From NCBI RefSeq assembly GCF_012184425.1, contig NZ_VTOW01000004.1, forward strand, positions 62,001-126,000: a stretch of 64,000 nucleotides of DNA, given 5' to 3'. This DNA is from Candidatus Manganitrophus noduliformans (GTDB lineage Bacteria; Nitrospirota; Nitrospiria; SBBL01; Manganitrophaceae). The translations under genes were made by a program, and so were the position numbers. Below, one piece after another: positions 1 to 64,000 of the stretch. The notes under the pieces were generated by a model. That model searched no databases, was not told where the DNA came from, and saw only the letters and a list, made by a program, of their open reading frames with translations. Position 1 is the stretch's first letter. The number at the start of each line of letters is the position of its first letter.

Positions 1-2
1 CG

Positions 3-2549
3 CTCTCGGACGATGGGCTCCGCGAGAAAACAGCCGCCTTCCGTCAACAGCTTGCGGAGGGGACGCCGACCGACGAAGAATTATCCAGACGACTCGAAGC
101 CATTCTGCCGGAAGCCTTTGCCGTGGTTCGTGAGGGATCGAAACGGGTCCTCGGGATGCGCCATTTTGACGTACAGATTGTGGGAGGGATGGCCCTGCAC
201 GAGGGGAAGATCGCCGAGATGAAGACGGGCGAAGGGAAGACGTTGGTCGCGACGCTTCCCGTTTATCTCAATGCGCTGACGGGACGCGGCGTTCATGTGA
301 TTACGGTGAACGACTATCTGGCGAGAAGAGACTCGCAATGGATGGGCGAGCTTTATCGATTCCTCGGACTGACGGTGGGAACCATCCAGCACGATTCGAC
401 CGATCGCGAACGCCAGATCGCCTATGGATCGGATGTGACGTATGGGACCAACAACGAGTTCGGATTTGATTACCTCAGAGACAATATGAAGTTTGACCCG
501 CAGAGTTTCGTCCAGCGGGAATTGAATTATGCCATTGTCGATGAGGTCGACAGCATCTTAATTGACGAGGCGCGAACCCCGCTGATCATCTCGGGTCCGT
601 CTGAAGATTCAACCGACCTCTACTATCGGGTCAATCAGGTCATCCCCTCTTTGAAACAGGATAAGGATTATACGATTGAAGAGAAGTCGAAGACGGCGAC
701 CCTGACCGAGGAGGGCAATGCCAAGGTCGAAAAACTGCTCGGTGTCGACAACCTCTACGACATCACAAACATGTCTTTGGTGCACCATGTGCTCCAGGCG
801 CTGAAGGCGCATACCCTTTTTAAGGCGGATGTCGATTATGTGGTCAAGGACGGCGAGGTCCTCATTGTCGATGAGTTTACCGGTCGCTTGATGCCGGGCC
901 GTCGGTGGAGCGACGGCCTGCACCAGGCGGTGGAGGCGAAAGAGGGGGTGAAGATCGCCAATGAGAATCAAACCCTCGCTTCCATTACTTTCCAGAATTA
1001 TTTTCGCATTTACAAGAAATTGGCCGGGATGACGGGGACGGCCGATACGGAAGCGGCCGAGTTCTCGAAAATTTATAATTTGGAGGTCTTGATCATTCCG
1101 CCGAATCGACAGATGATCCGGAAGGACTTCTCCGATGTCATCTATCGGACCGAGCGAGAGAAATTCGATGCCATCGTCGAGGAGATCATCGAGTTGAACA
1201 AGACCGGTCATCCCGCCTTGGTGGGAACGATCTCCATCGAGAAATCGGAGCGCCTTTCCGCTCTGTTGAAGCGGAAGGGGGTTCCCCACGCGGTTTTGAA
1301 TGCGAAGTATCACGAGAAGGAGGCCGAAATCGTCGCGCAGGCGGGGCGCAAAGGGGCCGTGACGATTGCGACCAACATGGCCGGACGCGGGACCGACATC
1401 CTTCTCGGAGGCAATCCGGAATTCTTGTTCAAGCAATATCATGCGCAACATCCCGACGCGGAGCCGCAGGTCCTCGAAGCGGCGAAGGAAAAAATCAAGA
1501 AGACATGCGAGAGCGAGAAACAGGAGGTCATCGCCTTGGGCGGGCTTCACATCATCGGGACGGAGCGGCACGAGTCGCGGCGGATCGATAATCAGCTGCG
1601 GGGCCGGTCGGGACGGCAGGGTGATCCCGGCTCTTCACGATTTTATCTTGCCCTGGAAGATGATCTTCTCCGAATCTTCGGATCGGATCGGATCTCCAAC
1701 TTAATGGGCCGTCTTGGAATGGAGGAGGGGGTTCCGATCGAGCATCGGATGGTCACCCGCGCCATTGAGAACGCCCAAAAACGGGTGGAAGGGCACAACT
1801 TCGACATTCGAAAACAGCTGCTGGAATATGACGACGTGATGAACAAGCAGCGGACCGTTATCTATAATCGGCGCAGGGAGGTCCTCTTCGGTGAGCAGGT
1901 CAAAGAGGACCTGAAGGAGATCCGGGAAGAACAGGTCGATGAGATCTTGGGGCTCTATTGCCCGGAGGGGGCCTATCCCGAAGAATGGGATACCGACGGC
2001 CTTCTGGAAACCCTCTCTCACCAGTTTAATCTCCCCTTCACCAAAGACGAATTGGGTTTGCCTTCCGTCGGAAGAGAGGCTCTGAAAGAGGAAATCGTCC
2101 GGCGGGTCGAGGAAGCCTACAGCCGAAAAGAATCGGAGATCGGCTCTGAATTGTTGCGGCATCTGGAGCGGCAAATCTTTTTGCGGATGATCGACACCCA
2201 TTGGAAAGACCATCTCCTTGGAATGGACTACCTGAAAGAAGGAATTGGCCTGCGCGGGTATGGACAGAAGGATCCTCTCAGCGAATATAAACGGGAGGGT
2301 TTCGAAATGTTCTCCGCAATGATCGACCGGATCAAGCGGGACACCATCGAGCATCTCCTGCGCGTGCAAGTGATGCGGGAGGAGAAGAAACCGATCGCTC
2401 AGGTTTTCCCCAAGGCGCAAGAGATGCAGCTGAACCGGGGAGATTCGGCGCCGGTTCGGACCGTTCAACGTTCCGAGAAAAAGATCGGAAGGAACGATCT
2501 CTGCAGTTGCGGGAGCGGGAAAAAATATAAGAAGTGCCACGGAAGATAA
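3..2549 (+). CDS. secA: Preprotein translocase ATPase SecA (5'-truncated by window)
   Basis: SecA is the motor ATPase that drives unfolded preproteins through SecYEG. The reading frame is open from base 3, so the N-terminus lies upstream of the window; about 848 residues are visible. The Walker A segment [14 protein letters not shown] and the [13 protein letters not shown] Walker B region are intact. So are the C-terminal NTPase motifs ([23 protein letters not shown]). The end carries a zinc-binding SEC-C tail, [20 protein letters not shown], which normally contacts SecB and phospholipids. The diguanylate cyclase gene starts 2 nt after the stop codon, so the two are probably co-transcribed. 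No frameshift is seen. Confidence 0.97.
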
Positions 2550-2551
2550 GT

Positions 2552-3685
2552 GTGAAGAAAAGAAACACCGAAATCCGATCAGGCCGCAAAACATCTATTT
2601 CACGCAAAACGTCTATTTCAAATGACCCGCCTCTTCGCCTTCTTTCTCAAGAAAATGCCCGCCTAAAACAAGAGCTCCGCCAAAAAACGAGAGAGCTCGC
2701 TTATTTCATCAGCGTCGGGAAGGCCCTCACCTCAACCCTTGAACTAAAGAAAATGCTCCGGGTCATTATGAGCACCGCTCAGAAAATGGTCCGAGGCGAA
2801 TCGTGGTCGCTTCTCTTGAGTGATGAGATGAAGGATGAACTTTATTTCGAGTTGACGAAGGGGATCAATCCGAAGTCGATCAAGGGGGTTCGTTACAAAT
2901 GGGGGGAGGGACCGGTCGGCTGGGTCGCGGCGAAGGGAATTCCCCTGCTCATCACCGATTTCTCGAAGGAGACGCAATTCCAGCGAAGCGAGTTTTATCC
3001 TCATACAAAAGTGAAATCGGTCCTCTCCGTGCCGATCATCAGCAAACGGAAAGTGATCGGCGTGATCCAGATGATCAACCGGTCGGACCGAAGAGCGTTC
3101 GATCAGAACGATCTCGATCTTTTGTTAAAGTTGGTCGACCAGGCGGCCCTGGCGATCGAGCGCTCCTCGCTCTACCAGAAGATGTCCGATCTTGCGACGA
3201 CCGACGACCTGACCCGCCTCTACAATTTCCGATTTTTGGACCAGACGCTCGATATCGAAATCAAGCGATGTCAGCGCTACGGCTCCTGTATCTCGCTGAT
3301 CTTCCTTGACATGGATCATTTCAAATTGGTCAATGATCAATACGGCCACTTGATGGGAAGTCAGGTTTTGATCGAGGTGGCCCAGATCCTCCGAAAAACG
3401 CTTCGGGAGGTCGATATCATCGCGCGCTATGGCGGGGACGAGTTTGTCGTCGTTCTCCCGGAGACCAACGTGGAGACCTCTTCCCGGATCGCGCATCGCG
3501 TTCGAAACGCCATTCGCACCCATGAGTTTCTAAAAAGAGAGGGACTCTCCATTCATCTTTCCGCCAGCTTCGGGATCGCCGGGTTTCCGGAGCATGCCAA
3601 GAATAAGACCGATCTGATCCGCCTCGCCGACCAAGCGATGTACAAGGCAAAGGTGATGGGGCGAGATAAGATCTTCCTTGCATAG
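2552..3685 (+). CDS. GAF-GGDEF diguanylate cyclase
   Basis: Predicted to make cyclic di-GMP from two GTP in the cytoplasm. The first 30 or so residues are basic and low-complexity, followed by a short coiled coil, a GAF sensor domain (about 50-205) and a GGDEF domain (about 215-377). The active site is an intact GGDEF at 294-298. An RxxD inhibitory I-site (REVD, 285-288) lies exactly five residues before it, so product feedback is expected. GTG at 2552 was chosen because GGAAG lies six bases upstream; another GTG at 2534 would overlap secA. No transmembrane segment is visible, so the signal is probably intracellular. The ligand of the GAF domain is unknown. Confidence 0.9.
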   Translation: MKKRNTEIRSGRKTSISRKTSISNDPPLRLLSQENARLKQELRQKTRELAYFISVGKALTSTLELKKMLRVIMSTAQKMVRGESWSLLLSDEMKDELYFELTKGINPKSIKGVRYKWGEGPVGWVAAKGIPLLITDFSKETQFQRSEFYPHTKVKSVLSVPIISKRKVIGVIQMINRSDRRAFDQNDLDLLLKLVDQAALAIERSSLYQKMSDLATTDDLTRLYNFRFLDQTLDIEIKRCQRYGSCISLIFLDMDHFKLVNDQYGHLMGSQVLIEVAQILRKTLREVDIIARYGGDEFVVVLPETNVETSSRIAHRVRNAIRTHEFLKREGLSIHLSASFGIAGFPEHAKNKTDLIRLADQAMYKAKVMGRDKIFLA

Positions 3686-3687
3686 AG

Positions 3688-3765
3688 AATCGATATTCGT
3701 TAAACGTTATTCGTAAACCGTCTTGCTTTCCACGTTTAACGATTCACGACAAACGAGTAACGAAT
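3688..3765. repeat. Heptad-array inverted repeat (AT-richer type)
   Basis: Two arms of 35 bp (3688-3722 and 3731-3765) face each other around an 8-bp centre. Each arm parses into five consecutive 7-mers resembling ATTCGTT or AATCGTT when read towards the centre; the right arm does so on the minus strand. The element fills the gap between the convergent GGDEF and barrel genes and could act as a bidirectional terminator. Its architecture matches the G-rich heptad elements elsewhere in the window. Confidence 0.7.
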
Positions 3766-3767
3766 CC

Positions 3768-6353
3768 TCAGAAAGGCACCCCTGCGGTGAGGTAATAGTG
3801 CGGTTTCTTCTCCGCCTTGATGGTTGCGCCGACCGGAATGGCCACGTCGAACCGGACCGTGGCCGGGTAGAAACCCAAGAAATCAAGATGCCACCGAACG
3901 CCCGCGCCGACATCTTTTTTATATTCGGTAAACTGAAAAACATTTCTTGAATCGGTCACGATTCCCGTATCGGCGAAGAGCGCTCCCTGCAGCGTGTGGG
4001 TCAGCGCGGTGCCGGCCAGATTCAGATCGGTATCGTAGAGGAGGGGGAATCGGTACTCCACCGAAATCAACGCCATATTATCTCCTTCAAATCGCAACGG
4101 CGTGAAACCCCGCATTCCATCATCCCCGCCCAAAAAAAAGCGGCTGTTCTCAAAAAGATCTCCGAAGGTTTGGCCGATAAAGAACCGTGTTCCGATTTCG
4201 TGGTAGTTGGAAAAGGAGAAGACCCGGCGCAGATCGATCGTCGTTGTCACCAGGTGTTCATATTCGCCCCCGGTAAACCGCTGATCATATCCGAAGCTGA
4301 TGTTGAATTTAGGATACCGTCCCGTTAAACGCTGGATGTAGTCTCTCGCGAAGAGGGGGATATCCGGGTAGCTAAGAGAGTAGCCGACGTGAACGGTTCC
4401 GGCCGGCTCTTCTGGTGGCTTGTCTTTGGGCGTCTGGGGGCCCTCATAAGAGAGGCCGAGCGTGAGGGTGTGATTGTTCTTGAAGATGTGGCTGAACTCG
4501 ATCCGGCTGGCATTTCCCTCTTCCCTGTGGGAAAACTCGAACCCGATCCTGTTCTTGTTGTCGTAAACGGGCTGGAAGAGGAGGCCCGCTTTGTAACTGA
4601 GGGTACCGGTATTGAAGTTGTAGCTGACCCCATATCGATTCAGGAGTATTTTCCAGAGTCGCGGGTCCCGGTTGTTCAGCCGATTGGGATCGCTTGAGTC
4701 TTTGTCGGGATCGAGTTCGATCACGCTGATCGGAGAGGGGGTAATGAGGACCTCTTGATGTGTTTCTTGATCCCCCTCCCAAAGAAGGGGGATCCGCGAT
4801 CCGTTTTTTTCAACCGCCAAGATCTCGAGCGGCTCAATCCCGTCTCCATGTTTTTTTATGGTCAGGGTGGTCCGGTAGCCCTCATCAATCTTCTCCCGAT
4901 CGATCTTCTCGATTCCAAAGTCGAGCGCAGGACTCGACCTCAGCCATTGTTCAAAAAACCAATCCACCTTTCTTCCGGAAACCTGATAGAGGACCTCTCT
5001 AAAGGGGATCTTCTCCCCCGCTTGAATCTTTTTCTTATAATCCTCCACCGCCCGCTTGACGGTTTCATGGCCGACGAGGTTTCCGAATTTTGAGAAAATC
5101 GTGGTCCCCTCCGGGCGCGGATGGTTGAAGAATTGGATATCTTCATTCAAGATGGGCGCGACCCTTTCTTTAAAATAGGTCTGCCGGAAGGGAAGATCCC
5201 TGGAATAGAGGATCTCATCGATGATTGGAATAAAAGAAATCGGTTTGAGCCACTTTTCAAGGCTTGGTTTTGCTCCATATTGTTCTCGCATGAACTGTTC
5301 CGATTCCAGATCGGCCATCCCCTCGATCAGCCACGACTCCTCCCAGGGAAGCTTCTCCCGCCAAAGGAGAAGGAAAATGCCTCTCGCGATGCTCGCTTCA
5401 TGGAACCGCTTCAGCAGCGGAAAAACCTTAAAGAGCCGGTTGTTCATATAAAGGAGTTTGGAACCGGCGCTGACGAGATCCTGGTAAAGGTATGATTCGG
5501 CCATCTGCAAACGGGTCGGGGGAAGCGGGCCGGAACGTTCCAGAAAATGGAAGACCGCTTTTCGCGCCGTTCTCATCGCCTGATCCGCATAAGAGCGATC
5601 TCGCGGAAGGAAATGATAGACAAGATCGACCTCGCCTATTTTTTTCTCATTTTTGGCGAGCTTCTCTCCGATCGAGAGTGAAAAGTAAGGAAGCGCATCG
5701 GCTTTCAATAAATAACTCGCGTCGCTTCCTTCCTGGCTTTCTAATTCGAGTGGAGAGGAAGCAAGCAGGTCAAGATGCTCATTTAAGGTGAAACGGATCC
5801 GAAAACGGCTGATCGGGGGGGGGAGGAGAAAGTCCCATTTCCCTTCGGAGAATTGCGGGAGATAAGGATGCCACCCCCCTTGTAGGGTGACGATATTTCG
5901 GTTGTAGCCGAAGATTCCATACTTATTCGGGATAACCGTAATGAAATGAACCAGAAACTCGAAGCTCTGTTCGGGAGGAATCGGGGTGGGGAGGCGGATC
6001 TTCATCAGAATCCGTTTTTTAAAAAGCTCCGGGAAATAGGGGAGGTTTTGACCTTTTAAGTCTTGGATGGAGGTGATGATCTGCTCCCCCGGATTAAAAT
6101 CGACAGGGTAGGCCCGCTTGTACAGGTTTTGATTGATGTCCGGATCTCTTTCAAGATAGAGGTTCGGATAGAGGAAGAGATAAAGCTCCGAGAGAGGTTC
6201 GTCCCCGGTGTTCGTGAAAGTGATTTTCTCCGAGCCGTAAATCCGGTGTTCCTCTTCGGAGTAGGCGGCCACGATATCGTATCGAGGGGTGGATGCCGAA
6301 GCGTGAGCGGGATTCGCGATGAGCAGGAGAAGGGAGAATAATAAAATGATCAT
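3768..6353 (-). CDS. Degenerate M1-type peptidase domain fused to Omp85/BamA-like beta-barrel
   Basis: An 861-residue exported protein with a signal peptide (1 to about 18, ending AHA). The N-terminal 480 or so residues resemble M1-family aminopeptidases, with an N-terminal beta domain followed by a helical catalytic-like domain. The zinc site is degenerate: where HExxH is expected the sequence reads HEASI (318-322), so the second histidine is missing, although WLIEGMAD (341-348) recalls the downstream glutamate motif. From about residue 570 the sequence becomes a surface-antigen/Omp85-like barrel with GGDDGMRGF (RGF at 748-750, the loop-6 signature). It ends in a C-terminal phenylalanine, the usual outer-membrane signature. 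No POTRA repeats are recognised. It probably sits in the outer membrane with the peptidase-like part in the periplasm. Substrate and role are unknown. Confidence 0.75.
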   Translation of the reverse strand: MIILLFSLLLLIANPAHASASTPRYDIVAAYSEEEHRIYGSEKITFTNTGDEPLSELYLFLYPNLYLERDPDINQNLYKRAYPVDFNPGEQIITSIQDLKGQNLPYFPELFKKRILMKIRLPTPIPPEQSFEFLVHFITVIPNKYGIFGYNRNIVTLQGGWHPYLPQFSEGKWDFLLPPPISRFRIRFTLNEHLDLLASSPLELESQEGSDASYLLKADALPYFSLSIGEKLAKNEKKIGEVDLVYHFLPRDRSYADQAMRTARKAVFHFLERSGPLPPTRLQMAESYLYQDLVSAGSKLLYMNNRLFKVFPLLKRFHEASIARGIFLLLWREKLPWEESWLIEGMADLESEQFMREQYGAKPSLEKWLKPISFIPIIDEILYSRDLPFRQTYFKERVAPILNEDIQFFNHPRPEGTTIFSKFGNLVGHETVKRAVEDYKKKIQAGEKIPFREVLYQVSGRKVDWFFEQWLRSSPALDFGIEKIDREKIDEGYRTTLTIKKHGDGIEPLEILAVEKNGSRIPLLWEGDQETHQEVLITPSPISVIELDPDKDSSDPNRLNNRDPRLWKILLNRYGVSYNFNTGTLSYKAGLLFQPVYDNKNRIGFEFSHREEGNASRIEFSHIFKNNHTLTLGLSYEGPQTPKDKPPEEPAGTVHVGYSLSYPDIPLFARDYIQRLTGRYPKFNISFGYDQRFTGGEYEHLVTTTIDLRRVFSFSNYHEIGTRFFIGQTFGDLFENSRFFLGGDDGMRGFTPLRFEGDNMALISVEYRFPLLYDTDLNLAGTALTHTLQGALFADTGIVTDSRNVFQFTEYKKDVGAGVRWHLDFLGFYPATVRFDVAIPVGATIKAEKKPHYYLTAGVPF

Positions 6354-6360
6354 TTAAGCC

Positions 6361-6366
6361 ATTATA
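6361..6366 (-). promoter_or_regulatory. Candidate -10 box for the barrel-fusion gene
   Basis: A perfect TATAAT on the minus strand lies only seven bases before the ATG at 6353, which would give a leaderless or nearly leaderless transcript. The -35 match 17 nt upstream is weak (TTCATC). Confidence 0.35.
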
Positions 6367-6454
6367 ACATTTTTCTAAGAGGCGATGAATCAAAACGCTT
6401 GCAGTATAGGCGATTTGCGGTCGCATCGCCAGACCCCGATGGACGCCCCGCTTA

Positions 6455-6483
6455 TTGATTCTTCCGGCTCTTTTCGGTAGAGT
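6455..6483 (+). promoter_or_regulatory. Candidate promoter for the MidA-like gene
   Basis: TTGATT (6455-6460), a 17-nt spacer, then TAGAGT (6478-6483). The ATG at 6491 would lie almost at the transcription start. Confidence 0.4.
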
Positions 6484-6490
6484 GAGGACC

Positions 6491-7663
6491 ATGCCCAAAC
6501 CCGAATTGATTGCTTTCCTTCGTGATGAAATTGTGAAACACGGGCCGATCCCCTTTTCCCGCTTCATGGAGGAGGCTCTTTATCACCCCGCCCTCGGCTA
6601 CTACGCTTCCCCCGGCGAGAAAATCGGTCCCGAAGGAGATTATTACACCAGCAGCTCGGTCCATCCCATTTTTGGGGAGCTTCTTGCCAAGCAATTCCAT
6701 CAGATGCTTCTTCCCCTCGGGGAGGGTGAATCGGGTTATACGCTGGTCGAAATGGGGGCCGGAAAGGGAAGCCTCTGTTTCGATATCCTCCGCTATTTTC
6801 AGCGGGAAGCCCCCTCCTTTTTCAGCCGGCTTCAATATATCATCGTTGAAAAAAGCCCCGCTTTCAAGGAGCGACAGATGAAGCGATTGAAGCCGATCTT
6901 CCCGAGTCAGGTTCGATGGGAAGAGGCGGTTCCCGACCGGTTCGTCGGGGTGCTTTTCTCGAACGAACTGCTCGATGCGATGCCGGTCCATCGTCTTCAG
7001 ATCGATCGAGAAGTGGTTCAAGAGATCTATGTCGTCTGGAAAGACGACCGTTTTGTCGAAACACTCGGTCCCCCCTCCACGCCGAGACTCCTCGATTACC
7101 TTAAAAATATCGAGATCCAGTTCGACCGACCGACCGAAATCGAAATCAATCTCCAATCGGTCGATTGGATGCGCCGGGTCGGACAATCGCTGGCGCAAGG
7201 CTATGTCGTCACAATCGATTACGGCTATCCGGCGGAGATGCTCTACACCTCCCGCCGTCCCAAGGGGACCTTCCTCTGTTATTACCGGCATGCCACCAAC
7301 GAGAATCCTTACGACCATGTCGGTGAGCAAGATATGACCGCCCACATCGATTTCACCTCGCTGGCCAAAGCGGGAGAGGAAGCCGGGCTTTCCGTGATCG
7401 GATTCACCGATCAAACCCATTTTCTCATGGGGCTCGGGATTGCACAACGAATGGAGCCGTACGCGATGGAGATGGATCGGTCGGAAAAGGCGAAGAAAGA
7501 GTTCCTCGCAATGAAGCAGCTGATGGCTCCGGAGCGGATGGGACGGGTCTTCAAAATCTTGATTCAGGGGAAAAATATCCCACCCGGGCTTTCATTGGAC
7601 GGACTCCAATTTAAACCTTTTTTTAAGCTCTTGACATTAATTTTTTTCTTCTTTATGATGTGA
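6491..7663 (+). CDS. Class I SAM-dependent methyltransferase, MidA/NDUFAF7 family
   Basis: A 390-residue member of the family of mitochondrial NDUFAF7 (MidA), which dimethylates an arginine of the NuoD-type complex I subunit during assembly. Visible signs are the N-terminal PFSRFMEEALYHPALGYY segment, the SAM-binding loop VEMGAGKGS (86-94) and the NELLDAMPVHRL motif. ATG 6491 is preferred over an in-frame TTG at 6455, which would add an unlikely extension and lies inside a promoter-like sequence. The nuo operon begins 33 nt downstream, and its NuoD carries the expected HRG target region. The last ten codons overlap the nuo promoter and give an odd Phe-rich tail. Function in complex I maturation is inferred from family and position. 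Confidence 0.85.
   Translation: MPKPELIAFLRDEIVKHGPIPFSRFMEEALYHPALGYYASPGEKIGPEGDYYTSSSVHPIFGELLAKQFHQMLLPLGEGESGYTLVEMGAGKGSLCFDILRYFQREAPSFFSRLQYIIVEKSPAFKERQMKRLKPIFPSQVRWEEAVPDRFVGVLFSNELLDAMPVHRLQIDREVVQEIYVVWKDDRFVETLGPPSTPRLLDYLKNIEIQFDRPTEIEINLQSVDWMRRVGQSLAQGYVVTIDYGYPAEMLYTSRRPKGTFLCYYRHATNENPYDHVGEQDMTAHIDFTSLAKAGEEAGLSVIGFTDQTHFLMGLGIAQRMEPYAMEMDRSEKAKKEFLAMKQLMAPERMGRVFKILIQGKNIPPGLSLDGLQFKPFFKLLTLIFFFFMM
7631..7659 (+). promoter_or_regulatory. nuo operon promoter
   Basis: A near-consensus sigma-70-type promoter: TTGACA (7631-7636), 17-nt spacer, TATGAT (7654-7659). It lies inside the last codons of the methyltransferase gene, 38 nt before the nuoA start. Confidence 0.75.
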
Positions 7664-7696
7664 AACCTGCTGTCTTTTTGGAGGTTTCAGACGACG

Positions 7697-8068
7697 GTGT
7701 CGACCGATCTTTTACCGGCCAATTACCTTCCCATTGTTGTCTTTATCGCCATTGCCTTCGGCTTCGGCGCGGTCACCATTTTGGTCGGATACCTCGTTCG
7801 TCCCAGTAGACCCTATAAAGAAAAACTCTACGCGTATGAAAGCGGCATCCATCCCCTGACCGATGCGCGCCAGATGTTTCCCCTTCGCTATTACATGATT
7901 GCGATGCTCTTCGTGATCTTCGACATCGAGGTGGTTTTTCTCTATACCTGGGCCGTCGTTTTAAAAGAATTGCCCCTATCCGGATTTCTTGCGATGATGT
8001 TCTTCCTGTTTATCTTGATTATCGGGTTCTTTTACGAGTGGAAAAAAGGAGCGCTCGAATGGGATTGA
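7697..8068 (+). CDS. nuoA: NADH-quinone oxidoreductase subunit A
   Basis: A 123-residue inner-membrane subunit of complex I with three transmembrane helices. The first loop has the YESG segment and the second helix the conserved acidic motif [20 protein letters not shown], near the quinone cavity and the NuoH/J/K interface. It starts with GTG; a GAGG Shine-Dalgarno lies upstream. It is the first gene of the 14-gene operon, and its stop overlaps the downstream nuoB start region. Confidence 0.96.
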
Positions 8069-8538
8069 TGGATCGGCAGTTCGAGTCGAATATCGTGACC
8101 GCCTCGCTCGATTCGTTGGTGAACTGGGCTCGCAAATCGGCCTTGTGGCCGATGACGTTCGGGCTTGCGTGTTGTGCGATTGAAATGATCGCCTCCGTCT
8201 CCTCCCGATATGATATCGACCGCTTCGGGGCCGGTGTTTTTCGGGCCTCCCCCCGGCAGTCGGACCTGATGATTGTCGCGGGAACGGTCTGCCGTAAGAT
8301 GGCTCCGGTGATCCGGCGAATTTACGATCAGATGCCGGAGCCGCGTTATGTGATTTCGATGGGTTCCTGCGCCACGTCGGGGAACATTTATAACAGCTAC
8401 AGCGTGGTGCAGGGCGTCGATCGCTTCGTTCCGGTTGATATTTACGTGCCGGGATGCCCGCCACGTCCTGAGGCCCTTTTTGCAGGAATCTTGCGGCTTC
8501 AGGAAAAAATCATGGAACAAAAGGTTTTCACCAAGTAG
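8059..8538 (+). CDS. nuoB: NADH-quinone oxidoreductase subunit B
   Basis: A 159-residue peripheral subunit that holds the terminal cluster N2, which hands electrons to quinone. The four ligands are present: C38, C39, C104 and C133, with the spacing known from E. coli (tandem pair, +65, +29). ATG 8059 is chosen because AAGGAG lies seven bases upstream; an in-frame GTG at 8038 and an ATG at 8068 are less well placed. The start lies 10 bp inside nuoA, so translation is probably coupled. Confidence 0.96.
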
Positions 8539-8559
8539 AGGCGCGCCGGTGGCGCGCCT
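8539..8559 (+). other. Perfect hairpin between nuoB and nuoC
   Basis: A 9-bp GC-only-type stem (AGGCGCGCC / GGCGCGCCT) with a 3-nt loop begins directly after the nuoB stop codon. There is no T-tract. It could be an mRNA-stabilising or processing element within the operon rather than a terminator. Confidence 0.6.
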
Positions 8560-8605
8560 GAGATCGTCAGGGGCCGCTTGGTTTACACCCTACAGAGACG
8601 TTATT

Positions 8606-9094
8606 ATGCATCCGATTGCCCAAAAAATTCAGGAGAAATTTCCGGACGCCTTCGTCGGGTCGATCGAGGCCCTCGGGGAGGTATCCGTTTCGGTCAAGCG
8701 GGAGAAGATCGTCGATATCTGCCGGTTTCTTCACGACGATCCGGCCCTTTCCTTCGACATGATCACCGATATCTGCTCGGTCGATTTCCCGAACGAGGAG
8801 CTTCGATTCGAGATGATCTACCAATTTTATTCGATTCAACGGAACCATCGCATCCGGATCAAGGCCCGTGTCCCCGAAGAAGACTGCGCCATTGACTCGG
8901 TCACCGGCATCTGGAAGGGGGCTGATTTTATGGAGCGGGAAGTTTACGACATGATGGGGATTGTCTTCAACAACCATCCCGACCTCCGCCGCATCCTGAT
9001 GACCGAAGATTACGATGAAGGTTTCCCCCTCCGGAAGGATTTCCCGGTGGAGGGAAAAGGGTGGCGGGACACCTTTGAGTTTATGCCCTCATAA
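8606..9094 (+). CDS. nuoC: NADH-quinone oxidoreductase subunit C
   Basis: A 162-residue peripheral-arm subunit (30 kDa subunit homologue) that packs against NuoD and NuoB and carries no cofactor. The family hallmark appears as EREVYDMMGIVFNNHPDLRR followed by EGFPLRKDFPV near the C-terminus. The ATG at 8606 gives a family-like N-terminus; the open frame extends upstream to 8435 but that stretch overlaps nuoB. It is separate from nuoD, not the NuoCD fusion of E. coli. Confidence 0.95.
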   Translation: MHPIAQKIQEKFPDAFVGSIEALGEVSVSVKREKIVDICRFLHDDPALSFDMITDICSVDFPNEELRFEMIYQFYSIQRNHRIRIKARVPEEDCAIDSVTGIWKGADFMEREVYDMMGIVFNNHPDLRRILMTEDYDEGFPLRKDFPVEGKGWRDTFEFMPS

Positions 9095-9150
9095 ACAGAA
9101 CAATCGGTATTCGGCCCGTTGCGATAGAAGCGGGCTATTTTAGGGTAGTA

Positions 9151-10428
9151 ATGGAAGAGCTTGAGCAGAAAAAGAAGATGGAAGTCACTCCGCCCGATGT
9201 CGTTCGGTACGATGATGATGACGATTTCGACCAGGTCCTCGTCGCCGAAAAGGGGGTGAAGCGGACCGAAGACATGCTCCTTAACATGGGTCCGCAGCAT
9301 CCCTCGACCCATGGGGTGCTCCGGATCGTCCTCGATCTCGAAGGGGAGACGATCATCAAGGCGACCCCGCATCTCGGCTACCTTCATCGCGGCGTGGAAA
9401 AGCTCTCTGAAAACTCGACCTATCCCCAGATCATCCCCCTGACCGACCGGCTCGATTACGTCTGCGCGATGACCAACAACTACGCCTTCGTCCGGACGGT
9501 GGAGAAGCTTCTCCAGGTGCAGGTGCCGGAGCGGGCGGAGTATATACGGACGATCGTCGCCGAAATGCAACGGTTGGCGGGCCATCTCTTTTGGCTGGGG
9601 ACGCAGGCGCTCGATATCGGCGCCATGACCGTCTTCTTCTACACCTTCCGGGAGCGGGAAGTCCTGCTTGATCTCTTCGAGTTGATCTGCGGCGCCCGCC
9701 TCACGATGAGCTACTACCGTGTCGGCGGGGTCGATCGCGATTTCACCCCGGAGATCATCGATCGGCTGTACAAGTTCCTGGAGACCTTCCCGGAAAAAGT
9801 CGTCGAGTACAACACCCTTCTTGAGACCAATCGGATCTGGATCGCCCGCACCAAGAACATCGCCGTCATCTCGGCGGAAGATGCAATCAACTTCGGCCTC
9901 ACCGGCCCGGTGCTCCGGGGCTCGGGGGTCAACTATGATATTCGTAAGGCCGAGCCGTATGGGGTTTACGACAAGGTGGAGTGGGAGGTTCCGCTCGGAA
10001 AGAACGGCGACACCTACGACCGTTACTGGATCCGCGTCGAGGAGATGCGGCAGAGCGCCAAGATCGTCAAGCAGTGTCTCGACCAACTCCCGCAGGGGCC
10101 GATCATGGCGAATCTCCCGACGATCACCTATCCTCCGCGCGACAAAGTTATGACCGATATGGAAAGTCTCATCCATCATTTTATGATCGCCACCCGCGGG
10201 TTCGACGTGCCGGAAGGGGAGGTCTACTGCGGGACGGAAGCCCCGAAGGGAGAGCTCGGATTTTATATCCGGAGCCTCGGGGGGAACAAGCCGTATCGTC
10301 TGCGCATTCGTCCGCCGTCGTTCATTCATATGGGCGCCTTCGATCACATGGCGCGGGGTTATATGATTGCCGACATCGTCACGATCTTCGGAACCTACGA
10401 TATCGTCATGGGAGAATGCGACAGGTAA
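9151..10428 (+). CDS. nuoD: NADH-quinone oxidoreductase subunit D
   Basis: A 425-residue 49-kDa-type subunit forming the quinone site next to cluster N2. Recognisable are NMGPQHPSTHGVLR (45-58), HLGYLHRGVEKL (74-85) and the C-terminal AFDHMARGYMIADIVTIFG. R80 in the HRG motif corresponds to the region where the mitochondrial homologue is dimethylated by NDUFAF7, and a homologue of that enzyme lies just upstream of the operon. The N-terminal 40 residues, with a run of five aspartates (21-25), are longer and more acidic than in many homologues. Confidence 0.96.
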   Translation: MEELEQKKKMEVTPPDVVRYDDDDDFDQVLVAEKGVKRTEDMLLNMGPQHPSTHGVLRIVLDLEGETIIKATPHLGYLHRGVEKLSENSTYPQIIPLTDRLDYVCAMTNNYAFVRTVEKLLQVQVPERAEYIRTIVAEMQRLAGHLFWLGTQALDIGAMTVFFYTFREREVLLDLFELICGARLTMSYYRVGGVDRDFTPEIIDRLYKFLETFPEKVVEYNTLLETNRIWIARTKNIAVISAEDAINFGLTGPVLRGSGVNYDIRKAEPYGVYDKVEWEVPLGKNGDTYDRYWIRVEEMRQSAKIVKQCLDQLPQGPIMANLPTITYPPRDKVMTDMESLIHHFMIATRGFDVPEGEVYCGTEAPKGELGFYIRSLGGNKPYRLRIRPPSFIHMGAFDHMARGYMIADIVTIFGTYDIVMGECDR

Positions 10429-10457
10429 GGTCGTTCGAGTAAAGGGAAACAAAGAAC

Positions 10458-10997
10458 ATGAGACTCAAAGTCTTATCCGATAAAGCCAAAGCAGCCATTG
10501 AAGCGGAGTTTCCGAAGTATCCAGACAAACGGTCGGTTCTCCTTTCTGCGCTTCATATCGCTCAGAAAGAGGTTGGCTATCTTTCTGAAGCGGCGATGGT
10601 TGACGTTTCCGAGCTTCTGGAACTGACACCGGTCCAGGTTTACGATGTCGCCACCTTCTATAGCCTTTACAATCTCAAGCCGGTTGGGAAGCACGTCATT
10701 CAGGTCTGCAAGACCCTCTCCTGTGCGCTGGTCGGTGCGGGCCAGATCATCGAGCACCTTCAGAACCGCCTCGGGATCAGGGTCGGCGAGACGACCCCGG
10801 ACGGCCTCTTCAGCCTCAAATTGGTCGAATGCCTCGCTTCGTGTGGAACCGCCCCGATGGTCCAGATCAACAACCGTTATTATGAAAACCTGACCCCCGA
10901 GAAGGTCGACCGGCTCTTGGACGATCTGAAGCGGGAGGGAAAAAGTGCCATGGCCTCCGGGCCGTTTCAGCTGCCGGTGCTGGGAGGAAAGTCCTGA
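10458..10997 (+). CDS. nuoE: NADH-quinone oxidoreductase subunit E
   Basis: A 179-residue thioredoxin-fold subunit of the NADH-input module that binds the [2Fe-2S] cluster N1a through C84, C89, C125 and C129 (VCKTLSCAL and ECLASCG). The N-terminal helical bundle includes VYDVATFYSLYN. The stop overlaps the nuoF start by one base. Presence of NuoE, F and G shows that this complex I accepts NADH rather than being the 11-subunit ferredoxin or F420 form. Confidence 0.96.
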   Translation: MRLKVLSDKAKAAIEAEFPKYPDKRSVLLSALHIAQKEVGYLSEAAMVDVSELLELTPVQVYDVATFYSLYNLKPVGKHVIQVCKTLSCALVGAGQIIEHLQNRLGIRVGETTPDGLFSLKLVECLASCGTAPMVQINNRYYENLTPEKVDRLLDDLKREGKSAMASGPFQLPVLGGKS

Positions 10998-12304
10998 TGC
11001 CGAAATATGAACTGGTTTTGTTGAAGAATATGGCTCAGCCCGGTTATACCGGAGCGCTCGATGAATATCGGAAGACCGGCGGCTATACCGCCTTCGAAAA
11101 GGTCCTCAAGGGAATTCCGCCGTCGGAAGTGATCGAGCTCGTCAAGAAATCGGGGCTGCGCGGAAGAGGGGGGGCCGGGTTTCCCACCGGAATGAAGTGG
11201 AGCTTCATTCCAAAAGACCACCCGGGCCCCAAGTATCTCTGCTGCAACGCCGACGAGAGCGAGCCGGGAACGTACAAAGACCGGCAATTGATTGAAAACG
11301 ACCCGCATCAGATGTTGGAGGGAATCGGGATCGCCTGTTACGCGATCGGCTCGCACCATGCCTATGTCTATATCCGCGGGGAATTCGATTTGGGGGCGGA
11401 AATCATCCAGCGGGCGATCGATGAGGCCTACGAGGCGAAGCTCTTCGGAAAAAATATCTTCGGAACCGGATTCGATCTCGACGTCGTGCTCCATCGCGGC
11501 GCCGGCGCCTATATCTGCGGCGAGGAGACCGCCCTGCTCGAATCGATCGAGGGAAAGCGGGGCAAGCCGAGAACCAAGCCGCCGTTCCCTGCGACCCACG
11601 GGCTTTATCAAAAGCCGACGGTGGTGAACAATGTCGAGACACTGGCGAATATCCCCTACATCATCAACCGGGGTCCGGAGTGGTTCGCCTCTCTCGGCAC
11701 CCCCAAGAGCGCCGGCATGCGGGTCTTCTGCGTCAGCGGCCATGTGAATCGGCCCGGCAACTACGAGGTCCCGATGGGGATCACGATGCGGGAGATGATC
11801 TACGAGCACGCCGGGGGAATGCGAGGGGGGAAGCAGTTGAAAGCGATCATCCCCGGCGGGGCGTCGGCGCCGTTTCTCACGCAGGAACATCTCGACGTGA
11901 AGATGGATTTTGAGTCGATCGCGCAGGCCGGTTCGATGCTCGGATCGGGAGCGGTCACGGTGATGGATGAAGATACCTGCATGATCTGGGCGGCGATGAA
12001 CCTGATGGAGTTTTTTCATCACGAGTCGTGCGGCAAGTGCACCCCTTGTCGCGAGGGGAGCGCTTGGTTGCTGAAGATTCTCCAACGGATCGAGTATGGT
12101 CAGGGGCGGATGGAAGACCTCGACCTGCTGGTCAGTCTCTCCAAACGGATCGAGGGGCGGACCGTCTGCGCCTTCGGCGACGCGGAGATCGCGCCGGTCC
12201 TCTCGACCTTGAAGCATTTTAGACAAGAGTACGAGACCCACATCCAGGAGCGGCGCTGTCCGTTCCGTCCCAACGTGGTGTTGGCGATGGCGGGGGGTCA
12301 TTGA
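10997..12304 (+). CDS. nuoF: NADH-quinone oxidoreductase subunit F (NADH/FMN subunit)
   Basis: A 435-residue subunit that binds NADH, FMN and cluster N3. The glycine-rich FMN/NADH loop GRGGAGFPTGMKW, the GEETALLESIEGKRG motif and the cluster motif ESCGKCTPCREG near the C-terminus are all intact. It is the entry point of electrons from NADH, or the exit point if the organism runs complex I in reverse. The start and stop overlap both neighbours by one base. Confidence 0.97.
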   Translation: MPKYELVLLKNMAQPGYTGALDEYRKTGGYTAFEKVLKGIPPSEVIELVKKSGLRGRGGAGFPTGMKWSFIPKDHPGPKYLCCNADESEPGTYKDRQLIENDPHQMLEGIGIACYAIGSHHAYVYIRGEFDLGAEIIQRAIDEAYEAKLFGKNIFGTGFDLDVVLHRGAGAYICGEETALLESIEGKRGKPRTKPPFPATHGLYQKPTVVNNVETLANIPYIINRGPEWFASLGTPKSAGMRVFCVSGHVNRPGNYEVPMGITMREMIYEHAGGMRGGKQLKAIIPGGASAPFLTQEHLDVKMDFESIAQAGSMLGSGAVTVMDEDTCMIWAAMNLMEFFHHESCGKCTPCREGSAWLLKILQRIEYGQGRMEDLDLLVSLSKRIEGRTVCAFGDAEIAPVLSTLKHFRQEYETHIQERRCPFRPNVVLAMAGGH

Positions 12305-14880
12305 TGAGCAATAAAGTGAAAATTAAATTCAACGGGGCCGAAATCGAGGTCGAGAAGGGAACCCTTCTTATTGAGGCGGCCAAGCGGGCGGGGATCGAGA
12401 TCCCTCATTTCTGCTACCACCCGAAGCTGAAGCCCGACGCCAACTGCCGGATGTGCCTCGTCGAGGTCGAGAAGATGCCGAAGCTTCAGACCTCCTGCAG
12501 CACCCCCGCGGCGGAGGGGATGATCGTCTCGTCGATCTCTCCCCGGGTCAAAGATGCGCAGTTCGGCGTGATGGAGTTCATTCTCGGCAATCACCCGCTC
12601 GACTGTCCGGAATGTGATCAGGGGGGAGAGTGCCAGCTTCAAGATTTCGCCCATGCCTATTCTCCGACGACCAGCCGGTTCACCGAAGACAAACGGGTTT
12701 TTGAGAAGACCTATTTCGGCCCGTTGATCGAAAAAGAGATGAACCGCTGCGTTTCCTGTTTACGGTGTGTGCGCTACTGCGATGAAGTGATCGATTCCAA
12801 CGCGCTCGGCTCGATCGACCGGGGGAGCCATCACCAAATCGGCGCGTTCGCGCAACATGAGCTCGATTGCGAATTCTGCGGCGGCTGCATCCAGATCTGT
12901 CCGGTCGGCGCGTTGACCAGCCGGCTGGCGATGTACGACTACCGCCCTTGGCAGTTGAAGAAGACCGAGACAATCTGCAACTACTGCGGCGACGGCTGTC
13001 TGATGACGCTTGAGGCGGTGAAAGACGACGTGAAGCGGGTCAGCTCGGAGTTGGGAACCGGTAGAAACGAAGGGGACCTCTGCGCCCGCGGCTTCTTCGG
13101 CTACGGAACGATCAATCATGAAGACCGGCTGACCCGTCCGACGGTCCGGGTGCAAGATCGGCAGCTCCAGACTACCTGGGAAGGGGCGACCGACAAAATC
13201 GTCGCCGGTCTGAAGCACATCAAAGCCCAATACGGACCGCAGGCGATCGGCGGGATGATTTCCCCCCATTGCACCAATGAAGAGATTTACCTCTTTCAGA
13301 AGCTGATGCGCAAGGTCATCGGGACCCCGAATATCGACAGCGGCGCCCGCTACGGCCACATCAATGCCGTCGCCGGTCTCAACGATGTTTTCGGGACGAC
13401 GCGGCTGGCGCGGTATGAAGACATTGTCGAAGCCGACGTTCTGCTCGCATTTGCCGGGGAGTTGACCGAGTCGAACCCGATCACCGGTCTTAAAGTGAAA
13501 GAAGCGATCAAGAAGCGGGGGGCGAAGCTCATCGCGGTCGATGCCTTCAACCGGCAGAGCGATGCCTACCGGAGCCACCTGCCGAGGCTGGCGTCCCAGC
13601 ATCTTCAGATCAAGATGGGGAGCGAGGGAGCGGCGATTCTCGGACTGACCAAAGCGCTGGTCGAAGGAAGCGCCCCCCTTTCCGCGCCCGCCCCCTTTAT
13701 CGAGAAGGTGAAGCAGTCGGCGGCCGGAATCTCCTTTGCGCAGATCGAGGCTGCGACCGGGGTTGCCGAGGCGGTCTTCAGGGCGGCGGCGTCCCTTTAC
13801 GCCGGGGCGAAGCGCGGGGTGTTGCTCTTCGGTCGGGCGATCACCCGAAGCGAAAACGGATACCAAAATGTTGTGGCGCTTGCCGAGTTGGCGATCCTGG
13901 CCGGACAGGTCAACAAGCCCGGTGCAGGCATCCTCGCCCTGGCGAAGGAGAACAACGCGCAGGGGGCGGTTGAGATGGGGGGTGTCACCGAATACCTTCC
14001 CGGTTTGACCCCGACCGCCGGCGGACTGACCCTCAGCGAGATGATCGACGCGGCGGCGCGGGGAGAGATCAAAGCGCTCTACCTGGTGGGAGAGAATCCG
14101 CTCCGCTCGCTTCCCCAGAAAAAGGTGGAAGAGGCGCTGCGCAAGCTCGATCTGTTGATCTGCCAGGAGCTCTTCCCGAATGAGACGACGGCGCTGGCGC
14201 ACATCGTCCTGCCGGCGACGAGCTACGCCGAGAAGGAAGGTCGCTTCACCAACCACGAAGGGGAGATCCAGAAGGTTCGGAAAGCGATCGAGCCGCTCGG
14301 CAATGCCAAGCCCGATTGGGAGATCTTTTCTCTCCTTGGAAAGAAGTTTGGAGCGGAGTCGTTCCAATACAAAGACGCCGATGCGATCTGGAAAGAGATC
14401 GTCATGGCGCTCCCGGCCGGATGGCCCGCTTCCTCGCCGGAGGGGATCGCCGCCAAGATTGCGGCACATGCTCAGACGGCGACCCGACGGGTGGCCGCTC
14501 CGGCCCCTTCGGCGTCGAACGGGCATTTCGACCTTCAGATCGGCCAGATTCTCTTCCACTCCGGAAAAATGTCGACCTATGCCGGCGGGCTCTTGGGTCT
14601 TTTCCCGAAAGAGGCGGTGTTGATGCACCCCGACGACGGGGAGCGGTTGGGTCTGGAGGATGGAGAGGTCGTCGAGATCTCCGCCGACGGCGGGGGAGCG
14701 GCGATCCAGGCGCCTGTGAAATTGAGCAAGAAGGTGGCGCCCGGAACGCTCCTCTTCCCGGAGCATTTCGGGATGGAGATCAAGCGGCTGCTGCCGGTGT
14801 CGACAGACCCGAAAACGCGGGCCCTCTACACTGAGCGGGGAAGAGTCACCCTCTCGAAGGTGTCGGTCTCGGTAAAATAA
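12304..14880 (+). CDS. nuoG: NADH-quinone oxidoreductase subunit G
   Basis: An 858-residue iron-sulfur subunit. An N-terminal [2Fe-2S] domain (HFCYHPKLKPDANCRMC) is followed by the His/Cys motif HPLDCPECDQGGEC and two 4Fe-4S motifs (CVSCLRCVRYC, CEFCGGCIQICP). A molybdopterin-oxidoreductase-type domain comes next. It begins with CNYCGDGC plus a distant Cys (LCARGF), which is the ligand pattern of the extra cluster N7 found only in some bacteria. A C-terminal MopB-like beta domain ends the protein. The ATG at 12304 overlaps the nuoF stop by one base. Confidence 0.95.
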   Translation: MSNKVKIKFNGAEIEVEKGTLLIEAAKRAGIEIPHFCYHPKLKPDANCRMCLVEVEKMPKLQTSCSTPAAEGMIVSSISPRVKDAQFGVMEFILGNHPLDCPECDQGGECQLQDFAHAYSPTTSRFTEDKRVFEKTYFGPLIEKEMNRCVSCLRCVRYCDEVIDSNALGSIDRGSHHQIGAFAQHELDCEFCGGCIQICPVGALTSRLAMYDYRPWQLKKTETICNYCGDGCLMTLEAVKDDVKRVSSELGTGRNEGDLCARGFFGYGTINHEDRLTRPTVRVQDRQLQTTWEGATDKIVAGLKHIKAQYGPQAIGGMISPHCTNEEIYLFQKLMRKVIGTPNIDSGARYGHINAVAGLNDVFGTTRLARYEDIVEADVLLAFAGELTESNPITGLKVKEAIKKRGAKLIAVDAFNRQSDAYRSHLPRLASQHLQIKMGSEGAAILGLTKALVEGSAPLSAPAPFIEKVKQSAAGISFAQIEAATGVAEAVFRAAASLYAGAKRGVLLFGRAITRSENGYQNVVALAELAILAGQVNKPGAGILALAKENNAQGAVEMGGVTEYLPGLTPTAGGLTLSEMIDAAARGEIKALYLVGENPLRSLPQKKVEEALRKLDLLICQELFPNETTALAHIVLPATSYAEKEGRFTNHEGEIQKVRKAIEPLGNAKPDWEIFSLLGKKFGAESFQYKDADAIWKEIVMALPAGWPASSPEGIAAKIAAHAQTATRRVAAPAPSASNGHFDLQIGQILFHSGKMSTYAGGLLGLFPKEAVLMHPDDGERLGLEDGEVVEISADGGGAAIQAPVKLSKKVAPGTLLFPEHFGMEIKRLLPVSTDPKTRALYTERGRVTLSKVSVSVK

Positions 14881-14891
14881 TTTAATTCTAT

Positions 14892-14907
14892 AGGTCCGAC
14901 AGGACCT
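14892..14907. repeat. Small palindromic repeat in the nuoG-nuoH gap
   Basis: AGGTCC / GGACCT arms with a GACA loop lie inside a 53-nt gap that also repeats TATAGGTC. The pattern resembles dispersed intergenic palindromes, but only one copy is seen here. Confidence 0.35.
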
Positions 14908-14933
14908 GTAAGTCGTATAGGTCATATAAAAAC

Positions 14934-15953
14934 ATGGATGCAATGTTAAAATTGGTCGTCATTCTGGTCCAGATCGGCGGCGTGCTCGGTGTGGTCCTGC
15001 TGCATGTCGCTTACTTGACCTATCTTGAGCGGAAGGTCTTGGGCGACATGCAGGATCGGATGGGGCCGATGGAAGTGGGCCCCCACGGATTGCTGCAGCC
15101 GATCGCCGACGGCTTGAAGCTCTTCTTCAAAGAAGATATTATCCCCGCCGGCGCCAATAAAATTATCTTCTCGGCGGCTCCGATTCTTGTCCTCATTCCG
15201 GCGCTCATCGGGTTTGCCGTGGTTCCGTTCGGGAGGGACAGCATACAGATCGGTCCGCTCGAATTAAAACCGGTGATCACCGACATCAACGTCGGCATCC
15301 TCTATATCCTGGCCTTCGCTTCGCTCGGCGCCTACGGCATTTTGCTCGGCGGGTGGGCTTCCAACAGCAAATACTCGCTCCTCGGCGGCCTCCGTTCGGC
15401 GGCGCAGGTGATCAGCTACGAGCTGTCGCTCGGATTGGCGCTGGTCGGTCCGATCCTGCTTTCCCAGTCGCTTTCAATGGTGAAAATGACCGAGGCGCAG
15501 GGGGGAGGCTTCTGGAAGTGGTTCATTATCGTCCAGCCGATCGCCTTCGTGATCTACCTGATCTGCGCCATCGCGGAGACGAACCGGCTTCCGTTCGACC
15601 TGCCGGAGGCGGAGAGCGAATTGGTCGCCGGCTTCTTTACCGAATATTCCGGGATGAGATTCGCCTTTTTCTTCCTGGCCGAATATGCCAATATGATTCT
15701 GGTCTCCTGCATCGCGACGGTGGCGTTTCTCGGCGGATGGCACGCGCCGCTCCCCTTCCTGGAGTTCATCCCGCCGGTCGTCTGGTTTATCGGCAAGGTC
15801 TACCTCTTCCTTTTCTTTTATATCTGGCTCCGCGCGACGGTGCCGAGACTGCGCTTCGATCAGCTGATGGCTTTCGGTTGGAAGGTCATGCTTCCGTTGG
15901 CCTTGGCGAATATTTTGGTGACATCGACGATTGTTTACTTTCTTAATCGCTAG
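14934..15953 (+). CDS. nuoH: NADH-quinone oxidoreductase subunit H
   Basis: A 339-residue polytopic membrane subunit with eight or nine helices that forms the quinone entry channel. Diagnostic sequences are [21 protein letters not shown] near the N-terminus and the acidic loop [20 protein letters not shown]. The conserved glutamates that couple quinone chemistry to proton pumping are present in that loop. Confidence 0.96.
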
Positions 15954-15961
15954 AGGAAATC

Positions 15962-16513
15962 ATGCCAAATTTAGTCGACTGGATTAAGAAGATTTCGTTT
16001 GCGGAGATCGGAAAAGGGCTCGGCTTGACCTTCAAGCATCTGTTCGTGAAGCCGATCACCAACCAATATCCGCACCAGAAGCGGAATCTACCCGACGGCT
16101 ACCGGGGGGTGATCGTCCACCTCCGCTACGACGATATGACCGAGAAGTGCGTCGGCTGCGCCCTCTGCGAAGCGGCCTGCCCCTCGCATTGCATCACTGT
16201 CGTCAGCGCCGAGCGGGAGGATATGCCGCAGAAGCGTTATGCGAAGCAATACATTCTCGACGTGACGAAATGTGTCTTCTGCGGTTTCTGCGTCCAGGCC
16301 TGTCCGGTCGACGCCCTGGCTTCAAGCAAGGAGTATGAAATGGCGACCGGCAACAAACGAAGCCTCATCATGGACAAGGAGATGATGCTGGCGCTGGGGG
16401 ATAAATACTTCCCGAGCCGTCAGAAGCGTCCGAAGTATACCGAAGAGCGGCTCGCCTTCTTCAATCAGGTGAAGGAAGAAGGATTCCCGACCGCCAAGAA
16501 AGGGGCGGCTTAG
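15962..16513 (+). CDS. nuoI: NADH-quinone oxidoreductase subunit I
   Basis: A 183-residue ferredoxin-like subunit with two [4Fe-4S] clusters (N6a and N6b), bound by CVGCALCEAACPSHC and CVFCGFCVQACPVDA. An N-terminal amphipathic helix anchors it to the membrane arm. It starts eight bases after nuoH and its stop overlaps the GTG of nuoJ by one base. Confidence 0.96.
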   Translation: MPNLVDWIKKISFAEIGKGLGLTFKHLFVKPITNQYPHQKRNLPDGYRGVIVHLRYDDMTEKCVGCALCEAACPSHCITVVSAEREDMPQKRYAKQYILDVTKCVFCGFCVQACPVDALASSKEYEMATGNKRSLIMDKEMMLALGDKYFPSRQKRPKYTEERLAFFNQVKEEGFPTAKKGAA

Positions 16514-17154
16514 TGACGGCGCAACTGCTCTTTTTTTATTTTGCGGCAATGATCCTGGGCGGCGCGGTGGTGGCGGTGGCGTCGCCGAGTCTCATCTACA
16601 GCGCCCTGGCCCTTCTGGTGACCTTTATCCATGTCGCCGGTATTTACGTTCTGTTAAACGCCGAGTTTATCGCGGCGGTCCAGATCATCATCTACGCCGG
16701 GGCGATCCTCGTCCTTTATCTTTTCGTCCTGATGCTCTTCAACCCGAAGCAGGAGCGATTTTATCTCCACCGCCAGCTTCCGGTGGGGATCTTCCTGGGA
16801 GGGGTCATTCTCGGTCTGATGTTCTTGGCCGCCTTCAAGACGGAACTGATCGCTCAGAAGGGGACGTTTACCGTTGAGTCGGTGAGAGCGGCCGGTCATA
16901 CCCAGTCGATAGGAAAAGTTCTTTATACCGATTTTATTTTTCCTTTTGAAATCGCTTCGTTTATCTTACTGGTCGCGATGTTCGGCGCCATTCTCCTGGC
17001 GGGGAGACGAAGCGCTCCCAAAAAGAAATCGGAACTCCCCGGAACGGCGGGAAACGGAAAAGCCGATCATGTTGAAGCCCCCTCCCCTCGTGAAACGATG
17101 AAGGAGGATGCGTCTCTGACGGTTCAAGCGCGCCGCATTGTAAATGAAGGATAG
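16513..17154 (+). CDS. nuoJ: NADH-quinone oxidoreductase subunit J
   Basis: A 213-residue membrane subunit with five predicted helices; the characteristic helix-3 segment AVQIIIYAGAILVLYLFVLML contains the pi-bulge region. The C-terminal 45 residues are hydrophilic and variable. It starts with GTG overlapping the nuoI stop. Confidence 0.94.
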   Translation: MTAQLLFFYFAAMILGGAVVAVASPSLIYSALALLVTFIHVAGIYVLLNAEFIAAVQIIIYAGAILVLYLFVLMLFNPKQERFYLHRQLPVGIFLGGVILGLMFLAAFKTELIAQKGTFTVESVRAAGHTQSIGKVLYTDFIFPFEIASFILLVAMFGAILLAGRRSAPKKKSELPGTAGNGKADHVEAPSPRETMKEDASLTVQARRIVNEG

Positions 17155-17205
17155 AAGGCGCTGTGAGTTTTATTCGGCAACGATTCGGTTTGATGGTGTA
17201 ATCAG

Positions 17206-17508
17206 ATGGTCCCTTTAGAGTGGTATCTTCTTCTCGCATTTGCCCTGTTCGCCATCGGCGTGACGGGGGTCTTGGTTCGACGAAACGTCATCATGGTCCT
17301 CCTTTCGATCGAGCTGATTCTGAATTCGGCCAACATTACCTTTGTCGCCTATTCATATTATCTCCAATCGATCACCGGACAAATCGTTGTCTTTTTTGTG
17401 TTGACGATGGCGGCGGCGGAGGTGGCGCTGGGACTGGCCCTGGTGATCGCGCTCTATCGCGTTCGGGCGGTCATGAATGTCGACGAAATCAACCTGATGC
17501 GATGGTAA
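17206..17508 (+). CDS. nuoK: NADH-quinone oxidoreductase subunit K
   Basis: A 100-residue subunit with three transmembrane helices. Conserved glutamates in helix 2 (LLSIELILNSANI) and helix 3 (MAAAEVALGLAL) are part of the proton path. Length is normal for the family. Confidence 0.96.
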   Translation: MVPLEWYLLLAFALFAIGVTGVLVRRNVIMVLLSIELILNSANITFVAYSYYLQSITGQIVVFFVLTMAAAEVALGLALVIALYRVRAVMNVDEINLMRW

Positions 17509-17560
17509 TTCGAAGAATTTTTCTCCCGTCTCATCTTCATCGGAAGTAGGACAATTTAGA

Positions 17561-19516
17561 ATGATTCAGCTTGCATGGCTTATTCCGATCTTCCCCGCGC
17601 TCGGCGCCCTGATTAACGGGCTCTTCGGGAAGACCCATACCAAAGAGCGCGCCCATCTGGTCGCCATCGGGGCGGTTGCGGCGTCGTTCCTGATCTCATG
17701 CTTGGTTTTCATCTCGATGGCGACGGGCGCTCCTGCCACGACCATTACGCTCTACGAGTGGATCGCCTCGGCCAATTTCCGGGTCAACATCGCCTTCCTC
17801 ATCGATCCGCTCACCTCAATCATGCTGATGGTGGTGACCGGGGTCGGGCTGCTGGTCCATATCTACTCCGCCGGCTACATGCATCATGACGAGGGGTACG
17901 CCCGCTTCTTCACCTACCTGAACCTCTTCATGTTCTCGATGTTGATCCTGATCCTCGGCGACAACTATCTTCTGATGTTTGTCGGCTGGGAAGGGGTGGG
18001 GCTCTGCTCCTATTTGCTGATCGGCTTTTGGTATCAGAAACCGTCGGCCACCACCGCCGGCAACAAGGCGTTCATCGTCAACCGGATCGGCGATGCCGGT
18101 TTTCTCATGGGGATCTTTACCATCTTCGTGACCTACGGCTCGGTCCGTTATCTCGACGTCTTTCCGAACGCGAACCTGGCCACCGAGTCGGTCGCCACGG
18201 CGATTACCCTCTTCCTCTTCATTGGAGCCATGGGGAAATCGGCTCAGGTTCCCCTCTATGTCTGGCTTCCCGATGCGATGGAAGGGCCGACCCCGGTCTC
18301 GGCCCTGATTCATGCCGCGACAATGGTGACGGCGGGGATCTACATGGTGGTCCGGTCGAACGCCCTCTTCGCCCTCGCCCCTTTTTCCATGGAGGTGGTC
18401 GCGGTGGTCGGGGCGATCACGGCGATTTTCGCCGCGTCGATCGGCTTGGTACAGACCGATATCAAGCGGGTCTTGGCCTACTCCACCGTCAGCCAGCTCG
18501 GCTACATGTTTCTTGCCTGCGGCGTCGGGGCGTATGTCTCGGGCGTGTTCCATCTCTTCACGCATGCTTTCTTCAAGGGGCTCCTCTTTCTCGGCTCCGG
18601 AAGCGTGATCCATGCGCTTTCCGGGGAGCAGGACATGCGGAAGATGGGGGGACTTTATAACAAGATTCCGATTACCTATAAGACGTTTTTGATCGGAACG
18701 ATCGCCATCGCCGGAATCCCGCCGCTCGCCGGATTTTGGAGCAAAGATGAGATCCTTGTATCGACCTTCGTCGGGGGACATTATCTCCTCTGGGGGGTCG
18801 CCGTGATTACCGCCCTGATGACCTCGTTTTATATGTTCCGCCTTCTCTTCATGACCTTCCACGGTCAATCACGGGTCGATCATGAGGTGGCGCATCATAT
18901 TCATGAGTCCCCTTCGACGATGACGATCCCCTTGATGATTCTCGCCGGTTTTTCCCTTCTGATCGGTATGGTCGTCGGCTTTCCCCCCGAATCGGGATGG
19001 ATCCATCATTTCCTCTCCCCGATCCTGGCGAAAGGGGGCGAAGTACATCATCCCTCTTTGGCCGTGGGGCTGGGGCTGATGGCCCTTTCCACGGTGGTGG
19101 CGGTGTCCGGATGGGCCTTGGCACGTCATCTTTATATCAAGGAGCCGCAACTCCCCAACCTGCTGGCGGAGAGGGCGCGCGGACTTTATACGGCCCTCGT
19201 CAACAAATACTGGGTGGATGAGATCTACCAGGCGGTCATTGTCCGGCCGCTCCTTTGGTTCGCAAATTTTCTTTGGACCTTCGATCAGTGGGTCCTCGAC
19301 GGTCTGGTGAACGCCTCCGGTTGGGTGACCCTCATGGAGAGTAAGATTTCGGAAATCTTCGATATCTATATTGTCGACGGCACGGTGAACGGCGTCTCGG
19401 CCACCCTCGATGTCGGCGCGCGGGGGTTGCGGCGGCTGCAGACCGGCGCGGTTCAAAATTATGTCCTGGCGATGGTGATGGGGATTGTGGTCCTTGCCGT
19501 CGTTTTTATGTTTTAG
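17561..19516 (+). CDS. nuoL: NADH-quinone oxidoreductase subunit L
   Basis: A 651-residue antiporter-like proton channel at the distal end of the membrane arm. Key motifs are FVGWEGVGLCSYLLIGF (the helix-5 glutamate) and GAMGKSAQVPLYVWLPDAMEGP (the helix-7 lysine). The C-terminal extension contains the long lateral helix and a final anchoring helix, which distinguishes it from NuoM, NuoN and Mrp-type antiporters. Confidence 0.96.
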   Translation: MIQLAWLIPIFPALGALINGLFGKTHTKERAHLVAIGAVAASFLISCLVFISMATGAPATTITLYEWIASANFRVNIAFLIDPLTSIMLMVVTGVGLLVHIYSAGYMHHDEGYARFFTYLNLFMFSMLILILGDNYLLMFVGWEGVGLCSYLLIGFWYQKPSATTAGNKAFIVNRIGDAGFLMGIFTIFVTYGSVRYLDVFPNANLATESVATAITLFLFIGAMGKSAQVPLYVWLPDAMEGPTPVSALIHAATMVTAGIYMVVRSNALFALAPFSMEVVAVVGAITAIFAASIGLVQTDIKRVLAYSTVSQLGYMFLACGVGAYVSGVFHLFTHAFFKGLLFLGSGSVIHALSGEQDMRKMGGLYNKIPITYKTFLIGTIAIAGIPPLAGFWSKDEILVSTFVGGHYLLWGVAVITALMTSFYMFRLLFMTFHGQSRVDHEVAHHIHESPSTMTIPLMILAGFSLLIGMVVGFPPESGWIHHFLSPILAKGGEVHHPSLAVGLGLMALSTVVAVSGWALARHLYIKEPQLPNLLAERARGLYTALVNKYWVDEIYQAVIVRPLLWFANFLWTFDQWVLDGLVNASGWVTLMESKISEIFDIYIVDGTVNGVSATLDVGARGLRRLQTGAVQNYVLAMVMGIVVLAVVFMF

Positions 19517-19525
19517 GGAGGATTC

Positions 19526-21133
19526 ATGAACAGTTTCGGTTTTCCCATCTTATCCTTGGTCGCCTATATTCCTCTCATCGGCTGTCTGATCCTATTGTTC
19601 TTGAACAAGGATGATCATAAGAAGATCATGTACACCGCCTTCGGTGTCACGATCGTCGATATGCTGGTTTCCTTTCTCCTTTTGTTCGGTTTTGATTCTT
19701 CCCGGGCCGAGATGCAGTTCGTCGAGAAGGGGTCGTGGATTCCGACTTTGGGGGTTGAATACCACTTCGGAATCGACGGGATCAGCCTCCTCTTGATTTT
19801 GATGTCGACGATCCTCTGCGCCATCGCGGTGGTCAGCTCCTTTACCGCCGTTCACGAGCGGGTCAAGGAATACTACGTCTCGCTCCTCTTTCTCCAGACC
19901 GGCATGTTGGGGGTCTTCATGTCGCTCGATCTCTTCCTTTTTTATATCTTTTGGGAGGTCATGCTGGTGCCGATGTATTTCCTCATCGGGATCTGGGGCG
20001 GGGGGCGCCGGCTTTATTCGGCGATCAAGTTCTTTCTCTATACCCTTTTCGGCAGCCTCTTCATGCTCCTGGCGATTTTGGCCCTCTATTTCCTGAATCG
20101 GAATCCCGAATACGGAACCGGCGAATTTACATTCAATCTGATCGAACTCTCGAAGATGAACCTTCCCCTCTGGCCTTTCCAGTTCTGGCTTTTCCTCGCC
20201 TTCTTTCTCGGTTTTGCGGTCAAGGTGCCGATGTTTCCCTTCCATACCTGGCTTCCCGACGCGCACACCGACGCGCCGACGGCGGGGAGCGTTTTGCTGG
20301 CGGGGGTCCTCCTGAAAATGGGGACCTACGGCTTCGTCCGCTTCTGCCTTCCCCTCTTTCCGGCGGCGAGCCATTACTTTGTCCCGCTCATCGCGATTCT
20401 GTCGCTTGTCGGGATTGTGTATGGAGGGCTGGTGGCGCTGGCGCAAAAGGATATCAAGCGGCTGGTCGCCTATTCATCCGTCAGCCACTTGGGTTTCGTG
20501 ATGCTGGGGATGTTCGCGCTCAATCCGCAAGGGATCACCGGGAGCGTCCTTCAGATGATCAACCATGGGATTTCGACCGGCGCCCTCTTCCTGATCGTCG
20601 GCATGATCTATGAGCGCCGCCACACCCGTCTGATCGCCGATTTCGGCGGGCTCTCTTATCAGATGCCGATCTTCGCCGTATTTTTTGCCATCACGATGTT
20701 TTCGTCGATCGGGCTTCCCGGCTTGAACGGTTTTGTCGGGGAGTTCCTCATCTTGGTCGGCGCTTTTCAATACAATAAAATTTATGCCGCCGTGGCCCTG
20801 CTCGGAATTATTCTCGGGGCGGCCTACATGCTCTGGCTTTTCCAGAGGATGATGTTCGGCACGATCGACAAAGCGGAGAATAGAAATCTCACCGATATGA
20901 ACCGGCGCGAAATCGCCTATATGGCGCCGCTGATTCTTTTTATGTTCTGGATCGGGCTCTATCCGAAGCCGTTTATCCGGATCATGGAGCCGGCGATCAT
21001 CAACATCGTTCAAAAGGTGAATCCGAATTGGGAGAATAAGCCGATGGCGGCGGAAAAGGAAAAAGCGCCGGTCGCCCCCGCGGCGATCGAGCTCCCGGCT
21101 GCCGAGACGGTCCATGAGGTAGAGACGCCATGA
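19526..21133 (+). CDS. nuoM: NADH-quinone oxidoreductase subunit M
   Basis: A 535-residue antiporter-like subunit with about 14 helices. The helix-5 glutamate lies in FWEVMLVPMYFLIG and the helix-7 lysine in FAVKVPMFPFHTWLPDAH. The hydrophilic Ala/Glu/Pro-rich C-terminal tail of about 35 residues is an unusual extension. The stop overlaps the nuoN start by four bases. Only one NuoM copy is present, so this is not the two-NuoM form known in some Nitrospirota. Confidence 0.96.
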   Translation: MNSFGFPILSLVAYIPLIGCLILLFLNKDDHKKIMYTAFGVTIVDMLVSFLLLFGFDSSRAEMQFVEKGSWIPTLGVEYHFGIDGISLLLILMSTILCAIAVVSSFTAVHERVKEYYVSLLFLQTGMLGVFMSLDLFLFYIFWEVMLVPMYFLIGIWGGGRRLYSAIKFFLYTLFGSLFMLLAILALYFLNRNPEYGTGEFTFNLIELSKMNLPLWPFQFWLFLAFFLGFAVKVPMFPFHTWLPDAHTDAPTAGSVLLAGVLLKMGTYGFVRFCLPLFPAASHYFVPLIAILSLVGIVYGGLVALAQKDIKRLVAYSSVSHLGFVMLGMFALNPQGITGSVLQMINHGISTGALFLIVGMIYERRHTRLIADFGGLSYQMPIFAVFFAITMFSSIGLPGLNGFVGEFLILVGAFQYNKIYAAVALLGIILGAAYMLWLFQRMMFGTIDKAENRNLTDMNRREIAYMAPLILFMFWIGLYPKPFIRIMEPAIINIVQKVNPNWENKPMAAEKEKAPVAPAAIELPAAETVHEVETP

Positions 21134-22581
21134 CGACCCCGATGTCCGATCTCGGAATGATCGCGATTCTTCCCGAGTTGGTCCTGGCGCTGCTGGCCTG
21201 TCTGGTTTTTGTGATGGTGCCCTTTGTGCCGAAAGAGAAACGGGATCTGCTCGGCTATTTCTCGATCGGCGCGCTGGTCGTCTCCGGTCTCTTGATCATT
21301 CCCCTTTGGGGAAAAACCGTCTCGGCCTTCTCGGGGATGATCGCACTCGATTCGTATGCCATCTTTTTCAAGGTCCTCTTTCTGATCATCGCGCTCCTCG
21401 TGATCCTTGTCTCAACCCTTTATCTTAAGATCGAGCGGGTTCATCTGGGAGAATATTACGGTTTGGTTCTCTTCGCGACGGTCGGAATGATGTTGATGCC
21501 GGCGTCGACCGACCTCCTCTCCTTCTACCTTTCGCTGGAGCTGATGTCGATGTCGTTTTACATTCTCGCCGCCTTTATGCGAAAAGATGCGAAGTCGGTG
21601 GAAGCGGGGATGAAATATTTTCTGACCGGCGTCTTCACCTCCGGCCTGATCCTCTATGGAATTGCATTTCTCTACGGCGCCGCGGGAACGACGAACCTGA
21701 AGGCGATCCAAGCCTTCCTGTCTCAAGCGAATATCAGCGGGAGCCCGACCCTTATCCTCGGGCTGATCTTGCTCACCGCCGGTTTTGCTTTTAAGATCGC
21801 CGCCGTCCCCTTCCACATGTGGGCGCCCGATGTGTACGAAGGGGCCCCGACCACGGTGACCGCTTTTCTTTCGACCGGTTCCAAGGCGGCGACGCTGGCG
21901 GCGATGTTGCGCGTTTTTATCTCGGGGCTGTCGTTCAGTTACGGCACTTGGTGGCAGTTTCTTTGGATCATCGCCGTTTTGACGATGACCGTCGGAAACA
22001 TCGCCGCCCTGGTCCAGACCAATGTGAAACGGCTGCTCGCCTATTCGTCTATTGCGCACGCCGGCTATATTCTGATCGGACTGATCGCCGCTTCAAAGAT
22101 CGGCATGGCATCGATCCTCATCTATTTGGTCGCCTATATTTTTATGACGATCGGCGCCTTTACGATGATTATTCTTCTCTGCAGATTCAATTCGCGGGGG
22201 GATCAGATCAGCGACTTTAAAGGATTGGCCCGGACCCATCCGGCGGTGGCGGCGGCCTTTGTCCTCTTTGCCCTTTCGCTCATCGGGATTCCTCCGACGG
22301 CCGGCTTCGTCGGAAAACTCTTTTTATTCAACGCGGCGATTCAGGGCGGGTTTTACTGGCTGGCCGTCATCGGCATTCTCAACAGTACGATCTCTCTTTA
22401 TTATTATTTCAAGATCGTCATGGTGATGTATATGGAAGAGCCGCAGGGGAGCACCCCTCTCTCTTTCTCTCCGCCGCTGACCGTGGCGCTCGGGGTGACC
22501 GCTTTTGCAACGCTCTTTATCGGCCTTTATCCCGAACCGCTCATCCGCGCCGCGCTCCACTCCATCCAAATCTTTTTGTAA
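21130..22581 (+). CDS. nuoN: NADH-quinone oxidoreductase subunit N
   Basis: A 483-residue third antiporter-like subunit, with LSLELMSMSFYILAAF (helix-5 glutamate) and AFKIAAVPFHMWAPDVYEGAP (helix-7 lysine). It ends the nuo operon. No clear terminator follows; the atp promoter begins about 115 nt downstream. Confidence 0.96.
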   Translation: MTTPMSDLGMIAILPELVLALLACLVFVMVPFVPKEKRDLLGYFSIGALVVSGLLIIPLWGKTVSAFSGMIALDSYAIFFKVLFLIIALLVILVSTLYLKIERVHLGEYYGLVLFATVGMMLMPASTDLLSFYLSLELMSMSFYILAAFMRKDAKSVEAGMKYFLTGVFTSGLILYGIAFLYGAAGTTNLKAIQAFLSQANISGSPTLILGLILLTAGFAFKIAAVPFHMWAPDVYEGAPTTVTAFLSTGSKAATLAAMLRVFISGLSFSYGTWWQFLWIIAVLTMTVGNIAALVQTNVKRLLAYSSIAHAGYILIGLIAASKIGMASILIYLVAYIFMTIGAFTMIILLCRFNSRGDQISDFKGLARTHPAVAAAFVLFALSLIGIPPTAGFVGKLFLFNAAIQGGFYWLAVIGILNSTISLYYYFKIVMVMYMEEPQGSTPLSFSPPLTVALGVTAFATLFIGLYPEPLIRAALHSIQIFL

Positions 22582-22697
22582 GATCCAACAGAAGGCACCG
22601 GGTCAGGTTTTTGTAAGGGTTATCGTGTTGAACCCCTTACGACCTCCTCCATTCTTGACGGCCCCCCACTTCGATCTAAGATTCACGGCGGAATCTC

Positions 22698-22727
22698 TTG
22701 ACATTCGGTGGATGGATGATCTATATT
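22698..22727 (+). promoter_or_regulatory. Promoter of the atpZ-I-B-E-F-H genes
   Basis: TTGACA (22698-22703), an 18-nt spacer and TATATT (22722-22727), 51 nt before the atpZ start. It suggests that ATP synthase genes can be transcribed independently of nuo. Confidence 0.65.
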
Positions 22728-22777
22728 TCCAAGAATTTGTCTGCTGCATGCGGGTGTCGCCGACCCGCTCCATTATA

Positions 22778-23017
22778 ATGAACGGTCCGGATCCGAAATA
22801 TGAGGGATGGCGGCAGGTGGCGCTGCTGACCAGCATTCCCGTCGTTCTGTTGGCCGGACCGGCGGTCGGTTACTTCATCGGCAGTTTTTTAGATCGGCTG
22901 TTCGGCACCTCTCCTTGGCTGATGGCTTTTTTTACGACGATGGGAGCGATCTCCGGGGTGAGGCAAACGATTTCGGTGATCAAGCGGGCGACGGAGAAAG
23001 GGCAGCGTGACACCTGA
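22778..23017 (+). CDS. atpZ: AtpZ-like F1Fo ATP synthase accessory protein
   Basis: A 79-residue protein with two hydrophobic helices separated by a short loop (LTSIPVVLLAGPAVGYFIGS and WLMAFFTTMGAISGVRQ). This is the pattern of the AtpZ/ATPase_gene1 family that precedes atpI in many operons and may take part in cation supply or c-ring assembly. ATG 22778 gives the family-like start. It overlaps the next gene by 11 bp. Confidence 0.75.
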   Translation: MNGPDPKYEGWRQVALLTSIPVVLLAGPAVGYFIGSFLDRLFGTSPWLMAFFTTMGAISGVRQTISVIKRATEKGQRDT

Positions 23018-23390
23018 CTTTATCGATCGGACAATCCGGGTCTCGTGGGTGATTGGAGCGGTTCTGTTTGTATTCCTCGCCCCCTCTGTTCCGATGTCGG
23101 TGACATGGGGCGTGTCGATCGGTCTGTTTCTGAGCGGGTTGAACCTCCGGATTCTGCAGAGGCTCTTTGGCTCCCTTTTTCAGGGATCCTCGAAAGCGAA
23201 GATGCTCTCTTATTTGGGGATGAAGTTCCCGCTTTTTTATGGTCTGTTGTTTCTGGTTTTGTATCTTTTTCCTCTATCTCTTGGAGCCTTCTTTCTGGGA
23301 TTCGTCTTGCCGTTTATCGTGATTGTTTTAAAAGCGGTCGGCCAGGTTTCCCTCGAAAGGTCTTCATCTATCATGCATACGGAGCGATAA
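23007..23390 (+). CDS. atpI: ATP synthase subunit I-like membrane protein
   Basis: A 127-residue hydrophobic protein with four predicted helices, placed between atpZ and atpB as subunit I usually is. Subunit I acts as a chaperone for c-ring assembly. Sequence similarity is weak, as is normal in this family, so the call rests mainly on position and topology. The GTG start overlaps atpZ. Confidence 0.7.
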   Translation: MTPDFIDRTIRVSWVIGAVLFVFLAPSVPMSVTWGVSIGLFLSGLNLRILQRLFGSLFQGSSKAKMLSYLGMKFPLFYGLLFLVLYLFPLSLGAFFLGFVLPFIVIVLKAVGQVSLERSSSIMHTER

Positions 23391-24218
23391 TTGACTGGAG
23401 AGGTTGCATTCAATTTAATGGCGGCCGCGGGAGGATTGGCCGCGTTAGAGCCGCCGAATATCATTACCCTGCTTAACCATTATGCCCCCCCTTCCAAAGT
23501 GATCGAATTTCTCCATCACTTCGAGAATCCCATTTTTTCCGGGATCGCGATCTTTCTGTTGGTTTTCGTCGCCAGACAGGCGACCCGCCGACCCCAATTG
23601 GTCCCGGGAAAGCTCCAAAATCTGGTCGAAATGGCGGTCGAGGCGCTCGATAATTTCGTCACCGGCGTCATCGGACCTCGCGGCAGACGATTCACCCCTT
23701 TTATCGGCACCCTTTTTCTCTACATCCTGACCATGAATATCATGGGACTGGTTCCGGGGATGAAGGCCCCGACCTCCAGCTTCAATACGACGGTGGCATT
23801 GGCGCTGACCGTTTTTCTCTACGTTCAATTCACCGGCATCCGCACCAACGGGATCCTCGGCTACCTGGATCATTTGGCCGGAAGCCCCCGCCCGAAAGGG
23901 GTCGCCGGTTTCCTCATTGCGCTCGTTTCCGTCCCGTTTAATGTAACCCTTCATGTGATTGAAGAATTGGCCAAACCGTTGAGTCTTTCCGTCCGGCTTT
24001 TCGGCAATATTTTCGGAGAAGACGTCCTGATCGGCCAGATGCTGATCTTGGGGATCGCCGCTCTTAGCTTTATCAACAGTCCCGTCGGCCTCCCGCTTCA
24101 ATTTCCCTTTTATCTGTTGGCCCTTTTGCTCGGCTCCATCCAGGCGCTCGTTTTCTCGTTGCTTTCGACCATCTACATTTTCTTGATGCTTCCTCACGAA
24201 GAAGAAGGACATCACTGA
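23391..24218 (+). CDS. atpB: ATP synthase Fo subunit a
   Basis: A 275-residue membrane subunit that provides the proton half-channels. The essential arginine is in LSLSVRLFGNIFGEDVLIG, and the MNIMGLVPG segment marks helix 2. It begins with TTG directly after the atpI stop; an in-frame ATG at 23418 is an alternative start. Confidence 0.95.
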   Translation: MTGEVAFNLMAAAGGLAALEPPNIITLLNHYAPPSKVIEFLHHFENPIFSGIAIFLLVFVARQATRRPQLVPGKLQNLVEMAVEALDNFVTGVIGPRGRRFTPFIGTLFLYILTMNIMGLVPGMKAPTSSFNTTVALALTVFLYVQFTGIRTNGILGYLDHLAGSPRPKGVAGFLIALVSVPFNVTLHVIEELAKPLSLSVRLFGNIFGEDVLIGQMLILGIAALSFINSPVGLPLQFPFYLLALLLGSIQALVFSLLSTIYIFLMLPHEEEGHH

Positions 24219-24221
24219 GCC

Positions 24222-24240
24222 GCGGGGGAAGGTCCCCCGC
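24222..24240 (+). other. GC hairpin between atpB and atpE
   Basis: An 8-bp perfect stem (GCGGGGGA / TCCCCCGC) with an AGG loop lies right after the atpB stop and is followed by TTTATAAA. It may attenuate upstream transcription or protect the 5' end of an atpE-containing mRNA, helping to raise c-subunit output. Confidence 0.6.
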
Positions 24241-24279
24241 TTTATAAACGATAGATAATCATATAAAAGGAGAGAGACA

Positions 24280-24513
24280 ATGACACCAGCAATTGCGTTA
24301 GCGTTTGCACTTCCTCTAGGCGTCGCGTTGGCTGCGATCGGATCGGCCTATGGACTGGGCCGGGCGGTGAGCGCCGCCATGGAAGCGATCGGCCGCCAGC
24401 CGGAAGCGGCGCCGAGGATTCAGTTGGCGATGGTCATCGGGGCGGCGTTTATTGAAGCCTTGACCATTTACGCCTTGTTGACGGTTTTCATCCTTCAAGG
24501 AAGAATCGGATGA
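24280..24513 (+). CDS. atpE: ATP synthase Fo subunit c (proton type)
   Basis: A 77-residue hairpin that forms the rotor ring. The polar loop is GRQPEA. The ion-binding carboxylate is the glutamate in AAFIEALTIY. The helix-1 glutamine and the Ser/Thr after the glutamate that define sodium-binding rings are absent (Leu and Ala instead), so proton coupling is inferred. AAGGAGAG gives it a strong ribosome-binding site. Confidence 0.96.
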   Translation: MTPAIALAFALPLGVALAAIGSAYGLGRAVSAAMEAIGRQPEAAPRIQLAMVIGAAFIEALTIYALLTVFILQGRIG

Positions 24514-24611
24514 GAAGGGGCTGCCGGGCGCCTGTCGGCAGAAAGCGCATGAAGATCGCCGCCGGCCGGCAGACCCGATGCGACGTCTGATGTTTTTTGA
24601 GGGGGAATGAA

Positions 24612-25097
24612 GTGGGAATTGATATTCAACAGGTCTTGACCCAGATCGTCGGTTTTCTTCTTCTCCTCTGGTTATTGCGGAAATTCGCATGGGGGCCGTT
24701 GCTCGGCGTTTTGGATGAGCGGCGAACACGAATCGCCTCCGAGCTCGAAGAGATCCGAAAGGGGAAAGAGTCCTTGGCCCAGATGAAAACCGAGTATGAT
24801 ACGAAGCTCTCGGAGATCGAAAACCAGGCGCGCTTGAGGATTCAAGAGGCGGTGGTGGAGGGGCAGCGGATGGCGAGAGAGATCGCCGAAGGGGCTCGAG
24901 AAGAGGCGCACCAGATTCTGGAAAAGGCAAAAGAAGATATCCAACGTGAAATGGCGAAGGCGAAGGCCCAGCTTCGAGATGAGATCGCCACCATTGCGGT
25001 CTCCGCCGCCGGGAAAATCGTCCGTCAGGAAATGAACAAGCAGAAGGACAAAGAGCTGGTCTTGCAGTACATCGACGAATTGAAGGGTTTTAAATAA
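24612..25097 (+). CDS. atpF: ATP synthase Fo subunit b
   Basis: A 161-residue peripheral-stalk subunit with one N-terminal transmembrane helix (VLTQIVGFLLLLWLLRKFAW) followed by a long charged coiled coil. GTG 24612 is preferred because a GAGGGGG ribosome-binding site lies just upstream; a TTG at 24597 is in frame. Only one b gene is present, so the stalk should be a homodimer. Confidence 0.93.
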   Translation: MGIDIQQVLTQIVGFLLLLWLLRKFAWGPLLGVLDERRTRIASELEEIRKGKESLAQMKTEYDTKLSEIENQARLRIQEAVVEGQRMAREIAEGAREEAHQILEKAKEDIQREMAKAKAQLRDEIATIAVSAAGKIVRQEMNKQKDKELVLQYIDELKGFK

Positions 25098-25646
25098 ATG
25101 AAAAGCGAGGTCACGGCGGAACGGTATGCGCAAGCCCTGTTGGAGGTCGCGGAGGGGCATGCCCTCGGGGAGTCGATCCTGGAGCAGATCGATCGATTCC
25201 GGCAGGCGGCCGCCGGCTATCCGGCGTTGAGCCGCTTTCTTGGGAGCCCTCGCGTTCCTGAGGAGAAGAAAGAAGCGTTGATCGGCCGGATCTTCGAGGG
25301 AGAGGCGAAAAAAGTGATGATCCACTTTGTCCGGCTTCTTCTCCGCAAGGGGCGGATCGACTATCTGGAAGATATCCTCGCTCTCTACCCGAAGCTTCAC
25401 GATGCCAAGCGCGGGGTGTTGAAGGGAACGCTTACGACGGTTCACCCGCTCGACCCGGAAGTGCTCGCCCGGTTAAAATCAAAACTCGAAGCCGAAGTCG
25501 GCCGCACATTAGAGTTGACCTACTTGGAGAACCCGGAGATTCTCGGCGGATTTGTCTTCTCGACCGGAACCACCCTCATCGATGCCAGCGTTCAACGACA
25601 ATTGGACGAGTTGGGAGAGAGGTTAAGAGCCCTCCCGGTTGCCTAA
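25098..25646 (+). CDS. atpH: ATP synthase F1 subunit delta
   Basis: A 182-residue OSCP/delta subunit that links the b stalk to the top of F1. The N-terminal AERYAQALLEVA motif and the C-terminal NPEILGGFVFSTGTTLIDASVQRQLDEL motif region are typical. It starts immediately after atpF. The normal neighbour atpA lies 1.2 kb away because a regulator gene intervenes. Confidence 0.94.
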   Translation: MKSEVTAERYAQALLEVAEGHALGESILEQIDRFRQAAAGYPALSRFLGSPRVPEEKKEALIGRIFEGEAKKVMIHFVRLLLRKGRIDYLEDILALYPKLHDAKRGVLKGTLTTVHPLDPEVLARLKSKLEAEVGRTLELTYLENPEILGGFVFSTGTTLIDASVQRQLDELGERLRALPVA

Positions 25647-25919
25647 TCATCGGGTGAACAGGTTACCCGACCCGCCTTTCTCACTGACCTTATAAAGACC
25701 TTCTTCCGTATCGGGCATCATCCATGAGAGGATTGAATTGCCATCAGGAAGTGTGTATCCTTGCAGGAGGATTTCTTGAAGGCCAAACCTGAGCTGTCCC
25801 TCCACTCAACCGGGAAAGTTCCTTGCCGCGGATTCATCGGAGCGTCGGTTTGATTATGACGGAGGCTGTTCGGAGAGAAGGATAGACTCCCTGCTTGCAG
25901 GGAGAAGGTGGAGTGATTC

Positions 25920-26597
25920 ATGAGGGGAAAAAAGAAAGTCCTCGTCGTCGACGACAACCGGGACACCGTCCGGATCATCCGGGATGCATTGGAAGGGGCC
26001 GGTTTTTCCGTCGCCTCCGCTTATGACGGCAGAGAGGCGCTGGAACGCGTTCGCGAAGAGGCGCCGGACCTGATGATCCTCGATCTCATGATGCCGAAGA
26101 TGAGCGGTTACGAGGTCTGCAACGAAATTCGAAAAGACCCCAAGACAAAAGAGTTGATCGTGTTGATGCTCACCGCCCGATCGGATATCGACGCCAAGAT
26201 TCAGGGGATCGAAGGGGGCGCCAACGATTATCTGGTCAAGCCGGTCGAGCCGCGGGAAGTCGTCTCCCGGGTCCGCCGCTTCCTTGCCACCGAAGGGGCC
26301 TATCAGGAAAAGGTCCTGCTGGAACGACTTGAGGCGATCGGGCAGATCAGCCTGACGGTCCGGCACGAGATCAACAATCCGTTGGCCGTGATCTGCGGGC
26401 AGGCGCAACTGCTTCTTCAACGAAAAGACCTCCCGGAGGAGGTCCGGAGCAAGCTCAAGATCATGTATGAGATGGGCCTTCGGATCAGCGAGATCATCAA
26501 ACAACTCGACCAGGTTCAAGACAAGACGCGGGAGTACATCCGTGGAGAAAAGATGATCGATATCCGATCTCCCAAGAAACGTTCCGCAGGCGGGTAA
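25920..26597 (+). CDS. REC-HisKA protein lacking a kinase ATPase domain
   Basis: A 225-residue protein with a receiver domain (1-122, phosphoacceptor D55 in LMILDLMMP, conserved KP at 107-108). A dimerisation/histidine phosphotransfer segment (about 130-210) with the H-box VRHEINNPLAVI (H149) follows. There is no HATPase_c domain, so it cannot autophosphorylate by itself; it could shuttle phosphate in a relay. It splits the ATP synthase cluster between atpH and atpA. No hairpin with a T-tract separates it from atpH, and its own promoter was not found in the 273-nt gap upstream. Its link to ATP synthase is positional only. Confidence 0.8.
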   Translation: MRGKKKVLVVDDNRDTVRIIRDALEGAGFSVASAYDGREALERVREEAPDLMILDLMMPKMSGYEVCNEIRKDPKTKELIVLMLTARSDIDAKIQGIEGGANDYLVKPVEPREVVSRVRRFLATEGAYQEKVLLERLEAIGQISLTVRHEINNPLAVICGQAQLLLQRKDLPEEVRSKLKIMYEMGLRISEIIKQLDQVQDKTREYIRGEKMIDIRSPKKRSAGG

Positions 26598-26680
26598 CCC
26601 GTTTCACGTTCCAATCTGCTGCCGGCGAACGAATCTCCTCCTTGCATGTGTTTAATTCCCAGAAATGCTCCCTCAGAATC

Positions 26681-26710
26681 TTGACAACCCATTTGAAAAA
26701 AGTTTATAGT
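26681..26710 (+). promoter_or_regulatory. Promoter of atpA-G-D-C
   Basis: TTGACA (26681-26686), an 18-nt spacer and TATAGT (26705-26710). The hexamers, the ACC after the -35 box and the spacer length match the porin promoter at 31452. Confidence 0.7.
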
Positions 26711-26814
26711 ATACAGTCTTTTGCCTTGAGCCGTTCGAATTGCCCCTTATGCGTCGCTCAAGGTCCTTCAATGTAATTCTTTTTTATTTAAATGATGACT
26801 AAGGAGAATGTGGC

Positions 26815-28335
<1,521 letters not shown>

Positions 28336-28337
28336 AG

Positions 28338-29195
28338 ATGCCGGTTCTGACCCTTCGGCAGCTCCGCGAGCGAATTCGCGGCGCCCAGAAGACCAAGCAG
28401 ATCACGCGGACCATGCAGATGGTCGCCGCTTCCCGCCTCAAGAAGTCCGAGGAGAAATTCCGGCAGGCCAAGCCGTTCGCTCAAAAGATGGAGATGATCC
28501 TCTCTCATCTTCAGCAGTTCAGCGAGGAGTTTACCCATCCTTTTTTCGAGAGCAGGGAGGTCAAGTCGATCGGCCTGGTGGTCGTCACGTCGGATCGCGG
28601 TCTCTGCGGCGCTTACAACGGCAACGTGATCGCGCGGGCGGAAGAATTTCTTGCCGAGCACAAGGCGCAGAGCGTCAAGTTGATGCTGATTGGAAAGAAG
28701 GGGTACGACTATTTCAAAAAACGGGATTGGCCGATCCATCTGAATGCGCTCGATATCGCCGGCAAGGGGGACTTCCAACGAATTTCCGAGATTACCCAGC
28801 AGATTATCCAGGCCTACCTCTCGGGTGAAGTCGACGCGGTCTATCTGATTTTTACGAGCTATATTTCGGCCCTGTCGGTCAAACCGATCTGCGTGAAGTT
28901 CCTCAACCTTCAGCAGGAAGGGGAGGTCAAGCCGATCCAGACGATTTTGGAGCCGAGTCTTCCTGAAATCCTCGATCAGTTCCTGCCGCAGTTTGTGACC
29001 TCCAAGATGTATATCTCTCTGATGGAAGCGTTCACGGCGGAGAACTCGGCGCGGATGATTGCGATGAAGACGGCGACCGATAATGCCAAGGAGATGATCG
29101 AGCGACTCACCCTCCAGCGCAACAAAGCGCGGCAGGCGGCGATTACGAAAGAGATTTTGGAAATTGTCACGGCGGGTGAGGCGCTGAAAGCCTAA
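28338..29195 (+). CDS. atpG: ATP synthase F1 subunit gamma
   Basis: A 285-residue central-stalk subunit. The N-terminal helix (RERIRGAQKTKQITRTMQMV) and the C-terminal helix (MKTATDNAKEMIERLTLQRN) form the rotor shaft. ATG 28338, preceded by GGAGG, is preferred over an upstream in-frame start at 28311 that overlaps atpA. Confidence 0.96.
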   Translation: MPVLTLRQLRERIRGAQKTKQITRTMQMVAASRLKKSEEKFRQAKPFAQKMEMILSHLQQFSEEFTHPFFESREVKSIGLVVVTSDRGLCGAYNGNVIARAEEFLAEHKAQSVKLMLIGKKGYDYFKKRDWPIHLNALDIAGKGDFQRISEITQQIIQAYLSGEVDAVYLIFTSYISALSVKPICVKFLNLQQEGEVKPIQTILEPSLPEILDQFLPQFVTSKMYISLMEAFTAENSARMIAMKTATDNAKEMIERLTLQRNKARQAAITKEILEIVTAGEALKA

Positions 29196-29200
29196 AATCT

Positions 29201-29280
29201 GGGGCTGGGGGCCAGGGGTCAGGGGTCGGTAAGAAGATGTTTGTTCGCCGATCCCCGGCCCCCGACCCCCGGCCCCCTGA
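29201..29280. repeat. G-rich heptad inverted repeat, no cargo (atpG/atpD gap)
   Basis: The left arm (29201-29229) is four tandem GGGGYCR-like 7-mers plus a G. The right arm (about 29248-29280) is the same array on the other strand. The 18-nt centre (29230-29247) has no coding capacity. About 24 of 29 arm positions pair. Each arm contains four G-runs and could fold into a G-quadruplex. Confidence 0.8.
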
Positions 29281-30708
<1,428 letters not shown>

Positions 30709-30712
30709 ACCA

Positions 30713-31151
30713 GGGGCCGGGGGCCAGGTGTCGGGGGCCGGAGAGAACAGATGCCGGTCAACAGATCGGTCAATAGTTTTCGAGATCTCCGAGTTTGTCA
30801 GCTCGGAATCAATCTTGTGGAGCAGGTTTATCTGCTGACGGCACGTTTTCCTAAAGAAGAAATATACGGTTTGACGAGTCAGATTCAACGGGCTGCTGTC
30901 TCGGTCCCCTCGAATATTGCAGAGGGACATACCCGCGAGCACAGGAAAGAATATCTACAGCATCTCTCTATTGCTCAAGCTTCTTTGGCCGAATTGGAAA
31001 CCCAATTGGAAATTTCGGCGCGTCTTAAATATCTTACATCGGATGAATTCAATCAGATTACAGAAAATATCAAATCATTGGGCAGACAACTTTACGCACT
31101 ACGAAATGCTTTAGGAGATAAACCGGCCCCTGGCCCCCGGCCCCCGGCCCC
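30713..31151 (+). mobile_element. Heptad-armed element carrying a four-helix-bundle gene
   Basis: The left arm (30713-30741) and right arm (31123-31151) are 29-bp inverted repeats matching at 25 of 29 positions. Each is built of four GGGGYCR heptads. Between them lies one complete gene of the 23S rRNA intervening-sequence protein family. The element fills the atpD/atpC gap without interrupting either gene. It has the same arms as the cargo-free copies at 29201 and 47019, which suggests one mobile family. No transposase is present and no target duplication is obvious. Confidence 0.7.
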
Positions 31152-31155
31152 TTAA
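30751..31155 (+). CDS. Four-helix-bundle protein, 23S rRNA intervening-sequence (S23/IVP) family
   Basis: A 134-residue basic helical protein with the family signature FPKEEIYGLTSQIQRAAVS, then PSNIAEG and a HLSIAQASLAELETQL helix. Members were first found inside intervening sequences of 23S rRNA genes and resemble the Avd accessory protein of diversity-generating retroelements; their biochemical role is unsettled. Here it sits between atpD and atpC. Its last ten or so residues (KPAPGPRPPAP) and stop are encoded by the right repeat arm itself, showing that the gene and repeat travel together. Confidence 0.85.
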   Translation: MPVNRSVNSFRDLRVCQLGINLVEQVYLLTARFPKEEIYGLTSQIQRAAVSVPSNIAEGHTREHRKEYLQHLSIAQASLAELETQLEISARLKYLTSDEFNQITENIKSLGRQLYALRNALGDKPAPGPRPPAP

Positions 31156-31159
31156 AATT

Positions 31160-31444
31160 ATGGCTGAAAAAACATTTCATCTCACCGTGATTACACCGGA
31201 CCGGGTCTTTTTCGACGGCCCGGTACGATCGATCGTGGCCCCCGGAGGCGACGGAAGCCTCGGGGTCTTGGTCGATCATGCCCCGCTCATCACCACCCTC
31301 CAGACAGGCCGGCTTTCGATGACATCGTCCGAAGGAAAAGTGCAGTCCTTCCTCATCGGTCCCGGCTTCCTCGATATCCTCAAAAACGAGGTCGTTCTCC
31401 TGACCGAATCCGCCAAGGCGGACCATCCGACAAATTTGTCTTAA
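31160..31444 (+). CDS. atpC: ATP synthase F1 subunit epsilon, short form
   Basis: A 94-residue protein that covers only the N-terminal beta-sandwich (FHLTVITPDRVFFDGPVRSI to the GPGFLDILKNEVVLLTE segment). The usual C-terminal helical hairpin of about 45 residues, which inhibits ATP hydrolysis, is missing. A promoter begins eight bases after the stop, so this is not an obvious frameshift. The beta domain should suffice to couple gamma to the c-ring. Confidence 0.88.
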   Translation: MAEKTFHLTVITPDRVFFDGPVRSIVAPGGDGSLGVLVDHAPLITTLQTGRLSMTSSEGKVQSFLIGPGFLDILKNEVVLLTESAKADHPTNLS

Positions 31445-31451
31445 AAAAACC

Positions 31452-31481
31452 TTGACAACCGAATGACGTAAGTGATATAGT
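31452..31481 (+). promoter_or_regulatory. Promoter of the porin-like gene
   Basis: TTGACA (31452-31457), an 18-nt spacer and TATAGT (31476-31481). A leader of about 190 nt follows before the start codon; GGAGG lies at the expected distance from the ATG. Confidence 0.7.
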
Positions 31482-31679
31482 CGGGCCGGTTTTTTTAAAT
31501 CTATTGCCAGTATATTTCCGCCTAAGTATATTCAAACTACTCATCAAATCTGATTGAAAGGGGGTGACGGGGTTACCAAGGCATCACTCTATTTGCTTGT
31601 TCGTTAATATCTCTACATCTCTGTTCGGTTGTGAATCTGTTTAGTTCTACTCTGGTTAATTCGGAAAAGGAGGTTACGA

Positions 31680-33044
31680 ATGAAGAAGTTATGGGTCATG
31701 GCCTTAGGAACTGCGTTTCTTCTACAGACCGCGGCACTCTATGCAGCGGATGTCAAATTCGAAGGAGATTTCCGCGTCCGCGGGATTTATGCCGACGACC
31801 TTGACGCCAACGAGGATGTCAACGATCAACAGGCATTTGCCGACGGACGTTTTAGATTGAGAACCACCGCGACCGCGGGAATTACCTCCGGGGTTGTGGT
31901 CCTTGATTTCACCAGTTCTTTCAGCGATCCAAGACAAACGGGAGCCGGCGGGGCAGTCGACTGTTCAGCCACCGGTTGCACGACCGGAAACTATCGCTTC
32001 GGCTCGGCCAACTTCGGCGGAAGCTACAACATCGTCGGTGTCCGGGAAGCCTACCTCAAACTCGATCTCAACATGGTCAAGCTCGCCTTCGGCCGTAAGC
32101 CATTCCGACTTGGCCACAGCCTCATCTTGGATGATACGATGGATGCGATCGTCGGAAAATTCATGGTCGGCGGGTTCGAAGTAATGTTGGCGAATGGAAA
32201 ATTGCTCGATACCAATTCGACGGTTGCCCCTGGAGGTGGATTAACGGGTAGCGATACCGATCTTTACATTGCGAAGACCGGCTTCAATCATGGCGATATG
32301 CACAATATCGGCCTCTTCGCGACCTATCTCAAAGATCGCGGACCTGCTTTCTTGCCTGCAGCTGCGGCACCTGATAAAACCGAGCTTTGGGTTTTGGGTG
32401 TGACGGCCGATGGAAAGTTCGGTGCGATCAACCTGGGCGCGGAAGTTGACTTCCTGACCGGGAGCCAGGATGTGACTACGGGAGATTCTGTCGATCTGGC
32501 CGGTTTGAATGTTTTGATCGGATTAGGGTTCGATGTGGGTGCTGTTGATGTCGGCGTTGCCGCTCTTTACACCACTGGGGACGATGGGACCGATGCCGGC
32601 GAGAGAAATGTCAACGGCATCTCAGGGAATTTTGTTCTCGGAAACATCTTAATTAATGATAACATTCTCAGCGACCGAGAAGGACAGTGCGCCAGCGTCG
32701 GTGGGGCCCGGATCGGTTCCGGTGGCTCTTCCTGTTTCGCCGGATTGGGTGTTACCGGAATTAAGGTCTCTGCCGGTCTTGAAGGGGTTCCTTTCGGCAA
32801 AACCTGCCATACCGAATTGGCCGCCATCTGGGCACAGACCACCGAGGATCCGATTGGACCGGGTGGGGCGGGTGACAGCGACCTTGGGATCGAGATCGAC
32901 CTGAACCACAAACACAAGCTGGATGACAATGTCGCCGTTGCAGTGAACCTGGGCTATCTTCTCTCCGGAGATGCCTGGCAGACCCTCACCGGCGGTGATG
33001 ACAACCAGCTCAAAGGGATCATTGCCCTCAACTACATGTTCTAA
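31680..33044 (+). CDS. Outer-membrane porin-like beta-barrel protein
   Basis: A 454-residue exported protein with a clear signal peptide (MKKLWVMALGTAFLLQTAALYAA). The rest alternates short amphipathic strands with Gly/Asp/Thr-rich turns and ends in NYMF, with the C-terminal phenylalanine typical of outer-membrane barrels. Two cysteine pairs (CSATGC and CASVGG...SSC) probably lie in external loops. It has its own promoter and a strong terminator, so it is likely a monocistronic abundant envelope protein. Substrate specificity cannot be deduced. Confidence 0.75.
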   Translation: MKKLWVMALGTAFLLQTAALYAADVKFEGDFRVRGIYADDLDANEDVNDQQAFADGRFRLRTTATAGITSGVVVLDFTSSFSDPRQTGAGGAVDCSATGCTTGNYRFGSANFGGSYNIVGVREAYLKLDLNMVKLAFGRKPFRLGHSLILDDTMDAIVGKFMVGGFEVMLANGKLLDTNSTVAPGGGLTGSDTDLYIAKTGFNHGDMHNIGLFATYLKDRGPAFLPAAAAPDKTELWVLGVTADGKFGAINLGAEVDFLTGSQDVTTGDSVDLAGLNVLIGLGFDVGAVDVGVAALYTTGDDGTDAGERNVNGISGNFVLGNILINDNILSDREGQCASVGGARIGSGGSSCFAGLGVTGIKVSAGLEGVPFGKTCHTELAAIWAQTTEDPIGPGGAGDSDLGIEIDLNHKHKLDDNVAVAVNLGYLLSGDAWQTLTGGDDNQLKGIIALNYMF

Positions 33045-33067
33045 CTTTCCTTAAGTTACACCGAATG

Positions 33068-33103
33068 AAAAGCCCTCCGGTTCTCAGCCGGAGGGCTTTT
33101 TTA
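33068..33103 (+). terminator. Rho-independent terminator after the porin-like gene
   Basis: A 10-bp stem AGCCCTCCGG / CCGGAGGGCT with a 7-nt loop (33071-33097) is followed by TTTTTT and preceded by AAAA, so it could work in both directions. Confidence 0.92.
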
Positions 33104-33206
33104 TTGCTCGTTCAGGAAACAGGGCGCTATTCCTTGCCGCGGAAGTTTGATAAAATGAGGCCTGGATCGGCGGCATCTTCAGCCTGGAATAAAGAAGAAA
33201 GAACAG

Positions 33207-35012
33207 ATGGAACTAAAGCAAAAAATCGAATCGCTTCCCCATACCCCGGGCGTTTACCTTATGAAGGGAAAAAAGGGGGAGGTCCTCTACGTCGGCAAGG
33301 CGAAAGAGCTGGCGAGCCGTGTGCGGAGCTATTTTCGTCCCAATGCCGATGTGACCCCGAAGATCCGATCGATGGTCTCGCAGGTGGCCGACCTGGAATA
33401 TATCGTCACCGTCAGTAACCTCGAGGCGCTGATTCTGGAGAGCAACCTCATCAAGAAACATCGCCCGAAGTACAATGTCGTTCTGCGGGACGATAAAAAT
33501 TACCCCCTCCTTCGCCTCTCGATGAAGGACGATTACCCGCGGCTTGAGATCGTCCGCCGGGTGAAGCGGGACGGCGCGCTTTACTTCGGCCCGTATGTCC
33601 CGACCGGAGGGCTTTATGAAATGCTCCGGCTGCTGAGGAAGATCTTCCCCCTTCCGAACTGCACGATCGACATCGACGGTAACGCCGAGCGGGCCTGCAT
33701 CGAATTCGAGATTAAAAGATGCCTGGCCCCCTGCACCGGAAATCAATCGAAGGAAGATTACCGCCAGATGATCCAGCAGGTCCGCCTCTTCCTCGAAGGA
33801 AAGGACAAGGTCCTCCTCACGGCGATGCGGGCGCTGATGGAGAAGAAGGCGGGCGAGCTCAACTTTGAGGCGGCGGCCCGGCTTCGCGATCAGATCGCCA
33901 AGATCGAGCGGGCGTTGGAGCAGCAACGGGTCACCTCCACGCAGATCGAGGATCACGACGTAATCGCCTTGGCGCGGGAAGGGGAGGCGGCCGACCTTCA
34001 GATCCTTTTCATCCGGGGCGGGATGATGGTCGGTCGAAAAGACTTCTTCTTCGAAAATGTCGGGGAAACGCTCGATGAGGAGCTCTGCGCCACCTTCATT
34101 CAGCAGTTCTACAATAAGGAAGGGCTGATTCCGAGGGAGATCTTTCTTCCGATTCCGCTGACGGAAGCCTCCGTTCTGGAAGAGTGGCTCTCGGAGCGGC
34201 GCGGCGGGCCGGTTCATCTTGTTTTCCCCTCGCGCGGGAGAAGGGCCCATCTGCTCGATTTGGCCCTGGAGAATGCGCGCGCCTCCCTGACGAACCACGT
34301 TCAGATTCGCGAGGGGGGAGAGGCGACGCTGGAGAAACTGAAAGATCTCTTGCAACTCTCCCGTCTTCCCCGCCGGATCGAGGGATACGACATCTCCAAT
34401 ATCATGGGGACCAGCGCGGTCGGTTCGATGGTGGTTTTCGAAGAGGCCAAGGCGAAGAAATCGGATTACCGCCACTTCCGGATCAAAACGATCGAGGGGG
34501 CGAACGACTTCGGGATGATGGCGGAGGTTCTGACGCGGAGATTAAATTTGTTGAAAGAGAAGGGGGAGGCGCCTCCAGACCTCTTCCTGATCGACGGCGG
34601 GAAGGGTCAGATCTCGGCGGTGCGGGAGGTGATGGAGAAATTCGATCTCGGATCGGTCGATCTGATCGGGTTGGCGAAGGAGAGGGAAGATCGATGGGAG
34701 CGGGTCTATCTGCCCGATCTTTCAGATCCGATCGCGCTTCCGGTCGGCTCCCCGGCAACCCATCTGCTTCAGCAGATCCGCGATGAAGCGCACCGCTTTG
34801 CGGTCTCCTATCATCGGAAGATTCGGGACAAGAAGATGTTGGAGTCGCCGCTGCAGGAAATCGAGGGGATCGGGAAGACCCGGCGGCTGGCGCTGCTGAA
34901 GCATTTTGGAAGTGTCTCAAAGATTCGCGAGGCCAGTCTGGAGGAGCTCGAAGCGGCCCCCTCCATGAACAAGGCGGTCGCCCGAAAAGTGTTTGAGTCG
35001 CTTCATTCCTAA
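33207..35012 (+). CDS. uvrC: Excinuclease ABC subunit C
   Basis: A 601-residue nuclease that makes both incisions in UvrABC nucleotide-excision repair. The N-terminal GIY-YIG domain (TPGVYLMKGKKGEVLYVGKA) makes the 3' cut. A UVR motif lies around 200-235. The RNase H-like domain (EGYDISNIMGTSAVGSMVVFE, FLIDGGKGQI) makes the 5' cut. Two helix-hairpin-helix motifs end the protein (LQEIEGIGKTRRLALLKHFGS). Length is normal. Confidence 0.96.
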   Translation: MELKQKIESLPHTPGVYLMKGKKGEVLYVGKAKELASRVRSYFRPNADVTPKIRSMVSQVADLEYIVTVSNLEALILESNLIKKHRPKYNVVLRDDKNYPLLRLSMKDDYPRLEIVRRVKRDGALYFGPYVPTGGLYEMLRLLRKIFPLPNCTIDIDGNAERACIEFEIKRCLAPCTGNQSKEDYRQMIQQVRLFLEGKDKVLLTAMRALMEKKAGELNFEAAARLRDQIAKIERALEQQRVTSTQIEDHDVIALAREGEAADLQILFIRGGMMVGRKDFFFENVGETLDEELCATFIQQFYNKEGLIPREIFLPIPLTEASVLEEWLSERRGGPVHLVFPSRGRRAHLLDLALENARASLTNHVQIREGGEATLEKLKDLLQLSRLPRRIEGYDISNIMGTSAVGSMVVFEEAKAKKSDYRHFRIKTIEGANDFGMMAEVLTRRLNLLKEKGEAPPDLFLIDGGKGQISAVREVMEKFDLGSVDLIGLAKEREDRWERVYLPDLSDPIALPVGSPATHLLQQIRDEAHRFAVSYHRKIRDKKMLESPLQEIEGIGKTRRLALLKHFGSVSKIREASLEELEAAPSMNKAVARKVFESLHS

Positions 35013-35025
35013 TTGCCCTTCCACA

Positions 35026-35055
35026 TTGACACTTTGCGTTCAATTATGCTAAAAA
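35026..35055 (+). promoter_or_regulatory. Candidate promoter of yebC-ruvCAB
   Basis: TTGACA (35026-35031), an 18-nt spacer and TAAAAA (35050-35055), 39 nt before the yebC start. Confidence 0.5.
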
Positions 35056-35094
35056 TACGCAGATTATTTAAATGTCTATACAATTGGAGAAGCC

Positions 35095-35847
35095 ATGTCC
35101 GGACATTCTAAATGGGCGACGACCAAACATAAAAAGGCGGCGGCCGACTCGAAGCGGGGGAAAATTTTCACCAAGATTATCCGCGAGATCACCGTTGCGG
35201 CGAAGATGGGTGGGGGTGACCCCGAAGGGAATCCCCGTCTTCGAACGGCGATCCTGAAGGCCAAAGAAAACAACATGCCGGCCGATAACATCAAGAAGGC
35301 GGTTCAAAAGGGGACCGGCGAGCTTCCAGGTGTCACGTATGAGGAGATGACTTACGAGGGTTACGGGCCGGGCGGGGTGGCGATCATCATCCAGATCATG
35401 TCGGACAACAAGAACCGGACCGTTTCCGAAATCCGCCACCTCCTCTCCAAGAGCGGCGGCAACATGGGAGAGTCGGGCTCCGTCGCCTGGATGTTTCAGA
35501 AGAAGGGGTATCTGTCGATCGAGAAGCAGAAGGCCGACGAGGAGAAGTTGATGTCGGTGGCGCTCGATGCGGGGGCGGAAGATATCCGCTCGGACGATCC
35601 GACCCTTTTTGAAGTGATCACCGCCCCGGCCGATTTCGAAAAAGTCAAAAAGGCGATGACCGACGCCGGTCTTGCCCCGTCTTATGCCGAGGTGACCTTT
35701 CTCCCGCAGACCTATATCCGGCTCGATGGGAAAGAGGCGGAGCAGATGCTCCGGTTGATGGAAGCGCTCGAAGATCACGACGATGTTCAGAACGTCTACG
35801 CGAACTTCGATATCCCCGATGAGGTGATGGCGAAGGTGGCCGGGTAA
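35095..35847 (+). CDS. yebC: YebC/PmpR family regulatory protein
   Basis: A 250-residue cytoplasmic protein with the family N-terminus [18 protein letters not shown] and the [19 protein letters not shown] segment. Members act as DNA-binding regulators or as ribosome-associated factors that relieve stalling at proline stretches. It precedes ruvC, as in many bacteria. Confidence 0.95.
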
Positions 35848-35858
35848 TTTAACCCAAT

Positions 35859-36386
35859 ATGCCGATTTTAGGAATCGATCCGGGAATGGGTGTCACAGGG
35901 TATGCGATCCTGGAAGAAGCCCCCGCAGGCCGTCTGATCTTGAAAGGATCGGGCGAGGTCCGGACGATTTCAAAACACCCCTTTCCGAAACGACTCAAAC
36001 ATCTCTTCGACGACCTCCTGCAGGTGATTCAGAAAGAGCTTCCGACCGCCGTCGCCATCGAAGATACCTTTCTCGCCAAAAATTTCAAGTCGGCCCTCAA
36101 GCTCGGACAGGCCCGCGGGGCGGCGCTGCTGGCGGCCGAGTTCCATCAGATCCCGGTCTTTGAATACACGCCGACGGCGGTGAAGATGGCGGTGGTCGGT
36201 TATGGGGGAGCGACCAAGGATCAAATCCAGCAGATGGTCGGCCGGCTGCTCCAACTTCCGAGCCTCCTGACCTCGGAGCATGCCGCCGATGCCGCCGCGG
36301 TTGCGATTTGCCACATCCACTCCGCCCAATTTCAAGCGAAGGTCGGAGCGGCCGAGAAGAGATCGGACGAATTCACGCGATATTAA
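35859..36386 (+). CDS. ruvC: Crossover junction endodeoxyribonuclease RuvC
   Basis: A 175-residue Holliday-junction resolvase. The acidic catalytic residues are visible in GIDPGMGVTGYA (first Asp), AIEDTFLAKN (Glu) and HAADAAAVAICH (C-terminal Asp). It lies 11 bases after yebC and 13 bases before ruvA, forming a ruvCAB operon. Confidence 0.96.
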   Translation: MPILGIDPGMGVTGYAILEEAPAGRLILKGSGEVRTISKHPFPKRLKHLFDDLLQVIQKELPTAVAIEDTFLAKNFKSALKLGQARGAALLAAEFHQIPVFEYTPTAVKMAVVGYGGATKDQIQQMVGRLLQLPSLLTSEHAADAAAVAICHIHSAQFQAKVGAAEKRSDEFTRY

Positions 36387-36399
36387 ATGCGGTTGAAAG

Positions 36400-37011
36400 A
36401 TGATTGCATTCCTCACCGGAACGATCCTTGAGAAAACCCCCAGCACTCTGATCGTGGAGGTGCATGGGATCGGATACCAGATCTTTATCCCGCTGAATAC
36501 TTTTTATCGACTCCCCGAGGTGAAGGAGAGTGTCTCGCTTCACGTCCACACGCATGTTCGGGAAGATGCCCTTCAACTCTACGGGTTTCTCTCGCCGCTC
36601 GAAAAGGAACTCTTTCTGCTTCTTTTGGGGATCTCCGGCGTCGGACCGAAGGTGGCCCTGGGAATCCTCTCCGGGATGGAGTTGACCGAATTGGTTCAGG
36701 CCTTGCGGGACGGAAACGTCGACCGGCTCCGGGCCATCCCGGGGGTCGGGCCGAAGACGGCCGGGCGGCTGGTCCTGGAGTTGAGAGAGAAGGTCAACGC
36801 CCTGAGTCTGGCGGGCCTTCAAACCCCGGTCTCGGCCGGTTCGGAATTGGATAAAACCAAAGAGGACGCCCTCTCGGCATTGGTCAACTTGGGTTATCAT
36901 CGAACCGAAGCGAAGCGGACCGTCGATAAAATCGCCGAAGAAACTGGCGATTCCGAGTCGGTGGAGGGGCTGATCAAAAAAGCGCTGAAGAAATTGGCAA
37001 AGGTGGGTTAG
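36400..37011 (+). CDS. ruvA: Holliday junction branch migration protein RuvA
   Basis: A 203-residue tetrameric junction-binding protein. It has an N-terminal OB fold, a helix-hairpin-helix region ([34 protein letters not shown]) and a C-terminal RuvB-contact domain ([19 protein letters not shown]). Confidence 0.96.
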
Positions 37012-37021
37012 CGGGCCGGTC

Positions 37022-38041
37022 ATGATGGATCGTATTTTATCGACGCAATTGAATGACGAAGAAAAGCGGATGGAGGCGAGCCTTCGACCCGCCTCGCTCG
37101 ACGAATATGTCGGCCAGACGCGGATCAAGGAGAATCTCCGGATCTATATCGAGGCGGCGAAGAAGCGGGGCGATGTCCTCGACCATGTCATCTTCTACGG
37201 CCCTCCCGGTCTCGGCAAGACGACCCTGGCCAACATTATCGCGCGGGAATTGGGGGTCAATCTCAAGGCGACCTCCGGCCCGGCGGTGGAGCACCCCGGC
37301 GACCTGGCGGCGATCCTCAGCAACCTCTCCGAGGGGGATGTTTTCTTCATCGATGAAATCCACCGGCTCCACCCGGCGGTGGAAGAGGTCTTGTATCCCG
37401 CCATGGAGGATTTTCAGCTCGACCTGATCATCGGCCAGGGCCCCTCGGCCCGGACGCTGAAATTCAATCTGCCGAGATTTACGCTCATCGGCGCCACCAC
37501 CCGCGCCGGTCTTCTCACCTCGCCGCTGCGCGAGCGATTCGGCGTCATCAGCCGTCTCGAATTCTACCGTCCCGAGGAGCTGGAGCAGATCGTCCTTCGC
37601 TCCGCCAAGTTGCTGAACATTGCGATTGAACAGACGGCCGCGTATGAAATTGCCGCCCGGACGCGGGGAACCCCCCGGATTGCCAACCGGATCTTGCGGC
37701 GGGTCCGCGATTTTGCCGAGGTGAAATCGGACGGCCGCATTCTCCTGGAGGTCGCCCGTCAGGCGCTGTCGCAGATGGAGATCGACTCCGCCGGATTCGA
37801 CGCGATGGACCGAAAATATCTTCTCCTCATGATCGAGAAATTCGGCGGCGGGCCGGTCGGCGTCGAAACCTTGGCGACCGCCCTCGGTGAAGAGCGCGAG
37901 ACGCTCGAAGATGTCTACGAGCCGTTCCTGATCCAAGGGGGATATCTCGACCGGACCGCCCGCGGACGAATGGCGACCGACCTGGCCTATCAACATTTCG
38001 GAGTGAAGCGCCCCGAGAACACTCAGCCGAGGCTTTGGTAA
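37022..38041 (+). CDS. ruvB: Holliday junction branch migration ATPase RuvB
   Basis: A 339-residue AAA+ motor. Walker [13 protein letters not shown], Walker B FIDEIHRL, sensor 1 [11 protein letters not shown] and the C-terminal winged helix ([15 protein letters not shown]) are intact. It ends one base before the start of the mogA-like gene. Confidence 0.97.
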
Positions 38042-38566
38042 ATGGAAAGAGGGACGATGTTTACAGTCGGTATTCTGACCATCAGCGACAAGGGCTCGGC
38101 CGGAAAACGGGAAGACGCCAGCGGCCTGCTTCTCCACCAACTGGTCGATCAGCTTCCGGGGAAGGTGACGGTTTACCAGGTCATCCCGGATGAGAAGGAG
38201 GCGATCCAAAACCAGCTGATCTCCTTTTCCGATCGATGGAAGGTCGATCTGGTCTTGACGACCGGAGGAACCGGCGTTTCTCCCCGCGATGTCACCCCGG
38301 AGGCGACGATGCAGGTCCTCGATCGCCTGATTCCCGGCATGGGGGAGATTATGCGCATGGAAGGATATCGAAAGAACCCCAAGGCGATCATCTCCCGCGG
38401 CATCGCCGGCGTCCGCAAGCAGACCCTCATCGTGAACCTCCCCGGCAGCCCCCGCGCCGTCCGGGAGAATTTTGAGATCCTCCTCCCGGCCCTCCCTCAT
38501 GCCATTGAGAAAATGAAAGGGGACGAAGAAGACTGCGGAATCCCTCCGCGCAATGAGAGGGTCTAG
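38042..38566 (+). CDS. MogA/MoaB-type molybdopterin adenylyltransferase
   Basis: A 174-residue protein of the MoCF-binding family. The diagnostic motif TTGGTGVSPRDVTPEAT lies in the middle. MogA adenylylates molybdopterin before metal insertion; MoaB has a related fold, and the two cannot be told apart safely here. A second in-frame ATG (38057) gives a more typical N-terminus, MFTVGILTISDKG. It directly follows ruvB, though the functions are unrelated. Confidence 0.85.
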   Translation: MERGTMFTVGILTISDKGSAGKREDASGLLLHQLVDQLPGKVTVYQVIPDEKEAIQNQLISFSDRWKVDLVLTTGGTGVSPRDVTPEATMQVLDRLIPGMGEIMRMEGYRKNPKAIISRGIAGVRKQTLIVNLPGSPRAVRENFEILLPALPHAIEKMKGDEEDCGIPPRNERV

Positions 38567-38666
38567 TTTTCCAAATTCTCTTCTTTTCCTTCGATGGCTC
38601 TTGTAGTATACTCTCAAGGGATCGAGTCTTGCCGGTTTTCCCGGAATCGAGCATCCGAGGTCGCGT

Positions 38667-40634
38667 TTGGAAGAAGGGATCCTTTTTCGTCTGGCGTTTG
38701 ATCAAGCCTCCGTCGGCATGGTGGTGCTGGCCATGGATCCGCTCGGTCAGTTTATCCAGGTCAATCCGGCATTCTGCCGGATGACCGGATATTCCCGGGA
38801 AGAGCTGTTGGCGCGCGATTTTCAAAGCATTACCGCCCCCCAAGACCTGGAAAAAAACCTCAAAGGGATACGCTCCCTTCTCGAACAGCCGATCCCGTCC
38901 CTGCAGATTGAAAAGCGCTACATCCGAAAAGACGGCCGTCCCTTTTGGGTCCGTCTGAATGCCTCTCTGCTTCGGGACGACCGGGCAAGGCCGACCTGCA
39001 TCGTTGTCGAAGTGGAAGACATCGAAACCCATAAGAAAACGGAAGAGGCGTTGCGGGAGACCGACCAGACGCTCCGTCCGCTGATTCAGGCGTCTCCTCT
39101 GGCCATCGTGACCATCGACCTCGCGCTGAATGTGAAGATGTGGAACCCGGCGGCCGAACGCCTCTTCGGATGGCGCACCGAGGAGATCCTCGGCCGCCCC
39201 CTTCCGATTATCCCGCGGGAAAAGCAGGAGGAGTTTCAGCTTTACGTCGACCGTTTGGCGGGGGATGGACCGACGTTTGTGAATGCGCCCAAGCGGCGGG
39301 TCCGAAAAGACGGCACGGTGATCGACGTTCGGGTTTCGACCGCGCTCCTGCGCGATGCCGACGGCAAGGTCAACGGCATCATGGGAATCTTCACCGATAT
39401 CACCGAGGAGAAGCGCCTGGAAGCGGAGCTTCGCCACGCTCAAAAGCTGGAGGGGATCGGTCAATTGGCCGGCGGGATCGCCCATGAGTTCAATAACCTC
39501 CTGACGGCGATCATCGGCAATATCGAATTGGCGCTGGGGGAGACCGTGTCGGGATCACGTCTGCGCGCCACCCTGTCCCGGGTCGATCAGGCGGCGCAAC
39601 GGGCGGCGGTGCTCACGCAGCAGCTTTTGACCTTCAGCCGGCGATCGAGGATCGATTTGAAACCGCTCCATCTGCAGGTCGTGGCCGAGGAGGTGGTCTG
39701 TCTCCTCGGCCAGACGTTCGATCGGCGCATCCGTCTCCGCGTTGAATCGGCCGAGGGGGTCTGGCCGGTTTTTGCCGATGCAGGTCAGATGAACCAAATC
39801 TTGATGAATCTCTGCGTGAACGCGCGGGATGCCCTCCTGGAGCGGTTGGGGGAGACGGAGAACCCAAGAGAGCCGGCCGATTGGGAGCCCCGGATCGTCA
39901 TCGGGATAGAAAATGCCCCTTGTGATGAAGACTTCTTTCGCGCTCACCCGGAGGTCAAACCGGGGGAGTATGTCTGTCTGTCGGTTTCCGACAACGGCAT
40001 CGGGATCGACGATGCGATCCGGCACCGGATTTTCGAGCCCTTCTTCACCACGAAAGAGGTGGGGCGCGGCACCGGCCTGGGCTTGGCCGCTGTCTATGGG
40101 ATTATCCGGCAGCATCTGGGGTGGATCGAGCTGCAGACCGTAAAGAGCGAGGGGACGGTTTTCAAAATCTATCTCCCTGCAGGACAGAATGCGCAGGTCC
40201 TCGATCCACAGGCGGGCCGGCCGAAGCGGGTCGCCGGCGGGGATGAAACGATCCTTTTTATCGACGACGAGGTGGCCATCCGACAATTGGCCAAGACGGT
40301 TTTGGAGCAGTATGGATACCGTGTCCTCCTGGCGGGAGACGGGGTCGAGGCGGTGGGGATTTTTCAGCGCGAGATTGATCGGGTTCACCTCGTCGTTCTC
40401 GATCTGATGATGCCGCGCCGGTCGGGAGAAGAGGTGTTCCGGGAATTGAGGGCCCTCGCCCCCGGCGTGAAGATCCTCATTTCAAGCGGCCACCCTCCGG
40501 CCGGCGGCGATTTGTCCGCGCTCGGCGGCCCTGCCGCCGGGTTCATCTCCAAACCTTACCATCCGGACGATCTGGCCCGGAAGGTGAGGGCTCTGCTCGA
40601 CCGATCGGGCGGAAAAGGACCATCCGCTCACTGA
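38667..40634 (+). CDS. PAS-PAS hybrid histidine kinase with C-terminal receiver
   Basis: A 655-residue soluble sensor kinase. Two PAS domains (about 8-125 and 135-250) precede a HisKA domain with H273 in [23 protein letters not shown] HATPase_c domain follows (N box [16 protein letters not shown] boxes [10 protein letters not shown] and [14 protein letters not shown]). A receiver domain with acceptor D579 ([12 protein letters not shown]) ends the protein. It starts with TTG. There is no transmembrane segment, so the signal is cytoplasmic. No output regulator is adjacent. An extended TGTAGTATACT -10-like sequence lies at 38602-38612 without a good -35. Confidence 0.88.
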
Positions 40635-40739
40635 TTGAAGCCCGATATTCTGTTTTTCTTTCCCTCCCATCGGTTCAGATCATTTAAAAGATCATCCCTC
40701 CCGGGTCCGATTCGAATCTGGGACAACCTACAAAAGCGC

Positions 40740-40768
40740 TTGAAAAACCGGCTTAAATGGGCTATACT
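40740..40768 (+). promoter_or_regulatory. Promoter of the aromatic amino-acid cluster
   Basis: TTGAAA (40740-40745), a 17-nt spacer and TATACT (40763-40768), 32 nt before the pheA start. GGAGG at 40787 serves as ribosome-binding site. Confidence 0.7.
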
Positions 40769-40800
40769 CCTAAAATTTCCCTGAATGGAGGTATCCTCGT

Positions 40801-41898
40801 TTGTCCGAAACAGATCCCCTGGTCCCGCTTCGTCGGAAGATCGACGAAATCGATGAGCGGATTCTTGCGCTTTTAAACGATCGGGCCCGCATCGTCCAAG
40901 ATGTCGGAAAGATCAAAAAAAATCAGCAGGCCGATTTTTACGCCCCCTCCCGCGAGCAGGCGATCTACGATCGATTGACCCATCTCAATCCCGGGCCGTT
41001 TCCAAATGAGGCGCTCAAGAGCGTTTTCCGAGAAATCATCTCAGCCTCCCTCTCCCTTGAAGGGCCGATCAAGGTGGCCTACTTGGGGCCGCGGGCGACC
41101 TTTACGCACCTGGCTACCATGCAGCGCTTCGGTTTTTCGGCCACCGACATTCCGGTCAACAGCATCAAGGAGGTCTTCGATGAGGTCGAACGGGGGCGGG
41201 CCGATTTCGGCGTGGTGCCGATTGAGAATTCGACCGAGGGGGTTGTCAATCATACGCTCGACCTTTTCGTCGATTCCCCGCTGAAGATCTTCGGAGAAAT
41301 CCTGCAAGAGGTCTCGCATCACCTCATGTCGAAGACCGGTCAGATCGGGGATCTCCGCCGGATCTACTCTCACTCGCACGCCATCGCGCAGTGTAAAAAC
41401 TTTTTGGAGACGAACCTGCCGCGGATTCAGGTGACCGAGACCTCCAGCACCGCGCGGGCGGCCGAGCTGGCGCAGGAAGATCCGACCGCGGGGGCGATCG
41501 CTTCCGAGCTGGCGGCCAAGCTCTATAATCTGGTCGTCATCAAGCGGCGGATCGAGGACAACATCAATAATTTCACCCGGTTCCTGGTGGTCTCTCAGAA
41601 AGGGGCGCCGCGGAGCGGACGGGACAAAACCTCGGTGATGTTCTCGATCAAGGATCGGGTCGGCGCCCTCTATGAGATGCTCCGTCCTTTTTCCGCCCAA
41701 CAGATCAACCTGACGAAGATCGAATCGCGGCCGTCGAAGAAGAAGGCGTGGGAGTATATCTTCTACATCGATATGATCGGCCATGTGGAAGATGAAATGA
41801 TCCGGACCGCCATCGAAGAGCTCCGGGGCCAGGCGGTTTTCCTGAAGGTCCTCGGCTCCTATCCGATGGCGGAAGAGATGAAAAACGAGAAGAAATGA
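40801..41898 (+). CDS. pheA: Bifunctional chorismate mutase/prephenate dehydratase
   Basis: A 365-residue P-protein that converts chorismate to prephenate and then phenylpyruvate. The chorismate mutase domain occupies about 1-90. The prephenate dehydratase domain (about 93-270) has IENSTEGVVNHTLDLF and NFTRFLVVS. A C-terminal ACT domain (about 280-360) with the ESRPSKKKAWEY motif suggests feedback inhibition by phenylalanine. TTG is the start, nine bases after GGAGG. The stop overlaps hisC by four bases. Confidence 0.95.
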   Translation: MSETDPLVPLRRKIDEIDERILALLNDRARIVQDVGKIKKNQQADFYAPSREQAIYDRLTHLNPGPFPNEALKSVFREIISASLSLEGPIKVAYLGPRATFTHLATMQRFGFSATDIPVNSIKEVFDEVERGRADFGVVPIENSTEGVVNHTLDLFVDSPLKIFGEILQEVSHHLMSKTGQIGDLRRIYSHSHAIAQCKNFLETNLPRIQVTETSSTARAAELAQEDPTAGAIASELAAKLYNLVVIKRRIEDNINNFTRFLVVSQKGAPRSGRDKTSVMFSIKDRVGALYEMLRPFSAQQINLTKIESRPSKKKAWEYIFYIDMIGHVEDEMIRTAIEELRGQAVFLKVLGSYPMAEEMKNEKK

Positions 41899-42986
41899 TT
41901 AAAGTCAGCCCCGATATCGCCGGCATCATCCCTTATCCTCCCGGCAAGCCGATGGAGGAGCTCGAGCGGGAGCTCGGGATCAAAGGATCGATCAAGCTTG
42001 CGTCGAACGAGAATCCGCTCGGGCCTTCGCCGAAGGCGGTGGCGGCGATCCGAAAAGGGTTGGAGAAGATCCAGCGCTATCCCGACGGGGCCGGTTATTA
42101 TCTCAGAGAAGCGTTGGCCGAAAAATGGAAGGTCGAGCCCTCGCAGGTGATCATCGGGAACGGCTCGAACGAGATCATCGAATTGCTTGTCCGAACGTTC
42201 ATCCTGCCGGGGGATGAGGCGATCATGGCCGACCCGAGCTTCTCGCTTTATCCGTTGGTGGTTACCACCGGCCACGGCAAGCCGGTTCAGATCCCGCTGA
42301 AAGAGGGAAGGCACGACCTCGCCCAGATGGCGAAGGCGATCACCCCGAAGACGAAGCTGATTTTTGTCTGCAACCCGAACAACCCCACCGGAACGATGGT
42401 TGACAAAAGAGAGGTCGCCCGGTTTCTGCTGCGGGTTCCGAAGCGGATTTTGGTGATCTTCGACGAGGCCTATGCCGAATATGCCACCGATCCCGATTTT
42501 CCTCAGACGATCGATTCCCTCCGGGAAGGGGCGTCGGTGATTTTTCTTCGGACCTTTTCGAAGATTTACGGCCTCGCCGGTCTTCGGATCGGTTATGGGA
42601 TCAGCCGGCCGGAGGTGATCGACTACATGAACCGGGTGCGGCAGCCGTTTAATACCAATCTGCCGGCGCAGCAGGGGGCGCTCGCGGCCCTTTCGGATGA
42701 GGCCCACGTCTCCAAGTCGCTTCGGATCAACCAGGAGGGAAAGGAGTTCCTCTGTCGGCAGTTTGATGAGATGGGACTTTCCTATTTCCGATCCGAGACG
42801 AATTTTATTTATTTTAATCTAAACGGCTCCGAGCCCGCACTCGGCAAGAAAGTCTTTACCGCGCTCCTCCACAAGGGGGTGATTATCCGGCATCTGGAGG
42901 GGCGCCATCTTCGGGTGACCATCGGCCTTCCGAAGGAGAATCGGCGATTCATTCAATCACTGAAAGAAGTTTTGTCTTTAAAGTAG
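41895..42986 (+). CDS. hisC: HisC-family PLP aminotransferase (probably aromatic)
   Basis: A 363-residue class I/II aminotransferase of the histidinol-phosphate family. The PLP lysine is in [17 protein letters not shown] and the PLP-contact motif [11 protein letters not shown] is present. Its place between pheA and aroF suggests that it transaminates phenylpyruvate and 4-hydroxyphenylpyruvate, perhaps in addition to its histidine role. No other his biosynthesis gene except hisS is in the window. Confidence 0.9.
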
Positions 42987-42999
42987 TAAGGAGTTCAAA

Positions 43000-44013
43000 A
43001 TGATCATCGTCTTAAAACCGAGCGCCACCGAGCGGGAGATTGGGCATATCGTCGCCAAGATCAAAGAGGCCGGCTTGAAATCGCACATCAGCAAGGGGGA
43101 GGAGCGGACGATCATCGGCGTTGTCGGTGATGAACGGGCTCTCCAGAGCCAGCCGCTCTTGGCCTTCCCCGGGGTCGAGGGGGTTCTGCCGATCCTGGCG
43201 CCGTACAAGCTGGTCAGCCGCGAGTTCAAGAAAGAAAACACGGTTCTCGATGTGCAGGGGATCCAGATCGGCGGAAAGCGGCTGGTGATGATGGCCGGCC
43301 CCTGCTCGGTCGAGAAGCAAGACCTCCTCTCCTCGATCGCCCAGGAGGTGAAGGAGGCGGGGGCGGTGATCCTGCGGGGCGGGGCCTTCAAGCCGAGGAC
43401 CTCTCCGTATGCTTTCCAGGGATTAGGGGAAGAAGGGCTCGAATATCTGACCGAGGCGAAGAAGAAGACCGGTCTTTTAATTATCACCGAAATCATGGAC
43501 CCCCGCGACATGCCGATGATGATGAAGCACGCCGACATCATTCAGATCGGGGCGCGGAACATGCAGAACTTTCGTCTGCTGGCGGAAGTCGGCTCTTACA
43601 ACAAGCCGGTGATGCTCAAACGGGGTCTCTCCGCCACGATCAAAGAGTTTCTTCTCTCGGCCGAGTACATCATGGCCGCCGGAAATTCGCAGGTTATCCT
43701 CTGCGAGCGGGGGATTCGAACTTTCGAGACGGCGACGCGGAACACCCTCGATCTCTCCGCCGTCCCGGTGATCCGGGAGCTGTCGCATCTTCCGATCATC
43801 ATCGATCCGAGCCATGCGGTCGGGAAGACCCATCTGGTCGCGCCGATGGCGAAGGCCGCGGTGGCGGCGGGGGCCGACGGGCTGATCATCGAAGTCCACT
43901 CCAATCCGGAGGAGGCCTACTGCGACGGGGAGCAGGCGATGCTGCCGAAGGATTTCAAAACCTTGATGGCGCAGCTGAGGCGGATCGCGGCGGCAGTAGA
44001 TAGAGAATTATAA
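43000..44013 (+). CDS. aroF: 3-deoxy-7-phosphoheptulonate synthase with N-terminal regulatory domain
   Basis: A 337-residue first enzyme of the shikimate pathway, of the AroA-I-beta type. An N-terminal ferredoxin-like domain (1-70) probably binds Phe or Tyr for feedback control. The catalytic barrel contains [46 protein letters not shown] and [19 protein letters not shown]. The ribosome-binding site AAGGAG is clear. Confidence 0.95.
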
Positions 44014-44019
44014 AAATAG

Positions 44020-44077
44020 TCGGGCTCAGGAGAGCCCTCCCACAATGAGGTTTGTGGGAGGGACCTTCCGGTCCCGA
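44020..44077. repeat. REP-like palindromic element in the aroF-tyrA gap
   Basis: Two 26-bp arms (44020-44045 and 44052-44077) pair at both ends (TTGTGGGAGGG and TCGGG/CCCGA) around a mismatched middle. The right arm also folds on itself (GGGACC / GGTCCC). The sequence style recalls dispersed REP elements. It lies in the transcribed gap just upstream of the tyrA ribosome-binding site. Confidence 0.65.
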
Positions 44078-44094
44078 TTTTTCCGGGAGTTCCA

Positions 44095-44955
44095 TTGCTC
44101 TTCAAACAAATGACGATCATCGGCGTCGGCCTCATCGGCGGGTCGTTGGGGCTGATCTCGAAGCGGAAAAAACTGGTCGAGACGGTTGTCGGATACGGCA
44201 AGAAACGGGGAAGCCTTCAGAAGGCGACCGCGATGGGAGTGATCGATCGGTATGTCCTCACCCTCCCGAAGGCGGTCGAGGGGGCCGATCTGGTCGTCCT
44301 CGCCACGCCGGTCGGGACCTTTGAGCGGATCTGTCAGGCGATCGCCCCGCATCTGAAAGAAGGGGCGATCGTGACCGATGTCGGAAGCGTCAAAGGGGCC
44401 TGGGTCGCCCGGATGGAATCGCTGATGCCGCGCCACGCTTTTTTTGTGGGAGGACATCCGATTGCGGGGCGCGAGAAATCGGGGGTCGAGGCGGCGACGG
44501 CCGAACTCTTTCAGGGAAGCCGCTGCATCCTGACGCCGACCGCTCAAACCGACCCGAAGGCGCTCAAGAAGGTGGCGGCGCTTTGGGAAAAGGCGGGGGC
44601 GCGCGTCTCGGAGATGAACCCTTTCGACCATGACCAGATTTTGGCGGCGGTCAGCCATCTTCCTCATCTCGTCGCTTATGTGTTGATGGAAACATTGACC
44701 CATCCGAAAATCGCAAAGAAAAATCCGGTCCAGTTCTCGGCAGGGGGGCTGCGCGATTTCACCCGGATCGCGGCGAGCTCCCCGGAGATGTGGCGCGATA
44801 TCTTTCTGCTCAACCGGGACGCCGTGGTGGAGATCGTCGATCTCTACCAGGAGTCGCTTGAGAAGGTGAAGAAAAAGATCCTGGAGGGGGACGCGGCGGG
44901 CCTGATGGAAATTTTCGAGCGGGCCAAGTCAATCCGCCAGAAGGCGCTGTCATGA
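44095..44955 (+). CDS. tyrA: Prephenate (or arogenate) dehydrogenase
   Basis: A 286-residue enzyme of tyrosine synthesis. An N-terminal Rossmann fold (IGVGLIGGSLGLISK) binds NAD(P). The catalytic segments VGGHPIAGREKSGVEAA and DHDQILAAVSHLPHLVAYVL are present. TTG 44095, with GGGAG six bases upstream, is favoured; ATG 44110 is the alternative. There is no ACT domain. The stop overlaps aroA by four bases. Confidence 0.93.
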   Translation: MLFKQMTIIGVGLIGGSLGLISKRKKLVETVVGYGKKRGSLQKATAMGVIDRYVLTLPKAVEGADLVVLATPVGTFERICQAIAPHLKEGAIVTDVGSVKGAWVARMESLMPRHAFFVGGHPIAGREKSGVEAATAELFQGSRCILTPTAQTDPKALKKVAALWEKAGARVSEMNPFDHDQILAAVSHLPHLVAYVLMETLTHPKIAKKNPVQFSAGGLRDFTRIAASSPEMWRDIFLLNRDAVVEIVDLYQESLEKVKKKILEGDAAGLMEIFERAKSIRQKALS

Positions 44956-46244
44956 CAACGCCTGTAAAAAAACGTCCCCTGCGCGGGACAATCACCGTTC
45001 CCGGGGATAAATCGATCACCCATCGGGCGGTGATCTTCTCGGCGCTGGGGGAGGGGACGAGCGAGGTCATCGGCTATCTTCCTTCCGAGGATTGCGAGCG
45101 GACGATCACCGCCTTTCGGGAGATGGGGATTGCCATCTCCGTCGAGACGGTGAACGGTCTTCCCTCTCTCCATGTGCAAGGGAAAGGGCTCTGGGGACTG
45201 ACGGAGCCGACGGGGGTCATCGACTGCGGCAACTCCGGAACGACGCTGCGGCTTCTGACCGGATTGCTGGCCGGGAAGCCGTTTTTCTCGGTTCTGACGG
45301 GAGATGCCTCCCTTCGGAAACGTCCGATGCGGCGGGTCATCGATCCCCTTCGGAGCATGGGGGCGGAGATCTTCGGCCGATCGGGGGGAAATCTCGCCCC
45401 GCTGGCGATCTCCGGAAAGAAACTGAACGGAATTGATTATCGACTCCCGATCGCAAGCGCCCAGGTCAAGTCGGCGATCCTGCTCGCCGGGCTGACCGCT
45501 TCGGGGGTGACGACCCTCTCCGAGCCGAGCCGGTCGCGCGATCATACCGAACGGATGCTCCGCTCTCTCGGGGTCCGGTTCGAGGAAAACAACGGGCGGC
45601 TTTCCATCGTCGGCGGCTCGTCTTACCCCGGCAAGCGGATCGAAGTCCCGGGGGATCTCTCCTCGGCGGCGTTTTTCCTGGTCGCCGGGGCGATCATCGA
45701 AGGTTCGGAGATCACGATCCGAAAGATCGGGGTCAATCCGACCCGGACCGGTCTCCTGGAAGTATTGAAGGAGATGGGGGCGGAGATCACGGTGACCCCT
45801 CTTGAGCCGATGGGAGACGAACCGGTCGCCGACCTGACCGTCCGTTCCACCTCACTCCACGGGGCAGTGATCGGGGGGGATCTGATTCCCCGCACGATCG
45901 ATGAGTTCCCGATCCTCTGCGTCGCGGCGGCGGCGGCCGAAGGGGAGACGGTGATCCGGGACGCGCAAGAACTACGGGTCAAAGAGAGCGATCGGATCGC
46001 CGCGATGGCCCAGGCGTTGCGGGGAATGGGAATCACGGTGGAGGAGTTCCCCGATGGGATGCGGATCGAAGGGAAGAAAAAGTGGAAGGGAACCTTCTGC
46101 GAGACACATGGAGACCACCGAATCGCCATGTCGATGGCGATCGCCGGTCTTGTCGCCGAGGGGGGAAATGAGATCGACGACGTTGCCTGCATCGACACTT
46201 CTTTCCCGGGATTTTTGGGGTTATTGTCAACGTTGAACGGGTAG
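44952..46244 (+). CDS. aroA: 3-phosphoshikimate 1-carboxyvinyltransferase (EPSP synthase)
   Basis: A 430-residue enzyme that joins PEP and shikimate-3-phosphate. Conserved stretches are PGDKSITHRAVIFSALGEG, the PEP-site motif GNSGTTLRLLTGLLAG and RVKESDRI (here LRVKESDRIAAM). Its stop codon TAG is the second to fourth base of an inverted-repeat element that starts at 46241, so the insertion probably reset the 3' end by a codon or more. Confidence 0.96.
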   Translation: MTTPVKKRPLRGTITVPGDKSITHRAVIFSALGEGTSEVIGYLPSEDCERTITAFREMGIAISVETVNGLPSLHVQGKGLWGLTEPTGVIDCGNSGTTLRLLTGLLAGKPFFSVLTGDASLRKRPMRRVIDPLRSMGAEIFGRSGGNLAPLAISGKKLNGIDYRLPIASAQVKSAILLAGLTASGVTTLSEPSRSRDHTERMLRSLGVRFEENNGRLSIVGGSSYPGKRIEVPGDLSSAAFFLVAGAIIEGSEITIRKIGVNPTRTGLLEVLKEMGAEITVTPLEPMGDEPVADLTVRSTSLHGAVIGGDLIPRTIDEFPILCVAAAAAEGETVIRDAQELRVKESDRIAAMAQALRGMGITVEEFPDGMRIEGKKKWKGTFCETHGDHRIAMSMAIAGLVAEGGNEIDDVACIDTSFPGFLGLLSTLNG

Positions 46245-46333
46245 GGGCGGACCGGTGTGTCCGCCCGCCTTTGTTCACCGTTGTCATCATTCGATTTGGT
46301 AGGATCAGGGCGGACACAGAGGTCCGCCCCTAC
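46241..46333. repeat. Paired inverted repeat (GTAGGGGCGGAC type) in the aroA-cmk gap
   Basis: Two 26-bp arms (46241-46266 and 46308-46333) are inverted copies matching at 24 of 26 positions. Each arm also folds on itself (GGGCGGAC / GTCCGCCC). The 41-bp centre has no gene. The left edge provides the aroA stop and the right edge ends 12 bp before the cmk start. Confidence 0.75.
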
Positions 46334-46345
46334 GAGAGATTGCGC

Positions 46346-47071
46346 GTGAGAAAACTCATTATTGCCATCGACGGTCCGGCGGCGGCCGGAAAGAGCACTG
46401 CGGCGAAGAATTTGGCCAAACGGCTCGGCTATCTCTATCTCGATTCGGGTGCGCTCTATCGCGCCATTGCCTGGAAGCTTCTTCAAGAAAAGATCAATCC
46501 GGAGTCCCAGGAGGAGGTCGAGGCGGCGGCCCAATCAATCGAAATCGAGTTCCGGCTGAAGGGAGAGCAGACCGAGATCTGGGTCGGCGGGATCGATGCC
46601 ACCCCTTCCCTTCGATTGCCGGAAGTGACCCGGGTCTCTTCGATCGCGTCGACCTATCCGGGCGTTCGAAAGAAGCTCCTCTCGATTCAGCGGTCGATCG
46701 GAAGCGGCGGCGGGGTCGTGATGGAAGGACGCGATATCGGCACGGTCGTTTTTCCCGAGGCCGATCTGAAGTTCTATCTTGATGCGACCACCCCGGTCCG
46801 GGGGCTGCGCCGGCACAAAGAGCTCGAGCAGAAGGGGATCCCGTCCGACCTGGAGAAAACGACCCGGGAGATCGAGGAGCGGGATCTCAAAGACAGCCGT
46901 CGGCACGTTGCCCCGTTAAAAAAGAGTGAGGATGCCGTTGTGATCGATTCCACCCCGCTGAACCTGGAGGAGGTGATCGCGCAGATGGTCCAAGAAGTCG
47001 AGAAAAAGTTAAAAATAAGGGGCCAGAGGTCGGGGGCCGGGGGCCGGGGAGAAAGAATCAAAGAATTTTGA
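46346..47071 (+). CDS. cmk: Cytidylate kinase
   Basis: A 241-residue P-loop kinase that phosphorylates CMP and dCMP. The Walker A IAIDGPAAAGKSTAAKNLA, the CMP-site segments YLDSGALYRAIAW and VVMEGRDIGTVVFPEADLKFYL and the lid SRRHVAPLKKSEDAVVID are present. GTG 46346 is taken as start because everything upstream is repeat. The last 17 or so codons and the stop are encoded by the left arm and centre of a G-rich heptad element, giving an atypical Gly/Arg tail. Confidence 0.93.
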   Translation: MRKLIIAIDGPAAAGKSTAAKNLAKRLGYLYLDSGALYRAIAWKLLQEKINPESQEEVEAAAQSIEIEFRLKGEQTEIWVGGIDATPSLRLPEVTRVSSIASTYPGVRKKLLSIQRSIGSGGGVVMEGRDIGTVVFPEADLKFYLDATTPVRGLRRHKELEQKGIPSDLEKTTREIEERDLKDSRRHVAPLKKSEDAVVIDSTPLNLEEVIAQMVQEVEKKLKIRGQRSGAGGRGERIKEF

Positions 47072-47117
47072 ACCTTTTCTTTTTCGACCGGCCCCAAATC
47101 CCCGGCCCCTGACCCCT
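47019..47117. repeat. G-rich heptad inverted repeat, no cargo (cmk/plsC)
   Basis: The left arm (47019-47049) and right arm (47085-47117) are arrays of GGGGYCR-like 7-mers in opposite orientation, matching at about 22 of 29 positions. The 35-bp AT-rich centre contains an A-rich half followed by a T-rich half (GAAAGAATC, CTTTTCTTTTTC). It overlaps the 3' end of cmk and ends 11 bp before plsC. Confidence 0.8.
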
Positions 47118-47128
47118 CATTTCAAGAG

Positions 47129-47758
47129 ATGCTTTATCGAATCGCGCATGTGGTGGTTTGGACCCTGGCGAGGCTCTTTTTCCGGATCAGAGTGATCGGT
47201 GAGTCTTACGTCCCACGGGAAGGGGGGGTGATTGTCGCAGCCAATCACAACAGCTATTTTGATATTCCCCTTCTCGGCTGTGTCCTCTCCCGCCGGGCCG
47301 ACAACATTGCGAAGAGCGAGCTTTTCCGAAATCGGCTCCTCGCCGCCCTTTTCAGGACGCTCGGCGGATTTCCGGTGCGGCGCGGGACAATCGATCGGCA
47401 GGCGATCGGCGAGGCGGTGCGGCGATTGAAAGCGGGGCATCTTCTGGCGATGTATCCGGAAGGAACACGCAGTAAGGACGGCCGGCTCCAGTCTCCGAAG
47501 CCGGGGATCGGAATGATGGTGGCGCTCTCGGGGGTGAAGGTTATTCCGGCCTATATCGATGGAACTGCGCCGGTCCGTCCCTTTCGGCGGGTGACGGTGA
47601 TCTTCGGCAAGCCGATCGATTTTAAGGGTCAAATTCAAGAGATTGAAAGGGTTGAAAAAGAAGGTATCAATCCCAAAATACTTTATGCTACAATTTCACA
47701 GGAAATCATGAGCGAGATTGCGGCACTAGAACGGACATGGGCGGAGACCAATCGTTGA
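47129..47758 (+). CDS. plsC: 1-acyl-sn-glycerol-3-phosphate acyltransferase
   Basis: A 209-residue membrane-associated acyltransferase that makes phosphatidic acid. The HX4D motif is in AANHNSYFDIPLLG, and YPEGTRSKDGRL supplies the second motif. One N-terminal hydrophobic helix is visible. It is a compact single-domain form. Confidence 0.93.
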   Translation: MLYRIAHVVVWTLARLFFRIRVIGESYVPREGGVIVAANHNSYFDIPLLGCVLSRRADNIAKSELFRNRLLAALFRTLGGFPVRRGTIDRQAIGEAVRRLKAGHLLAMYPEGTRSKDGRLQSPKPGIGMMVALSGVKVIPAYIDGTAPVRPFRRVTVIFGKPIDFKGQIQEIERVEKEGINPKILYATISQEIMSEIAALERTWAETNR

Positions 47759-47767
47759 GGGGTGGGA

Positions 47768-48613
47768 ATGGAAATTTACGTTGCTGAAAATGCAGGTTTC
47801 TGTTTCGGGGTGAAGCGGGCGGTGAAGATGGCGTTCGACGCGGCCGAGAGCTATCAAGGGGAGGTCCATAGCCTCGGGCCATTGATCCATAACCCGCAGG
47901 TCGTCGATCGGCTGGCGGAGAAGGGGGTTCAAAAGGTCGAGCGCTTGAACCAGATCGAAGGGGGGGTCGTCATCCTCCGATCTCACGGAGTTTCTTCCCC
48001 TCAAGTGGTCCAGGATGCCGAAGCGCAGGGGCTGCATATCATCGACGCCACCTGCCCGTTTGTGACCAACGCGCAGCGATATGCAAAACAGCTGGTCGAT
48101 GAAGGATATCAGGTAGTGATGGTCGGGGATCGGAATCACCCCGAGTCTCAGAGCGTCCTCGGGCATGCCGGGGGAGAGATCCTGGTGACGGAGGATTTCG
48201 ACGAGATCAAGCAGATGTTGAACCGGTTCACCCGGAAGCGATTGGGCATCATTTCCCAAACGACGCAAACCTATGGAAAATTTTCTGAAATTGTAGTAAA
48301 ATGCCTCCAAATCTGCGAAGAGGTCAAAATCTTCAACACCATCTGTTACGCCACGGAAGACCGCCAGACAGAGGCGCAGAGCCTTTCGGAAACGGTGGAA
48401 GTGATGGTGGTGGTGGGGGGGAAGAACTCCGCGAACACGACCCATCTGGCCGATATCTGCCGCGAAAAGGGAGTTCGGGTTTATCACGTTGAGACGGCGC
48501 AGGAGATCGATCGGCATTGGTTTGAAGGGGTTCAGAAGACCGGGGTGACGGCGGGGGCCTCGACGCCCGATTGGATTATTCAAGAGGTGATCAGTTATTT
48601 AAAAACGGTTTAA
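47768..48613 (+). CDS. ispH: 4-hydroxy-3-methylbut-2-enyl diphosphate reductase
   Basis: The last enzyme of the MEP isoprenoid pathway; it reduces HMBPP to IPP and DMAPP. The [4Fe-4S] cysteines lie in AGFCFGVKRAV, DATCPFVTNAQR and FNTICYATEDRQ. The conserved ending GVTAGASTPDWIIQEVI is present. ATG 47768 is preferred to the GTG six bases earlier. Synteny with cmk and rpsA is common. Confidence 0.96.
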   Translation: MEIYVAENAGFCFGVKRAVKMAFDAAESYQGEVHSLGPLIHNPQVVDRLAEKGVQKVERLNQIEGGVVILRSHGVSSPQVVQDAEAQGLHIIDATCPFVTNAQRYAKQLVDEGYQVVMVGDRNHPESQSVLGHAGGEILVTEDFDEIKQMLNRFTRKRLGIISQTTQTYGKFSEIVVKCLQICEEVKIFNTICYATEDRQTEAQSLSETVEVMVVVGGKNSANTTHLADICREKGVRVYHVETAQEIDRHWFEGVQKTGVTAGASTPDWIIQEVISYLKTV

Positions 48614-48668
48614 GGAGTCAGAGGCGGCCCCAGGCCGCCGTTTCCGTTGTTTGAGAAGTGACCAAATA

Positions 48669-48719
48669 TAGGGGCCGGCATCGGAGGGCCTGATTCCACT
48701 CCGCACAGGCCGGCCTCTA
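48669..48719 (+). other. Structured leader of rpsA
   Basis: Arms TAGGGGCCGGC (48669-48679) and GCCGGCCTCTA (48709-48719) pair at 10 of 11 positions and enclose an inner CGGAG/CTCCG stem. The structure ends 31 nt before the S1 start codon. A second small hairpin (GGCGGCC / GGCCGCC) follows the ispH stop at about 48624-48640. Autoregulation of S1 is known in other bacteria, but this fold has not been matched to a known leader. Confidence 0.5.
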
Positions 48720-48750
48720 AACTCGAAGAAGAGGGGAGAGAATAGTTTTT

Positions 48751-50502
48751 ATGCCAAAAGGAAAAAGAACGGTTTTTGATGCCGATGAGATGCTTGACTC
48801 CGAGAAGAGCCAGGAGCGGATGGAGCTTGAAGCGCTCTATGCCGAGACGTTCAAAAATCTCCAAGAGGGGAGCGTCGTAGAAGGGATCATCCTTTCCATT
48901 CAAGAAGACGGGATCATGGTCGATATCGGATATAAGTCCGAAGGGATGGTCGCCAGACAGGAATTCACCCCCGAAGAGATCGGCAAGCTCAAGGCGGGGG
49001 AGAAGATCCAGATCTACCTTGAAGAGCGGGAAGACTCCGAGGGAAACATCATCCTCTCGAAGGAAAAAGCCGACCGGATGAAGATCTGGAAGGAGATCGA
49101 AGAGGTCTACCAGAAAGACGCCGTGATCGAAGGGAAGGTGATCTCCCGGATCAAGGGGGGGATGATCGTCGATATCGGGGTCAAGGCCTTTTTGCCCGGC
49201 TCTCAAATCGACCTTCGGCCGGTGCGCGATCTGGATCAGCTGATCGGAAAAACCTTCCCGATGAAGATCATCAAGATGAATCATCGCCGCGGCAACATCG
49301 TCGTTTCCCGCCGGGTCTTGTTGGAAGAGTCGCGCGATCGGAAGCGGCAGACGACCCTCTCCTCGCTCCAAGAGGGGCAGGTGGTCGAAGGGGTGGTGAA
49401 GAACATCACCGAATACGGCGCCTTTATCGATCTCGGCGGCATCGACGGTCTACTGCACATCACCGACATGTCGTGGGGCCGGGTCGGCCATCCCTCCGAG
49501 CTCTTCATGGTGGGGGACAAGGTTTCGGTCGTCGTCCTCAAATACGACAAGGAGACCGGTCGGGTCTCGCTCGGCTACAAGCAGAAGATGCCCGATCCCT
49601 GGAGCCATGTCGAGGAGCGGTATCCGGTCGGAACCCGCCTTACCGGCAAGGTGGTCAGCCTCACCGATTACGGCGCTTTCGTCGAGTTGGAACCGGGGGT
49701 CGAGGGGTTGGTCCACATCTCGGAAATGTCGTGGGCGCATGAAGCGAAGCATCCGTCGAAGATCGTTTCGGTCAGCGACCGGGTCAACGCCGTCATCCTC
49801 AACGTCGATCGGAAGGGAAGAAAGATCTCGCTCGGCATGAAGCAGGTCGAGCCGAATCCGTGGAACGTCGTCGAGCAGCGTTATCCGCCCGGGGCGAAGA
49901 TCACCGGCAAGGTCCGCAGCATCACCGATTTCGGCGTCTTTGTCGGGCTGGAAGAGGGGATCGACGGGCTGATCCATATTTCCGATATCTCCTGGACCCG
50001 CCATGTCAAACATCCTTCGGAGGTCTTCAAAAAAGGACAGCCGATTGAAGCGGTCGTCCTGAAGGTCGATCGTGAGAAGGAGCGGATCTCGCTCGGCTTC
50101 AAGCAGCTGACCTCCGATCCATGGGAGACCGATATCCCGCAGAAGTACAGGGTCGGCAGCGGTGTTCGCGGGAAGGTGACCAAAATTACCGATTTCGGCG
50201 TTTTCGTCGAGCTCGAAGAGAATGTGGAAGGCCTGATCCATATCAGCGAATCGGGGGTGGAAGCGCCCGCGCGCGTGGAGGATGTCTTCCACATCGGAAA
50301 CGAGGTCGAGGCGAAAATCATCCGGATCGATACGGCGGAAAGAAAGATCGCCCTCTCCGTTCGAGAGCACCGGCGCGATTCGGACAAGGAAGCGGTCGAC
50401 CGCTTCCATCACACGCAGGGAAAGCTCGATCAATCGATCGGGGCGGTCGCCAGCAAGATCACACGGCGGCAGAAGAACGAAGAAGAGGGAAAAGAGTCGT
50501 AA
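48751..50502 (+). CDS. rpsA: 30S ribosomal protein S1
   Basis: A 583-residue protein with six S1 RNA-binding domains. The first two are degenerate (GIILSIQEDGIMVDIGY, GKVISRIKGGMIVDIG) and bind the ribosome. The last four are canonical (for example GFV/GVF motifs in KITDFGVFVELEENVEGLIHIS). This matches the full-length Gram-negative form that unfolds mRNA at initiation. Confidence 0.96.
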   Translation: MPKGKRTVFDADEMLDSEKSQERMELEALYAETFKNLQEGSVVEGIILSIQEDGIMVDIGYKSEGMVARQEFTPEEIGKLKAGEKIQIYLEEREDSEGNIILSKEKADRMKIWKEIEEVYQKDAVIEGKVISRIKGGMIVDIGVKAFLPGSQIDLRPVRDLDQLIGKTFPMKIIKMNHRRGNIVVSRRVLLEESRDRKRQTTLSSLQEGQVVEGVVKNITEYGAFIDLGGIDGLLHITDMSWGRVGHPSELFMVGDKVSVVVLKYDKETGRVSLGYKQKMPDPWSHVEERYPVGTRLTGKVVSLTDYGAFVELEPGVEGLVHISEMSWAHEAKHPSKIVSVSDRVNAVILNVDRKGRKISLGMKQVEPNPWNVVEQRYPPGAKITGKVRSITDFGVFVGLEEGIDGLIHISDISWTRHVKHPSEVFKKGQPIEAVVLKVDREKERISLGFKQLTSDPWETDIPQKYRVGSGVRGKVTKITDFGVFVELEENVEGLIHISESGVEAPARVEDVFHIGNEVEAKIIRIDTAERKIALSVREHRRDSDKEAVDRFHHTQGKLDQSIGAVASKITRRQKNEEEGKES

Positions 50503-50621
50503 GGTTCCGAACCTTTCCTCTCTTTCCAACCGGTTGAGACGCCGGCGGAGGGCGCAGGCCCTTCCCGCCGGCGGATCGTCCGGAACCCTCCTCGAAAAGC
50601 GCTGCCCATTACCGATATTAA

Positions 50622-51518
50622 ATGATGAATCGAAAATCAATTCTGATTGGCGGAATTTACTTTCTTCTCTTTCTCCTCCTCTTCTTCGCCTTTATGTTCT
50701 GGACCAGCCGTCTGATCGGCGGCGGGCAGGGAGCGGCGTGGGGGGCCGGAGATCGGATCGCCCTCATCCGGATCGAAGGGGTCATCGCCGATTCAAAAAC
50801 CGTGGTCGAAGATCTGCGACGCTACCACCGGGATGACAGCATCAAGGCGATTCTCATTCGAATCGACAGCCCCGGCGGCGCCGTGGTCCCTTCCCAGGAA
50901 ATTTATGATGAGGTGAAGCGGATTCGCGACGCCGGAAAGAAGCGGATCGTCACCTCGATGGGGACGGTCGCCGCTTCCGGCGGTTATTATATCGCCGCCG
51001 CCTCGGAGAAAATCATCGCCAACCCCGGGACCCTCACCGGCAGCATCGGCGTCATCATGGAGCTGGTCAACGTCGAAGGGCTCCTTCAGAAAATCGGCGT
51101 GGAGGGGGTGGTGATCAAGAGCGGGGAGAATAAAGATGTCGGCTCCCCCTTCCGAAAGATGACCGAAGAAGAGCGTGCGTTGCTGAAGAACGTGATGGAT
51201 GATGTCCATGCCCAGTTTATCGAGGCGGTCGCCGAAGGGCGCTCTCTGAAGATCGAGACGGTTCGTCCTTATGCCGACGGGCGAATCTTTACCGGCCGCC
51301 AGGCGAAGGAGATTGGTCTGGTCGATGAGTTGGGGAACCTTCAGGACGCCATCCAGCGCACGGCGGAGCTGGCGGGAATCGAGGGGGAACCTCAGACCGT
51401 GGAGAGGCAGGAGCGGTCAACGCTGTTTGAATTTCTGCAAAACCGGTTTCTGGGAAAGTGGGAGGGGGCTCGCTTCCCGGGCGCTTCGGTCCGTCTGAAC
51501 TATCTTTTCTCCTTATAG
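50622..51518 (+). CDS. sppA: Signal peptide peptidase SppA
   Basis: A 298-residue inner-membrane serine protease with one N-terminal transmembrane helix (ILIGGIYFLLFLLLFFAFMFW). The catalytic serine is S119 in TVAASGGYY and the general-base lysine K171 in GENKDVGSPFR. This is the short, single-domain form. It degrades cleaved signal peptides. An in-frame ATG directly after the first is an alternative start. Confidence 0.94.
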   Translation: MMNRKSILIGGIYFLLFLLLFFAFMFWTSRLIGGGQGAAWGAGDRIALIRIEGVIADSKTVVEDLRRYHRDDSIKAILIRIDSPGGAVVPSQEIYDEVKRIRDAGKKRIVTSMGTVAASGGYYIAAASEKIIANPGTLTGSIGVIMELVNVEGLLQKIGVEGVVIKSGENKDVGSPFRKMTEEERALLKNVMDDVHAQFIEAVAEGRSLKIETVRPYADGRIFTGRQAKEIGLVDELGNLQDAIQRTAELAGIEGEPQTVERQERSTLFEFLQNRFLGKWEGARFPGASVRLNYLFSL

Positions 51519-51587
51519 TCGCCATTCGGCGGTCCGAGCGATTCAGAGAGCCTGACATCAAGGAACGATCCAGTCCATGGGGGGATG

Positions 51588-51869
51588 ATGACCAAAGCAG
51601 AACTGATCGAAAAAGTGGCGGAACACTACACCGTCCTGACCAAACGCCAGACGGAGATCCTGGTGAATACCTTCTTTGACAGCATCAAAGAGGCGCTGGC
51701 CAAGGGGGACAAGATCGAGATCCGGGGGTTCGGCAGCTTCCGGCTCCGGCACCGGAGAATGCGCGAGGGGCGAAACCCGAAGACCGGCGCGTTGGTCTCG
51801 GTCCCCGAGAAGAAGGTCCCCTTCTTCAAGGCCGGGAAAGAGCTGAAGGAATTGGTCGATCGGGGATAA
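51588..51869 (+). CDS. ihfB: Integration host factor, beta-type subunit
   Basis: A 93-residue DNA-bending protein of the HU/IHF family. The core IEIRGFGSFRLRHRRMREGR and the DNA-arm segment NPKTGALVSVPEKKVPFFKAGKELKELV match the IHF-beta type. An adjacent in-frame ATG (51585) is also possible. It follows sppA and rpsA, as ihfB follows rpsA in Proteobacteria. Confidence 0.92.
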   Translation: MTKAELIEKVAEHYTVLTKRQTEILVNTFFDSIKEALAKGDKIEIRGFGSFRLRHRRMREGRNPKTGALVSVPEKKVPFFKAGKELKELVDRG

Positions 51870-51960
51870 CCGGCTTTCCGTTCTGCGAGACCTGATCCTC
51901 TCTTCATGGACCATCCCCGACTTCTCCTTGTCTCTTTTCTCTAGACTCTATTATTGAATC

Positions 51961-52965
51961 CTATCCGCAAGACTGCGCAGCGATTCCGGCGCCGGTGGTA
52001 TCGATGATTCCGGCGCCGTTGTCGACGGCGTCGATGTCGTTCGGATCGAGATGATCCCACAAGTTATTCCGGGCGAAGATGGCGCTATCATCGTTGTTGA
52101 TCAGATCAGCGGTGCCGTTGCAGCTTAAAGTATTCGCGCCGTCGCTCCTTCCCCCGCCTCCGAGATCGGGGTTCGATTGTCCGTCGATCACCACCCCTCC
52201 TCCCGGATTGCCCGTCACCTGGTTTTGAAGGAGCGCCGGACCGGCGTCCGAGATCAAAACGCCGATCCCCGGATCTCCCGTGTTGCTCTGGATCGTATTC
52301 TGTTCGAGCCGACTTGAATCCCCCAACATCGATTGAATCCCGATCGTATTCCCGCTGAAGGTATTGTTCGAGATGGAGACGTTGCTCGAAATGAGCAGCG
52401 CGCCGGTCTCGTTGTTGGTGAACTGAACGTGGCTGATCTCTCCATTGACCCCCTCCGCGACCACGCCGACCTCTCCGTCGCTTCGAACGGTCAACCGGGA
52501 AATGGCCGCCCCCTCGGTGAGGATCATCGCCGCCCGGAAAGCGCCGGCGGACGCGCTGGTGTGGGTGCCGCTTCCCTGAATCACCGTTCCCTGGGCTGCG
52601 CCGGCCGGCTCCCCGACGAGCGAGACCCCTTCTTTGATCCGAAGGGGGAAGCGCTCGCCGGGATCGGTCGGAAGGCCGCTGCTGCCGGGCCGATAGGTCC
52701 CCGCCGCCACCTGAACGGTGTCTCCTTCGTCTGCGGCATTGAGCGCGTGTGTAATCGTTGCGAAGGGGGCGTCGGCGGTGCCGGGCTGGAGGTCGCTTCC
52801 CCCCTGAGAAGAGGGAGCGACGAAGTAGGTCCGGGGGATGCGGATCGATTGGTCTCCGCCGCCGTCCGGGCAGGCGGTGAGAAGGAGGGAGAAAAAGAGG
52901 AGCGGGAGAACGAAGAGGAAGTTTAAGAAAGTTTTGCGGAGAGCGTTTCGATGAGGGTCGATAAT
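51961..52965 (-). CDS. Right-handed beta-helix lipoprotein with probable ATT start
   Basis: The frame contains no ATG, GTG or TTG before 52710, yet it stays open upstream. There it encodes a classical lipoprotein signal peptide (RKTFLNFLFVLPLLFFSLLL, then lipobox LTAC). The best start is ATT at 52965, five bases after AGGAGGAG (52978-52971), inside the end of hisS. This gives 334 residues. After the lipobox comes a DUF1565-like region (TYFVAPSSQGGSDLQPGTAD, PFATITHALNAA, GDTVQVAAGTY). Parallel beta-helix repeats follow (NNETGALLISSNVSISNNTF, GNTIGIQS). It is probably an outer-membrane-anchored, carbohydrate- or surface-associated protein. If ATT is not used, translation would start at GTG 52710 and lose the signal. 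Confidence 0.72.
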   Translation of the reverse strand: MIDPHRNALRKTFLNFLFVLPLLFFSLLLTACPDGGGDQSIRIPRTYFVAPSSQGGSDLQPGTADAPFATITHALNAADEGDTVQVAAGTYRPGSSGLPTDPGERFPLRIKEGVSLVGEPAGAAQGTVIQGSGTHTSASAGAFRAAMILTEGAAISRLTVRSDGEVGVVAEGVNGEISHVQFTNNETGALLISSNVSISNNTFSGNTIGIQSMLGDSSRLEQNTIQSNTGDPGIGVLISDAGPALLQNQVTGNPGGGVVIDGQSNPDLGGGGRSDGANTLSCNGTADLINNDDSAIFARNNLWDHLDPNDIDAVDNGAGIIDTTGAGIAAQSCG

Positions 52966-54179
52966 GGGATCTCCTCCTGCGCCTTGGTCGACATGTTCCG
53001 CAGAATCGCTTTTCCCTGCGTCATTTCGTTTTCGCCGACAATCAAGACATACGCCGCCCCCAACCGGTCGGCCCGTTTCATCTGGCTCTTCAGGCCGATC
53101 GCGTCGTTCCCCATCTCGCTCCGGATATTCTTTCGGCGCAGCGCCAGAAGAAGCGGGAAAAGCGCCGCGCCGGCCGCCTTTCCCAACGGGGCGAGAAAAA
53201 GCCGGAGGCGCGAAGTGGGGACCAAGGCCGGATCGATCAACTGGACCAGCCGCTCCACCCCGATGGCGAAACCGATGGCCGGCGTCGGCGGTCCGCCGAG
53301 CGCCTCCACCAGGCCGTCGTAACGGCCTCCGGCGGCGACCGCGTTCTGTGCGCCGAGTTTATTGGTCGTCAGCTCGAAGGCGGTTTTGGTATAGTAGTCG
53401 AGTCCCCGCACCAGATGCGGCTGGATTTGGTAAGGGATGGCAAGTTGATAGAGCCCTTCCCGGACTGCTTTAAAGTGCTCCCGGCATTCGGCGCAGAGGT
53501 GGTCAATGGGAGAAGGAGCGTTCCGGGCGATGGCCTTGCAAGCCTCCTTTTTACAATCGAGGATGCGGAGCGGATTGGTCTTAAAGCGCCGCCGGCAATC
53601 TTCGCAGAGCTCCGGAAGATACTTCTCGAAATAAGATTGCAATGCGGCGCGATAGGTCGGCCGGCAGGCCGGGCAGCCGAGGGAGTTGATCTCCAGCGTC
53701 AGATCGGTCACCTGCATCCGCTCGAAGAAGCGGGTCAGCAGCGAGAGGAGCTCCACATCTTGGCGCGGATCGAGATCGCCGATGATCTCCGCTCCGATCT
53801 GGTGAAACTGGCGGAGGCGGCCCGCTTGAGGCCGCTCGTGCCGGAACATGGGGCCGATGTAGTAGAGCTTCGAGAGGGGAATTTTTTCGCTGAGGTGATG
53901 CTCCAGATAAGCGCGGACAACTGAAGCGGTCCCTTCGGGACGGAGGGTGACTTTCTTTCCGTCCCAATCTTGGAAGGTGTACATCTCTTTTTCGACGATG
54001 TCGGTCGCTTCGCCGATGCTTCGGGTGAAGAGTTCCGTGTTTTCGAGAATAGGGGTCCGGATGTGGGAGAAGCCGAAGACATTGAAGGTTTCGTGCGCGG
54101 TCGATTCAACCCAGAGCCAGCGGTCGGACTCTTCTGGGAGAATATCTTTGAAGCCTCTTAATGATGTGAATTTTGACAT
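52923..54179 (-). CDS. hisS: Histidine-tRNA ligase
   Basis: A 418-residue class II synthetase. Motif 1 region, motif 2 (YYIGPMFRHERPQAGRLRQF), the histidine-binding loops VRGLDYYTKTAFE and AAGGRYDGL, and the C-terminal anticodon-binding domain are all visible. An insertion region with CxxC-like cysteine pairs (GCPACRP, CEDCRRR) resembles forms found in several deep-branching phyla. Its last 43 bases overlap the start region of the downstream lipoprotein. Confidence 0.96.
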   Translation of the reverse strand: MSKFTSLRGFKDILPEESDRWLWVESTAHETFNVFGFSHIRTPILENTELFTRSIGEATDIVEKEMYTFQDWDGKKVTLRPEGTASVVRAYLEHHLSEKIPLSKLYYIGPMFRHERPQAGRLRQFHQIGAEIIGDLDPRQDVELLSLLTRFFERMQVTDLTLEINSLGCPACRPTYRAALQSYFEKYLPELCEDCRRRFKTNPLRILDCKKEACKAIARNAPSPIDHLCAECREHFKAVREGLYQLAIPYQIQPHLVRGLDYYTKTAFELTTNKLGAQNAVAAGGRYDGLVEALGGPPTPAIGFAIGVERLVQLIDPALVPTSRLRLFLAPLGKAAGAALFPLLLALRRKNIRSEMGNDAIGLKSQMKRADRLGAAYVLIVGENEMTQGKAILRNMSTKAQEEIPLSTLIETLSAKLS

Positions 54180-54205
54180 TCGAACGATCCCTAAAACTAA
54201 GGGAC

Positions 54206-54234
54206 ACTATAACGTTGAGGCCTTTTGAAGTCAA
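54206..54234 (-). promoter_or_regulatory. Promoter of hisS
   Basis: On the minus strand, TTGACT (54234-54229), a 17-nt spacer and TATAGT (54211-54206), 27 nt before the hisS start. Confidence 0.7.
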
Positions 54235-54275
54235 GGAGAAGCGCGGAGTTGTGCCATTCGTAATTGTAATTTTTC

Positions 54276-54304
54276 TTGCCTCCTTAAGAAAGGAGCGCTA
54301 TACT
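54276..54304 (+). promoter_or_regulatory. Promoter of the Crp-family gene
   Basis: TTGCCT (54276-54281), a 17-nt spacer and TATACT (54299-54304), divergent from the hisS promoter. Confidence 0.65.
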
Positions 54305-54350
54305 ACGCTTCGGCATTTTTCCTTCCATGTTTTACCCGGAGTGTCGACGT

Positions 54351-55040
54351 ATGACGGATGATCGGCAGCTCGTGCTGCGGCATGTTCCTTTTTTTCAGGA
54401 TCTCTCTGTGGAGGAGCTCGCGAAGCTGGCCCCTCTGCTCAGGGAGGCGAGTTATCGGAAAAATGAGGTTCTCTTTCGAACGAACGATCCGGGGAACACC
54501 CTTTTTATCTTACGCTCGGGGCGGGTCAAGGTCACCTTGACCGACCGGCACGGGCGGGAGGTGATCCTTCGGGTCTTGCAGCCGGGGGAGATTTTCGGCG
54601 AGATGGCGGTGCTGGATGGATATCCCCGCTCCGCGACAGTCACCGCCTTGGAGAAGAGCTACGCCTCCACCCTCGACCGCGACTCGTTTCTTCGGTTCAT
54701 TCAGAGTCATCCCCAGTGGTCTCTCAAGATGCTCTCGACCATGAGCCGCCGGCTCCGGAAAGCGAACGAGCGGATCAGCTCCGCCATCCTCTCGGACGCC
54801 CACGGCAAGGTGAGCCGGGTCCTCCTCGACCTGATTCCCGAAGGGGAGTGGGAGGGGAAGCGGGAGGGAATCCGGGTGCGGCTGTCGCTGACCCGGCAGC
54901 AGTTGGCGGCGATGGCCGGCGTCACGCGCGAGACCTTCATCCGGGTTCTGAAAGAGTTCGAGCGCGCCGGATCGATCCGGACCGAGGGAAAAGAGATCAT
55001 CATCCTCAAGCAGGCCGACCTCAGCCGCGAGATTTTCTAG
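54351..55040 (+). CDS. Crp/Fnr family transcriptional regulator
   Basis: A 229-residue regulator. The N-terminal cyclic-nucleotide-binding-like domain contains GNTLFILRSGRVKV and PGEIFGEMAVLDGYPRSATV, and a helix-turn-helix ends the protein (LTRQQLAAMAGVTRETFIRVLKEFERAG). The GEM...RSA stretch resembles true Crp effector sites. There are no cysteines of the FNR iron-sulfur type. ATG 54351 is preferred over the upstream in-frame ATG at 54327. The regulon is unknown. Confidence 0.92.
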   Translation: MTDDRQLVLRHVPFFQDLSVEELAKLAPLLREASYRKNEVLFRTNDPGNTLFILRSGRVKVTLTDRHGREVILRVLQPGEIFGEMAVLDGYPRSATVTALEKSYASTLDRDSFLRFIQSHPQWSLKMLSTMSRRLRKANERISSAILSDAHGKVSRVLLDLIPEGEWEGKREGIRVRLSLTRQQLAAMAGVTRETFIRVLKEFERAGSIRTEGKEIIILKQADLSREIF

Positions 55041-55170
55041 TTTCCCGCGAAGGACCCGGAATGACAAAAACCCCTAGTCTAAGTCTCTCCCATTTTTAGA
55101 TGGACAGAAGAACCCCCTCCTTCTAGAATAGAAAAGCTTCATCCGGTTTTCACTTGCTTGTAATAGGAAT

Positions 55171-56829
55171 TTGTTTTTGGTTTTGCAGGTTCGTTCCCGA
55201 TTTTTGTTTTTCCTCTCGGTTTTCCTCGCGTTTCTTCCTCTTGAGGGTTGTTCGAGTTCGACTCCCCGCTCGGCCGAAACCGCTCCCATAGCGGGGGCGC
55301 CGCCGGCGGGCGCTGCTCCCCCTCCGGCTCAAGTCCAAACTCCACAGCTAAAGCAGACGCTGGCGGGCGGCGGCGAAGGCTGGCTCGGCTCTCCCGCGGC
55401 GGCCGATCTCGACGGCGACGGTCGGATGGAGATCATCGCGCCGCGCGGCGGTTTTCTTTTTGTCTGGCATGCCGATGGGACCCTCTTTTGGAAGGCGGCG
55501 TACGGCTTCTCGGCGGAGACGAGCCCGGCGACGATCAGCGGCCGGATCTGGGGACCACCGGTTGTCGCCGACCTCGACGGCGACGGGAAACTAGAAATCG
55601 CCGCCGGCAGCCACAAGGAGACCCTCTCGGTCTGGAGCTGGGACGGGAAGATGAAAGCCGGTTGGCCGAAGATCGTCGGAGGGGAGGCGGGGTCGGCCGA
55701 TCGGGAGATCCGGTCGCTCGCGGCCGGCCCCCTCGGCAACGGCAAATCGGTCCTGCTGGCGTCGCGGACCCGAACGACGAAGGTCCCGGTGGCCTTTCTG
55801 CTCGATTCTCAAGGGACGGTTCTCCCCGGCTGGCCGCAGCTTGCCGCGTCGGGAGGGTGCGTCCTTCTTCCCGCCCAAGATGCAAATTGTTTTGAGGCGG
55901 GGACCTACAATCAAAACGTGGGGCTCGCCGATCTCGACGGGGACGGGAAAACCGATGCAATCATCGGCTACGACAACGCCTATGTCGGCCTCTTCCATAT
56001 GAGCGGCGTTCCCTTCGGAACCCCTTTTCTCAATCGGCCCTTCTTCCCCGGTGTTCCCGCCTTCCACGATCCGGCGTTGGCGATCCAGGGGTTCGGGCCG
56101 GACGGAGAAGACCGAAGCGAGTTCACCGACTCCCCCCCGGTCGTCGCCGACCTCGACGGCGACGGCGCCCGCGAGCTGATCCTGGTGGGGGATCATGAAC
56201 GGGCCGGGATCACCACGCTTTTGGGAAATTCCCTCTTCGTCTTCCGTCCCGACGCCACCCGTTTTCCCGGTTTCGAGCGGCCGTTTGAGACGAGGGGCCA
56301 TCATTCCCCGCGGGTGACCGAGGACCCCGGCGGGAACATCGTCGATGTCACCCCCGCGCCGGCCGTCGCCGACCTCGACGGCGACGGGAAGAAAGAGATC
56401 GTCTTTCCCGCCTATGACGGCGTGTTGTATGCGGTCCATTCCGACGGGCAGCTCTTCTGGACCTTTTCGTTTGCGGATTTGGGAGCCCGGTTTGCTTCGG
56501 AGCCGGTCGTGGCCGATCTGAACAACGACGGGATCCCGGAAGTTCTCTTTGCCACCTATGAGACCGAGGGAGAGAAGGGGGCTTTGGTGATTCTGAATCA
56601 TCTCGGCGCGGAGATGACGAAGGTTCCCCTCCCGGGCCGCGGCGCCATGGCTGCGCCGACGCTCGCCGATCTCGACGGCGACGGGGAGTTGGAAGCGATC
56701 GTCAGCCTCAAAGATGTTTCATCCCGAGGCGGGGTGCAGATCTATGCGCTCCCCGGCTCGAAAGCAAACCAAGTCCTCTGGCCGACCGGTCGCGGGAATT
56801 TTCTCCGGAACGGGGAAGCGACCGACTGA
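55171..56829 (+). CDS. FG-GAP beta-propeller lipoprotein
   Basis: A 552-residue lipoprotein: signal peptide with lipobox LEGC near residue 27, then an Ala/Pro-rich linker, then an integrin-like FG-GAP domain. Seven copies of the calcium-binding loop ADLDGDG (one reads ADLNNDG) are spaced along the protein, as expected for a seven-bladed propeller. The start is taken as TTG 55171; other TTG codons follow closely. It is probably anchored to the outer or inner membrane and binds calcium. Partners are unknown. Confidence 0.82.
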   Translation: MFLVLQVRSRFLFFLSVFLAFLPLEGCSSSTPRSAETAPIAGAPPAGAAPPPAQVQTPQLKQTLAGGGEGWLGSPAAADLDGDGRMEIIAPRGGFLFVWHADGTLFWKAAYGFSAETSPATISGRIWGPPVVADLDGDGKLEIAAGSHKETLSVWSWDGKMKAGWPKIVGGEAGSADREIRSLAAGPLGNGKSVLLASRTRTTKVPVAFLLDSQGTVLPGWPQLAASGGCVLLPAQDANCFEAGTYNQNVGLADLDGDGKTDAIIGYDNAYVGLFHMSGVPFGTPFLNRPFFPGVPAFHDPALAIQGFGPDGEDRSEFTDSPPVVADLDGDGARELILVGDHERAGITTLLGNSLFVFRPDATRFPGFERPFETRGHHSPRVTEDPGGNIVDVTPAPAVADLDGDGKKEIVFPAYDGVLYAVHSDGQLFWTFSFADLGARFASEPVVADLNNDGIPEVLFATYETEGEKGALVILNHLGAEMTKVPLPGRGAMAAPTLADLDGDGELEAIVSLKDVSSRGGVQIYALPGSKANQVLWPTGRGNFLRNGEATD

Positions 56830-56903
56830 TTTCGCATCACTCGACAGTTGACAGAGCGCCCCCGTCTGCGATAAGATTCCTTCACCTTTTTTGCCTCTCA
56901 CAA

Positions 56904-56978
56904 GCGGGAATAGCTCAGCGGTAGAGCATCGCCTTGCCAAGGCGAGGGTCGCGGGTTCAAATCCCGTTTCCCGCTCCA
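56904..56978 (+). tRNA. tRNA-Gly (anticodon GCC)
   Basis: A full cloverleaf can be drawn: acceptor GCGGGAA/TTCCCGC, D arm GCTC/GAGC, anticodon stem TCGCC/GGCGA with loop TTGCCAA, and a T arm with TTCAAAT. The CCA end is encoded. An integrase gene runs into its 3' half from the other strand, marking it as an integration site. Confidence 0.97.
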
Positions 56979-58057
56979 ATTTTATCAATGACTTGCAAGC
57001 CACCCTCCCCCTGGCGGGGAGCCGATTGTGTCATATTTGTGTCATAACCCACCGATTCCAACACCTTGACCGCGCTCCGCAGGCTTTCGGGATAGTGATG
57101 AGCGTACCGTTGCGTCATCACGTGGGTCTTATGCCCGAGCAGCCTCTGGACCCGGTAGAGATCGACCCCGTTCTGCACCAACCGCGTTGCGAAGGTGTGA
57201 CGAAGGTCATGAAACCTCACATCTTCCAGGCTGGCTTTCTTCCGCGCGAGGATAAACGCCCGTTTGAGGTTTCTGTCGAAGAGAAGGGTTCCGACTTTGG
57301 AGCAAAAGACATAATCGCCTCCCGCATCTTTTTTCTTGGTGATGAGGAGCTCGAAGACCCGGCTGTTGATCGGAACGGTTGTCCGGAGATGATTCTTGGA
57401 CCGGACCAGGGTGATCGTCCCCCTTTCGAGGTCGACATTCTGCCACCGAAGGTGGATGATCTCCCCCAACCTCATTCCGGTATTCAGCGCAAAGAGAATG
57501 ATCTCCTTGAGCCAGAGGGGAGACGCGGAAAGCAGCGCCTCCTCTTCCTTCGGCGTAAGCCACCGGTCTCGCTGATCGTGGACCGGTTCCAGCGACACGC
57601 TGGAAATCGGATTGACAACGATCCACTCCCATTCCTTGACGGCCAGGTTAAACGCATTCTTCAAAAGCCCGATCTCCTTGTTGAGGGTGGATGGAGCGGC
57701 CCCTTCGATTCGCCTTTTTGCCTTGTATTCTCCAACCCATTTCCGGGAAATCCCGGCCAGGGGGGTGTCGCCGAAAAAATCGAGGAGATGCTTCGAGAGC
57801 GACCGGTCGCGAACCTGGCTCATCGCGGATTTTCTCGGTGAGCACTCCACGAGATAGCGCCGCATGAGTTCGGAGAAAGTCTTCTTTGATTCTTTTTCCA
57901 CCTCAAACCAGGTTCCTTCGACTGCTTCTGTTTTAATCTTATGGAAGATCTTCTCAGCGAGTCTCTTGTCCGTTGTCTTTAACGATTTTCTGATTCTTCT
58001 GTAGTTGACAATGATATCTATCCACCAGACTTGATTCCTTCGATAGAGTCCCTGCAT
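56957..58057 (-). CDS. Tyrosine recombinase (phage/ICE integrase)
   Basis: A 366-residue site-specific recombinase. The catalytic set is complete: R196 (TGMRLGEI), K221, H283 and R286 (HDLRHTFAT), H309 (LGHKTHV) and nucleophile Y318. A SAM-like core-binding domain precedes it (about 60-150). ATG 58057 follows AAGGAGGAAC, a strong ribosome-binding site; a longer frame to 58138 overlaps the upstream gene. The gene's stop lies inside the tRNA-Gly gene, so the attachment site is probably the 3' half of the tRNA. Confidence 0.95.
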   Translation of the reverse strand: MQGLYRRNQVWWIDIIVNYRRIRKSLKTTDKRLAEKIFHKIKTEAVEGTWFEVEKESKKTFSELMRRYLVECSPRKSAMSQVRDRSLSKHLLDFFGDTPLAGISRKWVGEYKAKRRIEGAAPSTLNKEIGLLKNAFNLAVKEWEWIVVNPISSVSLEPVHDQRDRWLTPKEEEALLSASPLWLKEIILFALNTGMRLGEIIHLRWQNVDLERGTITLVRSKNHLRTTVPINSRVFELLITKKKDAGGDYVFCSKVGTLLFDRNLKRAFILARKKASLEDVRFHDLRHTFATRLVQNGVDLYRVQRLLGHKTHVMTQRYAHHYPESLRSAVKVLESVGYDTNMTQSAPRQGEGGLQVIDKIGAGNGI

Positions 58058-58070
58058 GTTGTTCCTCCTT

Positions 58071-58358
58071 TCAGGACCCTTGTCGATTCGGTCTGGTTTC
58101 TCCCTTGCGAGGAGAATTATAAAGCGTTGATTTCGCATTGTCCAGGAGTGCCTCCGCGGCGGGTCCGGGATCGAATTCTTTTCGCTTGAGCGTTTCGATC
58201 CACTGGTCGATCTCTTCTTTTTTGAATCGGACGGATCGTTGGATCTTATAGTGGGGGATGATGCGCCGTTCCACCCAGGCGTAAAGGGTCGATCGTTTAA
58301 TGTTCAAATATTGAGAAAGCTGTTCGACGGTTAAGAGCATCGGTTCCATCTTCTCCAT
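58071..58358 (-). CDS. MerR-like helix-turn-helix protein (excisionase/AlpA type)
   Basis: A 95-residue DNA-binding protein. LLTVEQLSQYLNIKRSTLYA followed by a WVERRIIPHYKI segment is the winged-helix signature of excisionase-family HTH_17 proteins. It lies 13 bases upstream of the integrase and is co-directional, so it probably controls integration versus excision. The C-terminal third is unrelated and polar. Confidence 0.85.
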   Translation of the reverse strand: MEKMEPMLLTVEQLSQYLNIKRSTLYAWVERRIIPHYKIQRSVRFKKEEIDQWIETLKRKEFDPGPAAEALLDNAKSTLYNSPRKGETRPNRQGS

Positions 58359-58400
58359 ATTAAGAAAGTGGTAGGAGGGAGCGGGTCTTCATCCTACCGA

Positions 58401-58757
58401 TTATCCGCCATCGGCCGTCTGGCGGAGCGGACAGAAAAGCCCATAGGGACTCGTGAGACAGGCGCCGAAGCGGTCACCATTGCAGGCGACTTTATCGACC
58501 AGATCTCCCGTAGCCGCAATGAAGGCCGGAAGCAGCCCCAGTCTGCCGGTCACGAGTAACCTGGATGCGGCGGTGAGCTTTTCGTCCACAACATCTTTAA
58601 TTTTGCTGATGGCCGCCGCCATTTTCATGTGCGGGTCCAGCAGCAGCACCTCTTCCGGCGGGTCCATCAGAGGATCCCCGGCGAGGTTAAGAGAGAGGTG
58701 ATTGATTTTTGGTTCTTGATCCTGATCCTTGTAAGGATTGAGATCTAAGTCTTTCAT
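58401..58757 (-). CDS. Small hypothetical protein of the island
   Basis: A 118-residue acidic protein that I do not recognise. The start codon at 58757 follows GGAGGA at good spacing. The N-terminal 45 residues are Asp/Leu/Pro-rich, the middle is helical (MKMAAAISKIKDVVDEKL), and the C-terminus has three cysteines. It is transcribed with the integrase and excisionase genes. Confidence 0.6.
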   Translation of the reverse strand: MKDLDLNPYKDQDQEPKINHLSLNLAGDPLMDPPEEVLLLDPHMKMAAAISKIKDVVDEKLTAASRLLVTGRLGLLPAFIAATGDLVDKVACNGDRFGACLTSPYGLFCPLRQTADGG

Positions 58758-58793
58758 CGCGTATTCCTCCTTGGTCCCCCAGTGTGAGTCGCC

Positions 58794-58813
58794 GGGGGAC
58801 ATTGATGTCCCCC
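58794..58813. promoter_or_regulatory. 20-bp palindrome upstream of the small island gene
   Basis: GGGGGACAT and ATGTCCCCC flank a TG centre (9-bp perfect arms). It lies 37 bp before the start codon at 58757, so it could be an operator or a leader hairpin. Confidence 0.5.
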
Positions 58814-58930
58814 AGGCAACAGGGTTCCCCGGGAGAAATCGTTTCACCATTTTCCCGCTCCCTCCCAATCGTAAAAATCTTCTCAGACTCTTCTGGTGGC
58901 GGACGGGGGGGGTTCGCCACGTTATGTGTT

Positions 58931-60334
58931 TTACTGAACATCCAAAATGACCTGAAGACCCTGCTTCCTTGCGACTTTTTCCAAAAGCTCCGCAAGGAGC
59001 CTCCGGTGGCACCGGTTCGGATCGCTCTCATAACAGACCAGCGTGACTTCTCCCTTTTGCAGGAGTTTTCCGAACGCATCCGGAGAGGCTCGAAAGATCT
59101 CGCGCATCTCCGTCAGATACCTGCTTTCATAGTCCTCCCAGCCGATCTGTCCTGCCTTATAGGTCGAGAGGAGTTCTTCGGAGGGGGCAAAGATCCGTCC
59201 ATCTCCAAACGCCCTCAGAGATCCCCACCGGTAGGTGGCCAGATCTCCGGGCCTCGCAGTTTGAACAGACCGCGTATGGATGGTGATCGTTCCGTCCGTT
59301 GCATCCGAAGAAGCGACCTTTGTATTTTCCTCCTCTTTGGCTGATGTCCGATTGGCTCTTTTTGCCAGCCGTCTCCTCATTACTCTTTTCAGAAAGCTGA
59401 AGAGCCGGGAGGCATAGAACTCCTCCATGAACTTTCCCAGATGAGCAAAGATCGCCCCGGCCTGATCCGCCTGAAGTCCGGCGAAGGCCAGCGCCCGTTC
59501 CCTATAGTCGGGATGATTCATCCGTCCATATGCCACCGACGCCACCTCCGCCACGATCTCCTGCGGCACAGAGACCGGAGCCGGCTGGTCATGAGCAAAC
59601 GCCGCCGACGCCTTGCAGATCAGAAGATGCAAACGATAGAACCGCTTCCGCTCCTCACGGACCAGATCGGCCAATTCCACCTCATCCAGTTCCCAGTCCC
59701 CGGCAATAAATGGGAGCTGCTGTTTGAGTGTCCCTTCAAACACCCCAATGTCGGGATGAAAGAAGTCACACCGTTTCATCAGCACCCGTAAGAGCCTCGA
59801 CCGGAATCCCTGAAAGAGACGCATCGGCCGAAGGTCCGAAGGGAGAATCCCGGCCGCCATCACCCGTTGAGGATCCAAATCGGGGTCCTGAGTGAAGAAG
59901 AGATAATCGTCTTCAGACAGGCCGGACAGCCACCGGTTCACCTCCTGTTCCGTCTCCGCATCGACGTCAAACCCTCTCTCTTCGAGCAAGTTCCAAAGAA
60001 GAAGCAGCGTCGGCTCTGGGCGGTCCGGTTGACAGAGGCCGACCGTCGCCGCCCTGCGGTAGAGCCGGTTTTTCCTTCGAGCAAAGAACCCGGCGACCAG
60101 CTGCCGCTGGGCCTTCATGAACCGCTCGGCCCGCTCCTCCGCCTCTTCCGCCATCTCCTCCAGATGAAAACCGTCTCCCAATAAAGCAAAACCCTCCTGG
60201 TTATGCTCCACAAGATCTTCCGAGTCCTCAAAGACCTCAAACAGAAATTGTCTCCTGGCTTCTTCCGGATAAACCGTTCGCTCGGGTCTCATTGAGATCG
60301 GAGCAACCGGTCCTGATTTCTCTTCCATTTCCAT
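58931..60334 (-). CDS. Large helical protein with C-terminal DUF488 domain
   Basis: A 467-residue protein starting at ATG 60334 after AAGGAGG. The first 340 residues are unrecognised, mostly helical and charged, with an Ala/Arg-rich basic patch around 325-345. The last 120 or so residues are a DUF488 domain (YRWGSLRAFGDGRIFAPSEE, then LVCYESDPNRCHRRLLAELL), whose cysteine-containing LVCYE...CHR motif is intact. DUF488 proteins are usually stand-alone at about 120-180 residues, so this fusion is unusual. Function is unknown. Confidence 0.75.
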   Translation of the reverse strand: MEMEEKSGPVAPISMRPERTVYPEEARRQFLFEVFEDSEDLVEHNQEGFALLGDGFHLEEMAEEAEERAERFMKAQRQLVAGFFARRKNRLYRRAATVGLCQPDRPEPTLLLLWNLLEERGFDVDAETEQEVNRWLSGLSEDDYLFFTQDPDLDPQRVMAAGILPSDLRPMRLFQGFRSRLLRVLMKRCDFFHPDIGVFEGTLKQQLPFIAGDWELDEVELADLVREERKRFYRLHLLICKASAAFAHDQPAPVSVPQEIVAEVASVAYGRMNHPDYRERALAFAGLQADQAGAIFAHLGKFMEEFYASRLFSFLKRVMRRRLAKRANRTSAKEEENTKVASSDATDGTITIHTRSVQTARPGDLATYRWGSLRAFGDGRIFAPSEELLSTYKAGQIGWEDYESRYLTEMREIFRASPDAFGKLLQKGEVTLVCYESDPNRCHRRLLAELLEKVARKQGLQVILDVQ

Positions 60335-60344
60335 TGATTTCCTC

Positions 60345-60449
60345 CTTTCCCCCGTCATCATTCCGGTCAAGAGCCCTGAAGAAAGCGCAGGGAGAAAGGA
60401 GGAAAGCCCTGCCTTCAAGTAACTTGACCGGAGAGAAGACGGGGGAAAG
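60345..60449. repeat. 27-bp inverted repeat in the leader of the DUF488-fusion gene
   Basis: Arms 60345-60371 and 60423-60449 match at 24 of 27 positions as inverted copies, separated by 51 bp. On the minus-strand mRNA the second arm overlaps the upstream part of the ribosome-binding site, so a hairpin could mask it. Confidence 0.65.
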
Positions 60450-60652
60450 AAAAAGGATGGAAGGGATTCCCCGTCCGCCAGCAGAAAGGTCTGAAACAAT
60501 ATGAAGTTGTCAAAGAACAGATGTGGCTTACAGGGTGAGGATAACGGAGGGAAGGGGGGAGAAGATCGTGCCGATTACGCCAGCGGAATCCCATTTCTGG
60601 CCGGTTCCAGAAAAAAGATGATGATAAAAAAGTCTTATACTTCCGGTGATTA

Positions 60653-60669
60653 TGTTCAGAGAACATACA
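60653..60669. promoter_or_regulatory. Candidate LexA operator
   Basis: A perfect 17-bp palindrome TATGTTC-AGA-GAACATA lies 19 bp upstream of the lexA -35 box. It shares GTTC/GAAC half-sites with known LexA boxes but with a different spacing. Confidence 0.6.
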
Positions 60670-60687
60670 GTTGTTGAGAATGGACTT

Positions 60688-60717
60688 GACAGGAAGAGAT
60701 CGATATCGGTAGACTAT
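60688..60717 (+). promoter_or_regulatory. Promoter of the island lexA
   Basis: TTGACA (60688-60693), an 18-nt spacer and TAGACT (60712-60717). The gene starts only eight bases later, so the mRNA would be nearly leaderless. Confidence 0.6.
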
Positions 60718-60724
60718 TAGTCAT

Positions 60725-61324
60725 ATGGCTAATTCTCTCACAGAACGGCAGCAGGCGGTACTGGCCTTCCTTCAGAAATATATCGCCCGTCAGGGATATC
60801 CCCCTTCCGAGCGGGAGATCGCCCGAGGCCTGGGGACGAAATGGACCCGGGGGGTGCAGCTTCATCTGGCGGCCCTGGAAGAGAAGGGGTTCATCCGCCG
60901 GGGGGAGGGGGCGCGGGCAATCGAGTTGACCGGACCGGCTCAGGAGCGGGGCCTTCCCATCCTGGGCCAGATCGCGGCCGGCAAACCGATCCTGGCCGAG
61001 GAGAACCGGACCGGGATGTTGCTCCTCGATAAATCACGCTATCCCTGGAAGGATGCCTTTCTTCTCAAGGTGAAGGGCGATAGCATGAAGGAGGCCGGCA
61101 TTCTGGAGGGAGACCATGTCCTGGTCCAACCCCGTTCCGACGCCGACTCCGGCGAGATCGTGGTGGCGATGGTGGAAGGAGAGGCGACCGTCAAACGGTT
61201 GGTCAAGAATCGGAAGGAGATATTCCTCAAACCTGAGAATCCCGCCTATTCACCCATTCCGGTTCGTTCCGGCGATGAGACCAAGATCCTCGGAAAGGTC
61301 ATCGGGGTCTTTCGCTTCTACTGA
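60725..61324 (+). CDS. lexA: LexA family SOS repressor
   Basis: A 199-residue repressor-protease. The N-terminal winged helix (SLTERQQAVLAFLQKYIARQ, GYPPSEREIARGLG) binds DNA. The autocleavage site is A85-G86 (QIAAGKP), and the Ser-Lys dyad is S120 (KGDSMKEAGI) and K157 (ATVKRLV), numbering almost identical to E. coli LexA. It should be cleaved with RecA during DNA damage. It lies in an integrated island next to a helicase, so it may be a second copy dedicated to the element. Whether the chromosome has another lexA is not visible. Confidence 0.93.
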   Translation: MANSLTERQQAVLAFLQKYIARQGYPPSEREIARGLGTKWTRGVQLHLAALEEKGFIRRGEGARAIELTGPAQERGLPILGQIAAGKPILAEENRTGMLLLDKSRYPWKDAFLLKVKGDSMKEAGILEGDHVLVQPRSDADSGEIVVAMVEGEATVKRLVKNRKEIFLKPENPAYSPIPVRSGDETKILGKVIGVFRFY

Positions 61325-61404
61325 TTTTCGGGTCACAGTTCAATATGGAATTTTTGAGGTCAGTGCATTGACGTTGTAAAGATTATTCTTCTTCGGAGGG
61401 CCCC

Positions 61405-64000
61405 ATGAAGATTACGTTCCTGGAGGAGGTTTTTCGGATCGATCCCACCCTGGTCTCCATCTGGCGGAAAGAATACGGGGAAGAACTTCTCCCGGTCCAG
61501 GCCCGGGCGGTCACAGAAGGACGCCTCTTCCACGGGGGGAACCTGATCGTCTTCGCCCCGACCACCTCCGGCAAGACCCTCATCGGAGAGATGCTGGCCG
61601 CCACCTCCGCCCGGAAGGGGACGCGGGTCCTCTATCTGGTTCCCACCAAGGCGCTGGCCGAGGAAAAGGCGGCGCACTTCAACCGCCTCTACCGGATAGC
61701 CGGGATCGCGACGGTGCTCTCCAGCCGCGATCACCGGGAGTGGGATGGGGCAATCCTGTCGGCCTCCTTCAACATCGCCGTCCTGGTCTATGAGAAGCTC
61801 TCGGCCCTTCTGGTCGGCTGGCCCCATCTTCTGAATGAGATCGGCGTCGTGATCCTGGACGAGCTGCAGATGCTCTCGGATGAAGAGCGGGGCGGGATGA
61901 TCGAGATCCTCCTGACAAAGATCAAGACGGCACAATCGAAAATAAGGCTTCTGGGGCTCTCAGCCGTCCTAACCGAGGGGGAGGGGCTGGCCCGGTGGCT
62001 CTCCGCCGATCTGCTGGTCGAAGAGAAGCGGCCGGTGCCGCTTCGGAAGGGGATCTTCTGCAGGGGGAGCTTCTTCTATCAGGAGCACAACAGCCGGGAA
62101 GAGGGGGAGGAGCGGTGGATCGAACTCTCCGGCCAGAGCGAGAATGATCTCTTCGTCCCCCTGGCCGCCTATCTGGGAGGAGAGAGAGGGGAATCGACCC
62201 TTCTTTTCTTCAGAGACAAGCCCTCGGTCGAGAAGATGGCGGCAAGCCTTGCGGAGCGGATCGCCCTTCCGCCGGCGGAAAATGCAGTCGAAGAGCTTCT
62301 CACCCTGGAGGAGACCGCGTCAAGAGAGTTTCTGGTCCGGCTACTTAAAAAAGGGATCGCCATCCACCACGCCGATCTCCCCTGGGAGCAGCGCGATCTG
62401 GTGGAGCGATATTTCCGGACGGGCAACATCCGGGTCCTCTGCTCGACGTCCACCCTGTCGATGGGGATCAACTGCCCGGCGAAGAACGTCATCATCGAAT
62501 CGAAACAGTGGCACTACTACCGGCAGTACGGACGGATGGGGATCCGCGATCTCCCCCGCGCTCTCTATGAGAACATGGCCGGACGGGGCGGGCGCTTCGG
62601 ATATGTGGAAGACTTCGGAAGAGCGATTCTGGTAACGGCCTCTCCCTTTCAGGTCAAGGTCTGGATGGACAAGTATGTGAAGAGCCCCCTGGAGAAGGTC
62701 GCCTCCGCTTTGGTTCCCGACGATCTCCCGGAGGTTCTCCTCAACATCATCGCCTCAAATGAAGGGACCTCGATGGAGGAGATCCTCACCTTTCTGGGCG
62801 CCACCTTCGGCGGGGCGCCCCGTCGCATCCAGCGGTTTCATGGGGAGCCCGATCGCCTGGACACTGGAAAGCAGGAAGAGGCCGCCAGGGAGATATTGAG
62901 GCGGGCCCTTGAAAAAGGGGTGGTCACGCAGGACGAGAAAGGCAAATACAGGGCGACGGAACTGGGGAAGATCACGGCGCTCAAGGGGGTTCATCTCTAT
63001 ACCGCCCTCTCTCTCGTCTCCTGGATGAAAGCAACCGATCCAAAAAGTCTCTCCGATCTGGAGATCCTCTATGCCCTCTCTCTGACGGAGGATGCAAAAG
63101 GAATCTACATCCCCCTCACCCGGCAGGAGCGGCGGCGAAAAAGTTTTCGGGAACTGATCAAAAGGGAGATCTTCGCCCAGCAGGAGGAGGGGAAGGCGAT
63201 CTTCAAGCCGCTCTCCGAGCCGATGAAGATGCTCGCTTATGAGGAGGACACGGCGATCAAGAAGACCCTCATCCTTTCGGAGTGGGTGACCGCCAAGGCG
63301 ACCTCCGAGATTGAGCAGGCGCATCAGATCCACTCCGGGGCGATCCGGCGGATCGGGGAGGAGTTCTCCTGGCTGGCGGAGGCGGCCAGCGCCATTGCGA
63401 GTGCGACCGGCTGGCCAAAAGGGGCGATCCGAAAGATGTCGGAGCTTTCCGAGCGGTTGATCTATGGTGTGACCGAGAAAGGGCTGGCGTTATCGAGGAT
63501 TCGGCTTCGGGGACTCGGACGGACCTACATTGCGCGTCTGATCCGGGAGGGGTACGACACCCCGGAGGCGATCTCCGAGCTTCCGGTCGAGGTCCTGCAG
63601 AAGCTTCTCCCGGAGCGGCTGGCACGGCAGCTTTATCTCCACTTCCATCCGGAAGAAACAGTGAGGATGAGAGAAGAAAACAAGGCTCGTCCACCGGCTC
63701 AGGTCAAGGAGGACCCCGCCTCCTACACACGGATTGCTTCTCCGGACTCGCCGATCCTGTCGATCGAACCCGGTCAGCAGGCCCTCTCCTACCGGGGCAT
63801 CCATGCCGATCTTTCTCTTTTTCCCTTTCGGTTTCTTCTGGCCCTGGCCCGGAGCCCCGGCAAGGTGGTGGCGAAGAGAGACCTCTACGAGGCGGTCTAC
63901 GGAAGCGCCGATGGGGAGGGGGAGGATGACCGTCCGTACGAGCGCCAGCTTTCGGATCACAAGCGGAAGATCCTGACGCAGATCCGGAAAGCGGTGAAAC
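61405..64000 (+). CDS. Ski2-like DExH helicase with HhH and winged-helix C-terminus (3'-truncated by window)
   Basis: The frame is open to the window end: 865 residues visible, stop not reached. Helicase motifs are in order: Q32, motif I TTSGKT (53-58), motif II DELQ (152-155), motif III LSA (185-187), motif V STSTLSMGIN (347-356) and motif VI ENMAGRGGRFG (389-399). A helix-hairpin-helix segment follows (RLRGLGRTYIARLI, about 700-713). From about residue 790 an OmpR/PhoB-like winged helix appears (FRFLLALARSPGKVVAKRDL, EAVYG). It resembles Hel308/Ski2-type repair helicases, but the terminal DNA-binding domain is unusual. It starts 80 nt after lexA and may be co-regulated with it. Confidence 0.85.
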   Translation, partial: MKITFLEEVFRIDPTLVSIWRKEYGEELLPVQARAVTEGRLFHGGNLIVFAPTTSGKTLIGEMLAATSARKGTRVLYLVPTKALAEEKAAHFNRLYRIAGIATVLSSRDHREWDGAILSASFNIAVLVYEKLSALLVGWPHLLNEIGVVILDELQMLSDEERGGMIEILLTKIKTAQSKIRLLGLSAVLTEGEGLARWLSADLLVEEKRPVPLRKGIFCRGSFFYQEHNSREEGEERWIELSGQSENDLFVPLAAYLGGERGESTLLFFRDKPSVEKMAASLAERIALPPAENAVEELLTLEETASREFLVRLLKKGIAIHHADLPWEQRDLVERYFRTGNIRVLCSTSTLSMGINCPAKNVIIESKQWHYYRQYGRMGIRDLPRALYENMAGRGGRFGYVEDFGRAILVTASPFQVKVWMDKYVKSPLEKVASALVPDDLPEVLLNIIASNEGTSMEEILTFLGATFGGAPRRIQRFHGEPDRLDTGKQEEAAREILRRALEKGVVTQDEKGKYRATELGKITALKGVHLYTALSLVSWMKATDPKSLSDLEILYALSLTEDAKGIYIPLTRQERRRKSFRELIKREIFAQQEEGKAIFKPLSEPMKMLAYEEDTAIKKTLILSEWVTAKATSEIEQAHQIHSGAIRRIGEEFSWLAEAASAIASATGWPKGAIRKMSELSERLIYGVTEKGLALSRIRLRGLGRTYIARLIREGYDTPEAISELPVEVLQKLLPERLARQLYLHFHPEETVRMREENKARPPAQVKEDPASYTRIASPDSPILSIEPGQQALSYRGIHADLSLFPFRFLLALARSPGKVVAKRDLYEAVYGSADGEGEDDRPYERQLSDHKRKILTQIRKAVK

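Follow-up and report, generated by a model that had tools for sequence, protein, structure and literature searches.

Candidatus Manganitrophus noduliformans harbours, within the ATP synthase operon on contig NZ_VTOW01000004.1, a gene of the S23/IVP four-helix-bundle family. The ORF listing gives the sequence order atpD, S23 ORF and atpC at this locus; all coordinates refer to the window, which is the whole stretch of 64,000 nucleotides that was analysed. The S23 gene (30751-31155, plus strand) encodes a protein of 134 aa assigned to PF05635 and TIGR02436, and is enclosed by two arms of short tandem repeats with the unit GGGGYCR. The left arm (30713-30740, plus strand) is composed of the four heptads GGGGCCG, GGGGCCA, GGTGTCG and GGGGCCG, the third of which has one mismatch to the unit. 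The right arm (31124-31151, minus strand) is composed of four inverted heptads, which read GGGGCCG, GGGGCCG, GGGGCCA and GGGGCCG on the minus strand. An earlier note on this DNA had described a complete S23 gene within inverted arms between atpD and atpC, with 25 of 29 arm positions matching; the sequence and the ORFs bear out this arrangement, and a count by eye agrees with the number. The C-terminal codons and the stop codon of the gene had both been placed in the right arm. The codons are indeed located there, with the C-terminus ...PAPGPRPPAP as their product, but the TAA stop directly follows the arm. Both neighbours, atpD (29284-30708, plus strand) and atpC (31160-31444, plus strand), are intact according to ORFs and profile matches, as had been proposed for the essential operon. 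A transposase, also said to be missing, was found neither in the element nor beside it in the ORF listing and the Pfam profile search at the locus, and no match to a known RNA family was obtained with Rfam over 26000-48000 of the window.

The S23 protein of the window matches PF05635 (E-value 2.7e-37), TIGR02436 (4.3e-35) and PF22296, bAvd (1.2e-10). PF05635 and PF22296 were the only families detected in the Pfam search of this protein, which revealed no HUH domain and no other nuclease or catalytic domain. The AlphaFold2 model is an all-helical four-helix bundle (pLDDT 91.8). Its structural matches are, best first, 2GSC, 2RLD and then Avd, both alone (4DWL) and in reverse-transcriptase RNPs of diversity-generating retroelements (DGRs; 8UB7 and 8UBE), and the TM-score to chain D of 4DWL is 0.73/0.90. 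The relationship in fold between S23 and Avd, to which the earlier note had pointed, is supported by this TM-score of about 0.7 and by weak matches to Avd/bAvd profiles; with NF033474, the Avd model of NCBIfam, the protein scores 38.8 bits, under the cut-off of 80. The S23 protein XCC0516 is a homopentameric ring, as cited in PMC4990558, and Avd is essential for DGR retrohoming (PMC10053308). The S23 genes of Xanthomonas have a median dN/dS of 0.24, which corresponds to purifying selection, and the protein therefore has some function. S23 proteins possess a mildly positive net charge, which says little on nucleic-acid binding by itself since the median is only +2. Among 50,697 phage records, no S23 match was found. 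To our knowledge, crystal structures of S23/IVP proteins have existed since 2006, and a function is still lacking.

Two copies of the same arms without cargo had been reported near the S23 gene, and both are present in the window. The copy between atpG and atpD (29201-29276) has a left arm of four heptads (29201-29228, plus strand) and a right arm of inverted heptads (29249-29276, minus strand), and the RNA fold predicted for 29196-29283 is a hairpin with a long stem (-60.0 kcal/mol). The copy at 47019-47116 also has a left arm of four heptads (47019-47046, plus strand), and a right arm with two perfect heptads (47103-47116, minus strand) and a degenerate remainder. Seventeen heptad dimers (at most one mismatch) occur in the window versus 1.1 expected, a number reached in none of 100 shuffles. 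Pattern searches of the whole 5.17-Mb genome found 64 exact GGGGYCR dimers versus 13 for the reversed pattern. An inverted pair, nearly always gene-free, was present in 13 of the 26 GGGGYCR regions that were fetched, while the other 13 have no recognisable second arm. The G-rich arm comes first in all 13 pairs (reverse polarity, 0), and arms in the 26 regions consist mostly of exactly four heptads and never of more. The three pairs in the window are all intergenic; a few single arrays elsewhere are apparently located within coding sequence.

Only one of the GGGGYCR pairs, that at atpD-atpC, encloses an S23 gene. GGGGYCR was not detected near the other S23-family matches of this genome (L040-L042). 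Judged by eye, these matches do possess repeats of their own, such as heptads resembling AAATGGA at L011 and 9-mers at L012. A longer, weakly matching S23-like family is found at L012 and L101, and the short tandem repeats adjoining L012 are apparently 9-mers. The window also possesses a member of a separate REP-like hairpin family at 46241-46333, where GTAGGGGCG forms an inverted pair about 90 bp apart; similar hairpins fill gaps in the related genomes G001 and G005.

Because a list of every indel between congeners proved too noisy, selected orthologous gaps were compared across syntenic stretches in three congeners. In G000 and G005, the atpD-atpC gap contains GGGGYCR arms and the S23 gene. 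The gap of G001 contains a gene-free hairpin whose arms are of the ACGAATA type, and there is only a short, unrelated sequence in G002, in G003 and in relatives further away. The earlier note had considered that relatives might carry the gene fixed at this place without arms; it occurs here only with arms (G000 and G005), and the relatives without the gene do not have these arms. The claim that arms and gene form one unit is supported. Where the window has its GGGGYCR hairpin at 47019-47116, the orthologous gap of G005 holds a hairpin of the CGGATTT type, and that of G001 is almost empty from stop to start codon. Other GGGGYCR arrays of G005 have no counterpart at orthologous gaps in G000 or G001. 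With orthologous gaps filled, empty or differently filled, the unit behaves as the mobile element of intergenic gaps that had been suggested. No target-site duplications were definable at the empty sites, where gaps are short and flanks too diverged to place the junctions. In the draft genome G005 (L044/L245, contig C1 near 1785600), the atpD gene beside the S23 element is unlike that of the congeners and falls under the atpD search cut-off. This foreign-looking atpD may be an assembly chimera or a product of recombination.

Most S23 genes of related genomes are flanked by inverted short-repeat arrays whose letters vary, including GGAGTGA, GTGACGA, GATGCAG, GAAGGGT and CAGCNNT. In the first survey, an inverted-repeat score of at least 18 was obtained for 90 of 105 S23 genes and, within the same loci, for 20 of 150 control ORFs. 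When left and right flanks were taken from different elements, 32 of 600 pairings scored this high; since mismatched flanks seldom score, the arms are largely element-specific. In a sample of 192 genes from many phyla, 79 of them from a scan with one genome per species, inverted arms (z of at least 4) were found beside 137 S23 genes (71%) versus 12 of 250 control ORFs (4.8%), and tandem arrays (z of at least 4) beside 134 (70%) versus 17 of 250 (6.8%). One hundred fifty-nine of the 192 genes (83%) have inverted arms, tandem arrays or both, and about 17% have no detectable arms. The period of the tandem arrays is 7 in 93 cases, 8 in 31, 9 in six, 10 in three and 6 in one. Loci were picked by protein similarity and not by arms, with one contig-derived set made up of the 80 best hits of a single conserved peptide, and gene calls in the survey are crude ORFs. 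The earlier note had named an absence of association between heptad arrays and S23 genes as evidence against it, and the survey shows instead a strong association (159/192). An element specific to GGGGYCR was rejected, as S23 lineages possess their own 7- or 8-nt units. In G001 and G004 (L081, L082), the S23 gene with CAGCNNT arms has a complete hairpin on each side and not a single arm.

Arms and S23 proteins diverge together. The more alike two S23 proteins are, the more alike are their arms (r 0.39, versus at most 0.066 in permutations), and the unit is held in common by 93-100% of pairs at 70% identity or more, and by 1.7% of pairs at 40-50%. Changes between periods 7 and 8 on the protein tree number 12, versus a mean of 26.9 and a minimum of 20 after shuffling, and seven versus 15.3 in the Nitrospirota set only. 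Some units are common to related S23 proteins of different phyla: GTGGTTA is found in Pseudomonadota, Bacillota and Acidobacteriota, and both Nitrospirota and KSB1 contain an 8-mer similar to GCACAGAG. Plain co-inheritance of the entire element could equally yield this coupling, which therefore shows a unit of descent and not binding.

A unit is also most abundant in genomes that own the matching S23 gene, in comparisons that cover few genomes of shared ancestry and ignore phylogeny. In the genus, the two genomes that own a GGGGYCR-armed S23 gene contain 64 and 40 GGGGYCR dimers versus 18, 8, 3 and 2 in the sisters; the 18 belong to G001, although it has no matching S23 gene, and some copies thus occur in sister genomes too. 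CAGCNNT was predicted to peak in its owners, and was found 74 times in G004 and 25 times in G001 versus 9, 8, 5 and 3 times in the others, with 0 for the reversed control. An independent test was provided by Xanthomonas, which possesses an S23 gene (E-value of the product versus XCC0516/2GSC, 5.4e-55) with GGGAATC-type inverted arms in most species, which sits between accB and accC as read from the flanking protein sequence. Genomes that own this gene contain at least 23 copies of the GGGAATC pattern, versus 0, 4, 9, 11, 17 and 28 in six other genomes (p 1e-4, kinship ignored), where an intact accB-accC S23 gene was not found and one of which, G334, has a partial match. A second Xanthomonas S23 gene, with GGGGACC-type arms and located between carA and carB (as read), was seen in four of 35 genomes. 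Its four owners have the four highest GGGGACC counts of the 35 (18, 19, 9 and 14 versus at most 6). At three loci with this carA-carB gap (L337, L342 and L343), the left GGGGACC arm apparently extends into the C-terminal codons of carA, the end of which seems altered by the element.

S23 genes lie mostly in the direction of their surroundings. Among the 136 S23 genes with close neighbours, 115 are in sense and two in antisense between two co-directional genes, versus 292 in sense and 58 in antisense for other genes of three congeners under the same crude calling. This sense orientation fits both an RNA route of copying and selection for read-through expression.

We consider it probable, on balance, that S23 recognises the hairpins formed by its own arms and allows the spread of gene-free hairpins in trans, as a widespread two-component element. 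One component would be a short hairpin whose inverted arms each contain about four to five tandem repeats of 7 nt, sometimes of 8 nt, and the other an S23 gene inside one such hairpin, where it would stand in for the short spacer that is normally present. The S23 protein, whose solved relative is a homopentameric ring, would recognise the arm unit of its own element, and its presence may be needed in trans for gene-free copies to appear in other intergenic gaps, mostly within operons. Copying would proceed via an RNA hairpin, with the catalysis supplied by the host or by another enzyme. Three grounds make us prefer this RNA-hairpin route, namely the fold in common with Avd, the sense orientation of the genes, and the relatives in the intervening sequences (IVS) of 23S rRNA, one of which likewise has tandem heptamers next to its S23 ORF. 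More tentatively, S23 proteins might represent a new class of mobility factor, namely non-enzymatic pentamers of Avd-related descent, which would attach in register to RNA hairpins made of tandem heptads and pass them on to an enzyme acting in trans, a reverse transcriptase or another, for insertion into operon gaps. We regard this wider proposal as possible rather than likely; if true, it would account for the long-known over-abundance of heptameric repeats across the genomes of many bacteria, and also for the IVS elements found in rRNA genes. Points against a role in mobility are that S23 has no recognisable catalytic domain, that armless S23 genes exist, and that some copies occur in sister genomes that do not own the matching gene.

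The main rival explanation makes S23 a regulator of the host, a pentameric protein that binds RNA at dispersed sites, namely the heptad hairpins in operon gaps, which would be kept as a post-transcriptional regulon whose spread is rare or historical. We consider it rather unlikely. It accords with S23 genes lying in sense within operon gaps, with an accB-accC gene that is conserved through most of Xanthomonas under purifying selection, and with a fold that is that of Avd, which occurs in RNP structures. However, gene-free hairpins are gained and lost at the orthologous gaps of congeners, one gap even containing different units, which is unlike conserved regulatory sites, and the S23 element is found in the unrelated operons atp, acc, car and cas.

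That most hairpin copies have no gene, and that S23 has no catalytic domain, would also agree with independent selfish repeats which other machinery spreads and in which S23 is a well-surviving passenger gene. This explanation appears improbable, as the association was reached from S23 genes, across many phyla and with units that differ, both unit and period track the S23 tree, and a unit is commonest where the matching S23 gene is present. It is very improbable that the heptads are ordinary slippage-prone simple repeats that form inverted pairs around an S23 gene by accident. Tandem heptads can expand, and some arrays have more than 10 units (a 28-bp scanning frame biases lengths to at least four units), whereas the arms of this genome keep mostly to four heptads without exceeding them, inverted pairs have a fixed polarity (13/13), control ORFs are mostly without arms, and one unit recurs at many unlinked places. 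Chance and slippage were rejected by the shuffles, the control ORFs and the fixed arm length.

The two-component element that we favour resembles several known systems. As in REPIN-RAYT systems, inverted short hairpins enclose a gene and also occur dispersed outside genes, and hairpin families match gene lineages (PMC3116915, PMC2817692). However, RAYTs are Y1 HUH transposases and REP palindromes have 20-40 nt, whereas S23 belongs to a four-helix-bundle family without HUH match and its arms are tandem 7- or 8-mers. The IVS in the 23S rRNA of Coxiella and Leptospira also contain an S23-family ORF between terminal inverted repeats, with a 28-bp stem in Coxiella, where tandem GACAGAT heptamers lie just upstream of the S23p ORF (PMC4990558). 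In contrast to the element in the atpD-atpC gap of the window, IVS are located inside 23S rRNA and excised by RNase III (PMC4990558), and the arms of S23 elements, unlike theirs, are also dispersed genome-wide without the gene. The DGR protein Avd (4DWL, 8UB7) has a common fold with S23, which matches Avd/bAvd profiles weakly; however, no RT, TR or VR was found beside the S23 gene of the window, whose immediate neighbours are atpD and atpC, and the score is below the cut-off. MITEs are likewise short inverted-repeat elements without a gene of their own, but the present hairpins have no known parent transposase, their candidate parent encodes S23, and their arms are tandem heptads. The S23 element may therefore be of a new kind, because the defining features of the nearest families (the RAYT transposase, the rRNA location of IVS, the RT and profile score of Avd) are absent.

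Dispersed intergenic arrays of G-rich heptamers have been described as GGGAATC in Xanthomonas, often in convergent pairs, and as GGGGA(T/C)T in Nostoc (PMC4692102). That 2015 study found no general association of the repeats with mobile elements, whereas here such arms flank the accB-accC S23 gene, which is a candidate partner. The over-representation of heptameric repeats in the genomes of many bacteria has lacked an explanation (PMC4692102). S23 ORFs in the IVS of 23S rRNA (PMC4990558) and orphan heptamer repeats (PMC4692102) were thus known separately, and among open-licence full texts we found no paper that joins the two. When joined, each gains a partner, and the solved protein XCC0516 and the known repeat GGGAATC make the question directly testable. 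If the favoured reading is true, it would represent a repeat-spreading system similar to REPIN-RAYT that is built on a non-transposase protein.

Cyanobacterial plasmids also harbour S23 genes, with short tandem arms, seen by eye, in six out of six. On plasmid pANA02 of Anabaena sp. 90 (L375), an S23 gene with GGTGACA heptad arms (1195-1563) lies within a type I-D CRISPR operon, where its neighbours are cas6 and cas4. An S23 gene has been listed as CRISPR-associated (PMC3936711). The arrangement in Anabaena sp. 90, which is one case, suggests an insertion, and the S23 genes listed as CRISPR-associated may be operon insertions.
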